Source: Spirochaetales bacterium | GTDB lineage: Bacteria > Spirochaetota > Spirochaetia > Sphaerochaetales > Sphaerochaetaceae | Length of the DNA: 64,000 bases | Direction: 5' to 3' | Assembly: GCA_018433865.1 (NCBI GenBank) | Contig: JAHDQJ010000048.1 | Location: 1 to 64,000, forward strand | Part shown: positions 1 to 64,000 of the stretch, one piece after another | Numbering within the stretch: the first letter of the stretch is position 1 | Layout of the letters: every line of letters starts with the position of its first letter | The notes under the pieces: generated by a model | The model's database searches: none | Told to the model about the DNA's origin: nothing | Seen by the model: only the letters and a program-made list of their open reading frames with translations | Program-made: the position numbers and the translations under genes

Positions 1-58
1 CGACCCTAGCCTTAGCCCGCTCCACGTGCTCCTGCTTTTCTACCCTTGAATACTTCAT
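1..58 (-). CDS. Start of an unidentified protein, truncated by the window edge
   Basis: An open frame begins at an ATG (position 58, reading left) and leaves the window after 19 codons. A GGAG-type ribosome site lies about 10 bases upstream. The visible residues are basic and polar (MKYSRVEKQEHVERAKAR), reminiscent of the N-terminus of transposase orfA proteins, which would suit the insertion-sequence remains beside it. That resemblance is only a guess. Confidence 0.3.
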   Translation of the reverse strand, partial: MKYSRVEKQEHVERAKARV

Positions 59-690
59 CGCTTGCTTCTCCGTGATTGATGCTTGAAGTCAGTCTATCGA
101 CGGAGTTGTCGGTTTCAAATTGGGATTTATAGCCCGCTTACCAAGCAACAAGGGAAGAGCCAAAACAACCAAGGATCTCTTCATTTCCAGCCTTCTTATG
201 ATTGACCCCTGCAGATGGATACCGAGACAATCTACGAGTATCATACTTCGAAAAAAGAGTGCCAACAACACATACTTCAAGTTCTGTTGAGAGTTGTCCT
301 GCCTCATGAACAGGTCTATCACTGTATTTTTTCTGATGGTCATGAGACAACGGTACCAAAACCTTGCGATGGGTATCCAAGTTTCCTGATTGTCCAGGCA
401 AGCTACGTCCATGCGACAATTAGTAGTCAACTGCAATTTAATTCTGTACGTGGGAATACTGTTTCATCTTAGGCTCCCAAGATCTTCCAGTCTTCTGTTC
501 TTCCATGCCCTGCTCATACCATTTGTGGAGCGACTAATAAGCGGGATCACCCCTCGCCCTGATCGGATCGCTAGCATTCATGGAGGAATGGATGAACAGT
601 TTTACATCCTCAGTCTTCTCTCACTTTGAACACACCTGGAATTCCCTTCAGATGTCCAACTTATAGTCCGCCCTCCCCACACTTGGAAAT
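59..690. other. Gene-poor stretch upstream of the transposase remnant
   Basis: I see no convincing gene here. Short frames on both strands lack ribosome sites and family-like sequence. The missing N-terminal third of the neighbouring IS256-type transposase would be expected here, but no frame resembles it, so the stretch is probably unrelated DNA joined to a truncated insertion sequence. Confidence 0.4.
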
Positions 691-1407
691 ATGCTTGACA
701 AGAAACACTTGTACGAGAAGATCCGGGAGAACGGTCATGTAGTGAGTATGGCGGTATTCTTGGTAAAAGGAATCACCCTTGATGGTACTGCCCAGATTCT
801 CGCTGTAGAACAGATGCACAACGAATCTGAGGAAACGTATCGCATCCTGTTCCAGAATCTGAAGGATCGGGGAGTAAAACGAGTCTGGCTCTGTATCAGC
901 GATGCCCTCAAGCGTCTGCAGGCTGCCATCAATATAGAGTTCATGGGAACTTCGTGGCAACGATGCAAAGTCCTTTTCATGCGCAATATTCTTGCCTATC
1001 TGGGACATCGTCATAAGGACAGCTTCGCCAAGCAACTGAAACACATCTGGTTGCAGCCGGATGAAAAGCAGGCTCGCTCCTATGCCCAGTCATTCATGGA
1101 ATCCTATGAAAAACAATTTCCTGAAGCAATCCGCTGTCTGGAAGAGGGATTGGAGGATTCTTTGCAATTCTATCGCTTCGACCAGATCGACCATCGCAAG
1201 ATATCCTCCACCAACACCCTGGAACGGTTGAACCGAGAGATCTGCAGGCGTTCGAAGGTGGTAGGCATTTTCCCAAACAAGGCGTCATACACCCGATTGA
1301 TCACCACCTACCTCATGGATTATGAGGACGAATGGCAATCGACAAGAGCATATGTGAGTGTCCAGTCGTTGACTGAACAAAGGTTGAAATTGGAAGAGGT
1401 TGCATGA
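691..1407 (+). pseudogene. IS256/mutator-family transposase, N-terminally truncated
   Basis: The 238 residues match the catalytic core and C-terminus of IS256-type DDE transposases. The second catalytic Asp lies in a CISDALKRL block, followed by the conserved TSWQRCKVLFMRN stretch, and the third acidic residue lies in TLERLNREICRRSKVVGIFPN. Family members are about 400 residues; here the first third is absent. The sequence starts at YEKIRENGHVVS, where the first catalytic Asp should sit a few residues earlier, and that position appears to be Lys. No clear ribosome site precedes the ATG. I infer a dead insertion-sequence fragment. Confidence 0.8.
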
Positions 1408-1630
1408 CGAGTGTGGCTTCTCATGACCTATTCAACACGAAATTGCGAACATGTCTGGACACAGGCGAAAATCTCCTGGATGTCGTAGGAAATGCTGAAA
1501 ACCATCTGGCAACCGCCAAGGATTTTGTTATGCTTTTCATGGACCTGCTCTCCTTTTATGTGTTTGTGGTAAATCACATTATATAGGATTGCCAAGTCCA
1601 TTTCCATATATTTTGCCCGTCTTGGGCCTG

Positions 1631-1650
1631 TTTTAGACAATTCTGTGCAC
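1631..1650 (+). repeat. Possible right terminal repeat of the IS256-like element
   Basis: A T-rich word followed by ACAATTCTGTGCAC lies about 220 bases after the transposase stop. IS256-family ends often have TTT-ACA-ATT-type inner sequence and a GGACAC or GTGCAC-like end. No matching left end is visible, consistent with truncation. The assignment is weak. Confidence 0.3.
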
Positions 1651-1873
1651 CCGAGTGCTTGGGACAGGAGGAATTACCAAGCTTTTGCTATTTTGCAGGA
1701 GCCTCAGTAGAAAAAATCCTAACACTCACGTGATATTGCGAATAAAGCTTCGGTGCCGACAATGCAACAGGTGGTGCTGAATTTGCGAACGATGGTGCTT
1801 ACGCGTGCGAATATTCATACGCGGAGGTTTCTATGGCATTCGAGCTACCTAATTATCTCTACTATTGCTAAAA
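1651..1873. other. Intergenic AT-rich spacer
   Basis: Between the insertion-sequence remnant and the Fic gene I see no gene, hairpin or repeat that I can support. A short frame at 1404-1586 overlaps the transposase stop and has no recognisable features. Confidence 0.4.
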
Positions 1874-3415
1874 CTACTCATTCGTAGCGACATGAAATAG
1901 CTTATCATAGACATCTTCAAAGTGTTCAATCTCTGCTTCAGTTAGCTGTAGGAATTCATTCTCACGTGCCCGTTTTGATAGCTTTCCCTCATTCTGTGAG
2001 AAAAAACTATACAAGAGAAAGACGGTAGAATCAGGCATTTCAACGGAATCCTGTACAGAGCCTCTGAACCGATCATAATTTACTAGGAATCGTGTCTCTT
2101 CCGGGAGATCATGTTCAATCGTTTGCTGTACACAATGATAGAGAAACACAGCATAGGAGGTAGCATCAAAGTATCGGTAGTAGTCCACTGTCGAATTCAG
2201 CACACGTACATTGTGATCTTCTGTAGGTTCCCACCTTATGAACGGGAGAATGCTATGTGAGTAATCTTTAAGGATGGATGCATATTCCTCTATTCGAAGT
2301 AACATTGCACTTGATATAGGAAATATCATTCCTGGGGGATTGTACCCATGCTCTGCAAGAATATGATGGATGAGATATCGATGAATTCTTCCATTTCCAT
2401 CAGAGAATGGATGGATAATCACAAAGCCGAAGGCAATCACAGCCGCGGCAACGACTGGGTCGATTTCTTGGGAAACTTTCTTTTCATATGCAAGAAGTCC
2501 TGAGATCAAAGAGTCTATATCTTCATATTTAGCACTTATATGTTCAACAATGGGTGTCCCAGTTTCTCTATCATGTTCACCAATGAAACCACCTTCTTCT
2601 CTGAACCCTATCTTCACAAAACCTCTAGAGCCTATCACTATCTGTTGGAGACGTATCAGTTCCTCTTTAGTCAAAGGTGATTTCCCTGCTTCTCTCAACG
2701 CATTGCCCCATCGCTGAATCCTATCATGCGAAGGTGTCTCATTTTCTATGGAAAAACTTGCTTTGGAATCTTTAAGTAGCAAGAATGCTGCAGCACGAGC
2801 TATGACATCCTTTGGGATATCTGAAATGACTTGGAGAGCTTTTAATTTAAAGTTCTTCATGAGGAATTCTTCAAGTTCTTCAGTTTTCCTGATCAGCGGA
2901 CAAAAATCAGGAGTCCCTGGAAGATTGTTCACAACACGATGTCTCTTGGAATTTTCTCCCTCTATGGAAATTTGGTGTTTGGGATTAACAACCAATACGT
3001 AATTACCTTTCTTGGCATCCGGGATATCAAGGAGTGTTCCCATGAGCCATTCATAGAGAAACCAAATTCGTCTACTGTATGAACCGGTACTAGTCTCCTG
3101 AATGATAGTTTCTATCGTTTGTTTATCGACTACCTCGAACAATTTTTTCAATACACATAAATCTATCCCTTCATATTTTAAAGCGAATTCAAGGTGGCCT
3201 TTGAGAGTTTCTTCGGGTTGATGTCTGGGTGTCAGCAAGTGCCACCCCAACCTTTTTACAATACTATGCTTCAAACCTATTGCCATTTTCAGTCGGGGAA
3301 AAGGTGCAGGAAGTAGGTATGCATCAATAAGAGCCACATACCCAACAGGAATTGCCTTCTCTGGCAGCAAGAATTCATGAAAAACGGTTACAGGTCCTGA
3401 AAATATATTATTCAT
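1874..3415 (-). CDS. Fic-domain AMPylase with its own inhibitory helix
   Basis: Fic proteins transfer AMP, or sometimes another nucleotide group, from a nucleotide to hydroxyl side chains of target proteins. The canonical active-site motif HPFSDGNGRIHR is complete at about residues 335-346, with catalytic His335. Upstream, about residues 220-225, is S-F-S-I-E-N, fitting the (S/T)xxxE(G/N) inhibitory helix that blocks ATP binding, so the enzyme is probably autoinhibited (class II, inhibitor N-terminal to the Fic core). An ATG 54 bases into the longest frame is preferred because AGGAGA sits 8 bases before it. The product is 513 residues, monocistronic and AT-rich compared with the chromosome, suggesting acquisition. 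Target unknown. Confidence 0.9.
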   Translation of the reverse strand: MNNIFSGPVTVFHEFLLPEKAIPVGYVALIDAYLLPAPFPRLKMAIGLKHSIVKRLGWHLLTPRHQPEETLKGHLEFALKYEGIDLCVLKKLFEVVDKQTIETIIQETSTGSYSRRIWFLYEWLMGTLLDIPDAKKGNYVLVVNPKHQISIEGENSKRHRVVNNLPGTPDFCPLIRKTEELEEFLMKNFKLKALQVISDIPKDVIARAAAFLLLKDSKASFSIENETPSHDRIQRWGNALREAGKSPLTKEELIRLQQIVIGSRGFVKIGFREEGGFIGEHDRETGTPIVEHISAKYEDIDSLISGLLAYEKKVSQEIDPVVAAAVIAFGFVIIHPFSDGNGRIHRYLIHHILAEHGYNPPGMIFPISSAMLLRIEEYASILKDYSHSILPFIRWEPTEDHNVRVLNSTVDYYRYFDATSYAVFLYHCVQQTIEHDLPEETRFLVNYDRFRGSVQDSVEMPDSTVFLLYSFFSQNEGKLSKRARENEFLQLTEAEIEHFEDVYDKLFHVATNE

Positions 3416-3613
3416 GCAGTGATCTCCTGAATTCTTATTATAATATAGTGTTATCCGTGATTTGTACATATATTTTATGAAAAGTGATTATACATGATTG
3501 TCGTAGGTGAAAAACCAGGTTTAAGGTACTAGGCACCAAAATTCTGCAGTTGTCGTTGCTCTTGCATAAATATGCAGATTCAACTTTCCGGGCTTCGTCT
3601 CTCCTGTCTAGCA

Positions 3614-4024
3614 TCAATACTTGAAGAATTGGCCCTTCCTCTGCAGCCAATCATAGGTGATGAGTTGCGCCCAAGCGTAGAGTGCGCCACCGAGTCCAAG
3701 GATCCACACGACGGCCTTTTTCCACCGTGCGAGGCCCGTCCAGAAGCGCAGTTTCCGTTGCTTCTGGTCTGCGAGAAAAGGGCAGGATTGGGGATGTCCG
3801 TCAGTCCCGATGCGCTCAAGGCCGCGCTTGACATCCGTCAGGTCGCCCTCGATGGTCGTCACCCGCCTAGCCGTGTCTTGGATGGCCCTCGACATGCCGT
3901 TGTGAATCGTATGGTTGATCTCTACGACTTGCGACTGCGTTTCCACGACCTTCTCGGTGAGAACCAGCACCTTGTCAAGCAGGGTGACGAGCATGTCCTT
4001 TTGGGTTTGTGGCTTGTCGTTCAT
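3614..4024 (-). CDS. Holin/XhlA-like small membrane protein
   Basis: This 136-residue protein has a polar, coiled-coil-like N-terminal two thirds and one hydrophobic segment near residues 106-124 (AVVWILGLGGALYAWAQLI). A helical N-terminus with a single late membrane span is typical of phage XhlA/haemolysin-like proteins that work with holins. It is the last gene of the leftward prophage operon, the usual place for lysis functions, but no endolysin follows. Function is inferred from architecture and position only. Confidence 0.5.
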   Translation of the reverse strand: MNDKPQTQKDMLVTLLDKVLVLTEKVVETQSQVVEINHTIHNGMSRAIQDTARRVTTIEGDLTDVKRGLERIGTDGHPQSCPFLADQKQRKLRFWTGLARWKKAVVWILGLGGALYAWAQLITYDWLQRKGQFFKY

Positions 4025-4034
4025 GGGGCGCTCC

Positions 4035-4712
4035 TTATGGTGACTTCGATGCGGTTGTACCCGCCGGAGAGTCTGTCATGCGGTATGGATGATATGACCG
4101 GATGGATGCATTGATCCTGCGGTGCTTGGCAATCGCCCCTGCGAACAGGTCCCACGTCTCGTCCAACAACTTCTGCTCCGCTTCCCTGCCTTCCTTGGTG
4201 GCTGGCGACAGGTTCTTCTTGTCCGAGAACTTGGAGTGGAAATAGACCTTCTGGATGCCGAGCTTCGTCCAGAACCCCTCAAGGTTCGTCCATGCCGCCT
4301 GCACGCCGACCGAGCCGGTTTCGCTTGCGGGCGACATGTAAATCTTCTTGGTGGCAGCCGGAAGCAGGTACGCCGCGGAACACCCCATTGACACCGTGAA
4401 GGAATATGCCATGAGCGAGGCTGGTGGCTCAAAGTCAGAAGGTGAAGCCGAGTGTGAACACACTACATACGCCTCGTTGCAATACGGCAGATAATCCTGC
4501 ATCTTGTGGTCGCTCATAAAATCCTGTCTGCTGGACTTGATTTCATAAGCCAAAACCATTGGATTGGCCCATGATTTTTTCATGGCCCAGGCGTCCATAC
4601 GACGCGCACCGTGTTCGATGGTAACTTCCTCATAAAACACATCGTCGACATGTCGCTTTGCAAGTAACTTCCTTATATTTGTTACTACCGTGTTTCGGTC
4701 TAAGCTCATCAT
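4035..4712 (-). pseudogene. Chimera of an MmcB-like nuclease start and an S49 peptidase fragment
   Basis: Residues 1 to about 88 resemble MmcB-family DNA-repair nuclease proteins: basic N-terminus, RRMDAWAMKKSW, then YEIKSSRQDFMSDHKMQDYLPYCNEAYVV with the E-x-K signature. From about residue 95 the sequence switches to the middle of a phage S49 (SppA/protease C-like) peptidase: GCSAAYLL holding the Ser nucleophile, SPASETGSVGV, then KLGIQKVYFHSKFSDKKNLSP and LFAGAIAKHR. After that the similarity stops and an unrelated 25-residue tail follows. Neither half is complete. I infer in-frame deletion junctions that removed the prophage packaging and capsid genes. The start overlaps the upstream stop and follows GAGAGGGGG. 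Confidence 0.65.
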
Positions 4713-5014
4713 TTCCCCCTCTCAAACACCAACTTCTTGCCAGCTTCCAACATGCGGTCGAGAATCATCCCGTTGCACGCGATATGCAGGGCGTGGCTCA
4801 TACCATCGTCTGGGTCGATCAACTCACCCCTTCGGATTGCTTGGATATGACGCATGGTGGCGTTCCAATACAACAACGGGTCGAGTTCCATGTACCCTAT
4901 CGGATGGGTTGCTGCACCGTCGTTCATGATCTTCGCCATGCCAGCAAGCTGCTCAGGCGGCAAGAGATGGTATTCCAACTTCGCTTTCTTCCGCGCATCT
5001 TCCTTGAACTCCAT
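4709..5014 (-). CDS. dATP/dGTP diphosphohydrolase N-domain-like protein
   Basis: The 101 residues fit the small phage family annotated as dATP/dGTP diphosphohydrolase N-terminal domain (PF18909-like). The visible signature is KLEYHLLPPEQLAGMAKIMNDGAATHP, then YWNATMRHIQAIRRGELIDPDDGMSHALHIACNGMIL, with the H-x-x-A-x-x-x-G-E and D-x-x-S-G/M-x-H pattern of all-alpha NTP pyrophosphohydrolases. Such enzymes trim the dNTP pool, and relatives (MazZ) serve phages with 2-aminoadenine genomes. No PurZ or specialised polymerase is seen here, so the role is probably ordinary pool adjustment. It sits in the early operon between two overlapping genes. Confidence 0.6.
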   Translation of the reverse strand: MEFKEDARKKAKLEYHLLPPEQLAGMAKIMNDGAATHPIGYMELDPLLYWNATMRHIQAIRRGELIDPDDGMSHALHIACNGMILDRMLEAGKKLVFERGK

Positions 5015-5182
5015 TCACGCCCCCTTCTTCTCGACCAAGGTGACGAGCGAGCGCCTCACCACCTGCTTTGCCCCATGGCGACGGATTCCGTAATACACGC
5101 CGAGCGAGTTCCGCGTCATGCTGAAAATCTCCCACTTGTGTCCGTTGTACAGACACCTCATGCCGATAATGTCCTGTTCCAT
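5015..5182 (-). CDS. Small basic phage protein, 55 residues
   Basis: A short frame begins at an ATG preceded by GGAGG seven bases upstream and stops directly against the start of the next gene. The product begins MEQDIIGMRCLYNGHKW and ends with many Lys and Arg residues. The good ribosome site and tight packing support a real gene. No family is recognised. Confidence 0.6.
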   Translation of the reverse strand: MEQDIIGMRCLYNGHKWEIFSMTRNSLGVYYGIRRHGAKQVVRRSLVTLVEKKGA

Positions 5183-5194
5183 GTCATGCCTCCG

Positions 5195-5680
5195 TCAAAA
5201 GGGAATGTCATCATCGAACTGCTCCGGCCCAGGGAACCCGCCACCTGTAGCGTAAGAATCGCCACCAGTCGATTTTCCGACGCTAGGTGAAGTAGTTCTA
5301 CCATTTTCCGAATATCTTTGATTCTGGCGCGTCCTAGACCACTCTCCGTCGAAGTCTGCTTTCTTTCCGTCACCAAGAAGTTGGATGAAGTCGACGACAA
5401 TCACCAATTTGCTCCGATTCGACCCGTCGTTCGCCTGCCACTTCTCTTGGCTCAGTCGACCGCTGACGATCACGCCCTTGCCCTTGGTCATGTAGGGGGC
5501 GACCGCATCGGCGAGCTTGCCGAACATCTTGCACTCGATGAACGCCGTTTCCTCGGTTTCCCCATACTTGCGGTTGACCGCCACGACGAACCCTGCGACC
5601 GACAGACCACTGTTCGTGACCTTCGGCGTCACATCGTTCACCAGATTCCCCGATATGCTCACGCTGTTCAGATTGTTCAC
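5195..5680 (-). CDS. ssb: Single-stranded DNA-binding protein
   Basis: A GTG start follows AAGGAGGTGGCAA and overlaps the upstream stop as GTGA; the longer frame upstream is not used. The 161-residue product has an OB fold (LNSVSISGNLVNDVTPKV, AVNRKYGETEETAFIECKMFGKLA, GKGVIVSGRLSQEKWQ), a Gly/Ser/Asn-rich linker and the acidic tip DDDIPF. That tip recruits recombination and replication proteins. As a phage-encoded SSB in the operon with RecT and a DnaC-like loader, it should coat single strands during prophage replication and annealing. Confidence 0.93.
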   Translation of the reverse strand: MNNLNSVSISGNLVNDVTPKVTNSGLSVAGFVVAVNRKYGETEETAFIECKMFGKLADAVAPYMTKGKGVIVSGRLSQEKWQANDGSNRSKLVIVVDFIQLLGDGKKADFDGEWSRTRQNQRYSENGRTTSPSVGKSTGGDSYATGGGFPGPEQFDDDIPF

Positions 5681-5871
5681 TTGCCACCTCCTTGCACATC
5701 CTGTATCACCGTCTCGCCGCAATGGGGGCAGGCGATGAACGCGATGCCGTCGGGCGTGACATATCTTGCGTCCGATGCGAGGAACGTGAACTCGCACCCA
5801 CATTCCTCGCACCCGACCCTGTAACCAGTGACGCGCTTCTCCGGCACGCCATCCCTCAAGACCTTAACCAT
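5677..5871 (-). CDS. Small zinc-ribbon protein
   Basis: The 64 residues contain two knuckles, C-E-E-C about residues 21-24 and C-P-H-C about 48-51, separated by a hydrophobic strand. This is the usual two-CxxC zinc-ribbon arrangement. It overlaps genes on both sides (its stop overlaps the ssb start), indicating translational coupling. Its role in DNA metabolism is suggested only by position. Confidence 0.65.
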   Translation of the reverse strand: MVKVLRDGVPEKRVTGYRVGCEECGCEFTFLASDARYVTPDGIAFIACPHCGETVIQDVQGGGK

Positions 5872-6211
5872 GCTTTTGCTCCTTCTTGCTCCATCCGTGC
5901 TTCTTGGTCGCCCAAGTAGCCTTCCATTCCTCCAACAGCAAGTCCACCGCGAGGCACTCCAACTGTCTCCTGATGTCCGCAGGGTGGTAGAACCGCGTCA
6001 GCACCGGAGGGTTGCCCCGATGGTGGCGGCTGGTGTAACGGATGTATCCCTGCTTGCATAGCCACACGACAAACGCCGCACTGTGCGACACCCCATGCCT
6101 GTCGAGCTTCCGTCGGGTGAGCATCGACAATGGACACTCGCCGTTCTTGATGGCGATATCCGCACGCTTGCTCTGCTTGCGACCCACATACCCTCGGTTC
6201 AAGTTTTTCAC
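5864..6211 (-). CDS. Phage protein of unknown function, possible winged helix
   Basis: I place the start at a GTG overlapping the previous stop (GTGA) with GGAGG ten bases upstream; a TTG two codons earlier is possible. The 115-residue product is strongly basic and contains LTRRKLDRHGVSHSAAFVVWLCKQGYIRYTSRHHRG, which has the helix-turn-helix then hairpin look of a winged-helix DNA binder. This is an inference from pattern, not a family match. Confidence 0.5.
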   Translation of the reverse strand: MKNLNRGYVGRKQSKRADIAIKNGECPLSMLTRRKLDRHGVSHSAAFVVWLCKQGYIRYTSRHHRGNPPVLTRFYHPADIRRQLECLAVDLLLEEWKATWATKKHGWSKKEQKHG

Positions 6212-6627
6212 AGGCAAGTATCCTCCGGCTTGTCATGGATGATGAACTTCGCATCCCCGAGTCCCATCTGGTGGTAGACCAGCAAGTCCTCGACCGCGTC
6301 CCAATCGACCACGCCGTCCTTGATCGGCACACCGAGCGCCAAGTCGTCGATGTAGACCTGCGCATACACCTTTGGGCTGGTAGTCCATGAAATCTGGTCT
6401 GGGTTGCGGTTAACACCCCAAAACTCGATGCCACGCTCACGGCAGTAATCAACAGCTTCCTGCAAGTAGTTCCGCTTCAAGCAATCGCTCCGCATGGTGT
6501 ACAGGATGAGCTTGTGCCCATCTGCCTGCAAACGGCGAAGTACGCGGAAGGCATTGGGTGCCTCGGGCCCGATGTTGGGGAACTCCTGTCGAACCAGCGT
6601 CCCGTCGAAATCGACTGCGATTATCAT
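6208..6627 (-). CDS. HAD-superfamily phosphatase-like protein
   Basis: The ATG at 6627 overlaps the upstream stop as ATGA and follows GGGGGAGAA. The first motif of haloacid-dehalogenase phosphatases, AVDFDGTLV, is at residues 4-12 with the nucleophile Asp. A second motif (LILYTMRS, Thr) follows, and YIDDLALGVP supplies the acidic motif near residue 105. At 139 residues it is a compact form like phage and Bacteroides BT_1666-type proteins. Likely a nucleotide or sugar phosphatase; the substrate cannot be read from the sequence. Confidence 0.75.
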   Translation of the reverse strand: MIIAVDFDGTLVRQEFPNIGPEAPNAFRVLRRLQADGHKLILYTMRSDCLKRNYLQEAVDYCRERGIEFWGVNRNPDQISWTTSPKVYAQVYIDDLALGVPIKDGVVDWDAVEDLLVYHQMGLGDAKFIIHDKPEDTCL

Positions 6628-7367
6628 TTCTCCCCCCTTGCGCGGAAACTTTTCCAATCCATCAGGACTGCGGTTCCCGGATATTCAATCAACCGCTCGT
6701 AGCAAGAGCGCCCCACGATGTCGATGACCGTATCTTCGTCTGCATTGGTCATGATGACCGTCGGCTTGAGGTCGTCGTACCGCGCGTTGATGATGCGATA
6801 CAGGCCGATGAACTCGGCTTTCGTGCCGAACGTCTTGTCCAGCTCGTCGATGACCAGGTGATCGTACCGGGCGTATCGGTCGATGAGCGACATGCTGGTG
6901 TCGTAGCTCTCCTTGTCGTAGGTATTCTTGATCTCGTCGAACAGCGCAGGCGCCAAGATGTACTTGCACCGCTTTCCTGCAAGGATCCTCTCGCGGAGGA
7001 ACGAGTATGCCAGTCGCGTCTTGCCCGTGCCGTTCTTGCCGTACATGACCAGCGAGTTGCCTGAGCGCAGACATGAGATCACATGCCTCTGCCTTGCGGC
7101 CACACGTTCGTCGCTGTAGAGCATGTAGTTCTCGAACGTCGCGTCTGCATACCGCTTGGGAAACCGTGCCAGCTCACCATTGATGCGCTCTTGTTCCGCA
7201 CGCCTCGCTTCATCTGCCTCGCGGACACGCCGAGCCTCTGCCTCGGCAACCTCTTGCCTTTCGCGATCATCGGCAAGACGCTTCATCTCGGCCAATTCAT
7301 CCGGCGATGCGTTCAACAGCTTGCCGAGTGTTGCCATCGACTGCCTCGCCCTGTCGTCATTTCTCAT
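6624..7367 (-). CDS. DnaC/IstB-like AAA+ helicase loader
   Basis: The protein opens with a long charged Glu/Arg/Ala coiled coil (about residues 20-75), then an AAA+ ATPase core. Walker A is MYGKNGTGKTRLA near residue 110, Walker B is HLVIDELDKT, and a sensor-1-like PTVIMTNAD follows. The order coiled coil plus ATPase, directly after an O-like initiator, fits the loaders that place replicative helicase on the prophage origin. I prefer the internal ATG at 7367 because the longer version would start at GTG without better spacing. Confidence 0.82.
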   Translation of the reverse strand: MRNDDRARQSMATLGKLLNASPDELAEMKRLADDRERQEVAEAEARRVREADEARRAEQERINGELARFPKRYADATFENYMLYSDERVAARQRHVISCLRSGNSLVMYGKNGTGKTRLAYSFLRERILAGKRCKYILAPALFDEIKNTYDKESYDTSMSLIDRYARYDHLVIDELDKTFGTKAEFIGLYRIINARYDDLKPTVIMTNADEDTVIDIVGRSCYERLIEYPGTAVLMDWKSFRARGEK

Positions 7368-8244
7368 CGCCAACACCCCCCATGTAATCCTTCACATCCA
7401 TGCCGCCTGGCTCCGTGCCATAACGGTTCAGCGGCCGCTGTCTGGTCTTGATGCCACCCAATCCGTCAAGCTCATCTTCCCACCGCTTCTGGTTCAGCCA
7501 TGTGGACGGGTGGGGTATGTACTGGCCGTTGTCACGCTTCCACTGGTTGCTTTTCTTCTGAGACTCCACCGCATCCAAGACGGTATTGAACAACGCGTCG
7601 TCCATCTTGATTTTCGACCAAGACTTTTCTGCCGCACCCTTGCCGACCTTGCGAGGGTATGCTGACCAGAACTGCGCGAAATCATGTTCAGGCGCGGCGG
7701 GCTTTTCGTCGTTGAGAGATGTATGAATCATTGAATCAGAATCAGAATCAGAATCAATATCAGAATCAGAATCAGAATCAGAATCAAGATCTAAATAGTT
7801 CGTATCATATGTATATCCTATCGGTAGGCTATTGATACCGTCAGATAGGCTATCTATTGGATACTGGTATGGGATTGACTCCTTTCTCATTACATCAAAA
7901 AGAGATGGAGGCACTTGATTGATGAGGATTGCCCTGATTCCCTTGTGGATTTTTTCAAGTTTGTGCCACTTTTGATGCTTCGGCCAGTTTACCATGATGA
8001 TGTGTTCTTCGCGGTAGTAGACCTTCTTCGTGCGCTCGAACGTGGCAAGCATCTTTTTCACTTGATCGGGAGAGAAGCAGGACTCTGATGCCATCTTTCG
8101 TATCGAAACCTTGTAAATCCCCGCGATGTTTGTATGTTCGTTGGTGAGAAGGTAGAAGTAGAACAGTCGCTCGTTTGTGTTCAAATCATCGATAAACCAG
8201 TTGTCATCCCAAATACTTGTCGAAATATACCGCTGTGTTGCCAT
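7357..8244 (-). CDS. Phage replication initiator (O/DnaD-like) with Ser-Asp linker
   Basis: The N-terminal 110 residues look like the winged-helix domain of phage replisome organisers (NERLFYFYLLTNEHTNIAGIYKVSIRKMA, VYYREEHIIMVNWPKHQKWH). About residues 150-172 form an almost pure Ser-Asp repeat encoded by hexanucleotides of the TCAGAA type. The C-terminal part (FAQFWSAYPRKVGKGAAEKSWSKI, YIPHPSTWLNQKRWEDE) is the conserved tail found in many phage replication proteins. Its stop overlaps the loader start. It should bind the prophage origin, which may lie within its own gene. Confidence 0.8.
   Translation of the reverse strand: MATQRYISTSIWDDNWFIDDLNTNERLFYFYLLTNEHTNIAGIYKVSIRKMASESCFSPDQVKKMLATFERTKKVYYREEHIIMVNWPKHQKWHKLEKIHKGIRAILINQVPPSLFDVMRKESIPYQYPIDSLSDGINSLPIGYTYDTNYLDLDSDSDSDSDIDSDSDSDSMIHTSLNDEKPAAPEHDFAQFWSAYPRKVGKGAAEKSWSKIKMDDALFNTVLDAVESQKKSNQWKRDNGQYIPHPSTWLNQKRWEDELDGLGGIKTRQRPLNRYGTEPGGMDVKDYMGGVGDEK
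7729..7799. repeat. Hexanucleotide microsatellite encoding a Ser-Asp run
   Basis: About ten near-perfect copies of a TCAGAA-type hexamer lie in frame inside the replication initiator and encode alternating Ser and Asp. The run is interrupted once by ATC (Ile) codons. Being a multiple of three, slippage here changes the linker length without breaking the frame. Confidence 0.85.
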
Positions 8245-8245
8245 T

Positions 8246-8377
8246 TCAATTACCTTTCTCCACTATTTTCGCGAACCCATACGACGCACCCAACGCCACC
8301 AATCTCCACCAGAATCCGAACAGGAAACCGATGTCCACAACCAAGAGAAACAGAAGCGAAAGTAAGATTGTTTTCAC
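8246..8377 (-). CDS. Tiny membrane protein, 43 residues
   Basis: A GTG start directly abuts the preceding stop, with GGAGG seven bases before it. Residues 3-35 are mostly hydrophobic (ILLSLLFLLVVDIGFLFGFWW), giving one or two membrane spans, and the end is basic. The gene fills the space between its neighbours exactly, which supports it. Function unknown. Confidence 0.55.
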   Translation of the reverse strand: MKTILLSLLFLLVVDIGFLFGFWWRLVALGASYGFAKIVEKGN

Positions 8378-8554
8378 TTATTCCTCCGGGTACGCATCGG
8401 CAAACTCATCGATGACTTGTATTTCGCTCAGTGCGACATTCCGCTTGAACTGCCGACCGTACAGACTTGTCAGATTGGCATGTCCATTATTGACATAGAC
8501 TATCGTCCACACTGTTCCACAGAAGTGACAACGCCGGTATAGCATAGTGGTCAT
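8378..8554 (-). CDS. Small protein with one CxxC knuckle
   Basis: I place the start at an ATG overlapping the upstream stop as ATGA. The 58-residue product has CHFCG near residue 9 and an acidic end (DEFADAYPEE). A single CxxC suggests half a zinc site or a dimeric metal site. It is packed tightly into the early operon. No family recognised. Confidence 0.5.
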   Translation of the reverse strand: MTTMLYRRCHFCGTVWTIVYVNNGHANLTSLYGRQFKRNVALSEIQVIDEFADAYPEE

Positions 8555-8817
8555 TCCATCCACCCGATGACCGTCTGGCCTTTCACCATATCCTCGTAGA
8601 TGAGGCTTCCTGGCACGAAAGTTGCGTTGGCGACAGACATGCGTGCAACGTGACAGGAGATGCCAAGAATCTTGGCAAGATCGCGCAGTTCGATGCGTCC
8701 GTAGTGCTTGACAAGCTGTATGAGATTCTTCGTCCTCTCCGTGACGCTTTCCTCTGGTTTGCGGAACATCTCGTCGGGAACGTATGCTCTGCCGAATCTG
8801 ACACTTCCTCCGATCAT
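8551..8817 (-). CDS. Small helix-turn-helix protein
   Basis: The ATG follows AAGGAGG with good spacing. The central part, TERTKNLIQLVKHYGRIELRDLAKILGISCHVARMSV, reads as a winged or tri-helical helix-turn-helix in which RDLAKILGIS is the first helix and turn. The 88-residue length suits a phage regulator or an origin-associated binder. Target unknown. Confidence 0.6.
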   Translation of the reverse strand: MIGGSVRFGRAYVPDEMFRKPEESVTERTKNLIQLVKHYGRIELRDLAKILGISCHVARMSVANATFVPGSLIYEDMVKGQTVIGWME

Positions 8818-8906
8818 TTGGTTGCCTCCTTGAAGATTTGCCCTGCTTCGTGGGACGCCGGGCCAGCGCTCGTACTTTCAGCCACTACTGTTTGGTACGT
8901 TTTCAC
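8814..8906 (-). CDS. Possible leader peptide, 30 residues
   Basis: A GTG-started frame ends in a stop that overlaps the ATG of the next gene (ATGA), the coupling seen throughout this operon. The ribosome site is weak (GGTCGGGTG) and composition is unremarkable, so the call rests on the overlap only. Confidence 0.25.
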   Translation of the reverse strand: MKTYQTVVAESTSAGPASHEAGQIFKEATK

Positions 8907-8939
8907 CCGACCATACGGCTTGAGTGTTTAATCTCATTG

Positions 8940-9494
8940 TCAAGCAAGCGGTCTATGCCTTTTTGGTAAACTGGAAAGTGGTGTATTGTTATTTTTTATC
9001 TTGTGTAAGATGTGCCAAAGGCTTCCCTTACTAGAAATACCAAACTTTTCTTGTGTCTTTTTATAAGACTTACACAAGCTATAAAAATTAAATATTTCCA
9101 TCTCTTCATCGTCTGTCCACCTTCTCAGTTTTGACGAAGCGTTTAGAGATGTTTTCAGTCTTTCTTGCTCAGGTTTATCCATCATGTTGTCTGATTGGCT
9201 ACCAAGCTCAATATTGTACTCATGATTATTTGTGCTGTTTCCATCAAGGTGTCTTACCTGATTTCCTTTACCGAATAATTTGTTGCCAAATTTTTTATAG
9301 GCAACCAATCTTGATACCGATATTGGATAAACTGTTCCATTCAAAAAAACACTAACAACAACTCTTATGTATCCACTTCTATTAACCTTAAAGATCAATG
9401 AACGCTTCTTGCCGTTATAGAAAACCACGCCATCAATGACCTTGATTTTTCCAGAATCTATAGAATTTTTTATTATTTCATTGGATTTGTTCAC
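8940..9494 (-). CDS. HNH homing-endonuclease-like protein
   Basis: I choose the GTG at 9494, five bases after GGAGG. The middle holds the HNH-type block QVRHLDGNSTNNHEYNIELGSQSDNMMD, preceded by an NUMOD-like strand region (YIRVVVSVFLNGTVYPISVSRLVAYKKFG). The C-terminus has a helix-turn-helix-like part (WTDDEEMEIFNFYSLCKSYKKTQEKFGIS). The gene is clearly more AT-rich than its neighbours, typical of free-standing phage homing endonucleases inserted between genes. It probably nicks or cuts the same intergenic site in related phages that lack it. Confidence 0.82.
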   Translation of the reverse strand: MNKSNEIIKNSIDSGKIKVIDGVVFYNGKKRSLIFKVNRSGYIRVVVSVFLNGTVYPISVSRLVAYKKFGNKLFGKGNQVRHLDGNSTNNHEYNIELGSQSDNMMDKPEQERLKTSLNASSKLRRWTDDEEMEIFNFYSLCKSYKKTQEKFGISSKGSLWHILHKIKNNNTPLSSLPKRHRPLA

Positions 9495-9599
9495 ATTAAC
9501 CTCCACTGGAAAATATTTTGTCCAGCAAGCCTTGACTTGAAAAGTTGTCCGAGCGTCGGTCGGACTAGCCCTATGACTCTGCGGGAAGGGGAAACCCGC

Positions 9600-9983
9600 C
9601 TAGTTCCACCCCAACTTGGCACGCATCTTGCGCTCTGCCTTGAACTGCGCCGTTCGTGCCTTCTGTATGTCCGCGAACGACTTGCCCTTGCGAACCTGCT
9701 TGGGGACGTGCGTGTAGTACAGGTCGTTGCTGTTGAACAACCAACCCTTGAAGTACCGCGCGAACGATTGGCGCTTGGTGGCGAACTTGTCCTGCTTCGG
9801 CTTCTTGAACGTGCCATCCTCGTTCTTGCCAGCACGCCGCATCGCCCTTGTCGGCCCCAATGCCTTCTTGTGTGCGCCGTTGGGCGACTTGAGTGACCGA
9901 TAGACCTTCATCGCATCCCTGCGACGCTCTGCGCGCGGTCTGCCGTCGCGCTCCATGAACAGACTGATGCCTGCTTTTTTCAT
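9600..9983 (-). CDS. Basic phage protein of unknown function
   Basis: The ATG overlaps the upstream stop and follows AAGGAGG. The 127-residue product is very rich in Lys and Arg (MKVYRSLKSPNGAHKKALGP, RKGKSFADIQKARTAQFKAERKMRAKLG), consistent with nucleic-acid binding. No catalytic motif or family is recognised. It lies between the HNH insertion and the RecT module. Confidence 0.6.
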   Translation of the reverse strand: MKKAGISLFMERDGRPRAERRRDAMKVYRSLKSPNGAHKKALGPTRAMRRAGKNEDGTFKKPKQDKFATKRQSFARYFKGWLFNSNDLYYTHVPKQVRKGKSFADIQKARTAQFKAERKMRAKLGWN

Positions 9984-10204
9984 TCTGCAACCTCCTTGGT
10001 TGGCGGTACAAAGCTCACGTCGTTCTCCAAGACGACCTTGCCGTTATGGTCCTTGAAGTCTCCCATGTCGCCAAGGCACAGCTCAGTGCCGAGTCCGAGC
10101 GTGGAATTGCCGCCGACATGCACGACAACGCCGCTACACGGCTGCGAGAACAGGACGACCGCATCGTACTTCTCCGACCTCATCAGCTTCGGATATGTGG
10201 TCAT
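9980..10204 (-). CDS. Unknown phage protein, 74 residues
   Basis: Start and stop overlap the neighbouring genes by four bases on each side, and GGAGGG precedes the ATG. The sequence has hydrophobic strands (AVVLFSQPCSGVVVHVGG) and Gly-rich turns but no motif I recognise. Coupled translation suggests it is expressed with RecT and the SSB-containing operon. Confidence 0.55.
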   Translation of the reverse strand: MTTYPKLMRSEKYDAVVLFSQPCSGVVVHVGGNSTLGLGTELCLGDMGDFKDHNGKVVLENDVSFVPPTKEVAE

Positions 10205-10488
10205 AGCACCCTCCGTTTCTTGTCCTTGGTGTATCGGCTCTTGGGACGGCTAGTGCAGGTGATGCACCCTCCCTGCGCGTTGTAGTCGCGGATATACCGT
10301 GTGACCGTGCCATCCTGCGGCCTTCGGTCGCCACAGGTGACATACTCGACATGATCCTGGATTTCCTTCGGCCCGAATGTGTATCCGACAGGTTTCGCAT
10401 CCAGCCAATCGAACACGATTTTCAATACATTCCACTTCGGTTCAAGCGGAACACTCGACTTTGAGAACAGTGAAAATTGCATATCCAT
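10201..10488 (-). CDS. Unknown phage protein, possible HTH/zinc element
   Basis: I prefer the ATG at 10488, nine bases after an AGGAG that straddles the recT stop. The 95-residue product contains FGPKEIQDHVEYVTCGDRRPQDGTVTRYIRDYNAQGGC, where a helix-turn-helix-like segment is followed by Cys residues and a very basic C-terminus. This resembles small phage proteins that bind DNA ends or origins, but no family can be named. Confidence 0.5.
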   Translation of the reverse strand: MDMQFSLFSKSSVPLEPKWNVLKIVFDWLDAKPVGYTFGPKEIQDHVEYVTCGDRRPQDGTVTRYIRDYNAQGGCITCTSRPKSRYTKDKKRRVL

Positions 10489-10500
10489 AATTGACATCTC

Positions 10501-11484
10501 CTAGAATGGCTGTCCGTCGCCTTGGGCGAACATGTCGGCGATATCGTCGCCTTTTTCCGGCTCAGACTTCTGATCTTGAGGCTCCTTTGCTTCGGGCTTT
10601 GTGGGGGGATCTGGCTGTTTTTGCGTCGGCGCGTTTCCAAGCGCCTTCTGCTTGCCGTCGGGAACCTCGTACTCTCCCTCGATGTCAGAACCGTTGTACT
10701 CGTTCTCGGTTGTGCGTATGAACGCCTGTTGCTGTTCTGTGAGCGATTTGTCGTCGGTGGTCTTGAATGGGCGCTTGCACATACGGCTCAAGAGTGTTTT
10801 CTTTGCCATCTCAACAGGGAATTGTCCGTGCGTCGAACTCGGAAGCACGTTGCCATCCTTGTCAAATACCTGCATGTTCGACTTCTTCCAAGATGCGTGG
10901 ATCTCTTTCACGGTCATGATGTCGGTGGCTATCAGCTTGCCGTCGGTGCCGATGATGTATCCATATGCCCCGGTGATCGGTCGATCTGTCGCCCCGAACT
11001 TTTGCACATGGCGCTTCACGATGCGCTCTCCCGCCATATCAGGCCTCGACAGGTCGTTGACCACCTCTATCTCAATCTCATCGCCCTCGTGGATGGTAAG
11101 GCATGGAACCTTGTAAACTTCCGGCATGACCGTCCTGAGCGCACGCTCGGTTCCGAAGTACGAGCGCATGAGCGTCAACTTGTCGCCGCGCACGATGAAG
11201 TAACACTGGCTCTTTGTTGGGTTCAGCCCCTGCTTCACCATGTCAAGCAACGACTCAGCTATGCTTTCGTTCGTACAGACCGAGAGTGCCGGGCGCTTGT
11301 CCTTGTCAACCGTCTGCTTGATTATCAGGTATGCTCCCTTGAGCGCGTTCTCGGGTGAATAGTTCGGCGGCAACACCAACGCCTTTCCCGTTTCCAGATC
11401 GCGCACGCGCTTCATGACCGCATCGGAAATATCGCGCTCCTTGAGCAACGCAATCTCCTTCCCTCCCAACGATTCCTGTGCCAT
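10501..11484 (-). CDS. recT: RecT-family single-strand annealing recombinase
   Basis: RecT proteins anneal complementary strands during phage recombination. Family features are visible: an N-terminal helix, ALKGAYLIIKQTV, the core SVCTNESIAESLLDMVKQGLNPTKSQCYFIVRGDKLTLMRSYFG, and IVKRHVQKFG with TDIMTVKEIHASWKKS. The C-terminal 60 residues are a Pro/Lys/Glu-rich tail ending in an acidic segment. The gene is preceded by AAGGAGG. A DUF1351 gene sits directly upstream, as in many Firmicutes phages, but no RecE-type exonuclease is visible; DUF1351 or another neighbour may supply that partner. Confidence 0.93.
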   Translation of the reverse strand: MAQESLGGKEIALLKERDISDAVMKRVRDLETGKALVLPPNYSPENALKGAYLIIKQTVDKDKRPALSVCTNESIAESLLDMVKQGLNPTKSQCYFIVRGDKLTLMRSYFGTERALRTVMPEVYKVPCLTIHEGDEIEIEVVNDLSRPDMAGERIVKRHVQKFGATDRPITGAYGYIIGTDGKLIATDIMTVKEIHASWKKSNMQVFDKDGNVLPSSTHGQFPVEMAKKTLLSRMCKRPFKTTDDKSLTEQQQAFIRTTENEYNGSDIEGEYEVPDGKQKALGNAPTQKQPDPPTKPEAKEPQDQKSEPEKGDDIADMFAQGDGQPF

Positions 11485-12588
11485 CTATACCTCCTTGTGG
11501 TCGACGAGGCTGTACGCCACGCCCAAACCGTTCATATGCGATATCACGCTCGATACCTGGTTCTTGGTCGCCTTGACCTTGAACGTGACGACATACCGCT
11601 TCTCTCCCTCTTGGACGGGTGGCAGTTCGACAACCATTTCCGGCTCGTCGGCCTGCATGAACTTCGGCATCTCGGCAGCACCGATATTCACCGTGCCGCC
11701 CTGTGCAAACGTCTCACGGCGCTCCTTGGCCTCTGCCTCTGCCTTCTCGCGCTCCGCACGCTCTGCTTCCTGTCTTGCCTTGATATCTGCCTGCACACGG
11801 GCGTATTGCTCCGCAGCTTCCTCTAGGCGCTTGCGTTCCAAGAGGGTGTTTGCGAGATTCCCACCGTTGTTGCGGTAGACTTCCATGAGCTGCGAACCGA
11901 ACGGATTGTCCGAGTTGAGCAGTCCGATTGCAGCGATGTCTGCGGCGACCTGCACGACCTTGGCATCGATCTCGCTGGTGATCTTCTTGTTCGTCGCTCC
12001 CTTGTTCAGCCATTTCTCGTCATCGAACCACGGCAGGCTTCGGATGAACTTGTCGACCGCCTCCGACTCCTTGGCAAGCCTCTCGTCCTTGATCTCCGCA
12101 ATCTCCGCAAGCCGAGCGGTCTTGAACGCCTCTGAGATTTCGGTCAGTTTGTTCGCAATCGGTTGTTTTTGTTCGTCTATGAACGCAACCAGTTTCTTGA
12201 TGGGTCCCGCGATGTTTTCCTCGAACGGCTGTGACCATACCTTCTGCATGGCGATGCGGACGCCGGACAATTCGTTCGCCGTCTTGTTGAGTGTCGCCTG
12301 CGCCTTCTTGATATCCGCTTCGTCGGCGGTCGCCACATCCATCGACTTGACGGACGCCACCTTGTTCTCGACGTAGGCCGTCAGCTCGTTGATGTTGATA
12401 CGTCCGTTGCCGAGGACGATGGACTTGCGAACAGTCACCTCGCGACCTGCAATATCGGATGCCGATACTTTCGGGTCCTCGAATCCGATGATTTCCACCT
12501 TCTGCACACCATTGTCGTCCACGACCATGAACGATGGTTGGGCGAACTCCGGTTCCACGATCTCAAAATCCGCTTGGATGTCTGCCAT
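11485..12588 (-). CDS. DUF1351 phage protein (RecT partner)
   Basis: DUF1351 proteins are long helical phage proteins encoded next to recT. Residues about 75-300 are mostly charged helices (VENKVASVKSMDVATADEADIKKAQATLNK, SDNPFGSQLMEVYRNNGGN, then a Glu/Arg/Ala coiled coil around 245-285). The last 50 residues form a compact alpha-beta end (RYVVTFKVKATKNQVSSVISHMNGLGVAYSLVDH). The ATG at 12588 overlaps the upstream stop (TGATG); an in-frame GTG three bases earlier is possible. Biochemical role unproven; position implies recombination. Confidence 0.8.
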   Translation of the reverse strand: MADIQADFEIVEPEFAQPSFMVVDDNGVQKVEIIGFEDPKVSASDIAGREVTVRKSIVLGNGRININELTAYVENKVASVKSMDVATADEADIKKAQATLNKTANELSGVRIAMQKVWSQPFEENIAGPIKKLVAFIDEQKQPIANKLTEISEAFKTARLAEIAEIKDERLAKESEAVDKFIRSLPWFDDEKWLNKGATNKKITSEIDAKVVQVAADIAAIGLLNSDNPFGSQLMEVYRNNGGNLANTLLERKRLEEAAEQYARVQADIKARQEAERAEREKAEAEAKERRETFAQGGTVNIGAAEMPKFMQADEPEMVVELPPVQEGEKRYVVTFKVKATKNQVSSVISHMNGLGVAYSLVDHKEV

Positions 12589-13256
12589 CACATCACCTCG
12601 TCTTGTTTGACGTTGTAGGAGGCAAGGATGGACTTGAACACGCCCATGGCATCGAGGCCTGATTTCTTGGCTTCAAGTATCCTCGTGCCGTCGACTTCTT
12701 TGCCTGTCACGTCCTTGAGGACTGCCATCATGTGTCGTGCATAGGACGCATCGTTCGTTTCTTGGTCCAAGTAGTCGCACATGTCGTAGAGGCGTTCGCG
12801 GTTGAGGCGCTTGATTTTGGTGGCAGCCGCTTGTCCAACTGGCGTCTGCGATGCGAAAAAGGGCCAAAGCTGGGCCGTGCCAATCGAGCCAAGCCCCTTT
12901 ATGGTGAGCCACGCATCTTCCTTGCCAATCTCAGACTCGTGATATTGTTTCACCACCGCTTTCACCTGATTGACCGTCTCACAGTTGCCGACGGCACGAA
13001 GGTACATGCGCTCAAGTTCCTTGCGATATGCTGCGTTCTTCTTTTTGAGTGAGGCGACCTCCTTGGTGAGTGACGACGCATGTTTCTTGGATTCCTCAAC
13101 CTCTTTCTCAAGGGTCTTTATCGCAATGTTCTTTGCGGTGTTGTCAGCAATCCGCACCCTTGCCGCTTGCATCAGGTCGTGGCTGGACGCATATTCGATT
13201 CCGGTGGCAGAATCTACCACATGGCAACAACAATCTTCGTTTTTCCTTCCAAACAT
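12588..13256 (-). CDS. Coiled-coil phage protein of unknown function
   Basis: I take the start at MFGRKNEDCCC, although it lacks a clear ribosome site; a GTG 36 bases further upstream sits too close to GGAG. The N-terminal third is a strong coiled coil (KTLEKEVEESKKHASSLTKE and on), followed by a helical domain with LWPFFASQTPVGQAAATKIKRLNRERLYDMCDYLD. A Cys-Cys-Cys-His group near residue 10 could bind metal. It lies between the PAPS-reductase-like gene and the RecT pair and is probably co-translated with them. Confidence 0.5.
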   Translation of the reverse strand: MFGRKNEDCCCHVVDSATGIEYASSHDLMQAARVRIADNTAKNIAIKTLEKEVEESKKHASSLTKEVASLKKKNAAYRKELERMYLRAVGNCETVNQVKAVVKQYHESEIGKEDAWLTIKGLGSIGTAQLWPFFASQTPVGQAAATKIKRLNRERLYDMCDYLDQETNDASYARHMMAVLKDVTGKEVDGTRILEAKKSGLDAMGVFKSILASYNVKQDEVM

Positions 13257-13284
13257 TCGGCTTTGGAGGAGAAGTGGAGGGTGG

Positions 13285-14172
13285 TCATGCGTCACCTCCA
13301 AGCAAAAGCTGGTCGCTGTCGTCATCGCCGTTACCATTCAGCCACCAGTCCATGACTTCCTCGCCAGTAGCCCATTGCGTCTCCATGCCGTCCGCAACTC
13401 GCTTGTCAATCATCCGTTGGAACGCACGAACATAGGACTGTCTGAATTTCGGGTACCGCTCGAACTGTGTTTCTTGACCATTTTTTCCAGCCATTGGGCA
13501 TCCAATGCACCCAAGACGCTTGAATCCTTCGTTGTAGAGTTTGCAGTAGGGCATGTTTTCACGATGAATAAACTCCCATACATCATCGTCCGACCAATCG
13601 ATGATCGGATTCACGACATACTGCTTCCTTGGTAGGCAATGCTCCATCTGTCGCCGGTCATCATCGTTGTCGTTGAATAGGATTTTCCGGTTCTTCACCG
13701 TGTCCGCGATATCCTCGAACGCTCCGCGCTTGGCTCTTGCGACGCTTTCAGCCCAACGGACGCCAGTCAACGTAAAACGTCCTTGACCGCCACCTTCCTT
13801 CAATTCTTTACAGCAATACCGGACCAGTCTTGTCGGCGGCATCCTTTTCTGGACAATGAGTTGCCACATCGACTTCTGGTACAGATCACGGCTTACGAAC
13901 GGGAACTCCGACTTGACGAAATGCACCAACTCAGGCGGGTCGATTCCGGTGACGTTGTAATGGAACTCGGCATATTCCAATAGCGGAATATTCTCCTGCT
14001 CTGACGCCATCTTGACCACTCCATAGAGAGCAACCGAATCCTTGCCGCCGGAGAACGCAACATATAGCTTGCCAAGTCGGAGCGATTGTGAGAATTTGTA
14101 GGCATCTTTCACCCGCTCGACAGCGTTCTGCACCTTGTCGATTGTTCCGAACAGCGTCTTTTCGTATAGCAC
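13285..14172 (-). CDS. Phage PAPS-reductase/DndC-like PP-loop protein
   Basis: The PP-loop AFSGGKDSVALYGVVK near residue 39 marks the ATP-pyrophosphatase fold shared by PAPS reductases and DndC. C-terminal cysteines (VRYCCKELK, then RLGCIGCPMAG) fit a [4Fe-4S] or metal site as in APS reductases and DndC. Many phages carry such enzymes; roles proposed include sulfur transfer to DNA or tRNA and cysteine metabolism. No dnd partners are present, so phosphorothioation is not supported. The start is GTG with a weak AAGGACGAC site. Confidence 0.82.
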   Translation of the reverse strand: MLYEKTLFGTIDKVQNAVERVKDAYKFSQSLRLGKLYVAFSGGKDSVALYGVVKMASEQENIPLLEYAEFHYNVTGIDPPELVHFVKSEFPFVSRDLYQKSMWQLIVQKRMPPTRLVRYCCKELKEGGGQGRFTLTGVRWAESVARAKRGAFEDIADTVKNRKILFNDNDDDRRQMEHCLPRKQYVVNPIIDWSDDDVWEFIHRENMPYCKLYNEGFKRLGCIGCPMAGKNGQETQFERYPKFRQSYVRAFQRMIDKRVADGMETQWATGEEVMDWWLNGNGDDDSDQLLLGGDA

Positions 14173-14174
14173 GG

Positions 14175-14522
14175 CTATTTGTCGTCCTTCGCCGTCGGCG
14201 CAACCCCACGCTCGGTAGCCTTATTCACCTCACGGATCAACTCGTCCAATGTCTGGATTTCGGGAAGTTCTACGAGCTTGATTTCCTTTCCGTCACCCGC
14301 GATGAACACCATGCCTTCATACTTGGTGATTTTATCGTTCGCGTCGAACAACTGCTTCCTAAGATCGCCATTTTCGACGTTTAGACGGCAATTATTGTCA
14401 ATTTCCGTGTTCAACTGCTTCTGCGCGTCCTGTTTCTGCTGGTTAGCCCAACGCTCGAAACCCTCGACTTGGATAATCTTGTCGCCCAACGTCTCCAATA
14501 CTTTCAACAATCCGTCAGTCAC
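14175..14522 (-). CDS. Small coiled-coil protein
   Basis: A GTG start overlaps the preceding frame and follows AGGGGC; the longer frame without a start signal is rejected. The 115 residues are mostly helical with heptad-like spacing (DGLLKVLETLGDKIIQVEGFERWANQQ, then NCRLNVENGDLRKQLFDANDKI). This may be an accessory or scaffolding protein. It stops three bases before the PP-loop gene begins. No family recognised. Confidence 0.5.
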   Translation of the reverse strand: MTDGLLKVLETLGDKIIQVEGFERWANQQKQDAQKQLNTEIDNNCRLNVENGDLRKQLFDANDKITKYEGMVFIAGDGKEIKLVELPEIQTLDELIREVNKATERGVAPTAKDDK

Positions 14523-14700
14523 GCCCCTGCCCCCTTCTGTCGTGCCCGTATCTGGCACGCTCCCCATCACTCGCACCCTGCATCCATGCCACGACCAAAA
14601 GCATGACAAGGAATACAAACGCACCGACTCCCAGTGCCACCTGCGCCCACACGGGCAACGTCTCTGGCGGCAACACCTTCGCAACATGAGAAACTTCCAC
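14515..14700 (-). CDS. Small single-span membrane protein
   Basis: A GTG start is preceded by AAGGGGG. Residues 17-40 form one hydrophobic span (VWAQVALGVGAFVFLVMLLVVAW), and the end is basic and cytoplasmic by the positive-inside rule. Its 61 residues overlap the next gene by eight bases. Phage early operons often encode such membrane peptides (exclusion or host-takeover factors); the role here is unknown. Confidence 0.5.
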   Translation of the reverse strand: MEVSHVAKVLPPETLPVWAQVALGVGAFVFLVMLLVVAWMQGASDGERARYGHDRRGQGRD

Positions 14701-14723
14701 TGGATTCCCCCTTGTCTTTCGCC

Positions 14724-14933
14724 CTACTTGGGCTTCTGCTCGTAGTCCTCAAGCCACTTGACGATGGACTCTGGACGGAACAGCACCTTGGAACGCATCC
14801 GAAGCACAGGGATCACCCCGGCGGCAACCATGCGGTCCAACGTCCTCACGGACACCCCGATCTGCTTGGCGCACTCATTGCGGTCCCATGTGCGCTTCAC
14901 CACGGCGTCAGGAGCCTGCGCTTGCGCTTCCAT
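14724..14933 (-). CDS. MerR/excisionase-type helix-turn-helix protein
   Basis: The ATG at 14933 has AAGGAGCAG upstream; the longer frame is not needed. Residues about 12-69 are a classic HTH_17 excisionase-like fold: TWDRNECAKQIGVSVRTLDRMVAAGVIPVLRMRSKVLFRPESIVKWLEDYE. Such proteins act as recombination directionality factors or small regulators. As the second gene after the early promoter, it could direct prophage excision or control early transcription. The start lies inside the 3' end of the upstream RHH gene. Confidence 0.8.
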   Translation of the reverse strand: MEAQAQAPDAVVKRTWDRNECAKQIGVSVRTLDRMVAAGVIPVLRMRSKVLFRPESIVKWLEDYEQKPK

Positions 14934-15105
14934 CGGACTGCTCCTTGGTCTGTTGCGAGACAGCACGTTCCAACAGGATGTTCACCATCTGGTTGAACGA
15001 GCGCTTGTCATCCTTGGCCAACAAGTTCACCTCTGCCGCAAGATCCTTAGACATGCGGAGGGAAACCTTCTTGACCGCCTCTTGCTGTATGTTTGATTGT
15101 TTCAT
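14908..15105 (-). CDS. Ribbon-helix-helix (Arc-like) regulator, first gene of the leftward operon
   Basis: The 65-residue product contains KKVSLRMSKDLAAEVNLLAKDDKRSFNQMVNILLERAV, the strand-helix-helix pattern of Arc/MetJ-type repressors that dimerise and insert a beta ribbon in the major groove. The promoter just upstream leaves almost no leader: the -10 box ends six bases before the ATG. A second RHH gene (15320-15643) diverges from the same control region, so the two may form opposing switches or a mixed regulator. Confidence 0.78.
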   Translation of the reverse strand: MKQSNIQQEAVKKVSLRMSKDLAAEVNLLAKDDKRSFNQMVNILLERAVSQQTKEQSDGSASAGS

Positions 15106-15111
15106 GCTGTC

Positions 15112-15140
15112 ATCTTACTATCACTTTGCTGTACCGTCAA
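15112..15140 (-). promoter_or_regulatory. Strong early promoter reading left
   Basis: On the minus strand TTGACG (15140-15135), a 17-base spacer and TAAGAT (15117-15112) form a near-consensus sigma-70 promoter. The first gene's ATG lies six bases after the -10 box, so transcription should start at or beside the ATG, predicting a leaderless message for the first RHH gene. All leftward genes down to 3614 could be driven from here. Confidence 0.8.
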
Positions 15141-15187
15141 GCATTTTGTGAAACTTTTTACCAGCATTTTTACAGCACCGAGCATCA

Positions 15188-15203
15188 GTATACTAATGTA
15201 TAC
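15188..15203. promoter_or_regulatory. Candidate operator with two GTATAC halves
   Basis: GTATAC-TAAT-GTATAC lies between the two divergent RHH genes, about 48 bases upstream of the leftward -35 box. Each half is itself palindromic. Spaced short palindromes are typical of ribbon-helix-helix operators, but binding by either protein is inferred. Confidence 0.5.
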
Positions 15204-15288
15204 CACTCACCATGACAGAGAAATGAATCATTCTCGAATTTCGGTGTAGGCATATTGCCATCATGATACAGATACAGTACATTTATAG

Positions 15289-15306
15289 TGTGGGGGAATT
15301 CCCACA
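15289..15306. promoter_or_regulatory. Inverted repeat overlapping the rightward start region
   Basis: TGTGGG and CCCACA flank a six-base spacer (GGAATT) just 13 bases before the rightward RHH gene. It overlaps the stretch where that gene's ribosome site or transcript start would be and follows a TATAGT -10-like box at 15284. It could be an operator or a 5' hairpin controlling translation. Confidence 0.45.
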
Positions 15307-15319
15307 AAGGTGATGTGTC

Positions 15320-15643
15320 ATGACCGTAAAGATGAAGAATGAGAAGGGAACGAAAGTCTACACCATCCGCATGTACCTAGACCTTGCATCGAAGGTTGAG
15401 CAGCTTGCCGAGCGCGATGGCAGGTCGGTGAATAGCGAGGTGGTGGAGCTGTTGAAGAAGGGCATGGAGCTGATGGCTGCCGAGAAGCGCCACCTGTCGA
15501 ACCTTGACCCGTTGAGGATCGTGAACGCTGACGACGGAAATGCGGCCAATGGCGGTGATGGGGAAAAACACCCCGGCGCTCCCGATGCTGCCTCACGACA
15601 TGCCGAGGAATATCAAAAAGGGGAGAATCGGGAGCTTGCATAA
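15320..15643 (+). CDS. Ribbon-helix-helix (Arc-like) regulator, rightward
   Basis: Residues about 10-52 (KVYTIRMYLDLASKVEQLAERDGRSVNSEVVELLKKGMELM) fit the Arc/CopG ribbon-helix-helix fold. The remaining 55 residues are polar and probably disordered (NADDGNAANGGDGEKHPGAPDA). AAAGGTGATG precedes the ATG. Being divergent from the long early operon makes it the best candidate for the prophage repressor; no cI-like or CI-peptidase gene is present elsewhere. Confidence 0.72.
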   Translation: MTVKMKNEKGTKVYTIRMYLDLASKVEQLAERDGRSVNSEVVELLKKGMELMAAEKRHLSNLDPLRIVNADDGNAANGGDGEKHPGAPDAASRHAEEYQKGENRELA

Positions 15644-15746
15644 TCAAGTTCCCCATCATATCTTACGGCGGTTCGCACAAGTATCATAAGTAATATTTAC
15701 ATGGGTGGCAAATTGTATGCCAACACACAAATACAGGGAGGATTCT

Positions 15747-16277
15747 ATGGGATTTTTCTCAAGGTTCGCGAGAGTCGGGGGAGGCTCGGAACGCACCATG
15801 ACGGATGCCGTGAAACTCGCACAGGCGTACCGATGGATATGGTTCGGCATGGACCGGAAGTCTGTCGAGCGCGAGGCCGCCAAGGATCCGTCGATGAAGC
15901 CAGGCTACTTCGGCAACTCAATCGGGTGGTATGAGACGACATTCGCAGGCAGGCCGTTCGCACTCGGGTTCGCATACCACCAGGACAGACTGTACGCCAT
16001 TGACTTCTCCTACTGCGACCAAGACCCATACGACGTGCGCGAGATGTTGCTCAAGATGATGACCGAGAAATACGGACAGCCGTACGCCGTGACCATGGAC
16101 GTAACCGCATGGAAAACCGAGGATCGGCTGGTCAAGATCATGGCGTGGCGCAAGAAAATGTTCATCACCAGCGTCAAGCTGTATATCGAGTACACGCCGA
16201 TGACCGACGCAATCGAACAGGAGAAGGGTAGGGTGGCAGATATCGCGGTCAAGTCAGAGTTGGCAAATTTCGGCTGA
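15747..16277 (+). CDS. Phage protein of unknown function, 176 residues
   Basis: The internal ATG at 15747 is chosen because GGGAGG lies seven bases before it. The sequence is globular with aromatic strands (WIWFGMDRKSVEREAAKDP, GRPFALGFAYHQDRLYAIDFSYCDQDPYDVREMLLKMM, WRKKMFITSVKLYIEY). The alternating hydrophobic strands and the mention-worthy KYGQPYAV segment recall small surface or immunity-like alpha-beta proteins, but no family is recognised. It follows the repressor candidate, a common place for superinfection or lysogeny genes. Confidence 0.55.
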   Translation: MGFFSRFARVGGGSERTMTDAVKLAQAYRWIWFGMDRKSVEREAAKDPSMKPGYFGNSIGWYETTFAGRPFALGFAYHQDRLYAIDFSYCDQDPYDVREMLLKMMTEKYGQPYAVTMDVTAWKTEDRLVKIMAWRKKMFITSVKLYIEYTPMTDAIEQEKGRVADIAVKSELANFG

Positions 16278-16958
16278 ATCGGGAGATATTCTGTTATTAT
16301 GATAACATTCTGTTGCGTTTTGCCCTGTTGCGTCAAGATTTTGTTAGGAATCTGAGAAAAGACGGGGCGCGCACGGTTTGGCCCCGTTGTACTCGGCCCT
16401 CCACAGTACCTTTTGCCCCCACATCTAGCGTCTTTCTTCCCGCCTTCCTGGATTTCCCCGCTACCTATAGCGTGCCCATATCTAGTGCCTCGGTCCCCTG
16501 GTTGCCCCCATATGTAGCGTGGTACTTGCCCCGGCTCGGCCCGCTGCGATCGATTGCCGCCGGGCTTGCCCTGGTTCCTCGGCTGGTTCCTCGGCTGCAC
16601 GGCTTGCTCCTTGCTATAGGACCGGCGCCCTATTGCCCCCTATCATTGCCCTATTGCCCCGGCTATCGCGTCGGGCTATAGCTTGCCCGGTTCCGTCGGG
16701 CTGCTACATTGCCACCATTCCATGTGATCCCTTTATTGCCATTGTTGGCACACTCTATGCTATTCGCGCGCGTTACATATACATATTAGGGGCGCTGCTA
16801 TGCAATCCAGGCAATCCAGGCGATCCATGCAATCCAGGGCGGGCTATTGCCGCGATCCGTGCTTAAAAATGTTTATTGTAATTACTATTGACACCAAAAT
16901 AATGTCATGGTAATATCAAATTGTCAGTATGGCAATTATAAATTTTAAGGGGGAATAT
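16278..16958. repeat. C-rich low-complexity region with short direct repeats
   Basis: There is no convincing gene in this stretch. The plus strand is strongly pyrimidine- and C-rich. Imperfect copies of a CCCCCATATCTAGCGT-like word occur near 16419, 16462, 16475 and 16505. A tandem pair of TGGTTCCTCGGC occurs near 16575, and TATTGCCCC words occur near 16630-16660. Frames through it translate to Pro/Leu/Arg-rich nonsense without ribosome sites. It forms the left flank of the G-run cassette and may be a control or replication region. Confidence 0.6.
16802..16837 (+). repeat. Iteron-like tandem GCAATCCAG repeats
   Basis: Four nine-to-ten-base units, GCAATCCAG twice, then GCGATCCAT, then GCAATCCAG, stand nearly head to tail. 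A GCGATCCGTGC word follows at about 16852 and recurs at the other flank near 20253. Tandem short repeats next to AT-rich DNA (16865-16925) resemble iterons of plasmid or phage origins, though no initiator is obvious nearby. Confidence 0.5.
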
Positions 16959-17204
16959 ATGCAAACATTACGTTTCTTTCATGTCAAGTTTTCAGGGCCG
17001 ACAAACAAGCGCGGGCCGCGCGTCTTGATCCATGACCTACGTTTCAACAAAAGGCGATCGATACCGGCCGACAATGGAAGCCGTTGGATTGCAGACACCG
17101 CCGCAGCGTGGCTGGCCGACAAGTGGATCAACGTTGAGTTTGTCGGCGAGAAAAGCGGGGCCGAGTTTATTCTCGGGACAACTGATTTAATCAATCAAAT
17201 TTAG
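16959..17204 (+). CDS. Unknown small protein opening the G-run cassette
   Basis: The ATG at 16959 follows AAGGGGGAATAT; an earlier in-frame ATG lacks a site. The 81-residue product starts QTLRFFHVKFSGPTNKRGPRV and contains IADTAAAWLADKWINVEFVGEKSGAEFILGTTD. It looks like a single alpha-beta domain. No family is recognised. It shares the unusual all-G Shine-Dalgarno style with the next six genes. Confidence 0.6.
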   Translation: MQTLRFFHVKFSGPTNKRGPRVLIHDLRFNKRRSIPADNGSRWIADTAAAWLADKWINVEFVGEKSGAEFILGTTDLINQI

Positions 17205-17215
17205 GGGGGGGGCAT

Positions 17216-17743
17216 ATGTATCTATCTAATAAAGAACTTTCAAAGGCGATCCAGAACGATCTGAAAGCCGCGGGCGTGCCGCGGGCCGCGTATTCGATCC
17301 GTGTAAAAAATGCGGGCTATAGCACCTCTATAACCATCGAGGTGAAGGACCTTTCAATCAGGCTTGAAAAGGTCGAAAAGATTGCAAACAAGCGCGAATC
17401 AATCCGATATGATGAATACTGCCAGGAAATTCTTGAAGGCGGGAACACGTTTGTCAATGTTCGTTACGATTATGACGCGCTAGACGCCGCCCGCGCTTCT
17501 TTCATGGAAAAGGCCAAAGAACTCACAAACAACCCGCCCGCAAAATACAGCGGCGTTACCATCGCGGAAAAAGGGAAAAGGCGCCTGGTTTTCATGTATG
17601 ACGGGCCGGGGCATGTTCAAAACTCTTTAGTTGTCTTTGACGACAAGGGGCGATCAATGGATTATGGCCGATATGCTGCATATAACGAATATGTAATATC
17701 TGAAGGCATGGCAATCTTTTCCGCTACAGGGCGGCTTAATTAA
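17216..17743 (+). CDS. LPD29-like polyvalent-protein domain
   Basis: The arrangement KAIQNDLKAAGVPRAAYSIRVKNAGYSTSITIEVKDL, then KVEKIANKRESIRYDEYCQEILEGGNTFVNVRYDYDAL, resembles LPD29, one of the large-polyvalent-protein-associated domains found in phage and conjugative elements. The ATG follows a run of eight G bases. A C-terminal 60-residue part (KGKRRLVFMYDGPGHVQNSLVVFDD) is separate. LPD proteins are thought to act during DNA entry or against host defence. The domain name is my recognition by pattern, not a search result. Confidence 0.5.
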   Translation: MYLSNKELSKAIQNDLKAAGVPRAAYSIRVKNAGYSTSITIEVKDLSIRLEKVEKIANKRESIRYDEYCQEILEGGNTFVNVRYDYDALDAARASFMEKAKELTNNPPAKYSGVTIAEKGKRRLVFMYDGPGHVQNSLVVFDDKGRSMDYGRYAAYNEYVISEGMAIFSATGRLN

Positions 17744-17753
17744 GGGGAATTAT

Positions 17754-18659
17754 ATGGAAACTATCAACAGGATCAATGAAGAAGCAGCAAGACGGGCGAA
17801 AGAGGCGAACAGCTACAGCGACTATGAAGCGGGCAGCGCAACGGCCGAATATAATCAGCTTGTAGCAAACGCGCAAGCGATTGCGGACCGGCAGAAAAAG
17901 CGCGTTGATCCAATGTATCATGAAAAGATTGATTCATTGCTTGCTACATACTTGCGCAAGGCGGCCGACAACATGAACGACCGTTTCTCGATTGAATCGC
18001 GTTGTCCGTCGGTCATGATTGCCGGTCCTGCTAACTTTCCAGTACGCAAGAAGGAAAAGCAGAACGCGGCGCGGGATCGGAATTATCAAGAATGGCAAGA
18101 GATCAAAGGCTTGCTAGACAAGATCCGTAGCGTTGGCACTGGCGGCATAAGCTCCGACGATCCCGACGCGCGGGAAAAGCTGGCGGGTAAAATTGCGAAA
18201 TTGCAGAAGCTCCAAGACACTATGAAGGCCGTCAACGCCTATTACAAGAAAAACAACACTCTTGAAGGCTGCCCGGACTTGACGGCCGAACAGGCTGCAA
18301 AACTTGCCGCTTCAATGGCAAGGGACTGGCGGCAATCCCCGCGGCCTTTTGAATCGTATCAGCTTACAAACAACAACGCAAACATTCGCCGGCTGCAACA
18401 GCGGCTAGACGAAATGAAGCGCCTTGAAGAAAAACCGCTTGACGGGTGGACCTTTGACGGTGGCCGCGTCGAGGCCAACGCCGATGAAAACCGCTTGCAA
18501 GTGTTTTTTGATGAAAAGCCCGACGAGGAAAAGCGCGGCGAAATGAAGCGCAACGGCTTTCGGTGGGCGCCAAGCGCGGGCGCATGGCAGCGGCAACTTA
18601 CCAGGAACGCGATTTATGCTGCAAAGCATTATATCAGTTTCTTGAAGCCGCAAGAGTAA
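17754..18659 (+). CDS. Helical protein with a mobile-element C-terminal module
   Basis: Residues 1-230 are charged helices with coiled-coil character (INRINEEAARRAKEANSYSD, KLAGKIAKLQKLQDTMKAVN). The last 80 residues are distinct: WTFDGGRVEANADENRLQVFFDEKPDEEKRGEMKRNGFRWAPSAGAWQRQLTRNAIYAAKHY. This FRWAPSxGAWQRQLT module is common at the end of proteins from phages and conjugative elements of gut bacteria, often beside LPD29 genes. Its function is not known. AAGGGGAATTAT precedes the ATG, ten bases after the previous stop. Confidence 0.6.
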   Translation: METINRINEEAARRAKEANSYSDYEAGSATAEYNQLVANAQAIADRQKKRVDPMYHEKIDSLLATYLRKAADNMNDRFSIESRCPSVMIAGPANFPVRKKEKQNAARDRNYQEWQEIKGLLDKIRSVGTGGISSDDPDAREKLAGKIAKLQKLQDTMKAVNAYYKKNNTLEGCPDLTAEQAAKLAASMARDWRQSPRPFESYQLTNNNANIRRLQQRLDEMKRLEEKPLDGWTFDGGRVEANADENRLQVFFDEKPDEEKRGEMKRNGFRWAPSAGAWQRQLTRNAIYAAKHYISFLKPQE

Positions 18660-18667
18660 GGTAAGGC

Positions 18668-18718
18668 GCGGGCCGGTTCGCCGGTCCCGCTACTTGTCTA
18701 TCTTGTCGGGTAGACAAG
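18668..18718 (+). other. Two consecutive hairpins, the first with a TTCG tetraloop
   Basis: Hairpin one (18668-18690) pairs GCGGG-CCGG with CCGG-T-CCCGC around a TTCG loop. Hairpin two (18693-18718) pairs CTTGTCTA with TAGACAAG around a ten-base loop. They sit between two genes and are followed by a run of ten G bases. They may form a processing or stability element; there is no T tract, so a classical terminator is unlikely. Confidence 0.6.
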
Positions 18719-18765
18719 CGGCGGCCTGTAGGGGGGGGGGCGCGAGATTATCAAGGGGGCGTAAT

Positions 18766-18963
18766 ATGAAATATTTTTGCATGAATTGCGTTTCTGTTTG
18801 GTCGGGAAAAGACTATACAAACCAAAGCGGGCGCATTAGAAAACACGTTGACCAAGAGGGGCACCATTGCCCGCATTGCGGATCAGTAAACATCATTAAA
18901 GGCAAGGACCGGATCAACGCGGCATTGTCAATGGACAATCTTTCATTGAAAGATTTTGAATAA
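18766..18963 (+). CDS. Small zinc-ribbon protein
   Basis: The ATG is preceded by AAGGGGGCGTAAT. Cysteine pairs CMNC near the start and CPHCG near residue 37 form a two-knuckle zinc ribbon, with histidines between them (RKHVDQEGHHC). The 65-residue product ends SMDNLSLKDFE. Such proteins in mobile elements can act as transcription cofactors or restriction modulators; no specific family is claimed. Confidence 0.6.
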   Translation: MKYFCMNCVSVWSGKDYTNQSGRIRKHVDQEGHHCPHCGSVNIIKGKDRINAALSMDNLSLKDFE

Positions 18964-18978
18964 GATAAGGGGGCAATC

Positions 18979-19173
18979 ATGAAAAAATGCTACAACACCA
19001 TGGGCAACGTTGGAAAGGTAAAATACCTTGTCAATTTCCACGACGGGAAAAGCACGCATAAAGACGGATCCCCGTTTTTTGATGTCGCGTGTTTTAGTAA
19101 CAAGAAAAAAGAACAGGCGTTTATCAAGCAACTGCAAGCCGATGGATACCAGGAGCGAGGGCTAGCAATATGA
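18979..19173 (+). CDS. Small conserved mobile-element protein
   Basis: The start follows AAGGGGGCAATC. The 64 residues (GKVKYLVNFHDGKSTHKDGSPFFDVACFSNKKKEQAFIKQLQADGYQER) match the look of a small alpha-beta protein often seen beside LPD29-type genes in gut phages and conjugative elements. I recognise the pattern, not a named family. Its stop overlaps the start of the next gene as ATGA. Confidence 0.55.
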   Translation: MKKCYNTMGNVGKVKYLVNFHDGKSTHKDGSPFFDVACFSNKKKEQAFIKQLQADGYQERGLAI

Positions 19174-19346
19174 CAATCGAGGAAAACACTTTATGGACCG
19201 AGGGGCGCGGCCTTTGGTATGAATATGTGCGTATTAACGGCTATTCGTGGAAACCATGCAGGGCAGGATTGAAAAAATTGGCTAGCTTGCTTGACTTGAC
19301 TGTCGCATACATAAGCAAGCGTATATGGATCTACCTTAACAACTAA
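19170..19346 (+). CDS. Small HTH-like protein, 58 residues
   Basis: The ATG overlaps the previous stop (ATGA). The second half, RAGLKKLASLLDLTVAYISKRIWIYL, has the length and hydrophobic pattern of a helix-turn-helix (LASLLDLTVAYISK). The first half is aromatic (LWTEGRGLWYEYVRINGYSW). It is short enough to be overlooked, yet coupling to its neighbour supports it. Confidence 0.5.
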   Translation: MTIEENTLWTEGRGLWYEYVRINGYSWKPCRAGLKKLASLLDLTVAYISKRIWIYLNN

Positions 19347-19354
19347 ACCACCAG

Positions 19355-19405
19355 GGCGGCCGGCGTTGTCGCCCCGCCTCTATCGTTGTCTTAGGGGCAA
19401 CGATA
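19355..19405 (+). other. Second pair of consecutive hairpins
   Basis: Hairpin one (19355-19378) pairs GGCGG-cc-GGCG with CGCC-CCGCC around TTGT. Hairpin two (19381-19405) pairs TATCGTTG with CAACGATA around a nine-base loop. The layout (GC hairpin with four-base loop, two-base gap, 8-bp hairpin) repeats that at 18668-18718 while the base sequence differs. This is compensatory evidence for a real RNA structure between genes of the cassette. Confidence 0.6.
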
Positions 19406-19448
19406 CGGGCGTATGCTCGACAGTATCATATCTCACTAGGGGGCTTTT

Positions 19449-19838
19449 ATGATAAACCATAGAGTATATAGAGGTTTCAACGGCGATGAATTTCCGAATA
19501 GCCCATATTTTTTTAGCAAAAGCCAAGAACATGCCGCCGATTATGGGAAAACGGTGGCAAGGTATGAAATATCTTTTTCTCGGCTTTTTGATTCTTCTAG
19601 TGAAAGCGATATAGAGCAGCTTATTGATGTTGTTGGACCGCTCGAAGATCCCTACGACAATGCCATCTACAATACCCCACAATCCTTTATAAGCGCGTGC
19701 GCGGGGTGCGATACATGGGAACCGATTGAACAGCATATATGCGCGATACGGGCTATGGGATACGACGCAATCCGCATATATGAGGGTGGATTTGAAAACT
19801 TTATAATTTTTTCAAAGGATCAGATCAAAAGGCTATAA
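19449..19838 (+). CDS. ADP-ribosyltransferase-like phage protein
   Basis: The 129 residues start HRVYRGFNGDEFPNSPYFFSKSQEHAADYGKTVARYEIS and end GYDAIRIYEGGFENFIIFSKDQIKRL. A Y-R-G strand, then S-x-S-x-x-x-A-x-x-Y-G, then a late E-G-G-x-x-x-F/Y-x-I-F strand is the outline of small ART-fold proteins (R-S-E type order) found in phages and polymorphic toxins. TAGGGGGCTTTT precedes the ATG. The identity of the catalytic Glu is uncertain, so this could be a structural relative without activity. Confidence 0.45.
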   Translation: MINHRVYRGFNGDEFPNSPYFFSKSQEHAADYGKTVARYEISFSRLFDSSSESDIEQLIDVVGPLEDPYDNAIYNTPQSFISACAGCDTWEPIEQHICAIRAMGYDAIRIYEGGFENFIIFSKDQIKRL

Positions 19839-19849
19839 GGGGGTACTAT

Positions 19850-20074
19850 ATGGACTATGAAACAATGGTCGAATGGGCGCATAGGATTGCGGAGCGGTGC
19901 AAGCGCGAGGGCAGAACCGAGCAACAGGCGCGTGATGAGATTTTTAACAGCGCTTTGGTGCAATTTTCCGACGATTGGGACGACATAACCGACGAGGCGA
20001 TCGAACAGGCGCGGCGGGTAGTGGCAGCCGTGCTACCGGGTCCGGCGACCGGCGCTATCATCGCGGCAAGCTGA
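19850..20074 (+). CDS. Unknown helical protein closing the cassette
   Basis: AAGGGGGTACTAT precedes the ATG, 11 bases after the previous stop. The 74 residues are mostly helical and acidic (MDYETMVEWAHRIAERCKREGRTEQQARDEIFNSALV), ending in an Ala/Gly-rich tail. Two-helix acidic proteins of this size can act as antitoxins or adaptors, and it directly follows the ART-like gene; pairing with it is speculation. Confidence 0.5.
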   Translation: MDYETMVEWAHRIAERCKREGRTEQQARDEIFNSALVQFSDDWDDITDEAIEQARRVVAAVLPGPATGAIIAAS

Positions 20075-20557
20075 ACAGCGGCCCGCTAGCGCTTTGCGGC
20101 GTCGGCGGGCAGTTATACGGTTTTTTTGGCAAAATTGCGTGGCGGGCGTTTTTGGCGCCTTTGCGGGCAAATGGGCGCGCGTGTCTCATCGCGTGCCGAC
20201 GGTATAGGGGGCGTATATGGCAAGGCATACGGCTAGGGGCGATCCGGCGCGGGCGATCCGTGCCCGGCTAGGGGCGGCGATCCGGCGCGGCAGGCCCCAC
20301 ATATGGGGTGTGAAAATTTTGCGCACCATGCGATCCGGCTGGCGGCATTGCGTTCCCCGGAAAACGCGTTTCGGTTTTGGAGGCTCTAAAGGGGGGCCGG
20401 AGACCGACTCAATTTTTCCCGATTGCGTTTTCGTGCCTCTAAAGGAGTATGTTGGACAAATTATTTTTCAGAAATTCAGTGTGTAAGCTCTAAATGACAT
20501 GTAAAAATGGTCGATATTATGATATAATATAAGTAGATAAGAGCGCGGAGGCTATAT
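20075..20557. repeat. GC-rich right flank with GCGATCCG repeats
   Basis: No credible gene lies here. Copies of GGCGATCCGGCGCGG-type words occur near 20237, 20251, 20273 and 20330, two of them following GGCTAGGGGC. Further on are a CCACATATGGGG palindrome (20297-20308) and an AT-rich end with a TATAAT box at 20523-20528 upstream of the homing-endonuclease gene. The GCGATCCGTGC word is shared with the left flank (about 16852), so the two flanks are related. Confidence 0.5.
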
Positions 20558-21526
20558 ATGAAAAAGACATTTTCTAGTATCGACGACATTCTTAGAAGCC
20601 AGCAAGTATCATCCATTGATGATGGAAAACCAAGCAAGAAATATTCAATCAAAGGTGGGGACTCTTTCGGTAGGCTCACGGCAATTAAACGTGTTTACGA
20701 GGTTGCTAAATCAGGAAGAAACGCTGCGTGGATTTGTAAATGCGAATGTGGAAACTATAAGGTTGTTCGAGAGTCTAACCTTGCTGCCGGTATGACAAAT
20801 TCGTGTGGCTGTCTATTGAAAGATATTGATGAGGAAAGAAGGGTGTATGACAAAGATAGTGCGGCTGCTGTTTGCGCATGGAAAAACATGATTAACAGGT
20901 GTAAACCAAATTACGTTCAGAGTGAGAATTACTACAAAAAAGGCATAACCGTATGTAGCGAATGGGAGTGTTTTGACGTTTTCAATAGTTGGGTTGATGG
21001 TAGAAATAAAAATAGAAAGTTCTCTGTAACAAGAAAAAACAAAGAACTCGGGTTCTTCCCGCAAAACTGCTCCATAAAAATACGGCAGCAAGACAAGTAT
21101 TCAACCACTAGACTGGGTAGAATCTGGAACAACATGAATGCAAGGTGTTATAATAAAAACATCAAAAACTATGCGTTATATGGCGGGCGCGGCGTTTCTG
21201 TTTGCAGTGAGTGGAAAGATTCATTTCGCGAATTTGAAAAATGGGCTGTGGCTAATGGATATTCAAAAAACCTATCAATCGACAGGATCGACACGAACGG
21301 AGATTACTCGCCACTAAATTGTCGATGGGCAACGCTAGAAACACAGTCTAATAACACAAGAAAATCCATTAGGGTTTTGTATCGGGATAATACATACACA
21401 GTAAAGGAAGTTGCTCGGATTATTGGAATAAGTTGTGCCCGAATAAGATCATCTAAAAAGGCTATGATGGACTACGGGTATGAGATTATAAGAAAGTATG
21501 AAGAAAAACAACAATGTGGCCGCTGA
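20558..21526 (+). CDS. Homing-endonuclease-like protein with duplicated core
   Basis: An N-terminal zinc-binding block (CKCECGNYKVVRESNLAAGMTNSCGCL, about residues 64-90) precedes two related units. Unit two holds the familiar RLGRIWNNMNARCYN, YGGRGVSVCSEW, FEKWAVANGY, LSIDRIDTNGDYSPLNCRWAT pattern of phage HNH/Vsr-like homing nucleases. Unit one repeats it in degenerate form (CAWKNMINRCKPN, YYKKGITVCSEW, then GFFPQNCSIK), without the DRID core. The C-terminus carries a helix-turn-helix (YTVKEVARIIGIS). The gene is AT-rich and monocistronic, typical of a selfish insertion. Confidence 0.75.
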   Translation: MKKTFSSIDDILRSQQVSSIDDGKPSKKYSIKGGDSFGRLTAIKRVYEVAKSGRNAAWICKCECGNYKVVRESNLAAGMTNSCGCLLKDIDEERRVYDKDSAAAVCAWKNMINRCKPNYVQSENYYKKGITVCSEWECFDVFNSWVDGRNKNRKFSVTRKNKELGFFPQNCSIKIRQQDKYSTTRLGRIWNNMNARCYNKNIKNYALYGGRGVSVCSEWKDSFREFEKWAVANGYSKNLSIDRIDTNGDYSPLNCRWATLETQSNNTRKSIRVLYRDNTYTVKEVARIIGISCARIRSSKKAMMDYGYEIIRKYEEKQQCGR

Positions 21527-21595
21527 TAACAGTTTTCACGAAAATGTATAAGTTTTTGTGAAAGTTCACACGATCTTACAAACTTTGGAGGGCAT

Positions 21596-22147
21596 ATGGG
21601 AAGGAGCGACATGGCGACACGGGAACAGCTTATAGGGGCTGCCGTGGCGATCTACGATTGGGCGACAAGCGGCGAACAGCGTCGCGACATCGACTGGTCA
21701 CAATACGACCGACTCAGCGCGGCACAGGTGATTGCGCCCCTGCTGGTCATGGGCGTGGACAACGACCGCGTGTACAACTTGCATCGGGTGCTTCGGCGCA
21801 AGCTCAACTACGATGCGCTGCTCGACCGGGTGGATCCGCTGGACACCTACGAGGCCGAGGGTTTCTACCGCAAGATGTGGTGGCAGATCCGCATGAATCA
21901 CCTGGTTCCCGATACGCGGGCGCGCTTCGGCGTGGACATCGAGACGTTCGGCGACATGATCGGGTTCAAGCCGTTCAAGGTGGTGGACTTCGAGGACTTC
22001 CATGAGCAGACGAACAAGCCGGATTTTATCTACGCCTTCGAGCAGACGGCGCACATCCAGCCGCCCAAGACCGACGAGTTCAAGCGAAAGTTCAAGCGGG
22101 CGCGAAGGGAGTACCGCGAGTCCCAGGAATCGCAAATCGAAACCTGA
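21596..22147 (+). CDS. Unknown phage protein, 183 residues
   Basis: GGAGGGCAT precedes the first ATG. The product is GC-rich in codon use like the prophage early genes, unlike the preceding cassette. It contains LIGAAVAIYDWATSGEQRRDIDWSQYDRLSAAQVIAPLLVMGVDNDRVYNLHRVLRRKLNYDALLDRVDPLDTYEAEGFYRKMWWQIRMN, a helical domain, and a basic end (KRKFKRARREYRESQES). No family is recognised. Confidence 0.5.
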   Translation: MGRSDMATREQLIGAAVAIYDWATSGEQRRDIDWSQYDRLSAAQVIAPLLVMGVDNDRVYNLHRVLRRKLNYDALLDRVDPLDTYEAEGFYRKMWWQIRMNHLVPDTRARFGVDIETFGDMIGFKPFKVVDFEDFHEQTNKPDFIYAFEQTAHIQPPKTDEFKRKFKRARREYRESQESQIET

Positions 22148-22298
22148 TGCGCTAAATAGGGCATGAAAATGTATTTGCTCCCACGGACTTCGCGTTATAC
22201 CAGAATGGGTGCGATTCGTGGGAGATTTCCGTCTTTTATACCATAGCTGGATACTTACGGCTTGCCCCTTCGCTGGGAACTGTTCTTGTGACATGGGC

Positions 22299-22343
22299 AA
22301 ATTGTGCGGTTTGTTCCTATAAAATTGTGCGGTTTGTTCCTAT
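22299..22343. repeat. Tandem direct repeat, two 22-base copies
   Basis: Two identical 22-base units, AAATTGTGCGGTTTGTTCCT plus AT, follow each other with one base between. The copies are exact, so they are recent or under selection. They sit in the gap between the last rightward gene and the tRNA-like cluster. Role unknown; candidates are a protein-binding site or a recombination scar. Confidence 0.8.
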
Positions 22344-22479
22344 CACAGAAGCCATACGCTATCTACGGAAAGTCGGATATCGTCGAACTTCGTGACCATA
22401 ACGGCACAAATTGCGATTATAGCCGAAGTGGCTGTCGCTTATTGCAAGATATCGCTGAAACTCACTCCACATGTAGACC
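22344..22479. other. Non-coding spacer before the tRNA-like cluster
   Basis: I see no supported gene or structure. Frames across this stretch are short, lack ribosome sites and overlap the terminator and tRNA-like sequence on the opposite strand. Confidence 0.4.
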
Positions 22480-22510
22480 AAAAAAGGGGAGGGCGCTTTC
22501 ACGACCTCCC
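22480..22510 (-). terminator. Rho-independent terminator of the tRNA-like cluster
   Basis: On the minus strand GGGAGG and CCTCCC form a 6-bp stem around a 12-base loop, followed by one C and six T bases. It lies downstream of the two tRNA-like genes in their reading direction and would end their transcript. Confidence 0.75.
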
Positions 22511-22599
22511 AACTCCTTGTGCATCATGGCACATGAATCAAAGCCGTTTGCCTGCTGTCGGTGGACGTCATCACCTAGACAGGACTTACTGTCGGCTAT

Positions 22600-22690
22600 A
22601 GGACCGGCAAGACTCGAACTTGCACGGCTCGGATGCGTATACCATCCAGCTCCCCAGTCTGCAACCGCCGTCACGATTGCACCCGGTCCT
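22600..22690 (-). tRNA. tRNA-like gene, 91 bases, anticodon unclear
   Basis: A perfect 7-bp acceptor stem (AGGACCG with CGGTCCT) encloses a clean T arm (GCAAG, loop TTCGAGT, CTTGC). Inside are a TGCAA/TTGCA stem and a GGATG/CATCC stem with loop GTATACG. The length suits a class II tRNA, but no single fold gives a normal anticodon arm. If GTATACG is the anticodon loop, the anticodon would be ATA. It may be a phage tRNA with an insertion, a decayed tRNA or a tRNA mimic. Confidence 0.5.
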
Positions 22691-22841
22691 ACACCCGTCT
22701 TTCCGGGCTGTCAGACACTTCCCTCTCGATCGCGTTGGTCGTTCGCAATCACGGACAGTATTCTACCGCCACTATCCGGTTTCTCCGTACTTCCGGCAAG
22801 TTTCCAGCACCATTGATTGCGCTGGCACTCATTATGGGTTT

Positions 22842-22911
22842 AGCAGGGGCAGGACTCGAACCTGCAACCTCGACGTTATGAGCGTCGCTGTCTGCCTTTG
22901 ACGTACCCTGC
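22842..22911 (-). tRNA. Phage tRNA with CAT anticodon (Met or Ile2)
   Basis: Reading left: acceptor GCAGGG with CCCTGC (6 bp; the outer pair is a C-T mismatch), D arm GTC/GAC with a GG-containing loop, anticodon arm CGACG-CTCATAA-CGTCG giving anticodon CAT, and T arm GCAGG-TTCGAGT-CCTGC. The fold is good apart from the outer acceptor pair. No CCA is encoded. CAT could be elongator Met or, if the C is lysidinylated, Ile. Confidence 0.75.
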
Positions 22912-23109
22912 GATGACCGCCGATTTGCATAGGCTGGCTCGGCGGGGCCTCTTTGCCTTCACGGACGATAGTCCATGCGAGGGTGCAGGGCTTTCCCCTG
23001 CGTGTTACATGATGCACCTCCCAAAAGATGAATCAGAAACCTTGTAGCTCATTATATCATGGGGTTTCGGCGATCCGGCAAGTAGTGTCGGCGAATATCA
23101 TGAGAAATG
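22912..23109. other. Non-coding spacer with stem-loops
   Basis: Between the tRNA and the small-gene operon there are two hairpins readable on the minus strand: GCAGGG/CCCTGC with a short GAAA-type loop (about 22986-23002), and CCGCCGA/TCGGCGG (about 22918-22946). A 61-codon frame across this stretch overlaps the tRNA and has its ribosome site too close to a GTG, so I do not call it. Confidence 0.4.
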
Positions 23110-23283
23110 CTACTCACCAAACCTCCTGTCAAACTCCCGTGACAGCGCGTTGGTGATCCGATCAACCTGCGCTGCAAAATAGATCAATTCCTGGTCGTCG
23201 AGTTCGTCGAGCGTCCACAGGAAATCGCCGATATCCCTGCTCATGAGTCCGCTGGTGAACGTGATGTCCCACTTGACTGCCAT
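23110..23283 (-). CDS. Small acidic protein, last gene of the integrase operon
   Basis: The ATG overlaps the upstream stop as TAATG. The 57-residue product (MAVKWDITFTSGLMSRDIGDFLWTLDELDDQELIYFAAQVDRITNALSREF) is helical and acidic. The reading frame is short but tightly coupled. No family recognised. Confidence 0.5.
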   Translation of the reverse strand: MAVKWDITFTSGLMSRDIGDFLWTLDELDDQELIYFAAQVDRITNALSREFDRRFGE

Positions 23284-23543
23284 TACTTGCCACTTCCCCT
23301 CAATACGACTCTATACTCGTCCATGCTCTCATCTTTAGCACGCCGTGGTACAACCCTGTTGCTCTCGCGTATGGCTTTGTACTTTGCAAAGACCAGTTCG
23401 CCACACGCAGGATCGTTCTCCGTGACCTTTGCGTGAAACTTGTGACAAGTATAGTCGCCGTTCGTCGGAGGGAATCCTCCATAGTAGTTGTAGGTACACC
23501 ATATGCAATTACTGCAAACCTTCCTGTGTGGTCTTACGCCCAT
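23283..23543 (-). CDS. Cys-rich small protein
   Basis: CAGGAGTTTGA precedes the ATG. Four to five cysteines (CSNCIWC near residue 10, then CHKF and CGEL) could bind zinc in a ferredoxin-free ribbon. The 86-residue product ends in a basic segment. It belongs to the run of small Cys-rich genes downstream of the integrase. Function unknown. Confidence 0.5.
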   Translation of the reverse strand: MGVRPHRKVCSNCIWCTYNYYGGFPPTNGDYTCHKFHAKVTENDPACGELVFAKYKAIRESNRVVPRRAKDESMDEYRVVLRGSGK

Positions 23544-23594
23544 TCAAACTCCTGTTTCATTGAAAACGCTTGTTTCACCGCCGTGGTGAAAGTG

Positions 23595-23912
23595 CTAAAG
23601 GGATGTAACTTCCGGTGTACTTCCGGGGTCGCGACTCTTGGACGGTGTTCCCAGTCTAAGAAACGCTTCTGTATTGCCAACCCATGGCCTTAATGTAAAG
23701 TTCTTGTCCTCGGTCGTTTTCCCTTCCTTGAGGTCGCACAACCACAGGATTCCCGGTTCGATATCATATTTTTCGCCCTTGTCAGTCATGAACTTGCGGT
23801 AGTCTGAGTACATGCTAACCAAGTTGTCGACATACCGCACAACTTCGTCGCGCTTGACGCCAATCTCGACCATCGGCACAACAGCCCTTTCCAGGGCCTC
23901 TTGATACGTCAT
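23595..23912 (-). CDS. Unknown small phage protein
   Basis: I place the start at the ATG at 23912, ten bases after GGAGGG. The N-terminal half is helical (TYQEALERAVVPMVEIGVKRDEVVRYVDNLVSMYSDYRKFM) and the C-terminal half is polar. A 51-base gap separates it from the next gene, the largest in this operon. No family recognised. Confidence 0.45.
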   Translation of the reverse strand: MTYQEALERAVVPMVEIGVKRDEVVRYVDNLVSMYSDYRKFMTDKGEKYDIEPGILWLCDLKEGKTTEDKNFTLRPWVGNTEAFLRLGTPSKSRDPGSTPEVTSL

Positions 23913-23927
23913 CACACCCTCCTATTC

Positions 23928-24563
23928 TCAACCAGTCTGCTTCTCTGGAACCTTAACCTTAGCAGCAAATATATTCCAACCAATCAGACATTTTTCTCTA
24001 AGCATTTCAGGGTGGCCAAACCCTAACAAGACGGATACTTCATACGTTGCGCCACATTCACAAACTGCGGCATAACAATAGTTATCATGCTTTTTGTTAT
24101 ATTGTACGCCGAGTGTTGGAATCTTTCCGCATTGAGGGCACGGGACTATATCTTTAGAGATGTCCAAGTCGGCAACTTTAGCATAGGACAAAATCCAATA
24201 GTCAGACGCATTGATGATGTCCAGCGAATTGTCGTGTTCGTCATCAAATTTGATTGGACTGTTAAAATCATCAATACCATGATAGAACGTGAACATGATG
24301 TCGTCCCCAAGTGCAGTTGGATCAAGTTTGCACGACTGTGACAGGTTGACAAACTTGAAGGTGACTGGATTTCCGTCATGTAGATAGTGAACACCACTTC
24401 CGTCAAACGGGTCTAATCCAGGAACTTCATACAATCTGTATGACCGCTGTTTCTCATAGCTTTCACCTTCGCACTCAAGACAAAGGTCGCCCTTGTGCAA
24501 CACCTTGCCATAACGATCCTTGTACTCACGATCTCTAAAATCCCTTTTGTCATGAACGTACAT
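23928..24563 (-). CDS. Lar-like zinc-ribbon protein (possible restriction alleviation)
   Basis: The C-terminal 75 residues contain PCPQCGKIPTLGVQYNKKHDNYCYAAVCECGATYEV and later KCLIGWNIFAA. The pattern CPxCG-x(n)-C-x-CG-A and a late WN is that of Lar/YdfD-type restriction-alleviation proteins, which modulate host type I restriction. The N-terminal 140 residues are an unrelated acidic domain. The ATG overlaps the upstream stop (TGATG) and follows AGGAGGG. The family call is by pattern. Confidence 0.55.
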   Translation of the reverse strand: MYVHDKRDFRDREYKDRYGKVLHKGDLCLECEGESYEKQRSYRLYEVPGLDPFDGSGVHYLHDGNPVTFKFVNLSQSCKLDPTALGDDIMFTFYHGIDDFNSPIKFDDEHDNSLDIINASDYWILSYAKVADLDISKDIVPCPQCGKIPTLGVQYNKKHDNYCYAAVCECGATYEVSVLLGFGHPEMLREKCLIGWNIFAAKVKVPEKQTG

Positions 24564-24919
24564 CACGCCCTCCTGTTCCAAGCGTCGATGGCTTGTTGTT
24601 TGGTTTTACCAGTTGCGCGCATTGTGATGCCATAGCTTTCCACGACAGCCATCCATGAGTCCTTGCCGACCTCGTACACCGACGGATACACTTCCTTGTA
24701 CCACGGACACGGCAGACACCCCTCCTCATTGAGGATTCCAAGGTCTTTGATGATGAACCTGTAGCCGGACTCGCAATCGTCGAGTCCATGCACCCACATG
24801 CACCCCCCTTGGTTGCCGTTGTACAGGCAACCTTGGCACAGGCATGTCGGGTCGATGGCCTTGAGCATGTGCGGGTGTCCCTTGATAATCTCAACCCATT
24901 GGTCGCCTAGCTTGTGCAT
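24563..24919 (-). CDS. Cys-rich protein with a Lar-like end
   Basis: Cysteines occur as CLCQGCLYNGNQGGC and CLPCPW, suited to one or two zinc sites. The C-terminal GKTKQQAIDAWNRRA matches the A-x-x-x-W-N-x-R ending of Lar-family and related phage proteins. The 118-residue product is upstream of and coupled to the larger Lar-like gene, so the two may work together against restriction. Confidence 0.5.
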   Translation of the reverse strand: MHKLGDQWVEIIKGHPHMLKAIDPTCLCQGCLYNGNQGGCMWVHGLDDCESGYRFIIKDLGILNEEGCLPCPWYKEVYPSVYEVGKDSWMAVVESYGITMRATGKTKQQAIDAWNRRA

Positions 24920-25035
24920 GTGTTAACCTCCTTGTTAACCATTTTGTTGACGCCAACAAAATCGTCATAATATTCATCATCGTCCAAATCATCATCGAAT
25001 GGTACGTCAAACCAATCATCATCCCAATGAGTCAT
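24907..25035 (-). CDS. Very acidic 42-residue protein
   Basis: The ATG overlaps the upstream stop as ATGA and follows GGAGGACGT; its stop lies within the next gene. About 16 of the first 27 residues are Asp or Glu (WDDDWFDVPFDDDLDDDEYYDD), giving a strongly negative helix or strand. Such charge density recalls DNA-mimic anti-restriction proteins (Ocr, ArdA), but at 42 residues it is much smaller, so this is a suggestion. Confidence 0.55.
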   Translation of the reverse strand: MTHWDDDWFDVPFDDDLDDDEYYDDFVGVNKMVNKEVNTCTS

Positions 25036-25292
25036 ACGTCCTCCCAAACCTTCATACTGTTCCATGTCATACCTTTATCATACGTCCCAAGATATGCTAT
25101 CAATGCTTTTTTAATAATTCCAGCTTCCAAAACCTCGTTGGTGATTCCGGCACACGCATTGACACAAGCTACGATTCTTTGTGCATCCTCTATGTACGTC
25201 ACCCTCGCAATATCCTCTCTTTCGGATTTACTGATGACTACACGCGGGTACAAGGGTTCCCATGTGTTCCATGGCTCTTTCGTATGTTTCAT
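25032..25292 (-). CDS. Small phage protein of the HTPGPW type
   Basis: The product opens MKHTKEPW and later has EDAQRIVACVNACAGITNEVLEAG, the common phage pattern H-T-x-x-P-W ... A-x-R-I-V-A-C-V-N-A-C-x-G-I. This family is very widespread in phages and has no known function. GGAGGACGT precedes the ATG. The 86-residue length is typical. Confidence 0.65.
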   Translation of the reverse strand: MKHTKEPWNTWEPLYPRVVISKSEREDIARVTYIEDAQRIVACVNACAGITNEVLEAGIIKKALIAYLGTYDKGMTWNSMKVWEDV

Positions 25293-25627
25293 ACGTCCTC
25301 CTTCTGGTCGTGGACAAGAGTAAGCGCATACTTGGTAACAGCACCGTGTAATGCTGATATCTTTCTCCGAACACGCTTTCTCTCACGGATTAGATTAAGC
25401 ACAACCTCGCATTTTTGACACATCTCAACATCTTCATCCTCACAATACCTTAGATACGAATAACAGGGGCCTCTTTCTTTTGAAGCCATAAAATACCTAT
25501 CCAGTTGAGATAAGTCATCCCAAAAGTCCTTATGGCAATCATTATGTGTACTTTGGTTAATTTTCTCTGTTAAATGGTTTTCATACATTTTTACAGTGCC
25601 TAGCTTTTTTAATGTTTCTTCGATCAT
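25289..25627 (-). CDS. Unknown helical protein with Cys residues
   Basis: GGAGGGGAG precedes the ATG. The 112-residue product has a helical start (IEETLKKLGTVKMYENHLTEKINQ), then CYSYLRYCEDEDVEMCQKC and a basic helix (RERKRVRRKISALHG). Four cysteines in the middle may hold zinc. It overlaps the following gene by four bases. No family recognised. Confidence 0.5.
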   Translation of the reverse strand: MIEETLKKLGTVKMYENHLTEKINQSTHNDCHKDFWDDLSQLDRYFMASKERGPCYSYLRYCEDEDVEMCQKCEVVLNLIRERKRVRRKISALHGAVTKYALTLVHDQKEDV

Positions 25628-25629
25628 CT

Positions 25630-25944
25630 TTATTTCTCCCCTCCGACACGCTCGTCGGTGAAATGCTCAAAGTAGTAGTGCGTCTGACACAGACTCAAGT
25701 GCGCACCTCCGTCTAGTTTTACTTCGCCGTACATGTCTGGCGATTTCGTAGAATCCGGCTCACCAAACAGCGGGCACCAGTCGCCACAAGGACGAGCGAC
25801 CGGCTCTCTCACGATGTCATTATAATTGGGGACTTTGTAGTCTCTTTGCATCGATTGAAATGGACACGATTGCACACGCATCTGGTTGCCGCGGCCAACC
25901 ATCAAAACGCCTTCTGAACCTAGTACGATTATCTTTCCTTTCAT
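25630..25944 (-). CDS. Unknown Cys-containing protein
   Basis: The start is the ATG at 25944, after GGAGGCGAAATC and overlapping the upstream stop (ATGA); longer versions lack a site. The 104 residues include CPFQSMQRDYKVPNY, CGDWCPLFGE and a final CQTHYYFEHF, a metal-binding-like spacing. It may be an adaptor or enzyme fragment; nothing more can be read. Confidence 0.5.
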   Translation of the reverse strand: MKGKIIVLGSEGVLMVGRGNQMRVQSCPFQSMQRDYKVPNYNDIVREPVARPCGDWCPLFGEPDSTKSPDMYGEVKLDGGAHLSLCQTHYYFEHFTDERVGGEK

Positions 25945-26102
25945 GATTTCGCCTCCGCTTCCTTGTTCTTCTCTTTCTCTGCTTGTTTGTTCACGGCCTC
26001 CCAAAACCAAGAAAAAGGAATACCGCTTTCCTTGTATGCTATATGGACAGCATTAATAACAGCCAGCGTTTCTGCTACGCTTTTATCCAAAGGAACACTC
26101 AC
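25941..26102 (-). CDS. Small protein, 53 residues
   Basis: A GTG start overlaps the upstream stop (GTGA) and the stop overlaps the next ATG. The product is VSVPLDKSVAETLAVINAVH and a charged tail ending EKEKNKEAEAKS. Both overlaps support translation, though the ribosome site is weak (GGCGGAGG lies inside the end of this gene and serves the next). Unknown function. Confidence 0.45.
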   Translation of the reverse strand: MSVPLDKSVAETLAVINAVHIAYKESGIPFSWFWEAVNKQAEKEKNKEAEAKS

Positions 26103-26326
26103 TCCACCACCTCCGCTTGCTTAATGCTGCGTATTGATCCAAACCGCATTACTTCTTCCGCTTCTAGTTTAGAACACAGCTTGCCTCTGATTAATGGATG
26201 CCATGCGAACTGCCTTCCGCAACCATGGCATTTCAGCGTGTGTACATCAATCATGTGTTTCCAACACAGGTCACACACTTGGTTTTCAAATACTTCCAGA
26301 ATGGGGTCTGGTTTATAGTTCATCAT
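26099..26326 (-). CDS. Small zinc-ribbon protein
   Basis: GGAGGTAGAGTA precedes the ATG. CDLC near residue 18 and CHGCG near 32 with histidines between form a two-knuckle ribbon. The 75-residue product is one of at least five Cys-pair proteins in this operon. The partner is unknown. Confidence 0.55.
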   Translation of the reverse strand: MMNYKPDPILEVFENQVCDLCWKHMIDVHTLKCHGCGRQFAWHPLIRGKLCSKLEAEEVMRFGSIRSIKQAEVVE

Positions 26327-26592
26327 TACTCTACCTCCATTTGTTCGTGGATGTTGCTGATGATTTCCATTTCATATTCTTCATCCCATGGTTTATCAGA
26401 CGCAAGCTCTTCGTCTATGCGTTCTTTCATGTATCGAACTTGGTCAACAACCTTCTCTGCTGAGTCCTCGCAATCACAGACGCACTCAAGGCCGTCGGAG
26501 AGCCTGAATACGGATGTATACAGCTCACTCCAACCGCCAAGACATTTCTCTCGCTTTACCTCGATTTCATGCCCACGGTATATAACCTTCAC
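26326..26592 (-). CDS. Unknown acidic protein with CDCED motif
   Basis: A GTG start (AAGGAGGAAAGGAA-GTG) overlapping the upstream stop is preferred over a longer ATG version that starts within the previous gene. The 88 residues begin VKVIYRGHEIEVKREKCLGGW and contain ECVCDCEDSAEKVVDQVRY, then acidic helices. This beta-then-helix layout is common in small phage proteins of unknown role. Confidence 0.5.
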   Translation of the reverse strand: MKVIYRGHEIEVKREKCLGGWSELYTSVFRLSDGLECVCDCEDSAEKVVDQVRYMKERIDEELASDKPWDEEYEMEIISNIHEQMEVE

Positions 26593-26816
26593 TTCCTTTC
26601 CTCCTTGATTATTGCGGTAATGAAACTCTCGTGTATCCCACAAATACAGGAGAAAAACATTTCATCCGTACGCTCAAGATCTTCTCTTGTGGCGACAAGA
26701 TTATATAAATTAGTTCCATCACAATCCCTTCGGAGTTCCTTTATGAACATACGGACTCCGTTTTCCAGCCCAACAAGGCTACCAACTCGATATTTATGCT
26801 GTTTACGTTCAGCCAT
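26589..26816 (-). CDS. Unknown small protein
   Basis: The ATG at 26816 overlaps the upstream stop (ATGGCTGA) and follows GGGGAGG. The 75-residue product (KYRVGSLVGLENGVRMFIKELRRDCDGTNLYNLVATREDLERTDEMFFSCICGIHESFI) has an SH3-like beta start. No family recognised. Confidence 0.5.
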   Translation of the reverse strand: MAERKQHKYRVGSLVGLENGVRMFIKELRRDCDGTNLYNLVATREDLERTDEMFFSCICGIHESFITAIIKEERK

Positions 26817-27006
26817 TCCCAACCTCCCCAACCTCATAGATTGGCACACTAGTTTTCTTGCCCCTATACTTCTCTGCTGCCTCACGAGTATTGAACACCG
26901 CACAGGCGCCGATCATTCCTTCTGCCCAATTTAGATTTACGGTGACAGGGTTCCCGAAAAAGTCTACTTTTTGCTTTCTCTCTATAACCATAAGTAAATA
27001 CATCAT
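26809..27006 (-). CDS. Unknown small protein, 65 residues
   Basis: The frame begins ATGATGTATTTACTTATGG; the first ATG follows GGTAGG. The product has a basic hydrophobic start, then DFFGNPVTVNLNWAEGMIGACAVFNTREAAEKYRGKK, resembling a single RRM-like or ferredoxin-like half. It overlaps genes on both sides by a few bases. Confidence 0.5.
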   Translation of the reverse strand: MMYLLMVIERKQKVDFFGNPVTVNLNWAEGMIGACAVFNTREAAEKYRGKKTSVPIYEVGEVGNG

Positions 27007-27410
27007 TTACCTACCTCCACTTCTTCTACAGTACCAGCCGTTTCTGGGTAATAATCACTTTCTACCATAAGCCCAACGATCCCTATATGACCATGATCGC
27101 GTAACCACAAAAGTACCTTGAGTACATCGTCTTTCGGTAACTCGGTGCCACTACAGACCTTTTCAATAAACTCGCCACACGGATTTGTTTCATCTCCCAT
27201 TGATGGTGGTATTTTCTTCACCATGGTTTTTGGCACCTCAACAAGAGGGTGTGTCCCAGGGCAGTCGTCAGAATCCATATACTCGGGGTTACAGTGCATA
27301 CAGAACGTAAATCCACACAGCTCACACTTCGGGCCATTGTGAATGTCACCATACTCAAACTGCCACTTGTCAATATTCCCGTATTCGTCAAGACGCCATT
27401 TATGTTTCAT
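27003..27410 (-). CDS. Cys-rich protein next to the integrase
   Basis: AAGGAGTAGTT precedes the ATG, which lies two bases after the integrase stop. CELCGFTFCMHCNPEYMDSDDC is a dense Cys cluster about residues 29-50, suited to a zinc finger; the rest is helical (LPKDDVLKVLLWLRDHGHIGIVGLMV). At 135 residues it is the largest of the Cys-rich group apart from the Lar-like gene. Confidence 0.5.
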   Translation of the reverse strand: MKHKWRLDEYGNIDKWQFEYGDIHNGPKCELCGFTFCMHCNPEYMDSDDCPGTHPLVEVPKTMVKKIPPSMGDETNPCGEFIEKVCSGTELPKDDVLKVLLWLRDHGHIGIVGLMVESDYYPETAGTVEEVEVGK

Positions 27411-27412
27411 AA

Positions 27413-28792
27413 CTACTCCTTTTCCTGTAAACGTTTACATTCCGTAGACCCAACCGAGTCCTCCACAATCTCCGCTTCTCCCACGATGAGGTGCGATATA
27501 TCCGCTATCGACTTCACCATATCAAGCCGGTTCTCCGCACGGGTATAGATATCAGTCATCTCCTTGCTTTCGTGGCCGACCGTCAGACGCAGTTTGTCGC
27601 CGGTAGCCCCCAATGCCTGCGCCTCGGTATTGAAGAAGTGCCGGAAGCTGTGGAAGCTGATGTTACGCCCGCGCCTCATCATCTCACCTGCACGCACCAT
27701 CAACGGCTTGCCCTCCTTGTCGAACTTGCCACGGGCGGTCGCATCGGTGTCCTCGACCATCGTGCCGACCTTGACGCCTGCCTGCGCTTCCAATACGTCG
27801 TAGAGATGGCCGTAGAAGTTCTCGCGGATGTACGAGGACGCGACAGGCCCGTTGTCCTTCGCACCGCCGACCGTCCAGAACACCAAGGAGGATCCCGTCG
27901 TGTTCTTCGCCGCCATGTCCAGCAATTTGTTCGCCAGCCAAGTGGGGCAGGGTGTGGAGCGCGTTTTCTTCCCTTTGGTCGATTTCTCGCCGCCCTTGAT
28001 CGACCACGACTTTGAAACATGGATGATGGCGTCCTGCTCATTGACCACATTGATGTCGTTCGCATAGAGCGCGCGGATCTCTCCGAGGCGCATCCCCGTG
28101 GCTGCGGCCAAGAGGACGGCGAGATACACATGCTCGGTCGCGTTCTCCTTGAGGACGACCAGCACCTTCTGGAACTCGCTTCGGGTGAGGATGCCCCTCT
28201 GTCGCTCCGGCGTGGTGTCGACATGTTCCACCAGCTTGGTCGGGTTCTCATGGATCATGTCGTTCTTCCACGCGTCCCTCAATGGCTTGGTGAAGGCGAC
28301 CATGATCTTGTCGACCGTCGAGTTCGCCATGGCTCCCGAATCGATGAGTTTGTTGGATATGTCGCGGACGAACTTGGGCGACACGTCGGCGACCTCCATG
28401 CCCTTGCCGACGAGCGGGACGATGTGCGTCTTGATGTATCCGCGCATGATGCCTGCGTAGTTCTCGCTGACAGCCCCCGGACGGCGCTTGTTCAGCCTCC
28501 TGATGCGGATGCCCGTGAAGTCCCAAAAATCGAGCAGGTAGTCGGTCAGCAACTCGCGGCTTCCCCGGTTGATCTTGATGAACCCGCGCTCGTAGGCCAA
28601 GACGACGATGCGTTCGCACTGTCGCTTGCTCTTGAGCTTCGGGTGTTCCTCCTGCAACCCCATGCGCTTGACCAGGCTCTTGACCGACAGCATGGGGCTG
28701 CGCTTTCCGTCGCCGACGAGGTATTGGAAATACCAGCCGAAACCGTCGCGCTCGAACACGGTGTACTTGAAATCTGCCTTGGTTCTTGGCAT
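27413..28792 (-). CDS. int: Tyrosine integrase of the prophage
   Basis: This 459-residue site-specific recombinase has an N-terminal DNA-binding region, a SAM-like core-binding domain (about 85-185) and a catalytic domain with Arg235 (ATGMRLGEIRAL), His381 and Arg384 (HSFRHF), His407 (GHES) and nucleophile Tyr416 (DIYTRAE), a full R-H-R-H-Y set. GGAGG precedes the ATG. The gene ends within two bases of a chain of small genes, so it is the first gene of an operon. Its start lies 150 bases from the tRNA-Val gene, identifying the attachment region. Confidence 0.96.
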   Translation of the reverse strand: MPRTKADFKYTVFERDGFGWYFQYLVGDGKRSPMLSVKSLVKRMGLQEEHPKLKSKRQCERIVVLAYERGFIKINRGSRELLTDYLLDFWDFTGIRIRRLNKRRPGAVSENYAGIMRGYIKTHIVPLVGKGMEVADVSPKFVRDISNKLIDSGAMANSTVDKIMVAFTKPLRDAWKNDMIHENPTKLVEHVDTTPERQRGILTRSEFQKVLVVLKENATEHVYLAVLLAAATGMRLGEIRALYANDINVVNEQDAIIHVSKSWSIKGGEKSTKGKKTRSTPCPTWLANKLLDMAAKNTTGSSLVFWTVGGAKDNGPVASSYIRENFYGHLYDVLEAQAGVKVGTMVEDTDATARGKFDKEGKPLMVRAGEMMRRGRNISFHSFRHFFNTEAQALGATGDKLRLTVGHESKEMTDIYTRAENRLDMVKSIADISHLIVGEAEIVEDSVGSTECKRLQEKE

Positions 28793-28898
28793 GTTCGGGC
28801 CTCCTACGTCAAGTGTAGACCCTCATTTTCCATCCGGCAATTAGCCATCAAAACATATATCAAAAACCATCAAATTTTGTGTTTTGGTGCATTTTGAT

Positions 28899-28940
28899 AA
28901 AAAAATAGCACCTAACTACTTATATTGTAATTAGATGCTA
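28899..28940 (-). terminator. Terminator of the tRNA-Val transcript
   Basis: Reading left, TAGCATCTAA and TTAGGTGCTA form a ten-position stem with one mismatch around a 15-base loop, followed by seven T bases. It begins directly after the tRNA 3' end. Because it lies inside the junction between tRNA and integrase, it may have come with the prophage and replaced the original terminator. Confidence 0.75.
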
Positions 28941-28942
28941 CA

Positions 28943-29014
28943 TGGGCGCGATTGGGTTTGAACCAACGACTTCTACCGTGTGAAGGTAGCACTCTCCCGC
29001 TGAGTTACGCGCCC
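28943..29014 (-). tRNA. tRNA-Val, anticodon CAC
   Basis: All arms fold well: acceptor GGGCGCG/CGCGCCC, anticodon arm CTACC-TTCACAC-GGTAG (anticodon CAC, reading GTG codons), T arm GTTGG-TTCAAAC-CCAAT, discriminator A. No CCA is encoded. The prophage integrase lies next to the 3' end, so this tRNA is the likely integration target (attB), with the crossover in the T arm/acceptor part. Confidence 0.95.
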
Positions 29015-29127
29015 GCTTTTTTTCTTTGTGTAGCTTACGGGAAAATCGCTTTTTTGTCCATATGGGTTGATACAGAATCGAAAAGTGGGTAGGATTGGTG
29101 TTGCTTTTGCAACAAGGAATGGTACAG

Positions 29128-29802
29128 ATGGACCCATATCAGAACATGCTTCTTCGTTCGCCATTGTTCTCCGCGCTTTCTGCTGATGAATTGCCTCACA
29201 TGCTCAATTGCTTGAATGCCAGGAAAAAGCAATATACTTCCAGGCAGTTCATCATTCATGAGGCCGATGTCATCGAAGATGTATGCATCGTGCTGGATGG
29301 ACAGGTCCAGATCATCACCGAGGATATTTTCGGGAACCGCTCGATCACGGCGAAACTGGGACCGGGGCAGTTGTTCGGTCAGGTGGCTGCGAGCAAGCTT
29401 GCCCAATCGAGTCCTGTCTCCGTGATGGCCGATACCGACTGTGAAATTCTCCTGCTGAAGTTCCACAAGCTGGTGGCTCCATGCACCAGGGCATGCTCGT
29501 TCCACTCGCGGGTGATAGAGAACATGATGAATGTGTTGGCAGATAAGAATCTGATGATGAACCGCAAGCTTTCCATTCTCAGCAAACGCAGCATCCGGGA
29601 CAAATTGCTCACGTTTCTCTCCTGGCAATGCCAAGACCATGGATGCAGGGAGTTTGACATCCCCTATACCCGTGACGAGCTGGCCGACTATCTCTGCGTA
29701 AACCGGAGCGCACTCTCACGTGAGATATCGCATATGGTGAGCGAGGGGCTGATCGATACCGATCGCAACCACTTCATCGTGCACGACAGTACCGAGCTCT
29801 GA
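29128..29802 (+). CDS. Crp/Fnr-family transcription regulator
   Basis: The start is placed at the ATG at 29128, nine bases after AAGGA. An N-terminal cyclic-nucleotide-binding-type beta barrel (LFSALSADELPHML, VCIVLDGQVQIITEDIFGN, GQLFGQVAASK) leads into a C-terminal winged helix with recognition helix YTRDELADYLCVNRSALSREISHMVSEGLI. Arg/Glu ligands of cAMP are not clearly retained (no FGE-x-A), so the signal is probably not cAMP. Cysteines at CTRACSF resemble no known cluster site. Its stop abuts the stop of the facing lipoprotein gene. Confidence 0.88.
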   Translation: MDPYQNMLLRSPLFSALSADELPHMLNCLNARKKQYTSRQFIIHEADVIEDVCIVLDGQVQIITEDIFGNRSITAKLGPGQLFGQVAASKLAQSSPVSVMADTDCEILLLKFHKLVAPCTRACSFHSRVIENMMNVLADKNLMMNRKLSILSKRSIRDKLLTFLSWQCQDHGCREFDIPYTRDELADYLCVNRSALSREISHMVSEGLIDTDRNHFIVHDSTEL

Positions 29803-31308
29803 TCACTGCGGCATGACGAGACTTCGGATCTCAAGACCCCTCTGGTACCATGATTGGGCAAGGCCGTAGCGATCTCCCGCACTGGTCTTGATTTCCGACG
29901 GTGCACGCCCTTCGACACCCAAACTCAACAGTGGTTCCTCATGGTCAGGAAGGAAGAGCGTCACCTTCCTGTCCAGACGATACGCGATCCCTCCGTCGGT
30001 ATACTGTCCGAGAGGCATCGGATCGAAGGAGATCACCACCAACGATTTCACTTTCTCCGGATCGAACTCGTCTTCGACATACCGATAGTAGCGGATCGAT
30101 CCATCTTCGGTTACTTCTGCGAACAGCATGTTCGGGGGAACGGGAAGAAGGTACTGTTCCTTCGCAGAATGCTTGGATGAAACGGCCCTGACGAAAGTTC
30201 CATACTGCTCTTCATAGGCACGGTCCTGAAGCATTTCGAAACGCATGCCACCATCGGTAAGCGTTTCGCCGACCAATGCGGTCCTCTTGCCTTCGACGAG
30301 ATCGATCACATAAATCGTATCTCTGTCATGAGAATTCCTGTAGAACAGCCTGCTGCCGATCAACTGCAACCCTTTTCCCTCGTCGGAGGCCAGTTGGACG
30401 ATCCCGGTGCCATCAAGCTTGCTGAAAAAAATCCCTCCCTTTGGTGAAGTGAATGCCAGATACCCGTCACCCACCGCATACTCCATGATATCCCGGTGCA
30501 GCGCGAGCACCGCGTTGCCTCCGGCGATCGGCTGGCGCATCAGGCGCAATCCATCCTTGTAGTACAGCCAGGAACCAGATACCTGAATATCGTGATATGG
30601 ACCGCCCACGATCCTTTGGGCCACCATCCTCCGCTGCAGGTCGAAACGGCGGATGACCGAGGATCCTTCGGTGGATCCGAGCATGAAGGCCATCCCTCCG
30701 GAGATGCCGACCAACTGTCCTCCATTGGCGTAGAGCAGGGTAGGGCCGGCTTCCTGGGAGAGTTCGATCGCGTACAGGTCTCCCTGGCCTTCCGTACTCA
30801 CATACACCGTATGGTCATGCAAGTGTGCATGTGCCACAGGCACATCGAGCAGCCGATCCAGTTCATACGTCACGGTATCGAGACTACAGAGGATGTTGCC
30901 TTGTTCCTTGTCGATATGGATGAGGCGGGTCCCGTAGGAACCGACGATGATGCCGTCGAACGAAGCGACGAGATCGTCCCGGGCGTTGATGCTGCCGATC
31001 TGGCTCCGGTGCAACTTCTGCAGGTAATGGGATTCCGAACCGTCCTCGAACCGCATGTCGACGGTGAACCAGACAGTCTCGCCTTCCAGCGCGACATAGC
31101 CGCCGTTACGCATGTTGGAGGAGGTGTTCCCGCGCAAGGAGCTTTCAGTATCCTGCAACTGCTCGTTGAGTGCACTCTCCATCCTCAGCACCGCATCGCC
31201 ATCAATGACGATGCGATCCGTGGCAGTGCACCCGACGAGCGAGAGGAGCGTTGTCAGGGCAAGTACAAGGACAGTGAGGAACAAGTTCACCCGATGTGTC
31301 GCTTTCAT
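29803..31308 (-). CDS. Predicted beta-propeller lipoprotein (DUF5050-like)
   Basis: A lipoprotein signal peptide (basic start, long hydrophobic core, LSLVGC lipobox at about residue 27) anchors the 501-residue protein to the outer face of a membrane. The rest is repeated beta blades with patterns such as VSGSWLYYKDGLRLMRQPIAGG, VGDGYLAFTSPKGGIFFSKLDGTGI and LQLIGSRLFYRN, typical of DUF5050/WD40-like propellers. Function unknown, probably sensing or binding at the surface. It ends exactly where the convergent Crp gene ends. Confidence 0.72.
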   Translation of the reverse strand: MKATHRVNLFLTVLVLALTTLLSLVGCTATDRIVIDGDAVLRMESALNEQLQDTESSLRGNTSSNMRNGGYVALEGETVWFTVDMRFEDGSESHYLQKLHRSQIGSINARDDLVASFDGIIVGSYGTRLIHIDKEQGNILCSLDTVTYELDRLLDVPVAHAHLHDHTVYVSTEGQGDLYAIELSQEAGPTLLYANGGQLVGISGGMAFMLGSTEGSSVIRRFDLQRRMVAQRIVGGPYHDIQVSGSWLYYKDGLRLMRQPIAGGNAVLALHRDIMEYAVGDGYLAFTSPKGGIFFSKLDGTGIVQLASDEGKGLQLIGSRLFYRNSHDRDTIYVIDLVEGKRTALVGETLTDGGMRFEMLQDRAYEEQYGTFVRAVSSKHSAKEQYLLPVPPNMLFAEVTEDGSIRYYRYVEDEFDPEKVKSLVVISFDPMPLGQYTDGGIAYRLDRKVTLFLPDHEEPLLSLGVEGRAPSEIKTSAGDRYGLAQSWYQRGLEIRSLVMPQ

Positions 31309-31342
31309 GATACCTTGACTCTATCTGTGGTCACGGATCACG

Positions 31343-32419
31343 TCAAGGAAAAGAGACTGCTTCGCCTCTCCTTCCGCTACGGTAGATGCCCTCGATGATG
31401 CGGACCGTCTCGCGACCGTCCTCGCCCGTGACCAGCGGTTTCGAATTTTCCTTGATCGCACGGACCACATCCTCGATCTGCCGGGCGAAGAAGTAGGTCG
31501 TCGCATCGATGCCATTGAAGAACTTCTCGTCCGCTTCCTTGAACTTGGCCAGAAGCGATTCCTCGCCCGGTATGGTCCACAGGTCGTTCACCGGAGGTTC
31601 TGCGACTCCGCTTCTGCCTGCGATGAACATGGCGCCACCGTCGGTCTGCACACCTGCCGAGGCCCCGCTCGATCCGTGGATATGCACTTTCGCATAGATT
31701 CCCGGTTTCTGGGAGTTGCTCACGAGGATCGACCCCATCCCCCCGTTCTTGAAGCGGACCGTCGCGACCGCGGTGTCCTCTACTTCGATATACGGATGGT
31801 TGACGTTGTCCCATTCGGCTTGGATGCGGGCGACAGGACCCATGAACCAGTGCAGGAGGTCGAATTGGTGGGGAGCTTGGTTGATGCACACTCCGCCTCC
31901 CTCGGTTTCCCACTTGCCCCGCCACGGATCGCTCGCATAGTAATCCTCATCGCGCCATCCGAGGATCGTCGCCATCCCGATTGCCGGCTTGCCGAGCTTT
32001 CCGCTGTCGATCGCCTCCCGGATGCGCATGGTGGAGGGGTACCAACGTCTTTGGCTGATGACACTGAGTACTTTGTCGGCCTTATCGGCCGCAACGATCA
32101 TGTCGGTGCATTCCGCCTCGGTCAAGGCCATCGGTTTCTCCACGAGCACGTGACACCCTGCGGCGAAGGCCTCCAGCGCATCGTCATGGTGCCGGGGATG
32201 CGGTGTCGAGATGATCACCGCATCGACTTGGTCCATCGCTGCCATCTGCGCGACGTCCTTGCGACTTGCGATATGCCATGCCGCGGCGAACGCGTCGCGG
32301 CGCTCATCATTGCGTCCGCACACCGACACCAGCGTGGCACCGAGAGCCTCGGTAAGCGCCTGTGCGTGCAAGTGGGCAACTTTCCCGTATCCTACCAATC
32401 CGAAACGAATCGTCTCCAT
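31343..32419 (-). CDS. Gfo/Idh/MocA-family NAD(P)-dependent oxidoreductase
   Basis: The dinucleotide-binding start IRFGLVGYGKVAHLHAQAL, the DAVIISTPHPRHHDDALEAFAAGCHVLVEKPMALTEAEC block (EKP motif carrying the catalytic Lys) and the C-terminal beta-sheet domain identify the family. Family members oxidise or epimerise sugars and inositols. It is the last gene of the rpiR-kinase-dehydrogenase operon, so it likely acts on the sugar taken up by the divergent ABC importer. The second of two ATGs suits the AGGAG spacing better. Confidence 0.9.
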   Translation of the reverse strand: METIRFGLVGYGKVAHLHAQALTEALGATLVSVCGRNDERRDAFAAAWHIASRKDVAQMAAMDQVDAVIISTPHPRHHDDALEAFAAGCHVLVEKPMALTEAECTDMIVAADKADKVLSVISQRRWYPSTMRIREAIDSGKLGKPAIGMATILGWRDEDYYASDPWRGKWETEGGGVCINQAPHQFDLLHWFMGPVARIQAEWDNVNHPYIEVEDTAVATVRFKNGGMGSILVSNSQKPGIYAKVHIHGSSGASAGVQTDGGAMFIAGRSGVAEPPVNDLWTIPGEESLLAKFKEADEKFFNGIDATTYFFARQIEDVVRAIKENSKPLVTGEDGRETVRIIEGIYRSGRRGEAVSFP

Positions 32420-32428
32420 CATCTTCTC

Positions 32429-33463
32429 CTACGGTTCCAACACGACTTTGAGCAAACCTGGTTCACGTCCGTAGAGACGGGTGAACCACGCGTGTCCCTC
32501 GGAGAGGGGAGCCACCGCACTGACCAGAGGCATCACATCGATCTTCTTGCGTGCCATGAGGTCGAGCACCAACGGGTATTCCCCGGCCATGGCGCAGGAA
32601 CCGAGCAGGGATATCTGGCGAGTCACCACTTGCTGCAGGGGAAGCTCCACGCTCGGGCTCACGTTTCCGATGAGCGTGACCGATCCTCCCTTGCGCACGA
32701 TGGAGATCGCAGTCTTGATCGGAGTAGTCGCTCCTACTGCCTCGAACACACGATCGACGCCACCGGGACCGATCGCCTTCGCGATCTTCTCCACGAGGAG
32801 CGGATCAGAAGGATCGAATGCCACATCGGCACCGAAGGAGAGCGCACTCTCCCTCCGTTTCGCATCGGTATCGAGGGCGATGATCTTCCCGCTCGTCGAA
32901 GTCCGGAGGATCTGCACGAGCAAGAGCCCGATAAGTCCGGTCCCTACCACAGCCATCGACTCATTCAATCCGACAGGAGTGATGCGGAACGCATGTGCCG
33001 CGACTGCTGCCGGTTCCGCCAAGGCGGCTTCGACGAATGAGAGGCCCTCAGGCAACGGATAGACGATATGATCGGGAACCAAGACGAATTCGGCGAACGC
33101 TCCGTCCTGGCGATACTCATCGCAGGAAACGCCGAGCACACGCCGGTTGTCGCAGAGATTCACATCCCCTGTCCGGCAATAGCGGCAGGTACCGCAGAAA
33201 ATGGTCGAGTCGAAGGTCACCCTCTGGCCGACGTGCAAGTTCCTGACTTCGCTTCCGATCGCGACAATCTCCCCGGAGGCCTCATGTCCCATGATCACGG
33301 GAGGCTGGCGCCTCCCGGTCGATCCGTCGAACCCATGGACATCGGATCCGCAGATGGCTACGGCTTTCACCTGAACCAGCACGTCATGCGCACCGGCGAC
33401 GGAAGGCGTCGGCACCTCCTTGAACTTCAGCTCCTTGTACGATTCCATCACCAGTGCTTTCAT
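32429..33463 (-). CDS. Zinc-dependent alcohol/polyol dehydrogenase
   Basis: This medium-chain dehydrogenase has the catalytic zinc ligands CGSDVHGFDGS and GHEASGEI near residues 38-67, structural-zinc cysteines in CGTCRYCRTGDVNLC, and a GxGxxG-like Rossmann turn (VVGTGLIGLL). It is closest in look to sorbitol or threonine dehydrogenase-type enzymes that oxidise polyols or sugar acids. The internal ATG at 33463 is chosen because GGAGAA lies upstream. Sixteen bases separate it from the kinase gene. Confidence 0.9.
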   Translation of the reverse strand: MKALVMESYKELKFKEVPTPSVAGAHDVLVQVKAVAICGSDVHGFDGSTGRRQPPVIMGHEASGEIVAIGSEVRNLHVGQRVTFDSTIFCGTCRYCRTGDVNLCDNRRVLGVSCDEYRQDGAFAEFVLVPDHIVYPLPEGLSFVEAALAEPAAVAAHAFRITPVGLNESMAVVGTGLIGLLLVQILRTSTSGKIIALDTDAKRRESALSFGADVAFDPSDPLLVEKIAKAIGPGGVDRVFEAVGATTPIKTAISIVRKGGSVTLIGNVSPSVELPLQQVVTRQISLLGSCAMAGEYPLVLDLMARKKIDVMPLVSAVAPLSEGHAWFTRLYGREPGLLKVVLEP

Positions 33464-33479
33464 GTCGATTATTCTCCGT

Positions 33480-34601
33480 TTACCGTTGTATGCGGGCGGA
33501 TCCGCCCTTTGCGAATGCTTCCACCTGATCAAGCGTCGCCATCGTGGTGTCGCCGGGGAAGGTGGTCAGCATCGCCCCGTGGGCCCAACCGAGCCTGAGG
33601 GCCTCTTCGGGGGCCTTGCCCTCGAGCAAACCGTGGATCAGGCCGGCTGCGAATCCGTCGCCGCCGCCTACACGGTCGTATACGTCGAGTGAGCAGGTCG
33701 GAGCTTGGTAAGCCTGGCCATCGAGCCAGAGAACCGCACTCCAATCATGCCGATTGGTAGAGTTGACCTCACGCATCGTGGTCGCCACGGCCTTGATGTT
33801 CGGGAAACGTTTCGCGACCGTTTCCATCATGCCGAAGAAGACCGAGGGGTCGAGCTTCGAGTGCTTGTCCACCTTCGGCCCTTCGAGCCCGAGACCCATC
33901 TGCAGGTCTTCCTCATTGCCGACGAGCACGTCCACATGTTCGACGATCCGACCGAGGACGCTCTGTGCCTTCTGCACCGGGTCGACACCCTCTGCAGCGT
34001 TGGCTGCCCAGAGCTTCGCGCGGTAGTTGAGGTCGAAGGAGACGACCGCGCCTGCTTCGCGGGCAGCCTTCATCGCCTCGATGACCAATTCGGGTGTCGT
34101 CTCGCTCAGTGCGCTGAAGATTCCGCCGGAGTGGAACCACCGCACGCCATGGCCGAAAATGGCCTTCCAGTCGAAGGATCCGGGACCGAGCAGTGCAGCG
34201 GCCTCATAGGAACGGTTGTAGAACACCACCGGAGCGCGTACGCCACCGCCCTGGTCGCTCCACACCTGTGCCATGTTTGGGCCATGCACCCCGTTATGCT
34301 TGAACCGGGCATAGAAGGATTCGACTCCCATCCTCCTTACCTCGGCCTCGATCTTCTTTCCGATAGGGTAGTCGACCATGGCGGATACCACCGCGGTCCT
34401 CTTGCCGAATGCGCGTGCGAGGTTCGCCGCGACGTTGAACTCACCACCTGAGACATGGATGTCATACCGGTCGGCGTATTCGAACGGTACGATACCCGGA
34501 TCGAGCCTCGTCACCAAGGCTCCCAAGGTAACGAAATCATACGGCTTCTCCACGATCTTCCGCTCCACCGCCTTCGATGCCGGAACCATCAGCTTTCCCA
34601 T
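33480..34601 (-). CDS. PfkB-family sugar kinase, 2-keto-3-deoxygluconate kinase-like
   Basis: PfkB signatures are clear: VSGGEFNVAANLARAFGKRTAVVSAM near the start, and DRVGGGDGFAAGLIHGLL with the catalytic Asp near the end. The middle block VVSFDLNYRAKLW is typical of KDG kinases, which phosphorylate 2-keto-3-deoxygluconate in pectin and glucuronate breakdown. Substrate is inferred. Length (373) is a little longer than usual (about 310-340), with an extra N-terminal segment. AGGAGGAAGCAC precedes the ATG. Confidence 0.85.
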   Translation of the reverse strand: MGKLMVPASKAVERKIVEKPYDFVTLGALVTRLDPGIVPFEYADRYDIHVSGGEFNVAANLARAFGKRTAVVSAMVDYPIGKKIEAEVRRMGVESFYARFKHNGVHGPNMAQVWSDQGGGVRAPVVFYNRSYEAAALLGPGSFDWKAIFGHGVRWFHSGGIFSALSETTPELVIEAMKAAREAGAVVSFDLNYRAKLWAANAAEGVDPVQKAQSVLGRIVEHVDVLVGNEEDLQMGLGLEGPKVDKHSKLDPSVFFGMMETVAKRFPNIKAVATTMREVNSTNRHDWSAVLWLDGQAYQAPTCSLDVYDRVGGGDGFAAGLIHGLLEGKAPEEALRLGWAHGAMLTTFPGDTTMATLDQVEAFAKGGSARIQR

Positions 34602-34682
34602 GTGCTTCCTCCTGGAATAGTGCTATGCTGTGGCAGCAATGCTACCACGTTTGTGTGTTGTCTTGACAGTCATCTTGCCGTC

Positions 34683-35549
34683 CTAGATCCGTCTTTTCGC
34701 GATTACGTTTCGCATCGCATCGAGGTGTTCCACCGCTTCCGACCCCAGGTGTTTCAGTATCATGACGTAGAGTACGTCTATCGTCACCTGCTGCGCGATG
34801 CGGGCTGAGAATGCCTCCGCGATGTAGCCGTTGCTGGCAACCGCGACCGGGAGGATGACGTGGGCCATCCGGGAGAGCCCGGAACGGGCGCTCGTGGTCA
34901 CCACTATGATCTTGCAGGAGCGGTCGCGCAATTCCTGTGCGATCGCGATCGTATCCATGTTCGTTCCCGTGTGACTGAAGATCAGCGCGACACAATCGGC
35001 ACAACTTTGGCTTGCGAGCATCAGCTGCATGTGGTAGTCCTCGACCATCACGCAATCGATGCCGGTACGTATCAGCTTGTGGAAGGCATCCTGGGCGACG
35101 ATGTTCGAGCCTCCGAGCCCGAAGATCAATAGCCGGCCGGAGTTGGCGATCATCTGGGCCGCCTTGTCCACATCCTTCCTGTCAAGTACTCCCCTGGTGA
35201 GCGAAAGGGTGTTCATCGCGTTGCTGAAGACCATCTCCACCTCGTCCGTATGTGCTTCCACGCGCGTCTCATAGATCCGGGAGGCGGGACCGATCGCCTC
35301 GGTGGCGAGCGCGATCCGGAATCTTTGGTAGCCGCTGTAACCGAGCTTGCGGACGAATCGCACCAATGTCGATTCGGAGATCCCTATCTGGTCGGCAAGT
35401 TCATCGATGCTCGGATGGACCGCCTTCGCAGGATCGGAGAGGATATGGTCCGCGATCGTCCGCTCCTTCGCGCTGAGGCGAGGATACATCGTCTTGATCG
35501 TATAGATGCACCCCGATTCGAACGGGGAGGGCTTCTCCGGCTCTTTCAT
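34683..35549 (-). CDS. RpiR-family regulator of the sugar module
   Basis: The N-terminal HTH_6 domain (YPRLSAKERTIADHILSD, then DELADQIGISESTLVRFVRKLGYSGYQRFRIAL) is followed by a SIS sugar-phosphate-binding domain (GRLLIFGLGGSNIVAQDAFHKL, IFSHTGTNMDTIAIAQEL, IIVVTTSARSGLSRMA). RpiR proteins sense phosphosugars and repress or activate sugar operons. The ATG at 35549 is favoured because a strong promoter places the transcript start almost on it; no ribosome site is present, so translation may be leaderless. First gene of the leftward operon, divergent from the importer. Confidence 0.9.
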   Translation of the reverse strand: MKEPEKPSPFESGCIYTIKTMYPRLSAKERTIADHILSDPAKAVHPSIDELADQIGISESTLVRFVRKLGYSGYQRFRIALATEAIGPASRIYETRVEAHTDEVEMVFSNAMNTLSLTRGVLDRKDVDKAAQMIANSGRLLIFGLGGSNIVAQDAFHKLIRTGIDCVMVEDYHMQLMLASQSCADCVALIFSHTGTNMDTIAIAQELRDRSCKIIVVTTSARSGLSRMAHVILPVAVASNGYIAEAFSARIAQQVTIDVLYVMILKHLGSEAVEHLDAMRNVIAKRRI

Positions 35550-35556
35550 GAAAGTG

Positions 35557-35585
35557 AGTATACTATGAAATAAATATTCATGCAA
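35557..35585 (-). promoter_or_regulatory. Promoter of the rpiR-kinase operon
   Basis: Reading left, TTGCAT (35585-35580), 17 bases, then TATACT (35562-35557) end seven bases before the regulator ATG. A TGAAATAAATATTCA near-palindrome (35566-35580) fills the spacer and resembles operators known for RpiR proteins (TGAAA...TTTCA type), suggesting autoregulation. Confidence 0.7.
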
Positions 35586-35598
35586 ATGAAATAAAGAA

Positions 35599-35639
35599 GT
35601 CAAATTGAATTTGACAGATGGAATAAAAAGCATGATACT
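35599..35639 (+). promoter_or_regulatory. Promoter and palindromic operator of the ABC importer operon
   Basis: TTGACA (35611-35616), 17 bases and GATACT (35634-35639) form a good sigma-70 promoter for the importer genes. A perfect 8+1+8 palindrome, GTCAAATT-G-AATTTGAC (35599-35615), overlaps the -35 box, where a repressor would block polymerase. The repeat ATGAAATAAA occurs at 35565 and 35586 nearby. The likely binder is the divergent RpiR protein. Confidence 0.75.
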
Positions 35640-35685
35640 ATCAAGGTGACCATTGGTCGCAGATCAACACAAAAGGAGAATTGCC

Positions 35686-36957
35686 ATGAAAAGAGTACTT
35701 GTCATGTTGCTCATCGCAAGTCTTTCATTCGCACTGTTCGCCCAAGGTGCATCGGAAGCACCCAAGGCCCAACAGGAGATCCGTGTCCTCCTCGCAAACC
35801 ACCCCTACGGTGAGTTGCTGAAGACGAAGATTCCTGAGTTCGAAGCCCAAAGCGGCATCAAGGTGAATTTCGAGAGCCTCCAGGAGTCCCAGCTGACCCA
35901 GAAGCTCACCACCGAGTTCGCCACCGGTTCCTCGACGGTCGACGTATTCATGACCCGTCCGCTGCAGGAAGGCCTGCTGTTCATCAAGAACGGCTGGTAT
36001 GCCCCGCTGGACACCTATGATTTTGCCGATTACCCGTCCAATTCCGTGGATATCGGTCGCAAGGGCAACTCTGCCTTCATCGTACCGCTGATCACCGAAT
36101 GGCAGGTCATGTACTACCGGAAGGACCTCTTTGCCCAGGCCGGGCTCAAGGTTCCCACCAACTTCACCGAACTTGAAGCGGCTGCGAAGGCCCTCACCAA
36201 GGACGGCGTCGCCGGTTTCGGTTCCCGTGGAAAGGGCGCTGCAGCTGTCACCCAGCTCTCCTCCTACATCTATAACTACGGCGGACTGTACCTCGACAAG
36301 AACGTAGCGGTGTTCGACAGCCCCGAGGCCCTCGAGGCAATCCGCTTCTACGGTCGGTTGCTCGGGACATACGGTCCCCAGGGCGTGGCTTCGATGTCAT
36401 GGGAGAACCTGATGCCCGTATTCCAGACCGGCAAGTTGGCGATGTGGACCGATGCCTCGGTATTCTATGACCAGGTTGTCGACCAGACCAAGACCGCTAT
36501 TCCCGCCGCGAACGTCGGCGTTGCCCAGCTTCCCAAGGGACCCAAGGGCGACAGTCCCTTCATCGTCGTCTCCTGGGGCATGGGCATGTCTTCCAAAAGC
36601 AAGAACCCCGATGCAGCCATGCAGTTCCTCTCCTGGGCAACCAGCAAGGAAATGGCGGTCGAGGCGATGCTGAAGAACATCCCGATGGCCCGTAACTCCG
36701 CGTGGGCGAACGCCGATGTCCGTGCGAAGATGCACCCCGGATTGATCGAGACCCAAGCTCATGCCGCGAAGAACGGATATCCGTATGACCGTCCTTTCAT
36801 GAGCGCTGTCGGACAGGCACGTGACCTGATCGGTGAAGTCATCATCGAGTCGATCAATACCAAGGGTACCTCCACCAAGCTTCCTGCCCTAGCGGCAGAG
36901 AAGGCCAAGGCTGTCAACGACCTTTTGAAGGCCGATGGCGAATATGGTGGCAACTGA
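35686..36957 (+). CDS. ABC-importer sugar-binding protein (family 1)
   Basis: The protein has a classical signal peptide (KRVLVMLLIASLSFALFAQGASEA) and the body of a family 1 extracellular solute-binding protein (ANHPYGELLKTKIPEFEAQSGIKVNFESLQESQLTQKLTTEFATGSSTVDVFMTRP, GKLAMWTDASVFYD). Exported to the periplasm, it delivers a carbohydrate to the permeases that follow. The ATG at 35686 follows AAGGAGAATTGCC. Linkage to a KDG-kinase-like enzyme suggests a sugar acid or polyol cargo. Confidence 0.92.
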   Translation: MKRVLVMLLIASLSFALFAQGASEAPKAQQEIRVLLANHPYGELLKTKIPEFEAQSGIKVNFESLQESQLTQKLTTEFATGSSTVDVFMTRPLQEGLLFIKNGWYAPLDTYDFADYPSNSVDIGRKGNSAFIVPLITEWQVMYYRKDLFAQAGLKVPTNFTELEAAAKALTKDGVAGFGSRGKGAAAVTQLSSYIYNYGGLYLDKNVAVFDSPEALEAIRFYGRLLGTYGPQGVASMSWENLMPVFQTGKLAMWTDASVFYDQVVDQTKTAIPAANVGVAQLPKGPKGDSPFIVVSWGMGMSSKSKNPDAAMQFLSWATSKEMAVEAMLKNIPMARNSAWANADVRAKMHPGLIETQAHAAKNGYPYDRPFMSAVGQARDLIGEVIIESINTKGTSTKLPALAAEKAKAVNDLLKADGEYGGN

Positions 36958-37039
36958 CCTGTCATGATCTTGTCGCAGGGGATCGGAACTTGTTCCGGTC
37001 CCCTGTCTCAGTACCCTGTGTTACCCCAGGAGGCCAGCC

Positions 37040-37918
37040 ATGATCAAAAGCGGATTCTTCGAACGGAATCTGAAGTATCTCTTCCCATTGCCCGCGCTGC
37101 TCTTCGTATTGCTGCTGATGGTGTTTCCCGTTTTGTACACCCTGTTCGTCAGCTTCACGGAGTGGACACTGACCTCGGGAAGGCCGATGAAGTTCGTCGC
37201 GCTTGACAGCTATCTCAAGATCATGCGTGAGCCGCGATTCCTCGATGCCGTCGGACGAACATTCAGCTTCACCGTCGGAGCCGTGGTCGCGGAGGCCGTG
37301 TTGGGAACCACGATCGCACTGGTGCTGAACCGTGAGTTCAAGGGCAAGAATGCCCTCAAGTTCATCCTCCTGCTCCCGTTGGTGGCGACACCGGTTGCCG
37401 TGGGAATCGTTTTCAACCTCTTCTACGATCCGACGATCGGATTCCTCAATTACGTGCTCAGCGTGCTGGGGCTTCCGCAGAGCGGGTGGGTGACCGCCTC
37501 GAGCACCGTCCTCCCCTCGCTGATGTTGGTCGATATCTGGCAATGGACCCCGATGATCGCCCTGATCGTGCTTGCCGGCCTCGCGGGTCTTTCCAACGAG
37601 CCGTATGAATCGGCAAAGGTCGACGGAGCTTCGGGGGCACAGACGTTCTTCCACGTGACGCTACCGATGATCATGCCGACGATCCTCACCGCGATCATTC
37701 TCCGCGCCGTCGATGCGTTGAAGACCTACGACATCATCTATGCCATGACCGGAGGCGGACCCGGCTACTCATCGGAGACGCTCAACATCCTGGCGTACAA
37801 GTACAGCTTCGAGTATTTCAATCTCGGACAAGCCTCTTCGATCCTTGTGTTCCTCTTCTTCCTGGTGCTGCTGTTCAGCCTCGGGGTGATGAAGATCCGC
37901 AAGAAGTTCGAGCTGTAG
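37040..37918 (+). CDS. ABC sugar permease, MalF/UgpA type
   Basis: Six membrane spans are visible, beginning YLFPLPALLFVLLLMVFPVLYTLFVSF. The cytoplasmic EAA loop carries EPYESAKVDGASGAQTFFHVTLPMIMPTI, the docking site for the ATPase. It forms a heteromer with the next permease. No ATPase gene is present in this operon, so a shared MsiK/UgpC-type ATPase encoded elsewhere is probably used. Confidence 0.92.
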   Translation: MIKSGFFERNLKYLFPLPALLFVLLLMVFPVLYTLFVSFTEWTLTSGRPMKFVALDSYLKIMREPRFLDAVGRTFSFTVGAVVAEAVLGTTIALVLNREFKGKNALKFILLLPLVATPVAVGIVFNLFYDPTIGFLNYVLSVLGLPQSGWVTASSTVLPSLMLVDIWQWTPMIALIVLAGLAGLSNEPYESAKVDGASGAQTFFHVTLPMIMPTILTAIILRAVDALKTYDIIYAMTGGGPGYSSETLNILAYKYSFEYFNLGQASSILVFLFFLVLLFSLGVMKIRKKFEL

Positions 37919-37928
37919 GGAGGATGCC

Positions 37929-38744
37929 ATGAAACAGTCACTGCGATTCAGGATCGGATTTCCCTTGCTGGTGCTGATCATCATCATCCCGATGATCTTC
38001 CCCTTCCTCTGGATGTTCATGTCGGCGTTCAAGACCCAGGTCGACATCATCTCCTGGCCGCCCAAGTTCCTCTTCAGCCCCACCATGGTGAATTTCAACA
38101 AGGTCTTCAACGAGCAGAACTTCCTGCTCTACCTGAAGAATTCGATGATCGTCGGCGTAGGCTCGGTGGCCATCTCGTTGCTGCTCGGGCTCCCCGCCGC
38201 CTATTCCATCGCCCGTTTCCACCAGAAGAGACTGTCCGTGATGATCCTCATCGCCAGACTCATGCCGGGAATCTCGTTCCTCATGCCGTGGTACATCGTG
38301 TTCAGCCGGCTCGGACTGATGGACAGCTATACTGCGCTGATCCTCAGCCACATCCTGATCGCACTTCCGGTGGTGGTCTGGATCATGTCGAGCTATTTCG
38401 AGTCGGTTCCTCTTGAGATGGAGGAGTCCGCGATGGTAGACGGAGCCACCATGCAACGGGCATTCGTCTCGATCATCCTGCCGCTCTCGGTACCCGGCAT
38501 CGTCACCGCCACGACCCTCAGTTTCATCTTCTCGTGGAACAACTTCATGTTCAGCCAAGTCCTGAGCATGGAGAAGACGAGGACCCTTCCGATCGCCGTC
38601 TACAACTTCATGTCCTACGCCGAGGTCGATTGGGGCGGGGTGATGGCAGCGGCGGTCGCGATCATGACCCCTGCGATCATCCTCACCATGGTCTTCCAGA
38701 AATACGTGGTGAAGGGACTCACGATGGGAGCGGTCAAGGGCTGA
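37929..38744 (+). CDS. ABC sugar permease, MalG/UgpE type
   Basis: The second inner-membrane subunit starts ten bases after the first. Spans are clear (FPLLVLIIIIPMIFPFLWMFMSAF at the start) and the EAA loop reads PLEMEESAMVDGATMQRAFVSIILPLSVPGI. AGGGAGGATGCC precedes the ATG. A strong hairpin follows, closing the three-gene unit. Confidence 0.92.
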   Translation: MKQSLRFRIGFPLLVLIIIIPMIFPFLWMFMSAFKTQVDIISWPPKFLFSPTMVNFNKVFNEQNFLLYLKNSMIVGVGSVAISLLLGLPAAYSIARFHQKRLSVMILIARLMPGISFLMPWYIVFSRLGLMDSYTALILSHILIALPVVVWIMSSYFESVPLEMEESAMVDGATMQRAFVSIILPLSVPGIVTATTLSFIFSWNNFMFSQVLSMEKTRTLPIAVYNFMSYAEVDWGGVMAAAVAIMTPAIILTMVFQKYVVKGLTMGAVKG

Positions 38745-38771
38745 ACGAGCCACCACATGCCCGGATACACA

Positions 38772-38797
38772 GGATCCCACCGTTGGCGGTGGGATCC
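38772..38797. terminator. Hairpin ending the importer operon
   Basis: An 11-bp perfect stem, GGATCCCACCG with CGGTGGGATCC, has a TTGG loop. No T tract follows on either strand, so it may stop transcription with Rho or protect the 3' end. It also sits between two convergent genes. Confidence 0.6.
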
Positions 38798-38823
38798 TGC
38801 ATGATGGGATCAGGTGCATGCCG

Positions 38824-40395
38824 TCAGGGAAGCATCCTCATTGCCGCACCCTCTTCGACCCTCTTGGCGAATTCCCGAAGCTTCTCCGTTACGTACGCCT
38901 TGTTCTTCTCCCGCTTCGGTACGCGGCTCGCAACCTGACGGATATACCCGATCATCGCGCTGATCAGGTCCTTCTGTTCGCTGATGAAGACGAACTTCGG
39001 ATCGTTGTGCTTGAGCACCAGCATCCCGGAGTTCTGCATCGCGAATATCTGGACATTATGGAGCATGTGCTTGTTCGGGATGATTACCAGATCGAGCAGC
39101 TCGAACTCTTCCAGCAGCTCGATGATTCCCCTCAGGTGTTCATGGAACTCCATCGGCAGATAGCTGACAGGATGCTGCAACAGCAGTTCCGGGATGATCG
39201 CGACGACCTTTCCCTTGAGCACATCGGTGATGCGCGGGAGGCTGATCACCATCTGGAACGTCTTGTCCTTCAGGTGTGCCTTCATGGTATCGATCCGTTT
39301 CTCTTGCTGTGCCACCAGCTCCTGGATCAGACTCTCTTCTGCAGCATTGCGTCTTAGCATCTTCTCCAGCAAGGCAGGTTGCATCGCGGAGAGCATCAGT
39401 CCCTGAAGTCCCACGCCGCTTGTCGAAGTCCCGCTGAAGAGCGTGAGCGTCTCATCCACATACCGGCGGGTCTCCTTGCCGATGAAGGTTCTCACCAGAG
39501 GCTTGCAGAGGGCAAGCTGGCGCAAGAATCCTTCCTGTGCACCCGCGACGATCGCAGCGTCCTGGGAGTAGACATACTGCACGGTGTCCCGGTTCTGTCC
39601 CCGTACGCTGGTGGAGAACACGGTGCAGCAACCTTCCAGGGTGAAGGAGGTGTGCTTGAACATATCATCGCGCTTGTGCGGATAATAGTAGCTGACGATC
39701 GCACCGGTCATGTAGAAGGGCAGCCACCGCTGCACGGCTATCGCAAGCTCATTGCTGTCGCGTGAGAGGGTGTGGATCACCTCGATGCGCATCCCGCGCC
39801 TGATGCACGTGCTCATGAGGAAGACCCACTGTTTCAGGAACTCCGGATTTTCGATGATCCAGTCCATGCTCTCGTCACTGTAGAGATACAGTTTTCGTCC
39901 CTTCTCAGGAGTGTTCATGGCTTGGATCAACAGCTTGATCACTGCCGAGCGCATGCCGTTGATGCCGCTGAACGAGAGGGTATGGACAGGTTCCCCCATA
40001 GGTTCAGCCGGGATGCTCACCTCTTGGATCGCGTGGGATATGCTTCCTGCGGTCCCGATGCTGTCGAGGAGGACTTGGATCGATTTCACGCTGATCTTCG
40101 ACTCACCCATGAGCCAACGCGTGAGGTATTCCGCGATGAGCGTCTCGCTGACGTTCTTGTCCTCCATCTGGTGTCCGGTAAGTTCGAGCAAGGCCACGCG
40201 TTGGAAATCCTGTCTCGCTTGGGTAGCGAAGTAGATGCCGATGAGTTGGATGTACCGTGAATCGTCGCTTGGTTCCCTGGCCCCTGTTCTCCACCTGCTG
40301 ACGAGCGAGGGGTCGATTCCCAGGGCGTTTGCCAGCTTCGTGTTGGTCGTATTGGCCATCTTCATCAACAGGTTGATCTTCTCACTGAATTGCAT
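38824..40395 (-). CDS. Large XRE-type regulator with an unknown C-terminal region
   Basis: Residues 5-55 form a lambda-repressor-like HTH (KINLLMKMANTTNTKLANALGIDPSLVSRWRTGAREPSD). The remaining 460 residues match no family I recognise; they contain hydrophobic strands and helices (LYLYSDESMDWIIENPEFLKQWVFLMSTCIRRGMRIEVIHTLSR) that look like a PLD-type or ligand-binding sensory domain. GGAAGGAAACAACG precedes the ATG at 40395. It diverges from the nucleoside-salvage operon, making that its likely target. Confidence 0.65.
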   Translation of the reverse strand: MQFSEKINLLMKMANTTNTKLANALGIDPSLVSRWRTGAREPSDDSRYIQLIGIYFATQARQDFQRVALLELTGHQMEDKNVSETLIAEYLTRWLMGESKISVKSIQVLLDSIGTAGSISHAIQEVSIPAEPMGEPVHTLSFSGINGMRSAVIKLLIQAMNTPEKGRKLYLYSDESMDWIIENPEFLKQWVFLMSTCIRRGMRIEVIHTLSRDSNELAIAVQRWLPFYMTGAIVSYYYPHKRDDMFKHTSFTLEGCCTVFSTSVRGQNRDTVQYVYSQDAAIVAGAQEGFLRQLALCKPLVRTFIGKETRRYVDETLTLFSGTSTSGVGLQGLMLSAMQPALLEKMLRRNAAEESLIQELVAQQEKRIDTMKAHLKDKTFQMVISLPRITDVLKGKVVAIIPELLLQHPVSYLPMEFHEHLRGIIELLEEFELLDLVIIPNKHMLHNVQIFAMQNSGMLVLKHNDPKFVFISEQKDLISAMIGYIRQVASRVPKREKNKAYVTEKLREFAKRVEEGAAMRMLP

Positions 40396-40594
40396 CGTTG
40401 TTTCCTTCCCACAGTTCCTTGCCTGCCAGTATAGCAAGAAAGCCGGGGGTGTACTACTGTTGATTGACCTTCATGACAAAAAGTCAAGAAAAGTCATTCC
40501 CGTGACAATGCGAGAAAACTGCTTTCCCATCACATGCCGCTGTGGTATGTTGAGAACTGATCGAAGCACATGCAGATGTGCCCAGGAGGTGTTC

Positions 40595-41101
40595 ATGTCC
40601 GTTTGTGTCGCACAGCCGACCGCGAAGGATATCGAGCTGCTGTATGAGACCGCACGGATCGCAGCTCAGTCGCGCCGTGATGGGAACCATCCCTTCGGTG
40701 CATTGCTCGCGGATCGGGATGGCAACATCCTCATGGAGCAGGCAAACGAGGTCGTCTCCACCCATAACGATTGCGGCCATGCGGAGACGATGCTCCTGAT
40801 GCGCGCCGCGAAAGCGTACGACAGGGAATTCCTCGCGACCTGCTCCCTCTACACCAGTGTCGAGCCGTGTGTCATGTGCAGCGGTGCCCTCTATTGGGCG
40901 AACGTCGGCCGGTTGGTCTACGCGCTCACCGAATCCAAGCTCCTCGGCATGACCGGAGGAAATCCGGAGAATCCCACATTCGACCTCCCGTGCAAGGAGG
41001 TGCTTGCACACGGGCAGAAGGACATCGTGATCGTGGGACCAGTGGATGATGCGGCCCTGATCGCGCGTATCGTGCATGATCACGAAGGTTTCTGGGATTG
41101 A
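40595..41101 (+). CDS. Nucleoside/nucleobase deaminase (CMP/dCMP deaminase fold)
   Basis: AGGAGGTGTTC precedes the ATG at 40595; the longer frame upstream is not used. Zinc-site motifs CGHAETML (His ligand, catalytic Glu) and EPCVMCSGALYW (two Cys ligands) mark the cytidine-deaminase superfamily. The HPFGALLADRDG and PENPTFDLPC segments recall TadA/guanine-deaminase-like enzymes. First gene of an operon with MtnA- and MtnP-like enzymes, so it likely deaminates a purine base or nucleoside there. Confidence 0.88.
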   Translation: MSVCVAQPTAKDIELLYETARIAAQSRRDGNHPFGALLADRDGNILMEQANEVVSTHNDCGHAETMLLMRAAKAYDREFLATCSLYTSVEPCVMCSGALYWANVGRLVYALTESKLLGMTGGNPENPTFDLPCKEVLAHGQKDIVIVGPVDDAALIARIVHDHEGFWD

Positions 41102-41114
41102 AGGCGGCACAGAG

Positions 41115-42194
41115 ATGATCTTGGACGATCGGCTTCCCACCATCCTGAGAAAAACCTACATCGCACGTATCGAAGGCGACCGTTTGCTGATCGGAGATCG
41201 GCGCCGCTACCCATGGGAGATCAGCTGCGTCGCCTGTGCTAGCGTGCAACAGGTCGCCGATGCGATCAGGGCGATGGTCACCCAAGGCGGAGGTCCGTTG
41301 CAGGTAGCCCTGACCACCATGCGCCTTGTGGCCAGATGGATCCATGCGGGCCTCCAACCCGATCGCCTTGATACATTCGTGCATGCGGCAAACCTCCTCG
41401 CCGAAGCGAGGCCGACCAACACCACGATGGCCCGTACGCTGAAGGACTTCGTGGTCGACCTCTCTGTGTGGTATCATTGCCAGTCCATCAGATCATCACA
41501 TGACAGGGATCTGGTCAGCTTCACCGACAGCCTCCTGGACGCTGTGGAAGAACGGTTCGACCATGCATATGAATCGATGAGCGATCTCGGAGCCTCGTTG
41601 ATAACCGGGGACGAGGGCGTGCTCACCACCTGCTTCGCCGAACACAGCTTCACCCTCAGCATGCTCAAGGCGACCGAGCGGGGAAACCGGGTGACGGTCT
41701 ACGTCCCGGAGACCCGTCCCTACCTGCAGGGCTCACGACTCACCGCCCCGTCGTTGGCACAGCTGGGCATCAGCGTCAAGCTGGTGACCGACGGCATGGG
41801 ATCGCACCTGATGGGTGAGGGATTGGTCGACCATTACCTGACTGCCGCCGACCTGGTCGCGATGGACGGCACGGTCGTGAACAAGGTAGGGACCTTGGCG
41901 AATGCCATAGGAGCCCATCACTATCATATTCCCTACCATGTCTTCGCAGTCAGCCCCGATCCGACGAAACTCACCCGGAAGGACATCGTCATGGAGATGC
42001 GTGACGGCGGCGAAGTGCGACGGTGCGGTACCAGCGCAACCACCTTGGATTCCATCGAAGCGCTCTATCCTGCATTCGACTGCATCGACGCATCCTTGGT
42101 GGATGCGATCATCACACCCAAGGGCATGATATCTCCGGCGGACATCAGTATGCACTACAAAGTGGCCGGTACGGACAAAGGAGCTTCAACATGA
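41115..42194 (+). CDS. MtnA-like (eIF2B-related) sugar-phosphate isomerase
   Basis: Members isomerise methylthioribose-1-phosphate or ribose-1,5-bisphosphate. The family catalytic Cys is present in VLTTCFAEHS and the Asp in LVAMDGTVVNKVGTLANAIGA; PETRPYLQGSRLTA is the conserved substrate loop. The N-terminal half is more diverged than ordinary MtnA, so the substrate may differ from methylthioribose. Start at 41115 after GAAGGCGGCAC. Operon with the deaminase (13-base gap) and the phosphorylase (ATGA overlap). Confidence 0.82.
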   Translation: MILDDRLPTILRKTYIARIEGDRLLIGDRRRYPWEISCVACASVQQVADAIRAMVTQGGGPLQVALTTMRLVARWIHAGLQPDRLDTFVHAANLLAEARPTNTTMARTLKDFVVDLSVWYHCQSIRSSHDRDLVSFTDSLLDAVEERFDHAYESMSDLGASLITGDEGVLTTCFAEHSFTLSMLKATERGNRVTVYVPETRPYLQGSRLTAPSLAQLGISVKLVTDGMGSHLMGEGLVDHYLTAADLVAMDGTVVNKVGTLANAIGAHHYHIPYHVFAVSPDPTKLTRKDIVMEMRDGGEVRRCGTSATTLDSIEALYPAFDCIDASLVDAIITPKGMISPADISMHYKVAGTDKGAST

Positions 42195-42934
42195 AATCGG
42201 CGATCATCGGGGGAACCGGATGCCAGCGTCTGGTGAACAAGGAATCGGTGCGGCATGAGATTTCCACTCCCTACGGACACGCGGTGGTGTTCGAGCGGTA
42301 TGAAGGGCCCGATACCCTCTATTTCCTGTTGCGACACGGAGAGGGACACCGCGTGCCTCCCCACCTAGTGAACTATCGTGCGAACATCGCCGCGCTTCGC
42401 CAGCTCGGCGTGACCCAGGCGATCGGCATCTACGCCGTCGGCTCGATCACCAGCGTCGTGCTTCCTAGGATGCTCGGGGTGATCGACCAGTTCATCGATT
42501 TCACCGGGGGAGGGCGGGAGGCGACCTTTTTCACCGGAGCGGATGCGGGGGTGAAGCATGTGCCGATGGTGAGTCCCTACAGCAAGCGATTGCGGACCAG
42601 CCTCATCATGGAGGCTTCCAGGATGGATATCCCGCTCAGTCCGAAAGGCACCTATGTCTGCACGAACGGACCGAGGCTGGAGACTCCCGCGGAGATCGCA
42701 ATGTTCCGCCGTTGGGGTGCCGACTATGTGGGGATGACCGCCGCGACGGAGACAATCCTCGCCAACGAAGCGGGGATCGAGTTCGCCGGGACGGTCTACT
42801 CCCTCAATTGGGCAGCCGGGCTCGATGCCGAAGGATTCAGCTTCATCGAGGAAGAGATAGCCGACCGGGCGATAGATCGCCTGCAGCGGCTGGTCGAATC
42901 GGCCTTGCACCTGGGCAAGAACGCCGTTCGGTAG
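42191..42934 (+). CDS. MTA/purine nucleoside phosphorylase (MtnP-like)
   Basis: The ATG overlaps the isomerase stop and follows AAAGGAG. Signatures are AIIGGTG at the start, LRHGEGHRVPPHLVNYRANIAALRQLGV, and TNGPRLETPAEIAMFRRWGADYVGMTAATETILANEAG, the MTAP/PNP family 2 core. It releases a purine base from a nucleoside with phosphate, giving ribose-1-phosphate or methylthioribose-1-phosphate, which the preceding isomerase could take on. Together they form a purine or MTA salvage route. Confidence 0.88.
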   Translation: MKSAIIGGTGCQRLVNKESVRHEISTPYGHAVVFERYEGPDTLYFLLRHGEGHRVPPHLVNYRANIAALRQLGVTQAIGIYAVGSITSVVLPRMLGVIDQFIDFTGGGREATFFTGADAGVKHVPMVSPYSKRLRTSLIMEASRMDIPLSPKGTYVCTNGPRLETPAEIAMFRRWGADYVGMTAATETILANEAGIEFAGTVYSLNWAAGLDAEGFSFIEEEIADRAIDRLQRLVESALHLGKNAVR

Positions 42935-42943
42935 GAGCCGCAG

Positions 42944-44062
42944 ATGGCTACCTTGGAAGGCGAGATTCACCTGGAGGGCACAGACATCGTCATCCGCTCG
43001 GTCCTGCCCGATGATGCCGATGCTCTGGTATCCTACCTGATGCGCATCACGTCCCAATCGGACAACCTCACCTTCGAAAGTGACGAGAGTGCCCTGTTCG
43101 CAGATGAACGGCTGTTCATCGAGACATTGGAAGCCTCGGAGAATGCGTTGGCGTTGATCGCACTGCAAGGAGATCAGATTGTCGGCAGCATCACCTTCAT
43201 GGGCGGGAAGAGGCCGAAGTGTGCCCATGCGGGAGAATTCGGCATCTCCGTCGACCGCCAGTGGTGGGGGAAGGGGATCGCACATGCGTTGATGAAGGCG
43301 ATGATCGGGTGGGCCAGAGGCGCGTCCATAGCGAAGATCGATCTGGAGGTCCGTACCGACAACCATCGCGCCATCGCACTCTATCATGATTTCGGATTCG
43401 TGGAAGAGGGGGTGATCCGCGAAGCACTGGTCATCGAAGGCCGGACGGTCGACCTGATGCACATGGGATTGCGCATCGGGGATGACCTTTCGGCCCGACC
43501 GTTCACCGTATCATCCGTTCCGAGGAGCTCCCCGGTCAGGCCGGTGACCATCAGGGAGGCACAACCTTCGGACGCCGAGGCGATTCTTTCGCTCGTCGAC
43601 CGCATAGCCCGTGAGACTCCGTTCTTGGAAATCGGTAGCGAGGGGATCGGACTCTCCGTGGTCGAGGAGCAGGCCATACTCTCCCGCTTCGCCAGTTCCG
43701 ACCGCATGCTCTACCTCGTGGCGTTCCTGGCGAGCGGTGAGCCGATCGGACTGCTCACCTGCACCGCTGGCGAGCGGAAGCGACTGCGGCATTCCTGTCA
43801 GTTCAGCCTCATGGTCGATGCCCCGTGGCGGGGCAACGGTATCGGGAGCGCCCTCATCCAACGGATGCTCCTCTGGGCACAGAGGAGCAACATCAGAAGG
43901 ATAGGATTGCACGTACACGCGCAAAACCATACGGCCATAGCGTTGTACCGCAGATTCGGTTTCGTCACCGAAGCGGTGATCTCACGGGCGTTCTTGCAGC
44001 ACGGTTCGTACCAGGAGGCCCTGGCAATGGCTCTGTTGTTCGACCACAAGAAGCCCGTGTGA
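42944..44062 (+). CDS. Two fused GNAT acetyltransferase domains
   Basis: Residues about 10-180 and 200-368 are both complete GNAT folds. In each the acetyl-CoA loop is visible: QWWGKGIAHALMKAM and PWRGNGIGSALIQRM, followed by the ALYHDFGF and ALYRRFGF strands. The N-terminal half resembles bacterial ribosomal-protein or phosphinothricin-like acetyltransferases. The fusion may have arisen by duplication. It ends the deaminase-MtnA-MtnP operon, 9 bases after the phosphorylase. Substrate unknown. Confidence 0.88.
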   Translation: MATLEGEIHLEGTDIVIRSVLPDDADALVSYLMRITSQSDNLTFESDESALFADERLFIETLEASENALALIALQGDQIVGSITFMGGKRPKCAHAGEFGISVDRQWWGKGIAHALMKAMIGWARGASIAKIDLEVRTDNHRAIALYHDFGFVEEGVIREALVIEGRTVDLMHMGLRIGDDLSARPFTVSSVPRSSPVRPVTIREAQPSDAEAILSLVDRIARETPFLEIGSEGIGLSVVEEQAILSRFASSDRMLYLVAFLASGEPIGLLTCTAGERKRLRHSCQFSLMVDAPWRGNGIGSALIQRMLLWAQRSNIRRIGLHVHAQNHTAIALYRRFGFVTEAVISRAFLQHGSYQEALAMALLFDHKKPV

Positions 44063-44075
44063 GCTGCCTTCAGGC

Positions 44076-45152
44076 TCAGTTCACGTAGCGGATCGTCTGC
44101 CAGATCTCATTGTACTTGTCCAGGTCTTCCCCCACGTCGTACTTCAGCTCGTATGCTGCCATATCTTCTCCGCGGTAGAACGGCTGTACCGTCATGAGTG
44201 CACCGGCTTCGGTATGCACGGTCGCGGGGTAGTGGAACCGGTCGAGGAACTCGGCATAGATTTCAGGCCGGTGGATGAAGTTGATGAACTCATGTGCCAG
44301 CTCGACATTCTTGGCTCCGGTGGGAATCACCATCGAGTCGAGGTACATCGGGCCTCCCTCGGGAGGGAGGAAGAAGTCGACCTCGCCCCACCTGCTCTCA
44401 TCCAGCTCTTCGAAGACAGCCTCCGCATAGCCGTGCACGACCCAGAACTCACCGGTCGAGAAGCTCTTCGCGAACCCCTCGGCGTCGAACTTGACGAGAT
44501 TTGGCTTCCACTGCTCGTTGATGAGCTTCTGCGCCGCGGCCAGCTCGGCAGGATCGGTCGAATTGACCGAGTAACCGAGGTGTGCCAGGGCATCGCCCAT
44601 GACTTCGCGCATGTCATCCAGCATGCTCATGCGCCCTTTCAGGCGGGTATCGGCGAAGATGCTCCAGTCCCGTGCATAGGAGGAGACTTTCGTCTTGTTC
44701 ACCGCGATTCCCGTCGCGCCTGAGGAGTAGGGTACCGACCAGCGCATCTGAGGATCGTAAGTTGCCTTCTCAAGGATCATCGGGTTGATGTAGCGGAGGT
44801 TGGGAATCTTGGCATGGTCGATCTCATGCACCATCTTCTGGTTGATCATGATCGAGGTATAGTCCTGGCTCGGGAATACGATGTCATATCCGCTGCCGCC
44901 CGCCTTGAGCTTCGCGAACATATCTTCGTTCGAAGCGAAGTAGTCGAGCACCACTTTCACGCCGAACTCCTTCTCGAACTTCTCGATCACCGATTCGGGT
45001 GTGTAGTAGGTCCAGTTATAGAGATACAATGTCTTTCCGCCACGTGCGGATGCGTCGGATTTCGTGCATCCGGTGGCGAGCACGAGTGTTGCGATCACGA
45101 GCGCCGCGGCAAGAATTGCCGTCAGCTTCCTTGTGTGGTTCTTTCTTTCCAT
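44076..45152 (-). CDS. potD: Spermidine/putrescine-binding lipoprotein PotD
   Basis: The lipobox LATGC near residue 28 makes it a membrane-anchored binding protein. The mature part (TLYLYNWTYYTPESVIEKFEKEFGVKVVLDYFASNEDMFAKL, YDIVFPSQDYTSIMI) is typical of PotD/PotF, and acidic and aromatic residues suited to polyamine binding (YSSGATGIAVN, GMA/WTVVHGYAE) are present. It follows potABC. The ATG at 45152 has GGGAGGACACC upstream. Specific polyamine uncertain. Confidence 0.92.
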   Translation of the reverse strand: MERKNHTRKLTAILAAALVIATLVLATGCTKSDASARGGKTLYLYNWTYYTPESVIEKFEKEFGVKVVLDYFASNEDMFAKLKAGGSGYDIVFPSQDYTSIMINQKMVHEIDHAKIPNLRYINPMILEKATYDPQMRWSVPYSSGATGIAVNKTKVSSYARDWSIFADTRLKGRMSMLDDMREVMGDALAHLGYSVNSTDPAELAAAQKLINEQWKPNLVKFDAEGFAKSFSTGEFWVVHGYAEAVFEELDESRWGEVDFFLPPEGGPMYLDSMVIPTGAKNVELAHEFINFIHRPEIYAEFLDRFHYPATVHTEAGALMTVQPFYRGEDMAAYELKYDVGEDLDKYNEIWQTIRYVN

Positions 45153-45178
45153 GGTGTCCTCCCAATGGGGATATCCGG

Positions 45179-45215
45179 GCGCCCAGGACAACCATACGGC
45201 CATACCCTGGGACGC
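45179..45215. other. Inverted repeat between potC and potD
   Basis: GCGCCCAGG and CCTGGGACGC (one-base difference) can form a hairpin in the potC-potD intergenic RNA. Such structures often stabilise the transcript end or set extra expression of the binding protein relative to the permease. Confidence 0.5.
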
Positions 45216-45246
45216 GTTCTCACGAAGCGATGTGACGTAGGAGCGA

Positions 45247-46149
45247 CTAACTCGATGCAGCGATCGTCTTGAGGAAACGGCGGAACAGCAACGCGATCAG
45301 CATGATACCCAGGATGAGCACCAGCGAGAGGGCATTGATGACCGGCGAGACCCCGTAACGGATCATCGAGTAGACATACAGGGGCAGGGTTGCCGACCCC
45401 GGACCCGAAACGAAGAACGTGATGACGAAATCCTCGAGGCTCATCGTGACCGCCATCAGCATTCCGGACATGACTCCGGGCATGATCGACGGGATGATCA
45501 CCTTGACGAGCGTCTGCATCTCTGTCGCTCCCAGGTCCCGTGCCGCCTCGATGATGGAGAAGTCGAACTCATCCAATCGGGCCGAGACGAGGAGGAAGAC
45601 GAACGGCAGGTTGAAGGTCGTGTGGGCGACGAAGATCGTGAACATGCCGAGCGGAATGCGCACGGCGGTGAAGAAGATCAGCATCGAGATACCGATGATG
45701 ACCTCGGGCAGGACCATCGGAAGGAAGCTGACCGTCTGGATGTATGCGCGACTCTTGAACTTGTACCACTTGATCCCCACGGCAGCGAGCGAACCGAGGA
45801 TCGTCGCCACCAGCGAGCTGGTGATGGCGATGATGAAACTATTGCCGAACGCACGCCACAGCTCTTTCGAATCGAAGAAGAGCTTCTCGTACCAGACGAG
45901 GGAAAACCCGTTCCAGCGCATGCCGCGGGTGGCGTTGAACGAGTAGGTGATCACCACGAACAGCGGCATGAAGAGAAAGAGAATCACCAGGACCAGCATG
46001 ATGTTCGAAAATCCGAATTTCCGATGATCCTGGAACACCTGGTTCCGCGGAATCCTGTACGGTCCGGAACTTCCTTTGTGTTCCTCAACCAGGCGGGAGG
46101 GCTCCAGGCGCTTCTTCTTGACGATCCTCTCCTGTCCTTTTCCGTTCAT
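45247..46149 (-). CDS. potC: Spermidine/putrescine permease PotC
   Basis: Six spans and the binding-protein-dependent signature RDLGATEMQTLVKVIIPSIMPGVMSGMLMAV identify the second permease. A long basic cytoplasmic tail (about 45 residues) precedes the first span. Its ATG overlaps the potB stop. Pairs with PotB and PotA. Confidence 0.92.
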   Translation of the reverse strand: MNGKGQERIVKKKRLEPSRLVEEHKGSSGPYRIPRNQVFQDHRKFGFSNIMLVLVILFLFMPLFVVITYSFNATRGMRWNGFSLVWYEKLFFDSKELWRAFGNSFIIAITSSLVATILGSLAAVGIKWYKFKSRAYIQTVSFLPMVLPEVIIGISMLIFFTAVRIPLGMFTIFVAHTTFNLPFVFLLVSARLDEFDFSIIEAARDLGATEMQTLVKVIIPSIMPGVMSGMLMAVTMSLEDFVITFFVSGPGSATLPLYVYSMIRYGVSPVINALSLVLILGIMLIALLFRRFLKTIAASS

Positions 46150-47051
46150 GAGAGGCCTCCGTTCGTATCGGCGACCTGGACGACACTCTTCTGGCGGGCC
46201 TTCTCACTCGCGTTCGAGGTCATCATCCAGATGACGCCGATGGTACTCAGCACCGTCAGCACGAGGCTGAAGGCTGATGCGAGCGGCCAGTTGCGGGTCT
46301 TGGTCACCTGGTCGACGATGATGTTGCCGATCAGGTAGGAGTCTTTTCCTCCGACGAGGAGGGGAACGGTATAGGCACCGAATATTGGGATGAACGTGAA
46401 GATGAGTGCGGTGATGATCCCGCTGCGGATGTTCGGCAGCAGGACCTTGACGATCGACTCGGCTTTCGTCGCGCCGAGATCCCTGGCAGCCTCGAGCAGT
46501 TGGAAATCGAACTTGTCGATCGTGGTGAACAGCGGGAGGATGGCAAAGGGAATGTACATGTAGATCAGCACGGTGATCACCGCGCCTTGGTTGTAGATCA
46601 ACGGAAGGCTCTCACTGATGAGCCCGATGGCCTTCAGCGCCTCGTTCACGAATCCCTCGCTCGAGAGGATCGCTATCCAGGCGTAGATGCGGATCAGCGA
46701 GTTGGTCCAGAACGGTACGATGACCAGCGCGAGCCAGAGGACCTGGTTGCGGCTGCGTGCCATCGCGTAGCCGCAGGGCAGGGCGAGCAGGATGGTGAAA
46801 CATGTGGCCAGCGTGGCTACCCAAAGCGTCCTGAACAGCACCCGCATGAAGTTCGGGTTGAACATCTGTTGGTAGGCAGAAAGGGTGAACTCCCATTCCA
46901 CACCGCCGTAGAGCCCTTTCTTGAGGAAACTGTAGAGGATGATGATCCCGAGCGGGACCAAGAAGAACACAGTCAGCCACAACCCCATGGGAGCCGAGTA
47001 GGTGATCCCCAGCCGTCTCCCCCGCCGTTCTTGCAGGTGGTGGGTGTTCAT
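46146..47051 (-). CDS. potB: Spermidine/putrescine permease PotB
   Basis: Six spans (first: LWLTVFFLVPLGIIILYSFL) and the EAA loop RDLGATKAESIVKVLLPNIRSGIITALIFTFIPIFGAYTVPLLVGG are standard. The start overlaps the end of potA by four bases. With PotC it forms the polyamine channel. Confidence 0.93.
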   Translation of the reverse strand: MNTHHLQERRGRRLGITYSAPMGLWLTVFFLVPLGIIILYSFLKKGLYGGVEWEFTLSAYQQMFNPNFMRVLFRTLWVATLATCFTILLALPCGYAMARSRNQVLWLALVIVPFWTNSLIRIYAWIAILSSEGFVNEALKAIGLISESLPLIYNQGAVITVLIYMYIPFAILPLFTTIDKFDFQLLEAARDLGATKAESIVKVLLPNIRSGIITALIFTFIPIFGAYTVPLLVGGKDSYLIGNIIVDQVTKTRNWPLASAFSLVLTVLSTIGVIWMMTSNASEKARQKSVVQVADTNGGLS

Positions 47052-48172
47052 CGGTCGACCACCTCCACGATATAGCCGTCCTCGGCGCTCCAGGAGACGT
47101 AGACCTGGTCCTTCCAGTCGATGTCGGGCCCCTCGTCCATGTAGTTGGCGTGCTGCTGTATCACCTTGATCACCGTGCCGTTCTCGAGGCTGACGTAGTA
47201 CTTGGATTGGAATCCGCTGTAGATGGGTTCCTCGACAATCCCCTTGAAGAGGTTGATGTCCTTGCCCACCTTGGTCGGCATGTCTCCGGTGATCTTCAGC
47301 TTCTCAGGACGCACGGTGAACGATACATGTTGGCCGACCGACAGATTGTCATAATCGGTCACCTTGATGGTCGTGCCGAGCGCCGGGATATCCAGGGTGG
47401 TCATGTAGTAGTCCTCATAGGGGACGCACTCCTTGACCTCTGCGGAGAACAGGTTCGTCTCCCCGATGAAGCGGGCGACGAAGTCGGTGGCGGGACTCTC
47501 GTAGATCTCATAGGGCGTGCCGATCTGCAACACCTTGCCTTTGTTCATCACCGCGATGCGATCGCTCACCGAGAGCGCCTCGCTCTGGTCGTGGGTGACG
47601 TAGATGAAGGTGATGCCGATCTGGTCGTGCAGGTGATCGAGTTCGACCAGCAGGTTCTGGCGAAGTTTCGCATCGAGTGCGGAGAGCGGTTCGTCAAGCA
47701 ACAGGACGCTCGGCTCGTTGATCAGCGCCCGCGCGATCGCGACCCGCTGTCTCTGGCCGCCGCTGAGCATGTTGGGCTTCTTGTCCATGTGGGCTTCGAG
47801 CTGCACGAGATGCAGGTACTCGCGGACCTTCGCATCCAGCGTCGTCGCGGGAACTTTCTTGAGACGCAGGGGAAATGCCACATTCTCATACACGCTGAGA
47901 TGCGGGAACAGTGCGTAGCTCTGGAACACCGTGTTCACTTGCCGTTTGTCGGGTGGAAGCGGGAGGATGTTCTTGCCATCCAAGAGAACCACTCCCTCAT
48001 CGGGCGTGTCAAAGCCGGCGATGATCCGCAGGAGTGTGGTTTTTCCGCAACCGGAAGGACCGAGAAGGGAGAAGAACTCTCCTTTCCTGATTTCTATGCT
48101 CACGTCGTCGAGGGCCTTGAAACTACCGTATGCCCGCGACACGTCCTTGACCGTGACGTCAAAACCTTTCAA
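47048..48172 (-). CDS. potA: Spermidine/putrescine ABC transporter ATPase PotA
   Basis: Walker A GPSGCGKTTLLR, signature LSGGQRQRVAIARAL, Walker B VLLLDEPLSALD and the switch His in VTHDQSEALSVSD are complete. The C-terminal third is a TOBE/OB regulatory domain (IGETNLFSAEV, VSFTVRPEKLKI). The start is TTG, reading from AAGGGAAAGAGA; no ATG fits. First gene of potABCD, driven by the TTGACA promoter upstream. Confidence 0.95.
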   Translation of the reverse strand: MKGFDVTVKDVSRAYGSFKALDDVSIEIRKGEFFSLLGPSGCGKTTLLRIIAGFDTPDEGVVLLDGKNILPLPPDKRQVNTVFQSYALFPHLSVYENVAFPLRLKKVPATTLDAKVREYLHLVQLEAHMDKKPNMLSGGQRQRVAIARALINEPSVLLLDEPLSALDAKLRQNLLVELDHLHDQIGITFIYVTHDQSEALSVSDRIAVMNKGKVLQIGTPYEIYESPATDFVARFIGETNLFSAEVKECVPYEDYYMTTLDIPALGTTIKVTDYDNLSVGQHVSFTVRPEKLKITGDMPTKVGKDINLFKGIVEEPIYSGFQSKYYVSLENGTVIKVIQQHANYMDEGPDIDWKDQVYVSWSAEDGYIVEVVDR

Positions 48173-48248
48173 TCTCTTTCCCTTTCCTCCTTGTAGCCGT
48201 GTTGCCCGATCTTGGGAAAAGACGGGGGACTACTGCACGCACGCGATA

Positions 48249-48277
48249 CTTTTAGGGTATTTCCCGCGCGATGTCAA
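48249..48277 (-). promoter_or_regulatory. Promoter of the pot operon
   Basis: Reading left, TTGACA (48277-48272), 17 bases and TAAAAG (48254-48249) precede potA by about 76 bases. The -35 is consensus; the -10 is weaker. Spacing and position support it. Confidence 0.6.
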
Positions 48278-48362
48278 TATAAAAGGAGATTCATTTTTGC
48301 ATGATTTGCAACTACTTGTATCAAAAATAATTGCAAGAGGTCGCTTTGTGGGATTGGTGAAA

Positions 48363-48390
48363 CCGGGGGAGGCAGACAGCCTTCCCCCGG
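48363..48390 (-). terminator. Hairpin after gnd
   Basis: CCGGGGGAAGGC and GCCTCCCCCGG pair (one unpaired base) around TGTCT, then TTTCACC follows in the gnd direction. It ends the gnd transcript before the pot promoter region. Confidence 0.7.
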
Positions 48391-48402
48391 GTAAGCCGAA
48401 GG

Positions 48403-49860
48403 TCAGACCTGATAGGTCGATGAGGAGACGTTGCCTCCCGTTCCGGTCCAGTTCGTATGGAAGAATTCGCCTTCCGGCCGGTCGATGCGCTCGTAGGTGT
48501 GTGCACCGAAATAGTCTCTCTGGGCTTGCAGGAGGTTCGCGGGCAACCGCTCGCTCCGATAGCCATCGAAGAAGGAGAGTGCACTGCTCATGGCAGGAAC
48601 CGGGATGCCGGCGGTGACAGCCCGCGCGACGGTCCTTCTCCATGCTCCCTGGCAATCGGCCATGACCGAGACGAAATAGGGATCGACGAGAAGGTTCTGC
48701 AACGCCGGATTGCGGTCGAACGCATCCTTGATCTTCCCGAGGAAGACACTGCGGATGATACAGCCGCCGCGCCACATCAGGGCGATGCCGCCGTAGTTGA
48801 GATCCCAACCGTTTTCCTTCGCCGTCTCGCGCATCAGCATGTATCCCTGTGCGTAGCTTACGATCTTCGATGCAAGCAGTGCCTTGCGGGCATCCTCGAT
48901 GATCGCCTTCCGGTCTCCTTCGATCTTTTTCTCCGGACCGCTTATGACCCGGGAAGCTGCGACGCGTTCATGCTTCAATGCGGAGAGGCAACGGGCGTAG
49001 ACAGCCTCCACGATCAGTGTGACAGGGACACCCAGTTCGAGCGAGTTGATTCCCGTCCACTTGCCGGTTCCCTTCTGGCCCGCCTTGTCGAGGATCTTGG
49101 TGACCAGCGGCTTTCCGTCGGTATCGAGTGTCTTCATGATGTCGCGGGTGATCTCGATGAGGAAGCTGTCGAGCTCTCCCTCGTTCCACTCGGCAAATAC
49201 CTCGTGCAGCTCGTCGTGGGTGAGTCCGAGTCCGTTATGGAGCACGTCGTACGCCTCGCAGATCATCTGCATGTCACCGTACTCGATGCCGTTGTGGATC
49301 ATCTTCACATAGTGGCCCGCGCCGTCCTGCCCTACCCAGTCGCAGCAGGGACTGCCATCCTCGACCTTCGCCGCGATGCCCTGGAAAATGTCTTTCACCA
49401 GGGGCCAAGCCTCTTCATTCCCTCCGGGCATGATCGAAGGACCGCGTCGTGCTCCCTCCTCTCCACCGCTGACGCCGGTGCCGATGTAGAGGATGCCCTT
49501 CTCACGAAGATCGCGAGTCCGGCGTGTCGTGTCGGGGTAGTGTGAGTTTCCTCCGTCGATGATCAGGTCTCCTTTCTCGAGCAAGGGAACCAGCTGGTCG
49601 ATGAACGAGTCGACCACGTCGCCTGCCTTGACCATCAGCATGATCTTGCGGGGCTTCGCGAGCGTCCCGACGAAATCTTCGAGCGTGTGCGCTCCGATAA
49701 CGGTGTCACGACCCTTCGCCGCATCCTGGAGGAACTCCTCCGTCTTCGAGGCGGTCCGGTTGTATACCGCGACGGCATATCCGTGATCATTCATGTTCAG
49801 TACCAGGTTCTGGCCCATGACCGCCAGTCCGATCAACCCGATGTCAGCCTTCTTTCCCAT
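48403..49860 (-). CDS. gnd: 6-phosphogluconate dehydrogenase, decarboxylating
   Basis: It converts 6-phosphogluconate and NADP to ribulose-5-phosphate and CO2 in the pentose phosphate pathway. Rossmann start IGLIGLAVMGQNLVLNMNDHGYAVAVYNRT, catalytic KMIHNGIEYGDMQMICEAYDVL, and the C-terminal GAHTYERID...EFFHTNWTG are all present; 485 residues is normal. The ATG at 49860 follows AGGAGATCTGAGC. The LarA-like gene lies just upstream, with only 34 bases between them. Confidence 0.96.
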   Translation of the reverse strand: MGKKADIGLIGLAVMGQNLVLNMNDHGYAVAVYNRTASKTEEFLQDAAKGRDTVIGAHTLEDFVGTLAKPRKIMLMVKAGDVVDSFIDQLVPLLEKGDLIIDGGNSHYPDTTRRTRDLREKGILYIGTGVSGGEEGARRGPSIMPGGNEEAWPLVKDIFQGIAAKVEDGSPCCDWVGQDGAGHYVKMIHNGIEYGDMQMICEAYDVLHNGLGLTHDELHEVFAEWNEGELDSFLIEITRDIMKTLDTDGKPLVTKILDKAGQKGTGKWTGINSLELGVPVTLIVEAVYARCLSALKHERVAASRVISGPEKKIEGDRKAIIEDARKALLASKIVSYAQGYMLMRETAKENGWDLNYGGIALMWRGGCIIRSVFLGKIKDAFDRNPALQNLLVDPYFVSVMADCQGAWRRTVARAVTAGIPVPAMSSALSFFDGYRSERLPANLLQAQRDYFGAHTYERIDRPEGEFFHTNWTGTGGNVSSSTYQV

Positions 49861-49894
49861 GCTCAGATCTCCTTCTGCTTGCATTCTGTATGAT

Positions 49895-51169
49895 TCATGC
49901 ATCTTTGAAACGGTCGGCGTGTGCCCACAACCCTACCGCAGGATTCGAAATGAAATAATAACGCTCGCCATCGGCGGTGGTGTTCCACCCCTCGGCAGGC
50001 TTTTCCCCCATGTACCGCTCGGTCATCTGCTTCAGGTCGCCGTATAGGTACCCGACCGATTCGACCTCCTGCCGGCTCATGCGTCCCGGACAATAGCGGA
50101 TCGTGAACCTCCCCTCGGAGGATCCGTGGATGAGATGTGCCGCGGCGGAGAGGTTGTGCTTGAGTTCGTCGTGCTGTTCGACTGCACTGAGGACCGTTTC
50201 GGTACCGCGATAGCCATACTTGCGGATCAACCGGTCTATCTCCTTGTCCTCCCCGAAGGTATGTACGCCGGGGGCGAGGACGATCAGTTCTCCCCCGTCG
50301 GCGATGGCCATCCTGGTACGGTAGATGCTCTTGTTGCCGAGCCATGTGGTCCGGTACTCGCCGGGATCGAGGTAGACGACCACCTTCCGCAGCGGTTGTT
50401 CGACCATCGTGAAGTTGACTTGCAGCGAGAGCTCGCACGCTTCGTCGAAACACTCGCGGTCATCTCCCATGAACAGTCCCATGGGCACCATGGCACCGTT
50501 GGCGTCGCGTCCCACGACCGTCAATGCGAAGACGATCGGCAGATCCTGTGCGAAGTGGGTGAACGCGTAATCGAGGATTGCCCGGACAGGAGAATCGGCC
50601 CTGCCCATGATCCGTTCCATGCCATGCACGGCCCCGAGATAGTGGCTCTTGTTGATACCCTCCGCTCCTCCGGTTCCGACGAAGATGTTCTTCGTATGGT
50701 TCGCCATGCCGATCACCTCGTGGGGTACCACCTGCCCGAGGCTGAGGATCAGGTCGAACGAACCTTCGACGAGAAGGCGGTTCACCTGCGCGTCCCAGGA
50801 GTAGGAAAGACGTCCTTCCGAGACTTGTTCGACGAAGGAGGCGGGGACCGTTCCCAGCGTGACGACATCGTTGCGCCAGTCGTGTCCGATGAAAAGGCGA
50901 TGATCCACGCCGGGAAACATGATATCGAGCTCACCGGCGGTCATCGGCACATGGGTGCCGAGAGCGGGGAGAATGGCTTTCACCGCATCCCGGTAGTATT
51001 CGACGGCCCACACGGCCAAGGTTCCCCCCATGCCGTGCAATCGGGTGATGTCGGGAGGGAGCAGAAGCACGCGCTTGCGCTCGCCCAAGGTTGCCAATCC
51101 TTCGAAAAAAAGCTGTTTCATCCGTTCCACAGCCAACCCGTGCGCATCCTTCCCTCTCGCGTGTACCAT
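49895..51169 (-). CDS. LarA/DUF2088-family protein
   Basis: DUF2088 enzymes include nickel-pincer lactate racemase and relatives acting on other hydroxy acids. Visible family blocks are LLLPPDITRLHGMGG (the D-x-T-R substrate loop), GQVVPHEVIGMANHTKNIFVGTGG (a His and a Lys of the catalytic region) and an alpha-beta C-terminal domain. No larB or larC genes for the cofactor are nearby, so the substrate and nickel dependence are uncertain. AGGAGGATTCG precedes the ATG. Linked to gnd, it may feed a sugar-acid route. Confidence 0.8.
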   Translation of the reverse strand: MVHARGKDAHGLAVERMKQLFFEGLATLGERKRVLLLPPDITRLHGMGGTLAVWAVEYYRDAVKAILPALGTHVPMTAGELDIMFPGVDHRLFIGHDWRNDVVTLGTVPASFVEQVSEGRLSYSWDAQVNRLLVEGSFDLILSLGQVVPHEVIGMANHTKNIFVGTGGAEGINKSHYLGAVHGMERIMGRADSPVRAILDYAFTHFAQDLPIVFALTVVGRDANGAMVPMGLFMGDDRECFDEACELSLQVNFTMVEQPLRKVVVYLDPGEYRTTWLGNKSIYRTRMAIADGGELIVLAPGVHTFGEDKEIDRLIRKYGYRGTETVLSAVEQHDELKHNLSAAAHLIHGSSEGRFTIRYCPGRMSRQEVESVGYLYGDLKQMTERYMGEKPAEGWNTTADGERYYFISNPAVGLWAHADRFKDA

Positions 51170-51309
51170 CGAATCCTCCTGCGTACCATCGAAAGCTCGC
51201 CCAATACTAGCATATCGTGAAAACTATTCAAAGGCGTCCGGTACATTTCTGTGGCGGTTCGTCCTCCGAGGTGCGATAACAATTCATTGACTTCTCATCC
51301 CTTCCGAAC

Positions 51310-51336
51310 GCTTTTCTCACACTTTCATCCTACATT
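51310..51336 (+). promoter_or_regulatory. Candidate Pho box and -10 of pstS
   Basis: CTTTTCTCAC then ACTTTCATCC make two similar half-sites about one helical turn apart, ending just before TACATT (51331-51336), a plausible -10. This is the arrangement of PhoB-activated promoters, where the Pho box replaces the -35. The word CTTTTCTCA recurs upstream of phoB at 58867-58875. Confidence 0.6.
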
Positions 51337-51366
51337 CGGGTCACATAGCATTCCCAGGAGGAACTG

Positions 51367-52368
51367 ATGAGAACTTTCATGATTCTGTTGATGATCACCA
51401 TCGTATTCGCACCGCTCGGCGCGGGAGGAAGCAAGGAAGCACCTGTCGCTGCTGCACAGGGCGGATCGCTCGCGTGGATCGAAGGACCTTCCGTACACGG
51501 ACTTCCCGGTGTGAATCCGCTCAAGGTCAGCGGGAACATCATCACCGCCGGATCCTCGACGGTATTCCCGCTGAGCGAACGGATGGCCGAGCGCTTCAAG
51601 GAAGAGGGCTACGGCGGCACCATCACGATCGACAGCATCGGCAGCGGAGCTGGATTCGAACGCTTCACGGTGGCAGGCGAGACCGACATCGCGAACGCCA
51701 GTCGCGCGATCAAGGCCAAGGAGATCGAGAATGCAGCGAAGATCGGAAGGATTCCGATCGAATTCCGTGTCGGGACCGATGCGCTTGCCGTCACGGTGAG
51801 CAAGGAGAACACGTTCCTCAAGAGCGTGAGCAAGGAGCAGCTGGCGAAAATCTTCAGCACGGCGAAGCTGTGGTCGGATGTCGATCCCACCTGGCCGTCC
51901 CAGCCGATCCACCGCTTCATCCCCGGCACCGACAGCGGAACGTTCGACTACTTCTCCGAGGAGGTCTTCTCCAGCAACCCCGAACCGCTGCTTGCGGCTG
52001 CGAACCTGCAATTGAGCGAGGATGACAATATCCTGGTGCAGGGCATCAAGGGCAGCCCCTATGCGATCGGCTTCTTCGGGTACGCCTACTATGCGGAGAA
52101 CGCCGGGGCACTGAACATCCTGGCGATCGACGGGGTGGATGCCACCAGCGCGAACGTCGACAACGGCAGCTACCCGCTGGCGAGGCCCCTGTTCATCTAC
52201 TCCGATGCGAAGATCATGCGGGAGAAGCCGCAGGTGGCCGCATTCATCGACTTCTACCTGAGCTACGTGAACGAGGAAGTCGTGGGGGTGGGGTACTTCC
52301 CCGCGAACGAGGAGATCCTCCAGAAAGGACGCCAGGGATGGCTCGAGGCAATGAAGGACCTGTATTGA
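51367..52368 (+). CDS. pstS: Phosphate-binding protein PstS
   Basis: The export signal (RTFMILLMITIVFAPLGAGGSKE) lacks a lipobox Cys, so the protein is probably free in the periplasm. The phosphate-binding loops are clear: ITAGSSTVFPLSERMAERF, SIGSGAGFERF and PGTDSGTFDYFSEEVF. It opens the pstSCAB-phoU operon and begins after CCAGGAGGAACTG. Normal length (333). Confidence 0.95.
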   Translation: MRTFMILLMITIVFAPLGAGGSKEAPVAAAQGGSLAWIEGPSVHGLPGVNPLKVSGNIITAGSSTVFPLSERMAERFKEEGYGGTITIDSIGSGAGFERFTVAGETDIANASRAIKAKEIENAAKIGRIPIEFRVGTDALAVTVSKENTFLKSVSKEQLAKIFSTAKLWSDVDPTWPSQPIHRFIPGTDSGTFDYFSEEVFSSNPEPLLAAANLQLSEDDNILVQGIKGSPYAIGFFGYAYYAENAGALNILAIDGVDATSANVDNGSYPLARPLFIYSDAKIMREKPQVAAFIDFYLSYVNEEVVGVGYFPANEEILQKGRQGWLEAMKDLY

Positions 52369-52480
52369 CCAAGATTCAAGCAGGCATCGGGGGACACGAT
52401 CGCCTGAGGGCGATGCCGCAGGAATGTACCTGCGGCATTGCGTCGCAAGTGTCCTTTTCCGAAGCATGCGAAGGAGCATC

Positions 52481-53398
52481 ATGAGAAACATACCCCTTCA
52501 TCCGTTCGGCAAGCGACCCAGGATCCATGAGCGGATCATCGAGAGCATCCTCTTTCTCTTCGCTCTGCTTTCGATCGTGATCACCCTCGGCATCGCAATC
52601 ATCCTGATACGTGAGTCCTACCTGTTCTTCAGCGATCCCGAAGTCGGCTTCTGGGGGTTCTTGACGGGGAAGGAGTGGCAGCCGATGATCGGACGCTTCG
52701 GAATCCTCCCGCTGCTCAACGCAACGCTCATCACCAGTGTCATCGCGATGTCCCTCGGCATTCCGATCGGGCTGTTCGTGGCCATCTACCTGAGTGAATA
52801 TGCCTCGGACAAGACGCGAGGCATACTCAAGCCGGTACTCGAGGTCTTGGCGGGCATACCCACGATCGTCTACGGGTACTTCGCGCTCACCTTCATGACC
52901 CCGCTGTTGCGTTCGATCTTCGGCGACGGTACGGTGGAGATCTACAATACCGCTTCCGCGGGCTTGGTCATCGGCATCCTCGTGCTGCCGATGATCGCGA
53001 CCATGGCGGAGGATGCCATCGGCGCCGTTCCGAAAGAGTTGCGCCTCGCTGCCTACGCACTGGGAGCGACGAAGCTGGAGACGACCATCCGCGTGGTGAT
53101 CCCCGCGGCACTCAGCGGTCTTTCCGCCACATTCCTGCTTGCGCTCTCGCGGGCGATCGGTGAGACGATGATCGTCGCACTCGCCGCCGGAGCGGGTCCG
53201 AAACTTTCTTTCAACCCATTCCGGGCCGCGGAGACCATCACCGGATATATCGTCCGGATCAGCAGCGGGGATGTCAGCTACAATTCGGTCGACTACAACA
53301 GTATCTTCGCCCTCGGCCTTGTACTGTTCGTCATCACCTTCACCTTGAACATGGTCTCGAGAAAGATCTCGAACCTCTTCCACCAGGAGTATGATTGA
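52481..53398 (+). CDS. pstC: Phosphate ABC permease PstC
   Basis: I choose the ATG at 52481 with AAGGAGCATC upstream over earlier in-frame starts. Spans and the EAA-type loop (PKELRLAAYALGATKLETTIRVVIPAALSGLSATF) are typical. It overlaps the start region of pstA by 8 bases if pstA begins at 53391, or is adjacent if at 53400. Confidence 0.93.
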   Translation: MRNIPLHPFGKRPRIHERIIESILFLFALLSIVITLGIAIILIRESYLFFSDPEVGFWGFLTGKEWQPMIGRFGILPLLNATLITSVIAMSLGIPIGLFVAIYLSEYASDKTRGILKPVLEVLAGIPTIVYGYFALTFMTPLLRSIFGDGTVEIYNTASAGLVIGILVLPMIATMAEDAIGAVPKELRLAAYALGATKLETTIRVVIPAALSGLSATFLLALSRAIGETMIVALAAGAGPKLSFNPFRAAETITGYIVRISSGDVSYNSVDYNSIFALGLVLFVITFTLNMVSRKISNLFHQEYD

Positions 53399-53399
53399 G

Positions 53400-54659
53400 A
53401 TGAGTGGCATGCATGCTTTCGGAAAGGCGCAAGACATCGCCGCGCTCATGAACCGCCGTCGTGCCAACGCGGTGGCGTGGAACTTGGTATTCATCCTCTC
53501 CACCGCCCTGGCAGTGCTCTTCTTGCTGTTGTTGGTATGCTCGATCGTCGACTCGGTATTCGGGTACGCCGTACTGACGGATGAGATCGAGCCATCCGCC
53601 TTGGTTCCCGCGAAATCCTCCGTCGGCGATTTTTCCCGCCAGGAACTTGAAGAGGTCGCGTTGACGCGACTGTCCAGCGGAGTGCTGCGCCGTGTCGAGC
53701 ATGAGAAACCGATCGCACAACGGTCGGACAAGGACCTGCGCGACCTTGTGGAACACTATGTGGTGAAACCGAAGGTGCTCAGGACCTGGGGGTTCTGGGA
53801 TTCGCTCACCAAGAGGGCAGAGGTCTCTGCATTCATCGCACGGAATCCCGGTTCCTACGCGTCTTTCCGTTCCTGGCTGACCCCCTCCTTCATCGTCTCC
53901 GACCAGAGTGCCGATCCTTTGCGTGCTGGCATCAGGACCGCCCTGCTCGGGTCGCTGTGGATCATCATGATCACCTTCCTGTTCGCTTTTCCCGTCGGTG
54001 TCGGTGCGGCGATCTACCTGCAGGAATATGCCCTTGACACCAGGCTGAACAGGATATTGAAACTGAACATTTTCAACCTTTCGGCGGTTCCTTCCATCAT
54101 CTACGGGTTGCTCGGGCTCGCAGTCTTCGTCCGGGCGATGGAACCGTTCACCAGCGGTGCGCTCTTCAGGAGCTTCACCGACAACACCGCCAACGGAAGG
54201 ACGATCGTATCGGGAGGCCTGACGCTGGGATTGCTGGTGTTGCCGATCATCATCATCAACACGCAGGAGGCCCTCAAGGCGGTTCCCGACTCGCTGCGCA
54301 TGAGTGCCTACGGCGTAGGTGCGACCAAATGGCAGACCATCTGGTACCAAGTGCTCCCGGTCAGCGTGGATCGCATCCTCACCGGGACGATCCTGGCACT
54401 TTCGCGAGCCTTGGGCGAGACGGCACCGTTGGTCGTCATCGGGGCATCGACCTTCATCAGTGTCGACCCTTCCGGAATTTTCAGCAAATTCACCACCTTG
54501 CCGATCCAGATCTACCAGTGGTCGGCGAGACCGCAAGGCGCGTATCGGAACATCGCGGCGGCAGCGATCGTGTCATTGATGATCCTGCTGCTTCTGATGA
54601 ACAGCGTCGCCATCCACACCCGCGACAAGATCGCAAAGAAGAAGAGGCTTGAATCATGA
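53400..54659 (+). CDS. pstA: Phosphate ABC permease PstA
   Basis: The ATG at 53400 gives proper spacing to CCAGGAG; one at 53391 would be too close. The permease is longer than usual (419) because of a 130-residue periplasmic segment between span one and two ([19 protein letters not shown] to [16 protein letters not shown]). Long loops of this kind occur in spirochaete and Bacteroides PstA. The EAA loop [31 protein letters not shown] is standard. Confidence 0.92.
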
Positions 54660-55483
54660 ACAATCACCCGGCAGCGCTCGCGCTGCACCACCTTGGAGCT
54701 GCGACCGATGTTCCGAAGGAACGCCCCATCTTGCAGCTGCAGCAGGTCAACATCCATTACGGCCAGTTCCACGCGGTAAAGGATGCCACGTTCGATATCC
54801 TGGAGAAACACGTGACCGCGTTCATCGGACCTTCGGGTTGCGGCAAGAGCACCGTGCTCAGGAGCATCAACCGGATGAACGACATGATCCGAGGTTCCCG
54901 GATGGAGGGGAAGATCCTCTTCAACGACCACGACCTCTATGCGGATCAAGTCGACCCGGTATTGATCAGGAGACGGATCGGTATGGTGTTCCAGAAGCCG
55001 AACCCCTTTCCCAAGAGCATCCATGAGAACATCGCATGGGGTGCGAGGATCAATGGGTACAAGGGGGATTTCGACGAATTGGTGGAGCAGAGCTTGCGAC
55101 AAGCGGCCCTGTGGGACGAGGTGAAGGACAAGCTGAAGCAGAATGCGCTCCGTCTGAGCGGTGGCCAGCAGCAGCGGCTCTGCATCGCCCGGACCATCGC
55201 GGTGCAGCCTGAGGTCATCCTCATGGACGAACCTGCAAGCGCACTCGATCCGATCGCAACGGGACGTATCGAGGAATTGATCCTCGAACTGAAGAATTCC
55301 TATACGATCGTGATCGTGACGCATAACATGGGGCAGGCCTCCCGGGTCAGCGACCATACCGCGTTCTTCATGGTCGATGAGAAGCGGACGGGGTACTTGC
55401 AGGAATACGCGCCGACCGAACAGCTGTTCCTCAATCCGCAACACAAGAAGACAGAACAGTACATCTCGGGCAAGTTCGGTTGA
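54656..55483 (+). CDS. pstB: Phosphate ABC ATPase PstB
   Basis: Walker [22 protein letters not shown], signature [18 protein letters not shown], Walker [13 protein letters not shown] and switch His THNM are complete. PstB powers phosphate uptake; 275 residues includes a short N-terminal extension. The ATG overlaps the pstA stop. Confidence 0.96.
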
Positions 55484-55511
55484 TGCCGGACTTCCGGGCA
55501 AGGAGGGAAAC

Positions 55512-56204
55512 ATGGAGATGAAGAGGGCGAATTCCTTGGAAGAGAAGATGCGATTCTACCAGGAGATGTTGATCCAGATGGTCAACAGGGTGGAGGAGGC
55601 GATCCTGCAAGCGCAGCATGCGTTCCGCAATCATGACACCGAACTGGCTCGCAAGGTGATCGCAAATGATTGGTTCATAGACCAACTGCAGGATATGGTG
55701 GAGAACGACGGGGTGCGTCTCTTGATCTCCGAGACTCCCTACGGGCATTACATGCGCCATATCATCGCGGGGATGAAGATCGTCTCGAGCCTTGAGCGGA
55801 TGGGTGACCATGCCGCCCATCTGGCGAAGATGTCCACCGCGAAGGAGTACGACCTGTGCGTGCCGTTCGTCGAACGGATCGGGGAGATGGCCCTGCTCGG
55901 TGCAACCATGACACGCATGGCCGTCGAAGCTTTCATGGACGTGAAGTCGGAGAAAGCCATCGAGGTCGCGCTGATGGACGATCGGATGGATGCGATGCGC
56001 AATGATATCAATCGTGACCTGTTCGCGACGCAACCGACGGGGCCTGGCGAGATGGAACGCCTGCTGAACCTTTTTTATCTCACCAAGGAGATGGAGCGGT
56101 TCGGCGATCACGTGACCACGATATGCCGATGGATCGTCTACATGGAGAAGGGGGAACGCCCTCGGCTCAACGGTCCTAGGGACGGCTCTCCCGTCATGGC
56201 TTGA
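55512..56204 (+). CDS. phoU: Phosphate uptake regulator PhoU
   Basis: The ATG at 55512 follows AGGAGGGAAAC. Two three-helix bundles are visible (EKMRFYQEMLIQMVNRVEEAILQAQHAFRNHDTELARKVIANDWFIDQLQDMVEND, and a second half with SSLERMGDHAAHLAKM and EMERFGDHVTTICRW). The ERxGDH and ERFGDH motifs bind metal clusters in PhoU. It converges on phoR and the two coding ends overlap by 11 bases. Confidence 0.93.
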   Translation: MEMKRANSLEEKMRFYQEMLIQMVNRVEEAILQAQHAFRNHDTELARKVIANDWFIDQLQDMVENDGVRLLISETPYGHYMRHIIAGMKIVSSLERMGDHAAHLAKMSTAKEYDLCVPFVERIGEMALLGATMTRMAVEAFMDVKSEKAIEVALMDDRMDAMRNDINRDLFATQPTGPGEMERLLNLFYLTKEMERFGDHVTTICRWIVYMEKGERPRLNGPRDGSPVMA

Positions 56205-58095
56205 CGCGCGAAGCCGCTCTCAGCGACCTCCCTTCCTTCCTTCCGGTGGAAAACAATGCCTCGCTCTTTCCCTGCAGCGAGTTCATCTCGCTGCCACTGC
56301 GGGGGAGGGATATGGTAAAGGTGCTGCCCTTGCCAAGCTCGCTGGCCACCTTCACCGTTCCTCCATGTACCTGGACGATATGTTTCACGATGGAGAGTCC
56401 CAGCCCGGTTCCTCCTTGGCTGCGACTGCGTGCCGCGTCGACGCGGTAGAACCGCTCGAAGATACGCTGTTGCGATTCCTTGGGAATTCCTTGTCCGGTA
56501 TCGATTACGTGGAAGTGTACGGTCCTCTCGTCAACCGTAGTCTTCAGGTGCACCGTGGATCCTTCGTCGGAATAGGTGATTGCGTTGACCACGAGATTGG
56601 AGAGGGCTTGGACGATCAGCGGTCCGTTCGCCAGCAATTCAAGCTGATTGGGATTCTCGATGGCCGCCGCGATCGTGCTCCGTTTCTGCTCAGCACGGAA
56701 GCGGCAGGATTCCACCGTCTCGTCGAGCAGCTGTTCTACCTGATTCCAGGTCTTCGCCGGAGCGGTCTGCTGCTGTTCGAGCGATGAGAGCAATAACAGG
56801 TCCTCCACGATCCGTTGCATGTTGGTGGCCTGCCTGAGGATGATGGAGAGGAATCTCTCCAACTCCTGAGGCTGCTCTTTCGCCCCGTCATGCAGGGTCT
56901 GGGCGAAACCGGCGATCGCGGTGATGGGGGTTTTCAGTTCATGGGAGACATTTGCCACGAAGTCCTTGCGCATCTGCTCGAGCCGTCGCAATTCCGTGAT
57001 ATCGTTCACCGTCAGTACGATGCCGTCGATGTCCGAACCTGAGCGTACGGGAACCGCAAGCAGTTTCAATGTACGGGCATGTTCCCTGCCCACGACTTGG
57101 GCTGTCTCACCGAAGAGATGTCCGTGGTGTGCGATCGTCACCTCACGGGGTTTCCCGTCGGCCAAGGTCTTCTCGCATGCTCCAGTGATCTCCGTGGAAC
57201 TGATGAGCCTGACCAGGGCCGATCCCTCGATCGCCGGACTGCCTTCCGGCAGGTGACCGAACAGGAAGGTGACGGCAGCTTGGTTGGCCACCTTGATGAC
57301 CAGCGAGCGATCTGCCAGGAGAATCCCCTCGTTCATGTGTTCCAGGATTGTCTGCACCTGTTGGCGGCCCGATTCGACTTCCCCGATGGTAGAACGCAGC
57401 CTCAAGGCCATCTCCTGCATGGTGGCGGCCAGTTCCGCCATCTCCTTCGGGCTGTCGATGGTGATGCGGGCCATGAGGTCTCCCTCTGCATAGCGCGATG
57501 CCCCCTCCTTGATCTTTGCCAATGGGCGGGTGAGCATCGTGATGCTGAATGCCGTCGCGATCGAGACCAGCACGATGAGCACGGCGATGCCTCCGAAAAA
57601 GAGCCTCTGGTAGGTCTGTTGGTATGACTGCAGCTGGTTCAGCGTGGTCGAGAGCCGCAATACGGCGATCTCGGGCACATCATCCACCCGGATGGCATGG
57701 TAGAGCACCGGCAGCCGCTGAGTGGCGCTGCGGCGCTCGCTGGTGGCGCTGCCCGCATCCAAGGCCTCCTGCACCTCCTGTCTGTAGAGGTGGTTGTCCA
57801 TGGTCGCTTCTTCATGGTCCGAATCGTAGAGGACCACACCGTTCTTTCCGATGATCGTGATCCGCAACGCCGTGGCTCGCGCATAGGAGTCGAACCGGTC
57901 AGGATCGATGACATAGCCGTCTCGCTCGAGCTCCTGCTTCAGGTATGTCGCATTGTTAGCCAGTTGTGTGTACGTGCTCTGTCGCAGTGTGACGCTGAAG
58001 GAACGGTCGGCGATGAACAGGCTGCCTGCAAGCGCGAGCAACAGTACCAAAAGTGTCAGGATGATCAGTCGTTGCCGGATGGTGTTGCCGATCAT
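56194..58095 (-). CDS. phoR: Phosphate sensor histidine kinase PhoR
   Basis: Domains in order: membrane span (about 8-28), periplasmic region (30-165), second span (about 166-188), HAMP (190-240), PAS-like (about 245-365), HisKA with His385 in VSHELKTPITAI, and HATPase (N box NLVVNAITYSDEG, G1 IDTGQGIP, G2 GGTGLGLSIVKHIVQVHGG). The 3' end overlaps convergent phoU. It reports the Pst/PhoU state to PhoB, whose gene it follows by ATGA overlap. Confidence 0.94.
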   Translation of the reverse strand: MIGNTIRQRLIILTLLVLLLALAGSLFIADRSFSVTLRQSTYTQLANNATYLKQELERDGYVIDPDRFDSYARATALRITIIGKNGVVLYDSDHEEATMDNHLYRQEVQEALDAGSATSERRSATQRLPVLYHAIRVDDVPEIAVLRLSTTLNQLQSYQQTYQRLFFGGIAVLIVLVSIATAFSITMLTRPLAKIKEGASRYAEGDLMARITIDSPKEMAELAATMQEMALRLRSTIGEVESGRQQVQTILEHMNEGILLADRSLVIKVANQAAVTFLFGHLPEGSPAIEGSALVRLISSTEITGACEKTLADGKPREVTIAHHGHLFGETAQVVGREHARTLKLLAVPVRSGSDIDGIVLTVNDITELRRLEQMRKDFVANVSHELKTPITAIAGFAQTLHDGAKEQPQELERFLSIILRQATNMQRIVEDLLLLSSLEQQQTAPAKTWNQVEQLLDETVESCRFRAEQKRSTIAAAIENPNQLELLANGPLIVQALSNLVVNAITYSDEGSTVHLKTTVDERTVHFHVIDTGQGIPKESQQRIFERFYRVDAARSRSQGGTGLGLSIVKHIVQVHGGTVKVASELGKGSTFTISLPRSGSEMNSLQGKSEALFSTGRKEGRSLRAASRVKP

Positions 58096-58799
58096 TGCTT
58101 GTCCTGGAATGAGTATCCGATGCCCCAGACCGTCTTGATCACCGTCCCGCTGTCGCCAAGCTTGCGTCGCAGGGAGGCGATCTGCACATCGATGGAGCGC
58201 TCGGTGACGGGATAGTCGTTTCCGCGGATGCCGGTGATGAGTTGTCCCCTTGTATAGACACGTCCCGGTGAGGAAGCCAGCAGGGAGAGGAGGGAGAACT
58301 CACTGGCCGTGAGACTCAACTGTTCCTTCTCCCAAAAAGCCTCATGACGATCGGGATCGATCGTGAGCTCTCCCGCTTCGATCAGTGCGGGTCGCGCGGC
58401 ATCCTCGGCCGGCAAGACCGAAGCGGTCCTCCGAAGCAACGCCTTCACGTTCGCCACGAGGACTTTCGGGCTGAATGGCTTGGGCAGGTAGTTGTCGGCA
58501 CCGAGTTCAAGTCCGGTGATGATGTCGCTCTCGTCCGTCCGTGCCGATACGATGATGATGGGCAGCTCCCTTTTGTGCCACATGAAGCGTACGGTCTTGA
58601 GGACCTCGATCCCGCTGACACCGGGAAGCATCAGGTCCAGCAACACCAAGTCGGGATGTTCGCGCTCGATCATCCTCAAGGCCTCATGCCCTTCCGATGC
58701 CGCGAGGGTGGAAAATCCTTCCTTCTCCAGGTGGTAGCGAATCAGCTCCTGGATATCAGGTTCATCCTCCACCACCAGTATGGTCTTCTCCTCGATCAT
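58092..58799 (-). CDS. phoB: Phosphate response regulator PhoB
   Basis: A receiver with acidic pocket EDE and phosphoacceptor Asp55 (LVLLDLMLPG) is followed by an OmpR-type winged helix (LSLTASEFSLLSLLASSPGRVYTRGQLITGIRG, RSIDVQIASLRRKLGD). Start at the ATG at 58799 rather than further upstream, as the family begins here (MIEEKTILVVEDEPD). It activates pst through Pho boxes. Confidence 0.94.
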   Translation of the reverse strand: MIEEKTILVVEDEPDIQELIRYHLEKEGFSTLAASEGHEALRMIEREHPDLVLLDLMLPGVSGIEVLKTVRFMWHKRELPIIIVSARTDESDIITGLELGADNYLPKPFSPKVLVANVKALLRRTASVLPAEDAARPALIEAGELTIDPDRHEAFWEKEQLSLTASEFSLLSLLASSPGRVYTRGQLITGIRGNDYPVTERSIDVQIASLRRKLGDSGTVIKTVWGIGYSFQDKQ

Positions 58800-58903
58800 G
58801 CACCAACGGTACCAGAATCGGCAGGGTTTTCCCAGTGTCTTGCGTGCAGGCAGGGACGAATTCACACTTTTCTCATGATTCGGGAGGAAGGGAACGCAAT
58901 GTC

Positions 58904-58967
58904 TCCTATCGATAGGATAGGAATTACGTTAAATTTTTATCGATAAAATTGTATTGGGTACTGTACC
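58904..58967. promoter_or_regulatory. Three palindromes upstream of the GntR gene
   Basis: TCCTATCGATAGGA (58904-58917), TTTTATCGATAAAA (58935-58948) and GGTAC-T-GTACC (58957-58967) are perfect palindromes. The first two share the core TATCGATA with centres 31 bases (about three helical turns) apart, on one face of the helix. This suggests operators for the FCD regulator that follows. Confidence 0.65.
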
Positions 58968-59052
58968 ATACCGTTGTTGTGTGCTAATATATCTGTAATG
59001 TGATAGATCAACGATCCAGCGACTGATGGACCGATCTTGGAGGTCAACGTTC

Positions 59053-59751
59053 ATGCCTTTCGTCATATATTCAGAGAGACTGGCGCAAGAGTCTGCCAAA
59101 CAGTATGCCTACCGTATCCTGAGGCGCAACATACTGTTGCTCGACATGAAGCCGGGAGAGGCGATCGTGGAAAAGGATATCTCTGCGAAACTGCGGTTGA
59201 GCAGGACTCCGGTGCGCGAGGCATTGCTCGATCTCTGTCGCGAACGGTTGGTGGAAATCTACCCGCAGCGGGGGACCCGGGTGGCACTCATGGATGCGCG
59301 CTTGGTTGACCAAGGCCGCTTCCTGCGGGAGACGGTGGAGCTTGCGCTGCTCGAATTGGCGTGCAAGTCGTTCACCGAAGAGCATCTGGCCAAGCTGGAG
59401 GCGAACCTCGCGGAGCAAGAGCATGAGGTTGAGCAAGGCGACCTGATCAATTTCTTCTTCAAGGACAACGAGTTCCACCGCATCCTCTTTGCGTCCTGCA
59501 ACAAGGATACCGTATTCGACGCGATCAGCTTCTATATGCCGCACTTCACCAGGGAACGGATGTTGCGTCTGCAGATGTTCAATCCGAGCGAACTGATAAG
59601 GGATCACCGGAATATCATGACAGCCATCAAGGCAGGCGATTGCAGGACTGCGAAAATGCATCTCTCGGAGCACCTGGACCACGTGATGTGCGACCAGCAG
59701 ATTCTCCTCGAGGGGTATCCCGAATATTTCATTCGCGAAGAGCACTCCTGA
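59053..59751 (+). CDS. GntR-family (FCD domain) regulator
   Basis: The ATG at 59053 follows GGAGG. The N-terminal winged helix (QYAYRILRRNILLLDMKPGEAIVEKDISAKLRLSRTPVREALLDLCRERLVEIYPQRG) is standard GntR. The helical FCD domain contains the metal-ligand pattern D/N-x-x-FH (DNEFHRILF) and a late H-x-x-H region. Ligands of this family are usually carboxylates; the target genes are unknown, perhaps its own gene via the TATCGATA palindromes. Confidence 0.9.
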   Translation: MPFVIYSERLAQESAKQYAYRILRRNILLLDMKPGEAIVEKDISAKLRLSRTPVREALLDLCRERLVEIYPQRGTRVALMDARLVDQGRFLRETVELALLELACKSFTEEHLAKLEANLAEQEHEVEQGDLINFFFKDNEFHRILFASCNKDTVFDAISFYMPHFTRERMLRLQMFNPSELIRDHRNIMTAIKAGDCRTAKMHLSEHLDHVMCDQQILLEGYPEYFIREEHS

Positions 59752-59790
59752 CAGACGGTTCCTGCTTTCCCTCCTTTGTGGTAGGATGGA

Positions 59791-61146
59791 ATGCAGGACG
59801 CGATGATGGATACCATAACCAACGAAACCATCCTGGAAAGCATCAGCGACGGCGTGTTCACGATCGATCATGATCGGCGCATCACGTCGTTCAACCGTGC
59901 CGCTGAGCTGATCACGGGGATCGATCGCTCCGAGGCTATAGGGCTGCGTTGCTCAGAGGTGTTCAAGTCGAACATGTGCGAGGGGCACTGTCCCTTGGAG
60001 CACACCTTCGAGACCGGAAAGACGGTCATCAACCAAAGCGGTTATATCGTGAACTTGGCAGGAAAACGTGTCCCCGTCAGTGTATCCACCGCATTGCTCA
60101 AGGACAGTGCGGGGAATGTGATCGGCGGAGCGGAGACATTCCGGGACCTGAGCGAGTTGGAGCAGCTGCGCAAGTTGCGTGCTCGCCAGCGGTTCGGGTC
60201 GATCGAGAGCAACAGCGAGGCGATGCGCAAGATCCTTGACATGGTCCCTCCGGTCGCCCAAAGCAACTCGACCGTTCTCATCCTCGGTGAGTCGGGTACG
60301 GGAAAAGAGGTGCTCGCACGGACCATCCACAGCTGCAGCGTACAGAAGAACGGCCCGTTCGTCGCGGTGAACTGCGGAGCATTGCCCGACACCCTGCTTG
60401 AGTCGGAGCTGTTCGGGTACCGCAAGGGAGCGTTCACGGGTGCCGATCGTGACAAGCCCGGACGATTCGCGCTCGCACGGGGAGGAACGCTGTTCCTCGA
60501 TGAGATCGGAGATATTTCCCAAGCCATGCAGGTGAAGTTGTTGCGGGTGCTGCAGGAGCGGCAGTTCGAGCCGCTCGGGGCCCGTGAGACGGAGAAAACC
60601 GACGCACGCATCATCTGTGCCACCAATCGGGATCTGGAAGAACTGGTCCGGCAAGGTTCGTTCCGACAGGATCTTTACTACCGCATCCACATCATCGCGA
60701 TCACGATCCCTCCGCTGCGTGAACGCAGGGAAGACATTCCCCTGCTTGCCAAGCAATTCCTCGAACGGTTCGCGATCCTGAACAACAAGACGATCGAAAG
60801 CTTTTCCGCTGAGGCGTACGCCGCATTCTATGCCTACAGCTGGCCTGGGAATATTCGTGAGCTGGAAAACGTGGTGGAACGGGCGGTGGTGCTCTGCCAA
60901 TCCGACACGATCGGCCTTTCCGACCTGCCGGCGCAGATCACCGGTGCACTCACATCCTCCAGGCATGGTACCGGGATCTTGCCGCATGCGGCGGATGTCA
61001 ATGAGGCGAAGGATGAGGTCGAGCGACGCATCATTCTCGAAGCCTTGGACAGGAACGCCCGGAAAGTGAGCCATGCGGCCGAGGAGCTTGGAATCCACCG
61101 GGCGACACTCTACCGGAAGATGCAGAGACTGGGAATCGAATCCTGA
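59791..61146 (+). CDS. Sigma-54 activator with PAS sensor
   Basis: An N-terminal PAS domain (about 10-118) carries three Cys (C54, C63, C67; SNMCEGHC), a possible redox or metal switch. The AAA+ core has Walker A GESGTGKE (166-173), the sigma-54 contact loop GYRKGAFTGADR, Walker B GGTLFLDEIGD and the R-finger region. A Fis-type HTH ends the protein (RKVSHAAEELGIHRATLYRKMQRLGI). It activates the sigma-54 promoter just downstream. GTAGGATGG precedes the first ATG; a later ATG is possible. Confidence 0.93.
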   Translation: MQDAMMDTITNETILESISDGVFTIDHDRRITSFNRAAELITGIDRSEAIGLRCSEVFKSNMCEGHCPLEHTFETGKTVINQSGYIVNLAGKRVPVSVSTALLKDSAGNVIGGAETFRDLSELEQLRKLRARQRFGSIESNSEAMRKILDMVPPVAQSNSTVLILGESGTGKEVLARTIHSCSVQKNGPFVAVNCGALPDTLLESELFGYRKGAFTGADRDKPGRFALARGGTLFLDEIGDISQAMQVKLLRVLQERQFEPLGARETEKTDARIICATNRDLEELVRQGSFRQDLYYRIHIIAITIPPLRERREDIPLLAKQFLERFAILNNKTIESFSAEAYAAFYAYSWPGNIRELENVVERAVVLCQSDTIGLSDLPAQITGALTSSRHGTGILPHAADVNEAKDEVERRIILEALDRNARKVSHAAEELGIHRATLYRKMQRLGIES

Positions 61147-61160
61147 GATCAGCATGATTG

Positions 61161-61221
61161 GTCGCAATTATGCGACATAGTGCGACAATTGTTGCATGCT
61201 ATATGTTGCAAAAATGCGACA
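61161..61221. promoter_or_regulatory. Upstream activator sites: three dyads
   Basis: GTCGCA-ATTA-TGCGAC (61161-61176), TGCGACAATTGTTGCA (61181-61196) and TGTTGCA-AAAA-TGCGACA (61204-61221) are dyads built from one half-site, TGCGACA or its relative TGTTGCA. They lie 100-160 bases before the -24/-12 promoter, the usual place for enhancer-binding sites. The likely binder is the PAS activator encoded just upstream. Confidence 0.85.
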
Positions 61222-61321
61222 AACTACTGAGAGCCTGTGTGTGTTCCCTCGCATACCGCACACTTCCTTTTCTTTGTCACAAAAACAATTGACAGAATGA
61301 ATCCACAGCTGTGGACAGAGT

Positions 61322-61336
61322 TGGCACGTGAATTGC
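61322..61336 (+). promoter_or_regulatory. Sigma-54 promoter (-24/-12)
   Basis: TGGCAC-GTGAA-TTGC matches the full consensus with correct spacing. The predicted transcript start, twelve bases past the GC of the -12 box (about 61348), falls one base before the ATG at 61349. The message would therefore be leaderless, or have a leader of one base. Confidence 0.93.
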
Positions 61337-61348
61337 ATGCTTGTAGGC

Positions 61349-61753
61349 ATGAAATTGGCGATAACGGTCTGGAATGGAAGGATCGCTCCGCTGTTCGATG
61401 TCGCGCGACACATCGTGATCGTGCGTACCGACGGGTATGGACGCGCTGCAGAGGTCGTGGCAAATGCCGATCTCGATCAGGACCTTCCCAGGCAGAAGGC
61501 TGGTGCGTTGATCGCTATGGGCATCGAATCCTTGGTCTGCGGTGCACTTTCCTTGGAATACGAGGAATCGTTGCTCGAGGCGGGGATCGATGTGGAGGCT
61601 TTCGTAGCCGGAGACATCGAGCAGGTGTTGCAGGCGTGGAGTGACGGCACCCTGCACCAAAGGGGATTTTCCATGCCGGGCTGCGGGTGCCCTAGGCATC
61701 GGTGCATGCGTCACGGTCGGCATGGACAGCATCGGGGACCACACAGTCCCTGA
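61349..61753 (+). CDS. NifX/NifB-type iron-molybdenum-cofactor family protein with metal-rich tail
   Basis: The family start MKLAITVWNGRIAPLFDVARHIVIV fixes the ATG at 61349. The fold (ribonuclease H-like small domain of dinitrogenase iron-molybdenum cofactor proteins) ends near residue 110. A C-terminal tail rich in Cys and His (GCGCPRHRCMRHGRHGQHRGPH) could bind metal. No nitrogenase genes are present, so the family name should not be read as nitrogen fixation. First gene of the sigma-54 operon. Confidence 0.88.
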   Translation: MKLAITVWNGRIAPLFDVARHIVIVRTDGYGRAAEVVANADLDQDLPRQKAGALIAMGIESLVCGALSLEYEESLLEAGIDVEAFVAGDIEQVLQAWSDGTLHQRGFSMPGCGCPRHRCMRHGRHGQHRGPHSP

Positions 61754-61800
61754 CATTCGCAAGGTAACGCCCTGATGGGCGAAAGGACAGGAGGCAAAAA

Positions 61801-62085
61801 ATGCCAAGAGGAGACAGGACAGGAAGAAACGGTTTCGGACCCATGACGGGGCGGGGCCTCGGCTATTGCGCGGGATTCGACACTCCGGGATACCTTCAGG
61901 GAGCAGGTTTCGGTCGCGGAAGGTTCGGAGGAAGAGGACTGGGACTTGGCTTCGGGCGCATGGCGGTTCTTGCTGACGCACCGCGTGAGCTGGACATCCT
62001 GGACGAGCGCGCGATGGTGCTTGAGCAGCAGCTCTCTGATCTGAAGAAGCGTCTGGAAACACTGAAGAAGGAGGATAGGTCATGA
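61801..62085 (+). CDS. DUF5320 protein
   Basis: The sequence MPRGDRTGRNGFGPMTGRGLGYCAGFDTPGYL is the hallmark start of DUF5320, small proteins found beside NifX-like and MinD-like genes in anaerobes. The middle is Gly/Arg/Phe-rich, the end a coiled coil (LDERAMVLEQQLSDLKKRLETLKKE). GGAGGCAAAAA precedes the ATG. Role unknown, possibly assembly scaffold. Confidence 0.85.
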   Translation: MPRGDRTGRNGFGPMTGRGLGYCAGFDTPGYLQGAGFGRGRFGGRGLGLGFGRMAVLADAPRELDILDERAMVLEQQLSDLKKRLETLKKEDRS

Positions 62086-62444
62086 AGGTTGCACTCACCG
62101 CGGCGGGGAATTCGTTGGAATCTCCATTCGATAGTCGGTTCGGACGGGCACAAACCTTCATCATCTACGATACTGATACGGAGACGACCACCGTACTGGA
62201 CAATGCACAGAACCTCAACAGTGCGCAAGGCGCGGGCATCCAGGCTGCCCAGCATGTTCTCGACAGCGGTGCAACCGCGTTGATCACCGGGCACTTGGGA
62301 CCGAAGGCGGCGAAGGTGATCTTCGCTGCGGGGATCGATGTCTACCAGACCGATGCCGAGACGGTTGCACAGGCTTTGGCCATGTTCACTTCCAAAGCGT
62401 TGAAACCGATGAAAGGTGCCGATGTGGACGGACATTGGGTATGA
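62082..62444 (+). CDS. Second NifX-like protein
   Basis: The 120-residue product (MKVALTAAGNSLESPFDSRFGRAQTFIIYD, then AAQHVLDSGATALITGHLGPKAAKVIFAAGIDVYQ) is a complete dinitrogenase iron-molybdenum cofactor domain without the metal-rich tail of the first. Start overlaps the DUF5320 stop; AAGGAGGATAGGTC serves it. The pair may form a heteromer that binds an iron-sulfur-based cargo. Confidence 0.88.
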   Translation: MKVALTAAGNSLESPFDSRFGRAQTFIIYDTDTETTTVLDNAQNLNSAQGAGIQAAQHVLDSGATALITGHLGPKAAKVIFAAGIDVYQTDAETVAQALAMFTSKALKPMKGADVDGHWV

Positions 62445-63313
62445 GGATCGCGATAGCTTCAGGCAAAGGTGGGACGGGCAAGACGTTCGTGACGGTGAAT
62501 CTTGCCCGTTCCTTGGGCATGCCGGTGACGGTGCTCGATTGTGATGTCGAGGAACCGAACAGCAATCTTTTCTTGCACGGAGACCTGGTGAGTCAGTCGA
62601 GGGTCTCCGTCTGTGTGCCCCATGTGCTGGAAGACGCATGCACGGGTTGTCGTGTCTGTGCGGATGCGTGCCAGTTCAACGCGATCGCCGTGATCGGACG
62701 CAAACCGCTGGTCTTCGAGGATATGTGCCACTCCTGCGGTGTCTGCACGACGCTGTGTCCGCACGACGCGTTGATCGAAGTGCCGCATGAGATCGGGACC
62801 GTCACCGTCAGGCAGTCGCAGCATGTGTCGCTGGTCGAGGGTTTGCTCGATGTCGGCAAGGCACTTGCCGTGCCGGTGATCAGGCAGGTGAAAGGGCAGG
62901 TCGGGGCAGATACGGACCATCCCGTGCTTATCGATGCACCTCCGGGCACCAGCTGCCCGATGGTGTGGGCCGTAGATGGTTGTGACGCGGTGGTACTGGT
63001 GGCGGAGCCGACTGCGTTCTCCTTGCATGATCTTACACTTGCGGTCGACACGGTGCGGGAAGTAGGCGTGTCGTTCGGAGTCGTGATCAACAAGGATGGA
63101 CTCGGGGACGACCGTGTGGCCAGATACTGCGAATCGGAAGGCATTCCGATACTCGGTCGCATCCCGTTCGACCTGGATATCGCGCGTAGGTATGCCACCG
63201 GCGCGTTGATCGTGGATAAGGAACCTCGGTACCGTGATCTGTTCTTGCAGATGTGGCAATCAATCACGCACTTGGCCCAAATTGGAGGGAATCGCGATGA
63301 ATCGCTTGCCTGA
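62441..63313 (+). CDS. MinD/Mrp-like ATPase with two [4Fe-4S] ferredoxin motifs
   Basis: The deviant Walker A SGKGGTGKTFVTVNLA starts the protein, and IDAPPGTSCPMVW is the switch 2 region. Between them lies a ferredoxin insert with CTGCRVCADAC and CHSCGVCTTLC, each with a partner Cys further on (FNAIAV, HDALIEV). Such proteins bind and move iron-sulfur clusters or metals and occur with NifX-like genes in strict anaerobes. The ATG overlaps the preceding stop. Confidence 0.92.
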   Translation: MRIAIASGKGGTGKTFVTVNLARSLGMPVTVLDCDVEEPNSNLFLHGDLVSQSRVSVCVPHVLEDACTGCRVCADACQFNAIAVIGRKPLVFEDMCHSCGVCTTLCPHDALIEVPHEIGTVTVRQSQHVSLVEGLLDVGKALAVPVIRQVKGQVGADTDHPVLIDAPPGTSCPMVWAVDGCDAVVLVAEPTAFSLHDLTLAVDTVREVGVSFGVVINKDGLGDDRVARYCESEGIPILGRIPFDLDIARRYATGALIVDKEPRYRDLFLQMWQSITHLAQIGGNRDESLA

Positions 63314-64000
63314 ACAGGGCTCCGGCCATCAGAAACAGATCACGGAACTGGTCATCCTCAGCGGCAAGGGCGGTACGGGGAAGACGACCTTGGCTGCTTC
63401 CTTCGCGACATTGGCCCGCAGTCTCGTGCTTGCCGACTGTGACGTGGATGCAGCGGATTTGCATCTGGTAACCTCACCGGAGATACGGCAGAGACATCCG
63501 TTCATCGCGGGCAAGGAGGCTGTCGTTGACGAAAGCGCGTGCACGGGCTGCGGCCTCTGTGCATCGGCATGTCGATTCGATGCCTTCCAGGAGATTCGTG
63601 ACGGAAAACGCAGGGTGATTCCCGTGCGGTGCGAAGGTTGCGGACTCTGTGTACACATCTGCCCGGAGGCGGCGATACGGTTCGAGGACCGCGTTTGTGG
63701 CGAGTGGATGGTCAGCGACACCAGGTTCGGTCCGATGGTGCATGCACGATTGCACGCTGCCGGGGAGAACTCGGGAAAGTTGGTCACCCTCGTTCGGAAG
63801 GAGGCCCGACGCATCGCGACCGAACGATCGCGTTCCCTGATACTGGTGGATGGGCCTCCGGGGATCGGATGTCCCGTCATCAGCAGTGTCACGGGATCGA
63901 GTGCGGTCCTGATGGTCACCGAGCCGAGTGTTTCCGGAATCCATGATCTTGAGCGGGTGACCGCACTGGCCCGAGGCTTCGGGGTCCCGGTCTTCGTGTG
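63297..64000 (+). CDS. Second MinD/Mrp-like ATPase with ferredoxin insert, truncated by window end
   Basis: Reading from an ATG after TTGGAGGGAATCGCG, it has Walker A SGKGGTGKTTLAASFA, ferredoxin cysteines CTGCGLCASAC and CEGCGLCVHIC, and VDGPPGIGCPVI. No stop is reached before 64000, so the end is missing. It overlaps the end of the first ATPase by 17 bases. The two likely form a heterodimer, as do paired proteins of this type elsewhere. Confidence 0.93.
   Translation, partial: MNRLPEQGSGHQKQITELVILSGKGGTGKTTLAASFATLARSLVLADCDVDAADLHLVTSPEIRQRHPFIAGKEAVVDESACTGCGLCASACRFDAFQEIRDGKRRVIPVRCEGCGLCVHICPEAAIRFEDRVCGEWMVSDTRFGPMVHARLHAAGENSGKLVTLVRKEARRIATERSRSLILVDGPPGIGCPVISSVTGSSAVLMVTEPSVSGIHDLERVTALARGFGVPVFV

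Follow-up and report, generated by a model that had tools for sequence, protein, structure and literature searches.

How did the start of an MmcB-like nuclease gene and an internal piece of a phage S49 protease gene come to share one reading frame in a prophage of a Spirochaetales bacterium? The frame in question (4035-4712, minus strand, 225 codons from an ATG to a TAA stop) lies in the first 64,000 nucleotides of contig JAHDQJ010000048.1, the whole of which we refer to as the window. The initial annotation had read it as an in-frame chimera that marks where the prophage lost its structural genes, and our analysis leads to a similar account, in which the fused gene is very probably the scar that deletions left in a defective prophage.

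We scanned the fused ORF against Pfam both whole and in separate pieces (residues 1-102, residues 103-200 and the last 25 residues). The whole ORF matched two unrelated families, MmcB-like and Peptidase_S49; residues 1-102 alone matched MmcB-like (E 3.6e-6, above the curated cut-off, profile positions 28-97 of 148), as had been claimed for the N-terminal part, and residues 103-200 alone matched Peptidase_S49 (E 8.4e-17, profile positions 15-109 of 154). PHROGs assigned residues 12-87 to phrog_5429 ("DNA repair protein") and residues 108-201 to phrog_53 ("head maturation protease", profile positions 156-251 of 583). The matches of both halves are well above chance, and the Pfam and PHROGs scans together describe two unrelated and incomplete family pieces in one frame, with no single known family spanning it. 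GC content steps from 0.47 in the MmcB part to 0.60 in the S49 part across the first junction. The start of the chimera overlaps the stop of the upstream dGTPase-like gene as ATGA, and a purine-rich stretch resembling a ribosome-binding site precedes its ATG; thus, translation of the chimera is plausible.

MmcB has been described as a PD-(D/E)XK endonuclease (PMC9578287). The MmcB-like half is 67% identical in amino acid sequence to the viral contig L018 over residues 7-85 and, judging from alignment and predicted fold, retains the PD-(D/E)XK core with its active-site residues. Specifically, D40 and E57-x-K59 fall in the conserved motifs DAWAMKKSW and YEIK of the MmcB-like alignment, and in an AF2 model of the chimera residues 1-93 fold with pLDDT of ~71-85, with nothing confident beyond them. 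The predicted core has 3dnx as its best PDB match (E 2.9e-4) and also matches models of phage MmcB-like proteins (E 2.6e-5). Viral MmcB-like relatives are 250-300 aa long, and with only ~101 residues kept the fused ORF has lost the greater part of that protein. Thus, the fused ORF shares with the MmcB-like nucleases (PF06319, phrog_5429) the N-terminal core, the motif residues and a 3dnx-like predicted fold, but lacks the ~150-200 residues of the C-terminal region.

The other half is a 275-bp slice that corresponds to residues 116-207 of a 398-aa intact S49 protease of the lambda gpC type (phrog_53, PF01343). These 92 residues, which carry the motif serine (Ser112), are 80% identical in amino acid sequence and 79% in nucleotide sequence to the proteases of L015, L016 and L017, three IMG/VR contigs, and they align with the SppA structure 3rst. 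The slice is without the first ~115 and the last ~190 residues of the protease, and is thus not a full-length crotonase-like domain with both catalytic regions; similarity to the intact protease breaks off sharply on both sides, at 4388 and at ~4113. An internal S49 piece with its serine had been proposed before, and both the family and the serine hold, but its limits are residues 109-200 rather than 95-190. The S49 half was disordered in the AF2 model of the chimera, and the intact protease, included as a control with three sequences, likewise failed to fold. The dN/dS of the slice relative to intact relatives is 0.08-0.10, which suggests that nearly all of its divergence arose while the gene was still functional, in keeping with a fusion that is comparatively recent, although this low ratio alone does not decide the matter, since selection acting on the fused protein would lead to the same value.

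We placed the first junction by aligning nine MmcB-like relatives. The family pattern continues weakly to about residue 101, so the junction lies between 4409 and 4389; the parents against which microhomology at the breakpoints would be judged are only 67-80% identical. On the other side of the slice, 4035-4113 has no similarity beyond chance to S49 or to the relatives, and the 25-codon tail matches no family and has a weak coding signal, in agreement with the claim of an unrelated tail. An alternative frame at 4024-4112 ends in ...DRLSGGYNRIEVTIRSAP and a stop that overlaps the ATG of the ORF at 3614-4024. An origin of the last codons in a tail gene, which such an ending had suggested, was considered and rejected: with the 28 residues of the alternative frame, tblastn gave only matches of E ~9, the single hit of a degenerate DNA scan of viral contigs fell within a 790-aa ORF that is unrelated, and the tail protein of the relatives has a different end. 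The features of the locus are collected in the table below.

Table. Features of the fused gene and of the prophage around it (window coordinates)
Feature	Coordinates	Strand	Basis
Orphan ORF, 136 aa, possible membrane protein	3614..4024	-	good coding signal in frame
Junction 2 and 25-codon tail, ends TAA	4035..4113	-	without family match; weak coding signal
S49 head-maturation protease, internal slice, residues 109-200	4114..4388	-	identity to L015/L016/L017; Pfam S49; SppA 3rst alignment
Junction 1, ~7 codons assignable to neither parent	4389..4408	-	MmcB likeness fades after ~residue 101; S49 similarity from 4388
MmcB-like PD-(D/E)XK nuclease gene, N-terminal part, residues 1 to ~101	4409..4712	-	Pfam; L018 identity; AF2 fold
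dATP/dGTP diphosphohydrolase N-terminal-like gene	4709..5014	-	Pfam E 6.4e-18; 90% aa identity to L016
Single-strand DNA-binding protein gene	5195..5812	-	Pfam/PHROGs
HAD-like hydrolase and DnaC-like helicase loader genes	6208..7376	-	family matches; colinear with L016
Replication initiation gene	7357..8244	-	phrog_9474 E 8.5e-33
RecT-like annealing protein gene	10501..11484	-	Pfam/PHROGs
Integrase gene, retained prophage end	27413..28792	-	phrog_1 E 1.3e-36
tRNA-Val (CAC), likely integration site	28943..29014	-	adjoins integrase

The fused gene was expected to stand among replication and lysis-like genes. Phage early genes (SSB, a DnaC-like loader, an initiator and RecT) are indeed present, but the supposedly lysis-like ORF at 3614-4024 has no Pfam or PHROGs family match, and searches of phages, viral contigs and 139 genomes of the family found no relatives of it. 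The replication initiator gene contains a tandem GAATCA-type hexamer repeat (7721-7804) that encodes an Asp-Ser linker, and a PAPS-reductase-like gene (phrog_424; 13285-14172, minus strand) lies among the early genes. A tRNA-Tyr with the unusual anticodon ata (22599-22668) and a tRNA-Met (22840-22913) are also predicted in the prophage; these predictions may be spurious or may represent phage tRNAs. The integrase stands beside a tRNA-Val; in sibling genomes this tRNA has a different neighborhood, free of integrase in the stretch that was read. A search for an att repeat found none. At the other end, the contig stops ~4 kb past the scar and the far end of the prophage is not seen; position 1 of the window is also position 1 of the contig, so this end may be located on a different contig. 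We tried synteny with sibling genomes to find the far-side deletion endpoint, and the left flank was not conserved. Near the contig start lie the C-terminal part of a transposase (phrog_2331; 691-1407, plus strand) and a gene for a Fic/DOC-family protein (1874-3469, minus strand; GC 0.40, compared to 0.58 in the host flank), which adjoins the prophage end.

When viral contigs were scanned with the fused protein, each contig matched one half: L015, L016 and L017 matched residues 103-200 only (80% identity), and L018 (67%) and L019 (43%) matched the N-terminal part only. The early region of the window is colinear with contigs of the L015/L016/L017 type from ~22.1 kb down to 4.7 kb. In L015 and L016 the order runs on from the replication loader, SSB and dGTPase-like genes through convergent large and small terminase genes to the portal, S49, capsid E and tail genes, with family assignments from Pfam and PHROGs (GpA terminase, lambda-type portal, S49/phrog_53, capsid E). 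L017 likewise has this early region and, after it, terminase, portal, full-length protease and capsid E. Thus, in L016 the gene after the dGTPase-like gene is a convergent terminase, whereas in the window it is the chimera, and the S49 gene, which lies between portal and capsid in L015 and L016, has no such location in the window, although its strand relative to the dGTPase-like gene is the same in all three. The intact protease is 398 aa in L016 and 397 aa in L015; with the 250-300 aa of the MmcB-like relatives, these lengths bear out the statement that neither half is complete. The terminase genes (4393-6670 in L016; 4435-6705 in L015) run toward the early genes, against the direction of portal, protease and capsid. 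From the dGTPase-like gene to the slice, L016 spans ~5.3 kb (positions 4725-10009). The longest relative continues with a tape measure and a large tail protein that ends in a peptidase S74 domain, neither with a counterpart in the window, and its coordinates put ~14.7 kb between the slice and a small gene past the large tail protein. An MmcB-like gene adjoining the dGTPase-like gene was not seen in the relatives found, so the order at the first junction before deletion is not directly seen.

The loss of the structural module extends to the whole host assembly (estimated to be 99.9% complete with 0.6% contamination, in 55 contigs). The 14.6 kb of L016 DNA from head to tape measure gave a single match in that assembly, the 275 bp at window 4114-4388 (79%); neither a lambda-type portal protein nor the GpA terminase family was found in it, and control genomes were positive for the latter. 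The slice is the only structural PHROG among the ORFs scanned. The claim that packaging and morphogenesis genes are gone is thus upheld, and the proposal that deletions removed them gains support from the intact relatives, which hold the full module at the corresponding place, where the window holds only a 275-bp island. Nor did we find any relative carrying the fused gene: none of 196 relatives, 395 genomes of the class, viral contigs, phages and plasmids searched matched both halves, the fused gene is absent from two sibling species, and it occurs together with the orphan ORF in this genome only, among those searched. Neither of the two results that the initial annotation had named as refuting its account, related phages with the fused gene beside a full structural module or one continuous family along the frame, was obtained.

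We suggest that the prophage descends from a temperate phage whose integrase, replication genes and dGTPase-like and MmcB-like genes were followed by a lambda-type packaging and head module and a tail module. Deletions would have brought codons 1 to ~100 of the MmcB-like gene into one frame with codons ~116-207 of the S49 gene, and the terminase, the portal and the beginning of the protease would have been lost in between (~5 kb, judging from relatives). The end of the slice would have been joined to unrelated DNA just before the ORF at 3614-4024, at the cost of the remaining protease sequence, the capsid and the tail genes, a loss that relatives put at ~14 kb or more. With its sequence resembling a ribosome-binding site and its coupling to the upstream gene, the hybrid gene may be translated; going by its sequence, the hybrid protein, without most of both parents, most likely does nothing. 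We infer, rather than observe, that the events were deletions and not a mosaic insertion, how many there were, and that the product lacks function; between deletion and acquisition, parsimony decides.

The main rival for the origin of the slice is mosaic exchange, in which the 275 bp were gained from another phage by recombination, perhaps via the RecT of the prophage, and mark that exchange rather than the original site of the head module. Swaps of small fragments between temperate and defective phages are common and are helped by Rad52-like recombinases (PMC3945230), this prophage encodes RecT, and the GC content of the pieces differs. We nonetheless consider this origin unlikely, because the position and orientation of the slice with respect to the dGTPase-like gene are the right ones, it has diverged from L016 (79% nucleotide identity) about as much as neighboring genes have (74-82%), and no flanking homology is present at its ends. 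Moreover, with the remainder of the module lost in any case, a deletion is needed under both readings.

A more doubtful alternative still is that the assembler joined pieces of different phage genomes. Although the assembly is in 55 contigs and the contig starts ~4 kb away, the slice occurs only once in the assembly, so that no repeat explains a misjoin, the contamination estimate is low, the ATGA overlap with the upstream gene is exact, and elsewhere the element is colinear with relatives. We think it more improbable again that the fused gene is expressed and that its product, an MmcB-type nuclease core followed by a tail derived from the protease, has been co-opted for a working role, for instance as a DNA-processing or anti-phage factor. 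Least probable of all is a satellite or phage-inducible island, which would be without structural genes in its normal state and whose fused protein works, for example, against helper capsid maturation: the integrase and replication genes without a structural module, the open frame and the coupled start would suit it, but the same compact element with a conserved gene set was not found in several strains, the fused gene occurs in one genome, the relatives of the element carry full structural modules, and both halves are cut short inside their families, with a 275-bp protease relic being what deletion leaves.

Deletion in a defective prophage, our preferred reading, agrees with the documented pattern of incomplete prophages, in which packaging, head and lysis genes are lost and the integrase is kept (PMC7744054). 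Like such prophages, this one keeps its integrase and early genes, has lost terminase, portal, capsid and tail, and has an IS remnant nearby; unlike the usual defective prophage, its deletion endpoint left a readable in-frame fusion of two phage genes. The scar is thus a further example of ordinary prophage decay in which the fusion is unusually legible, and it leaves the current view of that decay unchanged. It provides a clear case in which head and tail genes were deleted from a prophage and a readable hybrid frame was left behind, and it carries a warning for annotation, in that a match to "head maturation protease" does not here indicate a functional head module.

Follow-up and report, generated by a model that had tools for sequence, protein, structure and literature searches.

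Rapidly changing genes confined to fixed places in phage genomes have been described before. As outlined in parts of PMC9122126, diversity hotspots of ~1–5 kb lie between two conserved genes, one of them between cI and int; in the P2/P4 and K139-like hotspots, genes that turn over rapidly occupy a few kb between fixed phage features, int being one of these in the Vibrio (K139-like) hotspot. The Mu-like phages of Pseudomonas aeruginosa carry accessory short ORFs (regions of genomic plasticity), which excerpts of PMC4378225 liken to the lambdoid nin region; a few of these ORFs encode anti-CRISPR proteins, and some of the regions are low in GC.

In the window, 64,000 nt of a Spirochaetales bacterium contig (GenBank JAHDQJ010000048.1), 16 densely packed genes, all on the minus strand, run from 28792 to 23110 with an integrase gene (int) in front (Table 1). 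The run is one end of a Sphaerochaetaceae prophage inserted in tRNA-Val(CAC). We think it probable that a temperate tailed phage, present as a structurally defective prophage, carries this run as an int-led accessory cargo operon. As in the hotspots above, a few kb of changing genes lie between fixed features, int included. Unlike those hotspots, as far as the cited parts of PMC9122126 describe them, the cargo consists of 15 tiny coupled genes in one direction directly behind int, its far edge is an RNA element with a tRNA-Met gene, and no known defence system is recognised in the ten of its proteins scanned for one. In the Mu-like phage regions, too, small dispensable genes are packed tightly at set positions, but these regions comprise, by the account in PMC4378225, 0–6 ORFs each and are not int-led.

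Table 1. Features of the int-led run and its two edges (positions in the window; SD, ribosome-binding site match).
Feature	Position	Strand	Remarks
tRNA-Val(CAC), attachment gene	28943..29014	-	21-bp core 28968-28988 identical to G139 attP
terminator-like hairpin, phage-supplied, between tRNA-Val and int	28905..28941	-	
putative promoter pattern TTGCCG-17-TACACT, upstream of int	28812..28840	-	consensus match only
g01 int, tyrosine-recombinase integrase, 459 aa	27413..28792	-	PF00589, phrog_1
g02, 135 aa, two CxxC	27003..27410	-	phrog_19574, family of unknown function
g03, 65 aa	26809..27006	-	no relative in profile searches
g04, 75 aa from ATG 26816	26589..26816	-	no relative in profile searches
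g05, 88 aa from GTG 26592	26326..26592	-	C-terminus weakly like phrog_98 (E 0.0026)
g06, 75 aa, two CxxC, zinc-ribbon-like	26099..26326	-	PF18912 19.4 bits, below cut-off 27
g07, 53 aa	25941..26102	-	no relative in profile searches
g08, 104 aa from ATG 25944	25630..25944	-	relative adjoins SSB in G139 replication operon
g09, 112 aa, one CxxC	25289..25627	-	no relative in searches
g10, 86 aa	25032..25292	-	resembles hypothetical proteins of three phages
g11, 42 aa, Asp-rich	24907..25035	-	no relative (query was the 52-aa ORF from 25065)
g12, 118 aa	24563..24919	-	C-terminal half weakly Lar-like, without second Cys pair
g13, 211 aa from ATG 24563	23928..24563	-	residues 141-197 weakly Lar-like, both Cys pairs
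g14, 105 aa	23595..23912	-	no relative in searches
g15, 86 aa, two CxxC	23283..23543	-	no relative in searches
g16, 57 aa, last gene of run	23110..23283	-	weak SD (4/6)
structured RNA element, directly 5' of tRNA-Met	22914..23027	-	conserved in G139
phage tRNA-Met(CAT)	22840..22913	-	conserved in G139, same place

The integrase scores 46.9 bits on PF00589, against a curated cut-off of 27.1, and matches phrog_1 with an E value of 1.3e-36. The catalytic motif of tyrosine recombinases is R...HxxR...H...Y, and the residues R235, H381, R384, H407 and Y416 are invariant in an alignment of three sequences. The tRNA-Val(CAC) site is free of a prophage in both genus relatives examined. A second attachment end was sought in the same genome and not found, so that the left end of the prophage is unplaced; homologues of terminase or portal were not found in this genome either. 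The prophage is probably structurally defective and partly lost; nonetheless, all 16 reading frames of the run are open.

Closer relatives of the integrase are absent from the genome contigs searched, whereas viral contigs yielded one phage contig (G139) and two distant sequences. In known phages, int had no tblastn match, and a DNA search with 22300-28942 returned the tRNA-Met alone, in two records. Among ten integrase loci of the same bacterial family (L023-L032), five have an int that starts ~120-155 bp beyond the 3' end of a tRNA gene and reads away from it, as does ours; the integrase of L023 is ~40% identical to ours and likewise attached to tRNA-Val(CAC). The gene lists of these ten loci differ from that of our prophage in that int is not followed by a long series of tiny coupled genes.

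The tight int-led run of the original prediction holds, with all 16 ORFs in place and their SDs and spacing in agreement. Once starts are set by their SDs, all but one of the 15 junctions fall between -13 and +15 nt, the exception being the 51-nt gap that precedes g15. At 15 of the 16 starts, 5 or 6 of the 6 AGGAGG bases are matched; the start of g16 matches four. The starts of g04, g05, g08, g11 (ATG 25035), g13 and g14 (ATG 23912) differ from those of the longest ORFs. Among ORFs of 40 aa or more that follow an SD, the coding strand carries a chain of 14 and the opposite strand none, while the longest chain in 300 dinucleotide shuffles did not exceed three: ribosome-site matches and gene spacing are far above chance.

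A promoter scan returned seven matches against 8.4 expected, and inside the run one minus-strand match (23680-23653), nothing prominent, in keeping with the claim that no promoter is visible between the genes. The lack of a prominent internal promoter does not prove a single transcript. The anatomy of the run speaks well for co-expression of int and its small genes: the promoter pattern just before int is conserved in the related phage G139, starts are closely coupled, no strong promoter stands out inside the run, and G139 has the same layout. We infer that one transcript starts before int. The promoter just upstream of int would drive int and 15 translationally coupled small genes, the phage-supplied terminator would insulate the operon from the host tRNA transcript, and the message would run toward the structured RNA and then the phage tRNA-Met.

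G139 is the only close relative found (its int is 74% identical), and its layout follows the same plan: int, 16 small genes, tRNA-Met. The pattern before its int is TTGCCA-17-TATACT. The hairpin between tRNA-Val and int is conserved with compensatory changes; of 15 retained pairs, eight are the same, four changed on one side and three on both. Homology at the DNA level extends over 28988-27414, ends in the stop codon of int and restarts at 23027-22841, 83 nt past g16, with none in between. At the protein level, our 15 small proteins against the 24 proteins of the G139 cassette gave no match at E<=0.01. Homologues in G139 exist for 14 of 32 non-cassette genes and one of 15 cassette genes (P 0.017), or, counting non-cassette genes of up to 150 aa, for 7 of 19 versus the same one of 15 (P 0.053). 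The GC3 of int, cargo and other phage genes is 0.82, 0.50 and 0.64 in our prophage and 0.76, 0.46 and 0.61-0.63 in G139.

We read the run as a swappable accessory slot because G139 fills the same slot with different genes, and the cargo as exchangeable because homology breaks at the edges and cargo GC3 is much lower; the gene set would change by being replaced while the edges stay in place. Constant edges around exchanged content, the mark of a hotspot, are seen in two of two phages, in one comparison; since there is one close relative only, "exchangeable" rests on two phages. Turnover relative to G139 also affects the plus-strand block, beyond the int–tRNA-Met slot. A more specific picture, which we consider rather improbable, is a plug-in operon where int with its promoter and the covarying RNA with tRNA-Met are fixed brackets: gene sets would be exchanged whole, be expressed in the lysogen and be retained by the host once the virion genes had gone, with the RNA and tRNA as a recombination anchor or transcript-end element.

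The single G139 homologue of a cargo gene lies in another operon: the relative of g08 sits beside SSB among the replication genes. Together with the relative of g02 in MT835520, which lies inside an array of small Cys-pair genes, this fits lytic-phase accessory genes, of a kind often packed among early and replication genes, that came to stand behind int by chance. We consider this unlikely: at E<=0.01, g08 is the one cargo gene with a relative among the G139 pieces, and the operon carries a promoter pattern of its own and is convergent with the plus-strand block next to it.

Judged by position and kind, the most likely job of the accessory cargo is host interaction: its products would be small, individually dispensable modulators with takeover, counter-defence or superinfection effects. 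They might instead serve prophage defence, as in the P2/P4 diversity hotspots, being switched on in the lysogen and excluding competing phages. The operon's own promoter pattern, its position next to int, the high turnover between fixed edges, the 4.3-kb size, comparable to the ~1–5 kb hotspots mentioned in PMC9122126 (one between cI and int), and 16 of 16 open frames despite the absent terminase and portal homologues all agree with this. We nonetheless regard it as rather doubtful: defence effectors are typically encoded by far larger genes, and PADLOC, which like NCBIfam was run on ten of the 15 small proteins (g02, g05, g06, g08, g09, g10, g12, g13, g14 and g15), recognised no known anti-phage system among them. 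Its sole match was between g12 and a model of a type II restriction enzyme (E 0.054).

The small proteins are rich in cysteine (3.8%, versus 1.5% for 22 other phage ORFs and 1.2% for 28 host-side ORFs). A CxxC motif occurs in six of the 15 (g02, g06, g09, g12, g13 and g15) where 1.8 are expected (P 0.0044), bearing out the claim of at least five Cys-pair proteins; there are 11 motifs in all against 2.0 expected, a count reached in none of 5000 shuffles. The original prediction went on to propose, from these proteins and two Lar-type patterns, that the operon blunts host restriction at phage entry or integration. The Lar zinc ribbon has two Cys pairs. Lar-like patterns are indeed present: g13 aligns with positions 3-52 of the 55 in the Lar model and resembles the Lar family (PF14354, TIGR03655, phrog_599) in its two Cys pairs (CPQC and CECG) and overall spacing, and g12 shares the C-terminal motif, its end resembling a 63-aa Lar-type ORF of a related genome (E 1.5e-4) that itself reaches 36.9 bits on the Lar model. 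Yet the patterns are weak. With a cut-off of 39.6 bits on TIGR03655, g13 reaches 18.0 and g12 14.5; on PF14354 they reach 14.6 and 13.7 bits, the cut-off being 28.6; g12 is without the second Cys pair; TIGR03655 scores are higher at two further places of this genome (23.6 and 22.4 bits), and three of 14 control genomes give matches, none over the cut-off. A firm Lar label for g12 and g13 is therefore rejected: both proteins stay under the cut-offs and do not stand out from the background in their own genome and in control genomes. An anti-restriction function finds no support beyond that background, PADLOC having returned nothing convincing for the ten proteins scanned. Anti-restriction by one cargo protein is possible; as the main role of the operon it is very improbable.

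In tblastn against phages with eight of the 15 small genes (g02, g05, g08, g09, g10, g12, g13 and g15), only g02 and g10 gave matches, those of g10 being hypothetical proteins of Aeromonas, Pararheinheimera and Pseudanabaena phages (E 1e-3 to 3e-2). Homology to morphogenesis factors, which the original prediction had set against its own reading, did not emerge: no match is significant, the sole structural-family one being g06 to a tail-chaperone family (E 0.021). No match to g13 was found in viral contigs, and its two matches in a PDB sequence search (E 0.47 and 0.81) were taken as chance. AlphaFold2 models of g13 and g02, run alone, had a mean pLDDT of 36.1 and 36.5, too poor for a fold search.

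At the far edge of the cargo, the structured RNA and tRNA-Met are kept in G139, the only viral contig in which a pattern scan found the RNA element. Theta ribozymes associated with tRNAs start at the tRNA 3' end, according to the cited part of PMC10879173; this identity was rejected, as the element lies 5' of tRNA-Met. An HDV-family search gave no match up to E 5.

For short Cys-rich phage proteins, a "Lar-like" label calls for a background check first and an anti-restriction reading after. The searches brought up very few relatives for small proteins of spirochaete-family phages; if our reading is true, the slot between int and tRNA-Met would provide simple sequence anchors by which to find those that modulate the host.

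The integrase-led run of 16 minus-strand ORFs was correct in number, order, strand and coordinates as originally predicted, and all 16 reading frames are open. With starts chosen by the best ribosome site, 14 of the 15 junctions overlap or are at most 15 nt apart, the remaining gap being 51 nt, and 15 of the 16 starts follow an SD that has five or more of the six AGGAGG bases. When ORFs of at least 40 aa with an SD of at least 5/6 are counted, the chain length is 14 on this strand, as against 0 on the opposite strand; none of 300 dinucleotide shuffles gave a chain longer than 3. The label "Cys-rich" given to the 15 small genes behind the integrase gene (int) likewise exceeds chance: CxxC occurs in six of their products (1.8 in composition-matched shuffles; P 0.0044), the motif total is 11 (versus 2.0), and Cys makes up 3.8% of residues, a share that is down to 1.5% in the window's other phage ORFs (n = 22) and to 1.2% in its host-side ORFs (n = 28).

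Features of the window, from the attachment gene to the left contig end (L022, coordinate handle of the phage relative G139)
Feature	Position	Strand	Remark
Core identical in G139	28968-28988		21 bp
G139 DNA match	28988-27414		from within the tRNA to the int stop codon
Promoter pattern 5' of int	28840-28812		TTGCCG/TACACT
Gene run	28792-23110	minus	16 ORFs
Promoter-like match within the run	23680-23653	minus	the only one on this strand
Restart of G139 homology	23027
tRNA-like stretch past tRNA-Met	22599-22690	minus	ARAGORN: tRNA-Tyr, anticodon ATA, 22599-22668
ORF for a 129-aa protein	19449-19838	plus	weakly like ART-PolyVal ADP-ribosyltransferase domain (E 0.0046, under curated cut-off)
Conserved 33-bp stretch	19346-19378		97% identical to L022:14356-14388; most adjoining plus-strand genes not shared; possibly a regulatory site
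Conserved in G139, near the divergent transcription point	16324-16430		78%
Conserved in G139, near the divergent transcription point	14764-15170		70%
Chimeric ORF	4035-4709	minus
Near left contig end, presumably Fic-like ORF	1874-3469
Near left contig end, presumably transposase-like ORF	691-1407

A single close phage relative was found, G139 (IMG/VR contig IMGVR_UViG_3300036546_000216; 53,668 bp), whose integrase is 74% identical and whose layout is the same: int, then 16 coupled small genes, then tRNA-Met. DNA homology ends in the int stop codon and restarts 83 nt beyond the last small gene (g16), where it spans a 114-nt element and the tRNA-Met. At E ≤ 0.01 no match links any of the 15 small proteins in the window to 24 proteins of the G139 cassette, the best E value being 0.031; that cassette contains two groups of internal duplicates. 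GC3 is 0.82 in int, 0.50 in the cargo and 0.64 in the other phage genes; the G139 values are 0.76, 0.46 and 0.61-0.63 elsewhere. A G139 homologue is present for 14 of 32 genes outside the cassette versus one of 15 within it (P 0.017), a contrast that weakens among genes of at most 150 aa (7/19 versus 1/15; P 0.053). Turnover relative to G139 is seen in the plus-strand block as well and, together with the weaker size-matched contrast, this counts against a reading in which exchange affects the slot only. Genes move between modules, since the G139 relative of g08 adjoins SSB in the replication operon.

The int gene starts about 150 bp past the 3' end of the tRNA-Val(CAC) gene and is oriented away from it. 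The match to G139 begins inside this tRNA, so the 3' half of the gene travels with the phage. Two other genomes of the genus share the neighbour gene and the tRNA, past which their DNA differs, and a search for the integrase found no match in them; the host 6-phosphogluconate dehydrogenase is 82-83% identical to those of two Sphaerochaetaceae MAGs. The second attachment end was sought in the window's own assembly and not found. Directly past tRNA-Val lies a hairpin of 15 pairs that has a T run; G139 keeps all 15 pairs, three by both-side and four by one-side changes. The promoter pattern before int has a 17-nt spacer in both phages (TTGCCA/TATACT in G139). The promoter scan overall is at chance level (7 matches versus 8.4 expected). 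As judged from sequence, this layout of hairpin and promoter would fit a single transcript shielded from the host tRNA.

At the far edge, the 114-nt element and tRNA-Met share a consensus fold of 38 pairs (26 unchanged, two with one-side changes, 10 with both-side changes, none broken), counted in only two sequences, from which the fold itself was derived. Folding of the single sequences is moderately stronger than in shuffles (z −2.0 and −1.6). No Rfam family except tRNA fitted, and a pattern scan of IMG/VR for the RNA element returned only G139. The arrangement of tRNA-associated theta ribozymes, which begin at the tRNA 3' end according to PMC10879173, was rejected because the element lies on the 5' side of tRNA-Met. 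The second tRNA-like stretch folds strongly (z −4.6); G139 also has its T-arm and acceptor end, at L022:9861-9887, where the changes in the stem are compensatory, the overall consensus fold being weak.

Among the small genes, g02 is matched by phrog_19574, and a faecal phage carries a relative that aligns with most of g02 and is itself part of another array of small Cys-pair genes; the end of g05 weakly resembles phrog_98, and g10 is like hypothetical proteins from several phages. Apart from these, g08 and the weakly Lar-like g12 and g13, the searches made gave no convincing relative. The Lar-type identity originally proposed for two genes was not adopted: g13 and g12 score 18.0 and 14.5 bits, below two other places in the same genome (23.6 and 22.4 bits), and background matches at E ≤ 0.001 occur in four of six records examined and three of 14 control genomes, none above the cut-off.

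The G139 terminase and portal have no match anywhere in the window's own genome, where only residues 109-208 of 397 of the G139 head maturation protease are present. The chimeric ORF joins a DNA-repair-like N-terminus to an internal piece of that protease (98 residues, 80% identical to G139) and is likely a scar from loss of virion genes. The prophage thus looks defective, lacking a terminase and portal of G139 type, although unrelated replacement genes may lie elsewhere. The contig ends on the left, and the prophage runs off near that end.

We compared 10 related integrase loci of the same bacterial family, drawn from 62 genomes with a match. In five, the distance between int and a tRNA is 120-155 bp, with int pointing away from the tRNA; the gene lists of all 10 hold no long small-gene run behind int, and no description of this operon was found in the literature searched. 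Rhodococcus phages are reported to carry large arrays made up of small orphan genes (PMC13313380). Variable loci at fixed positions are known from the hotspots of P2/P4 and of Vibrio prophages (PMC9122126). Another case is that of the accessory short ORFs in Mu-like phages, compared by their authors with the lambdoid nin region (PMC4378225); the hotspots and the Mu-like ORFs resemble the cargo slot in having variable content at a fixed place. We file the operon as an accessory cargo slot, a known kind, with int as its first gene and the RNA element and tRNA-Met at its far edge.
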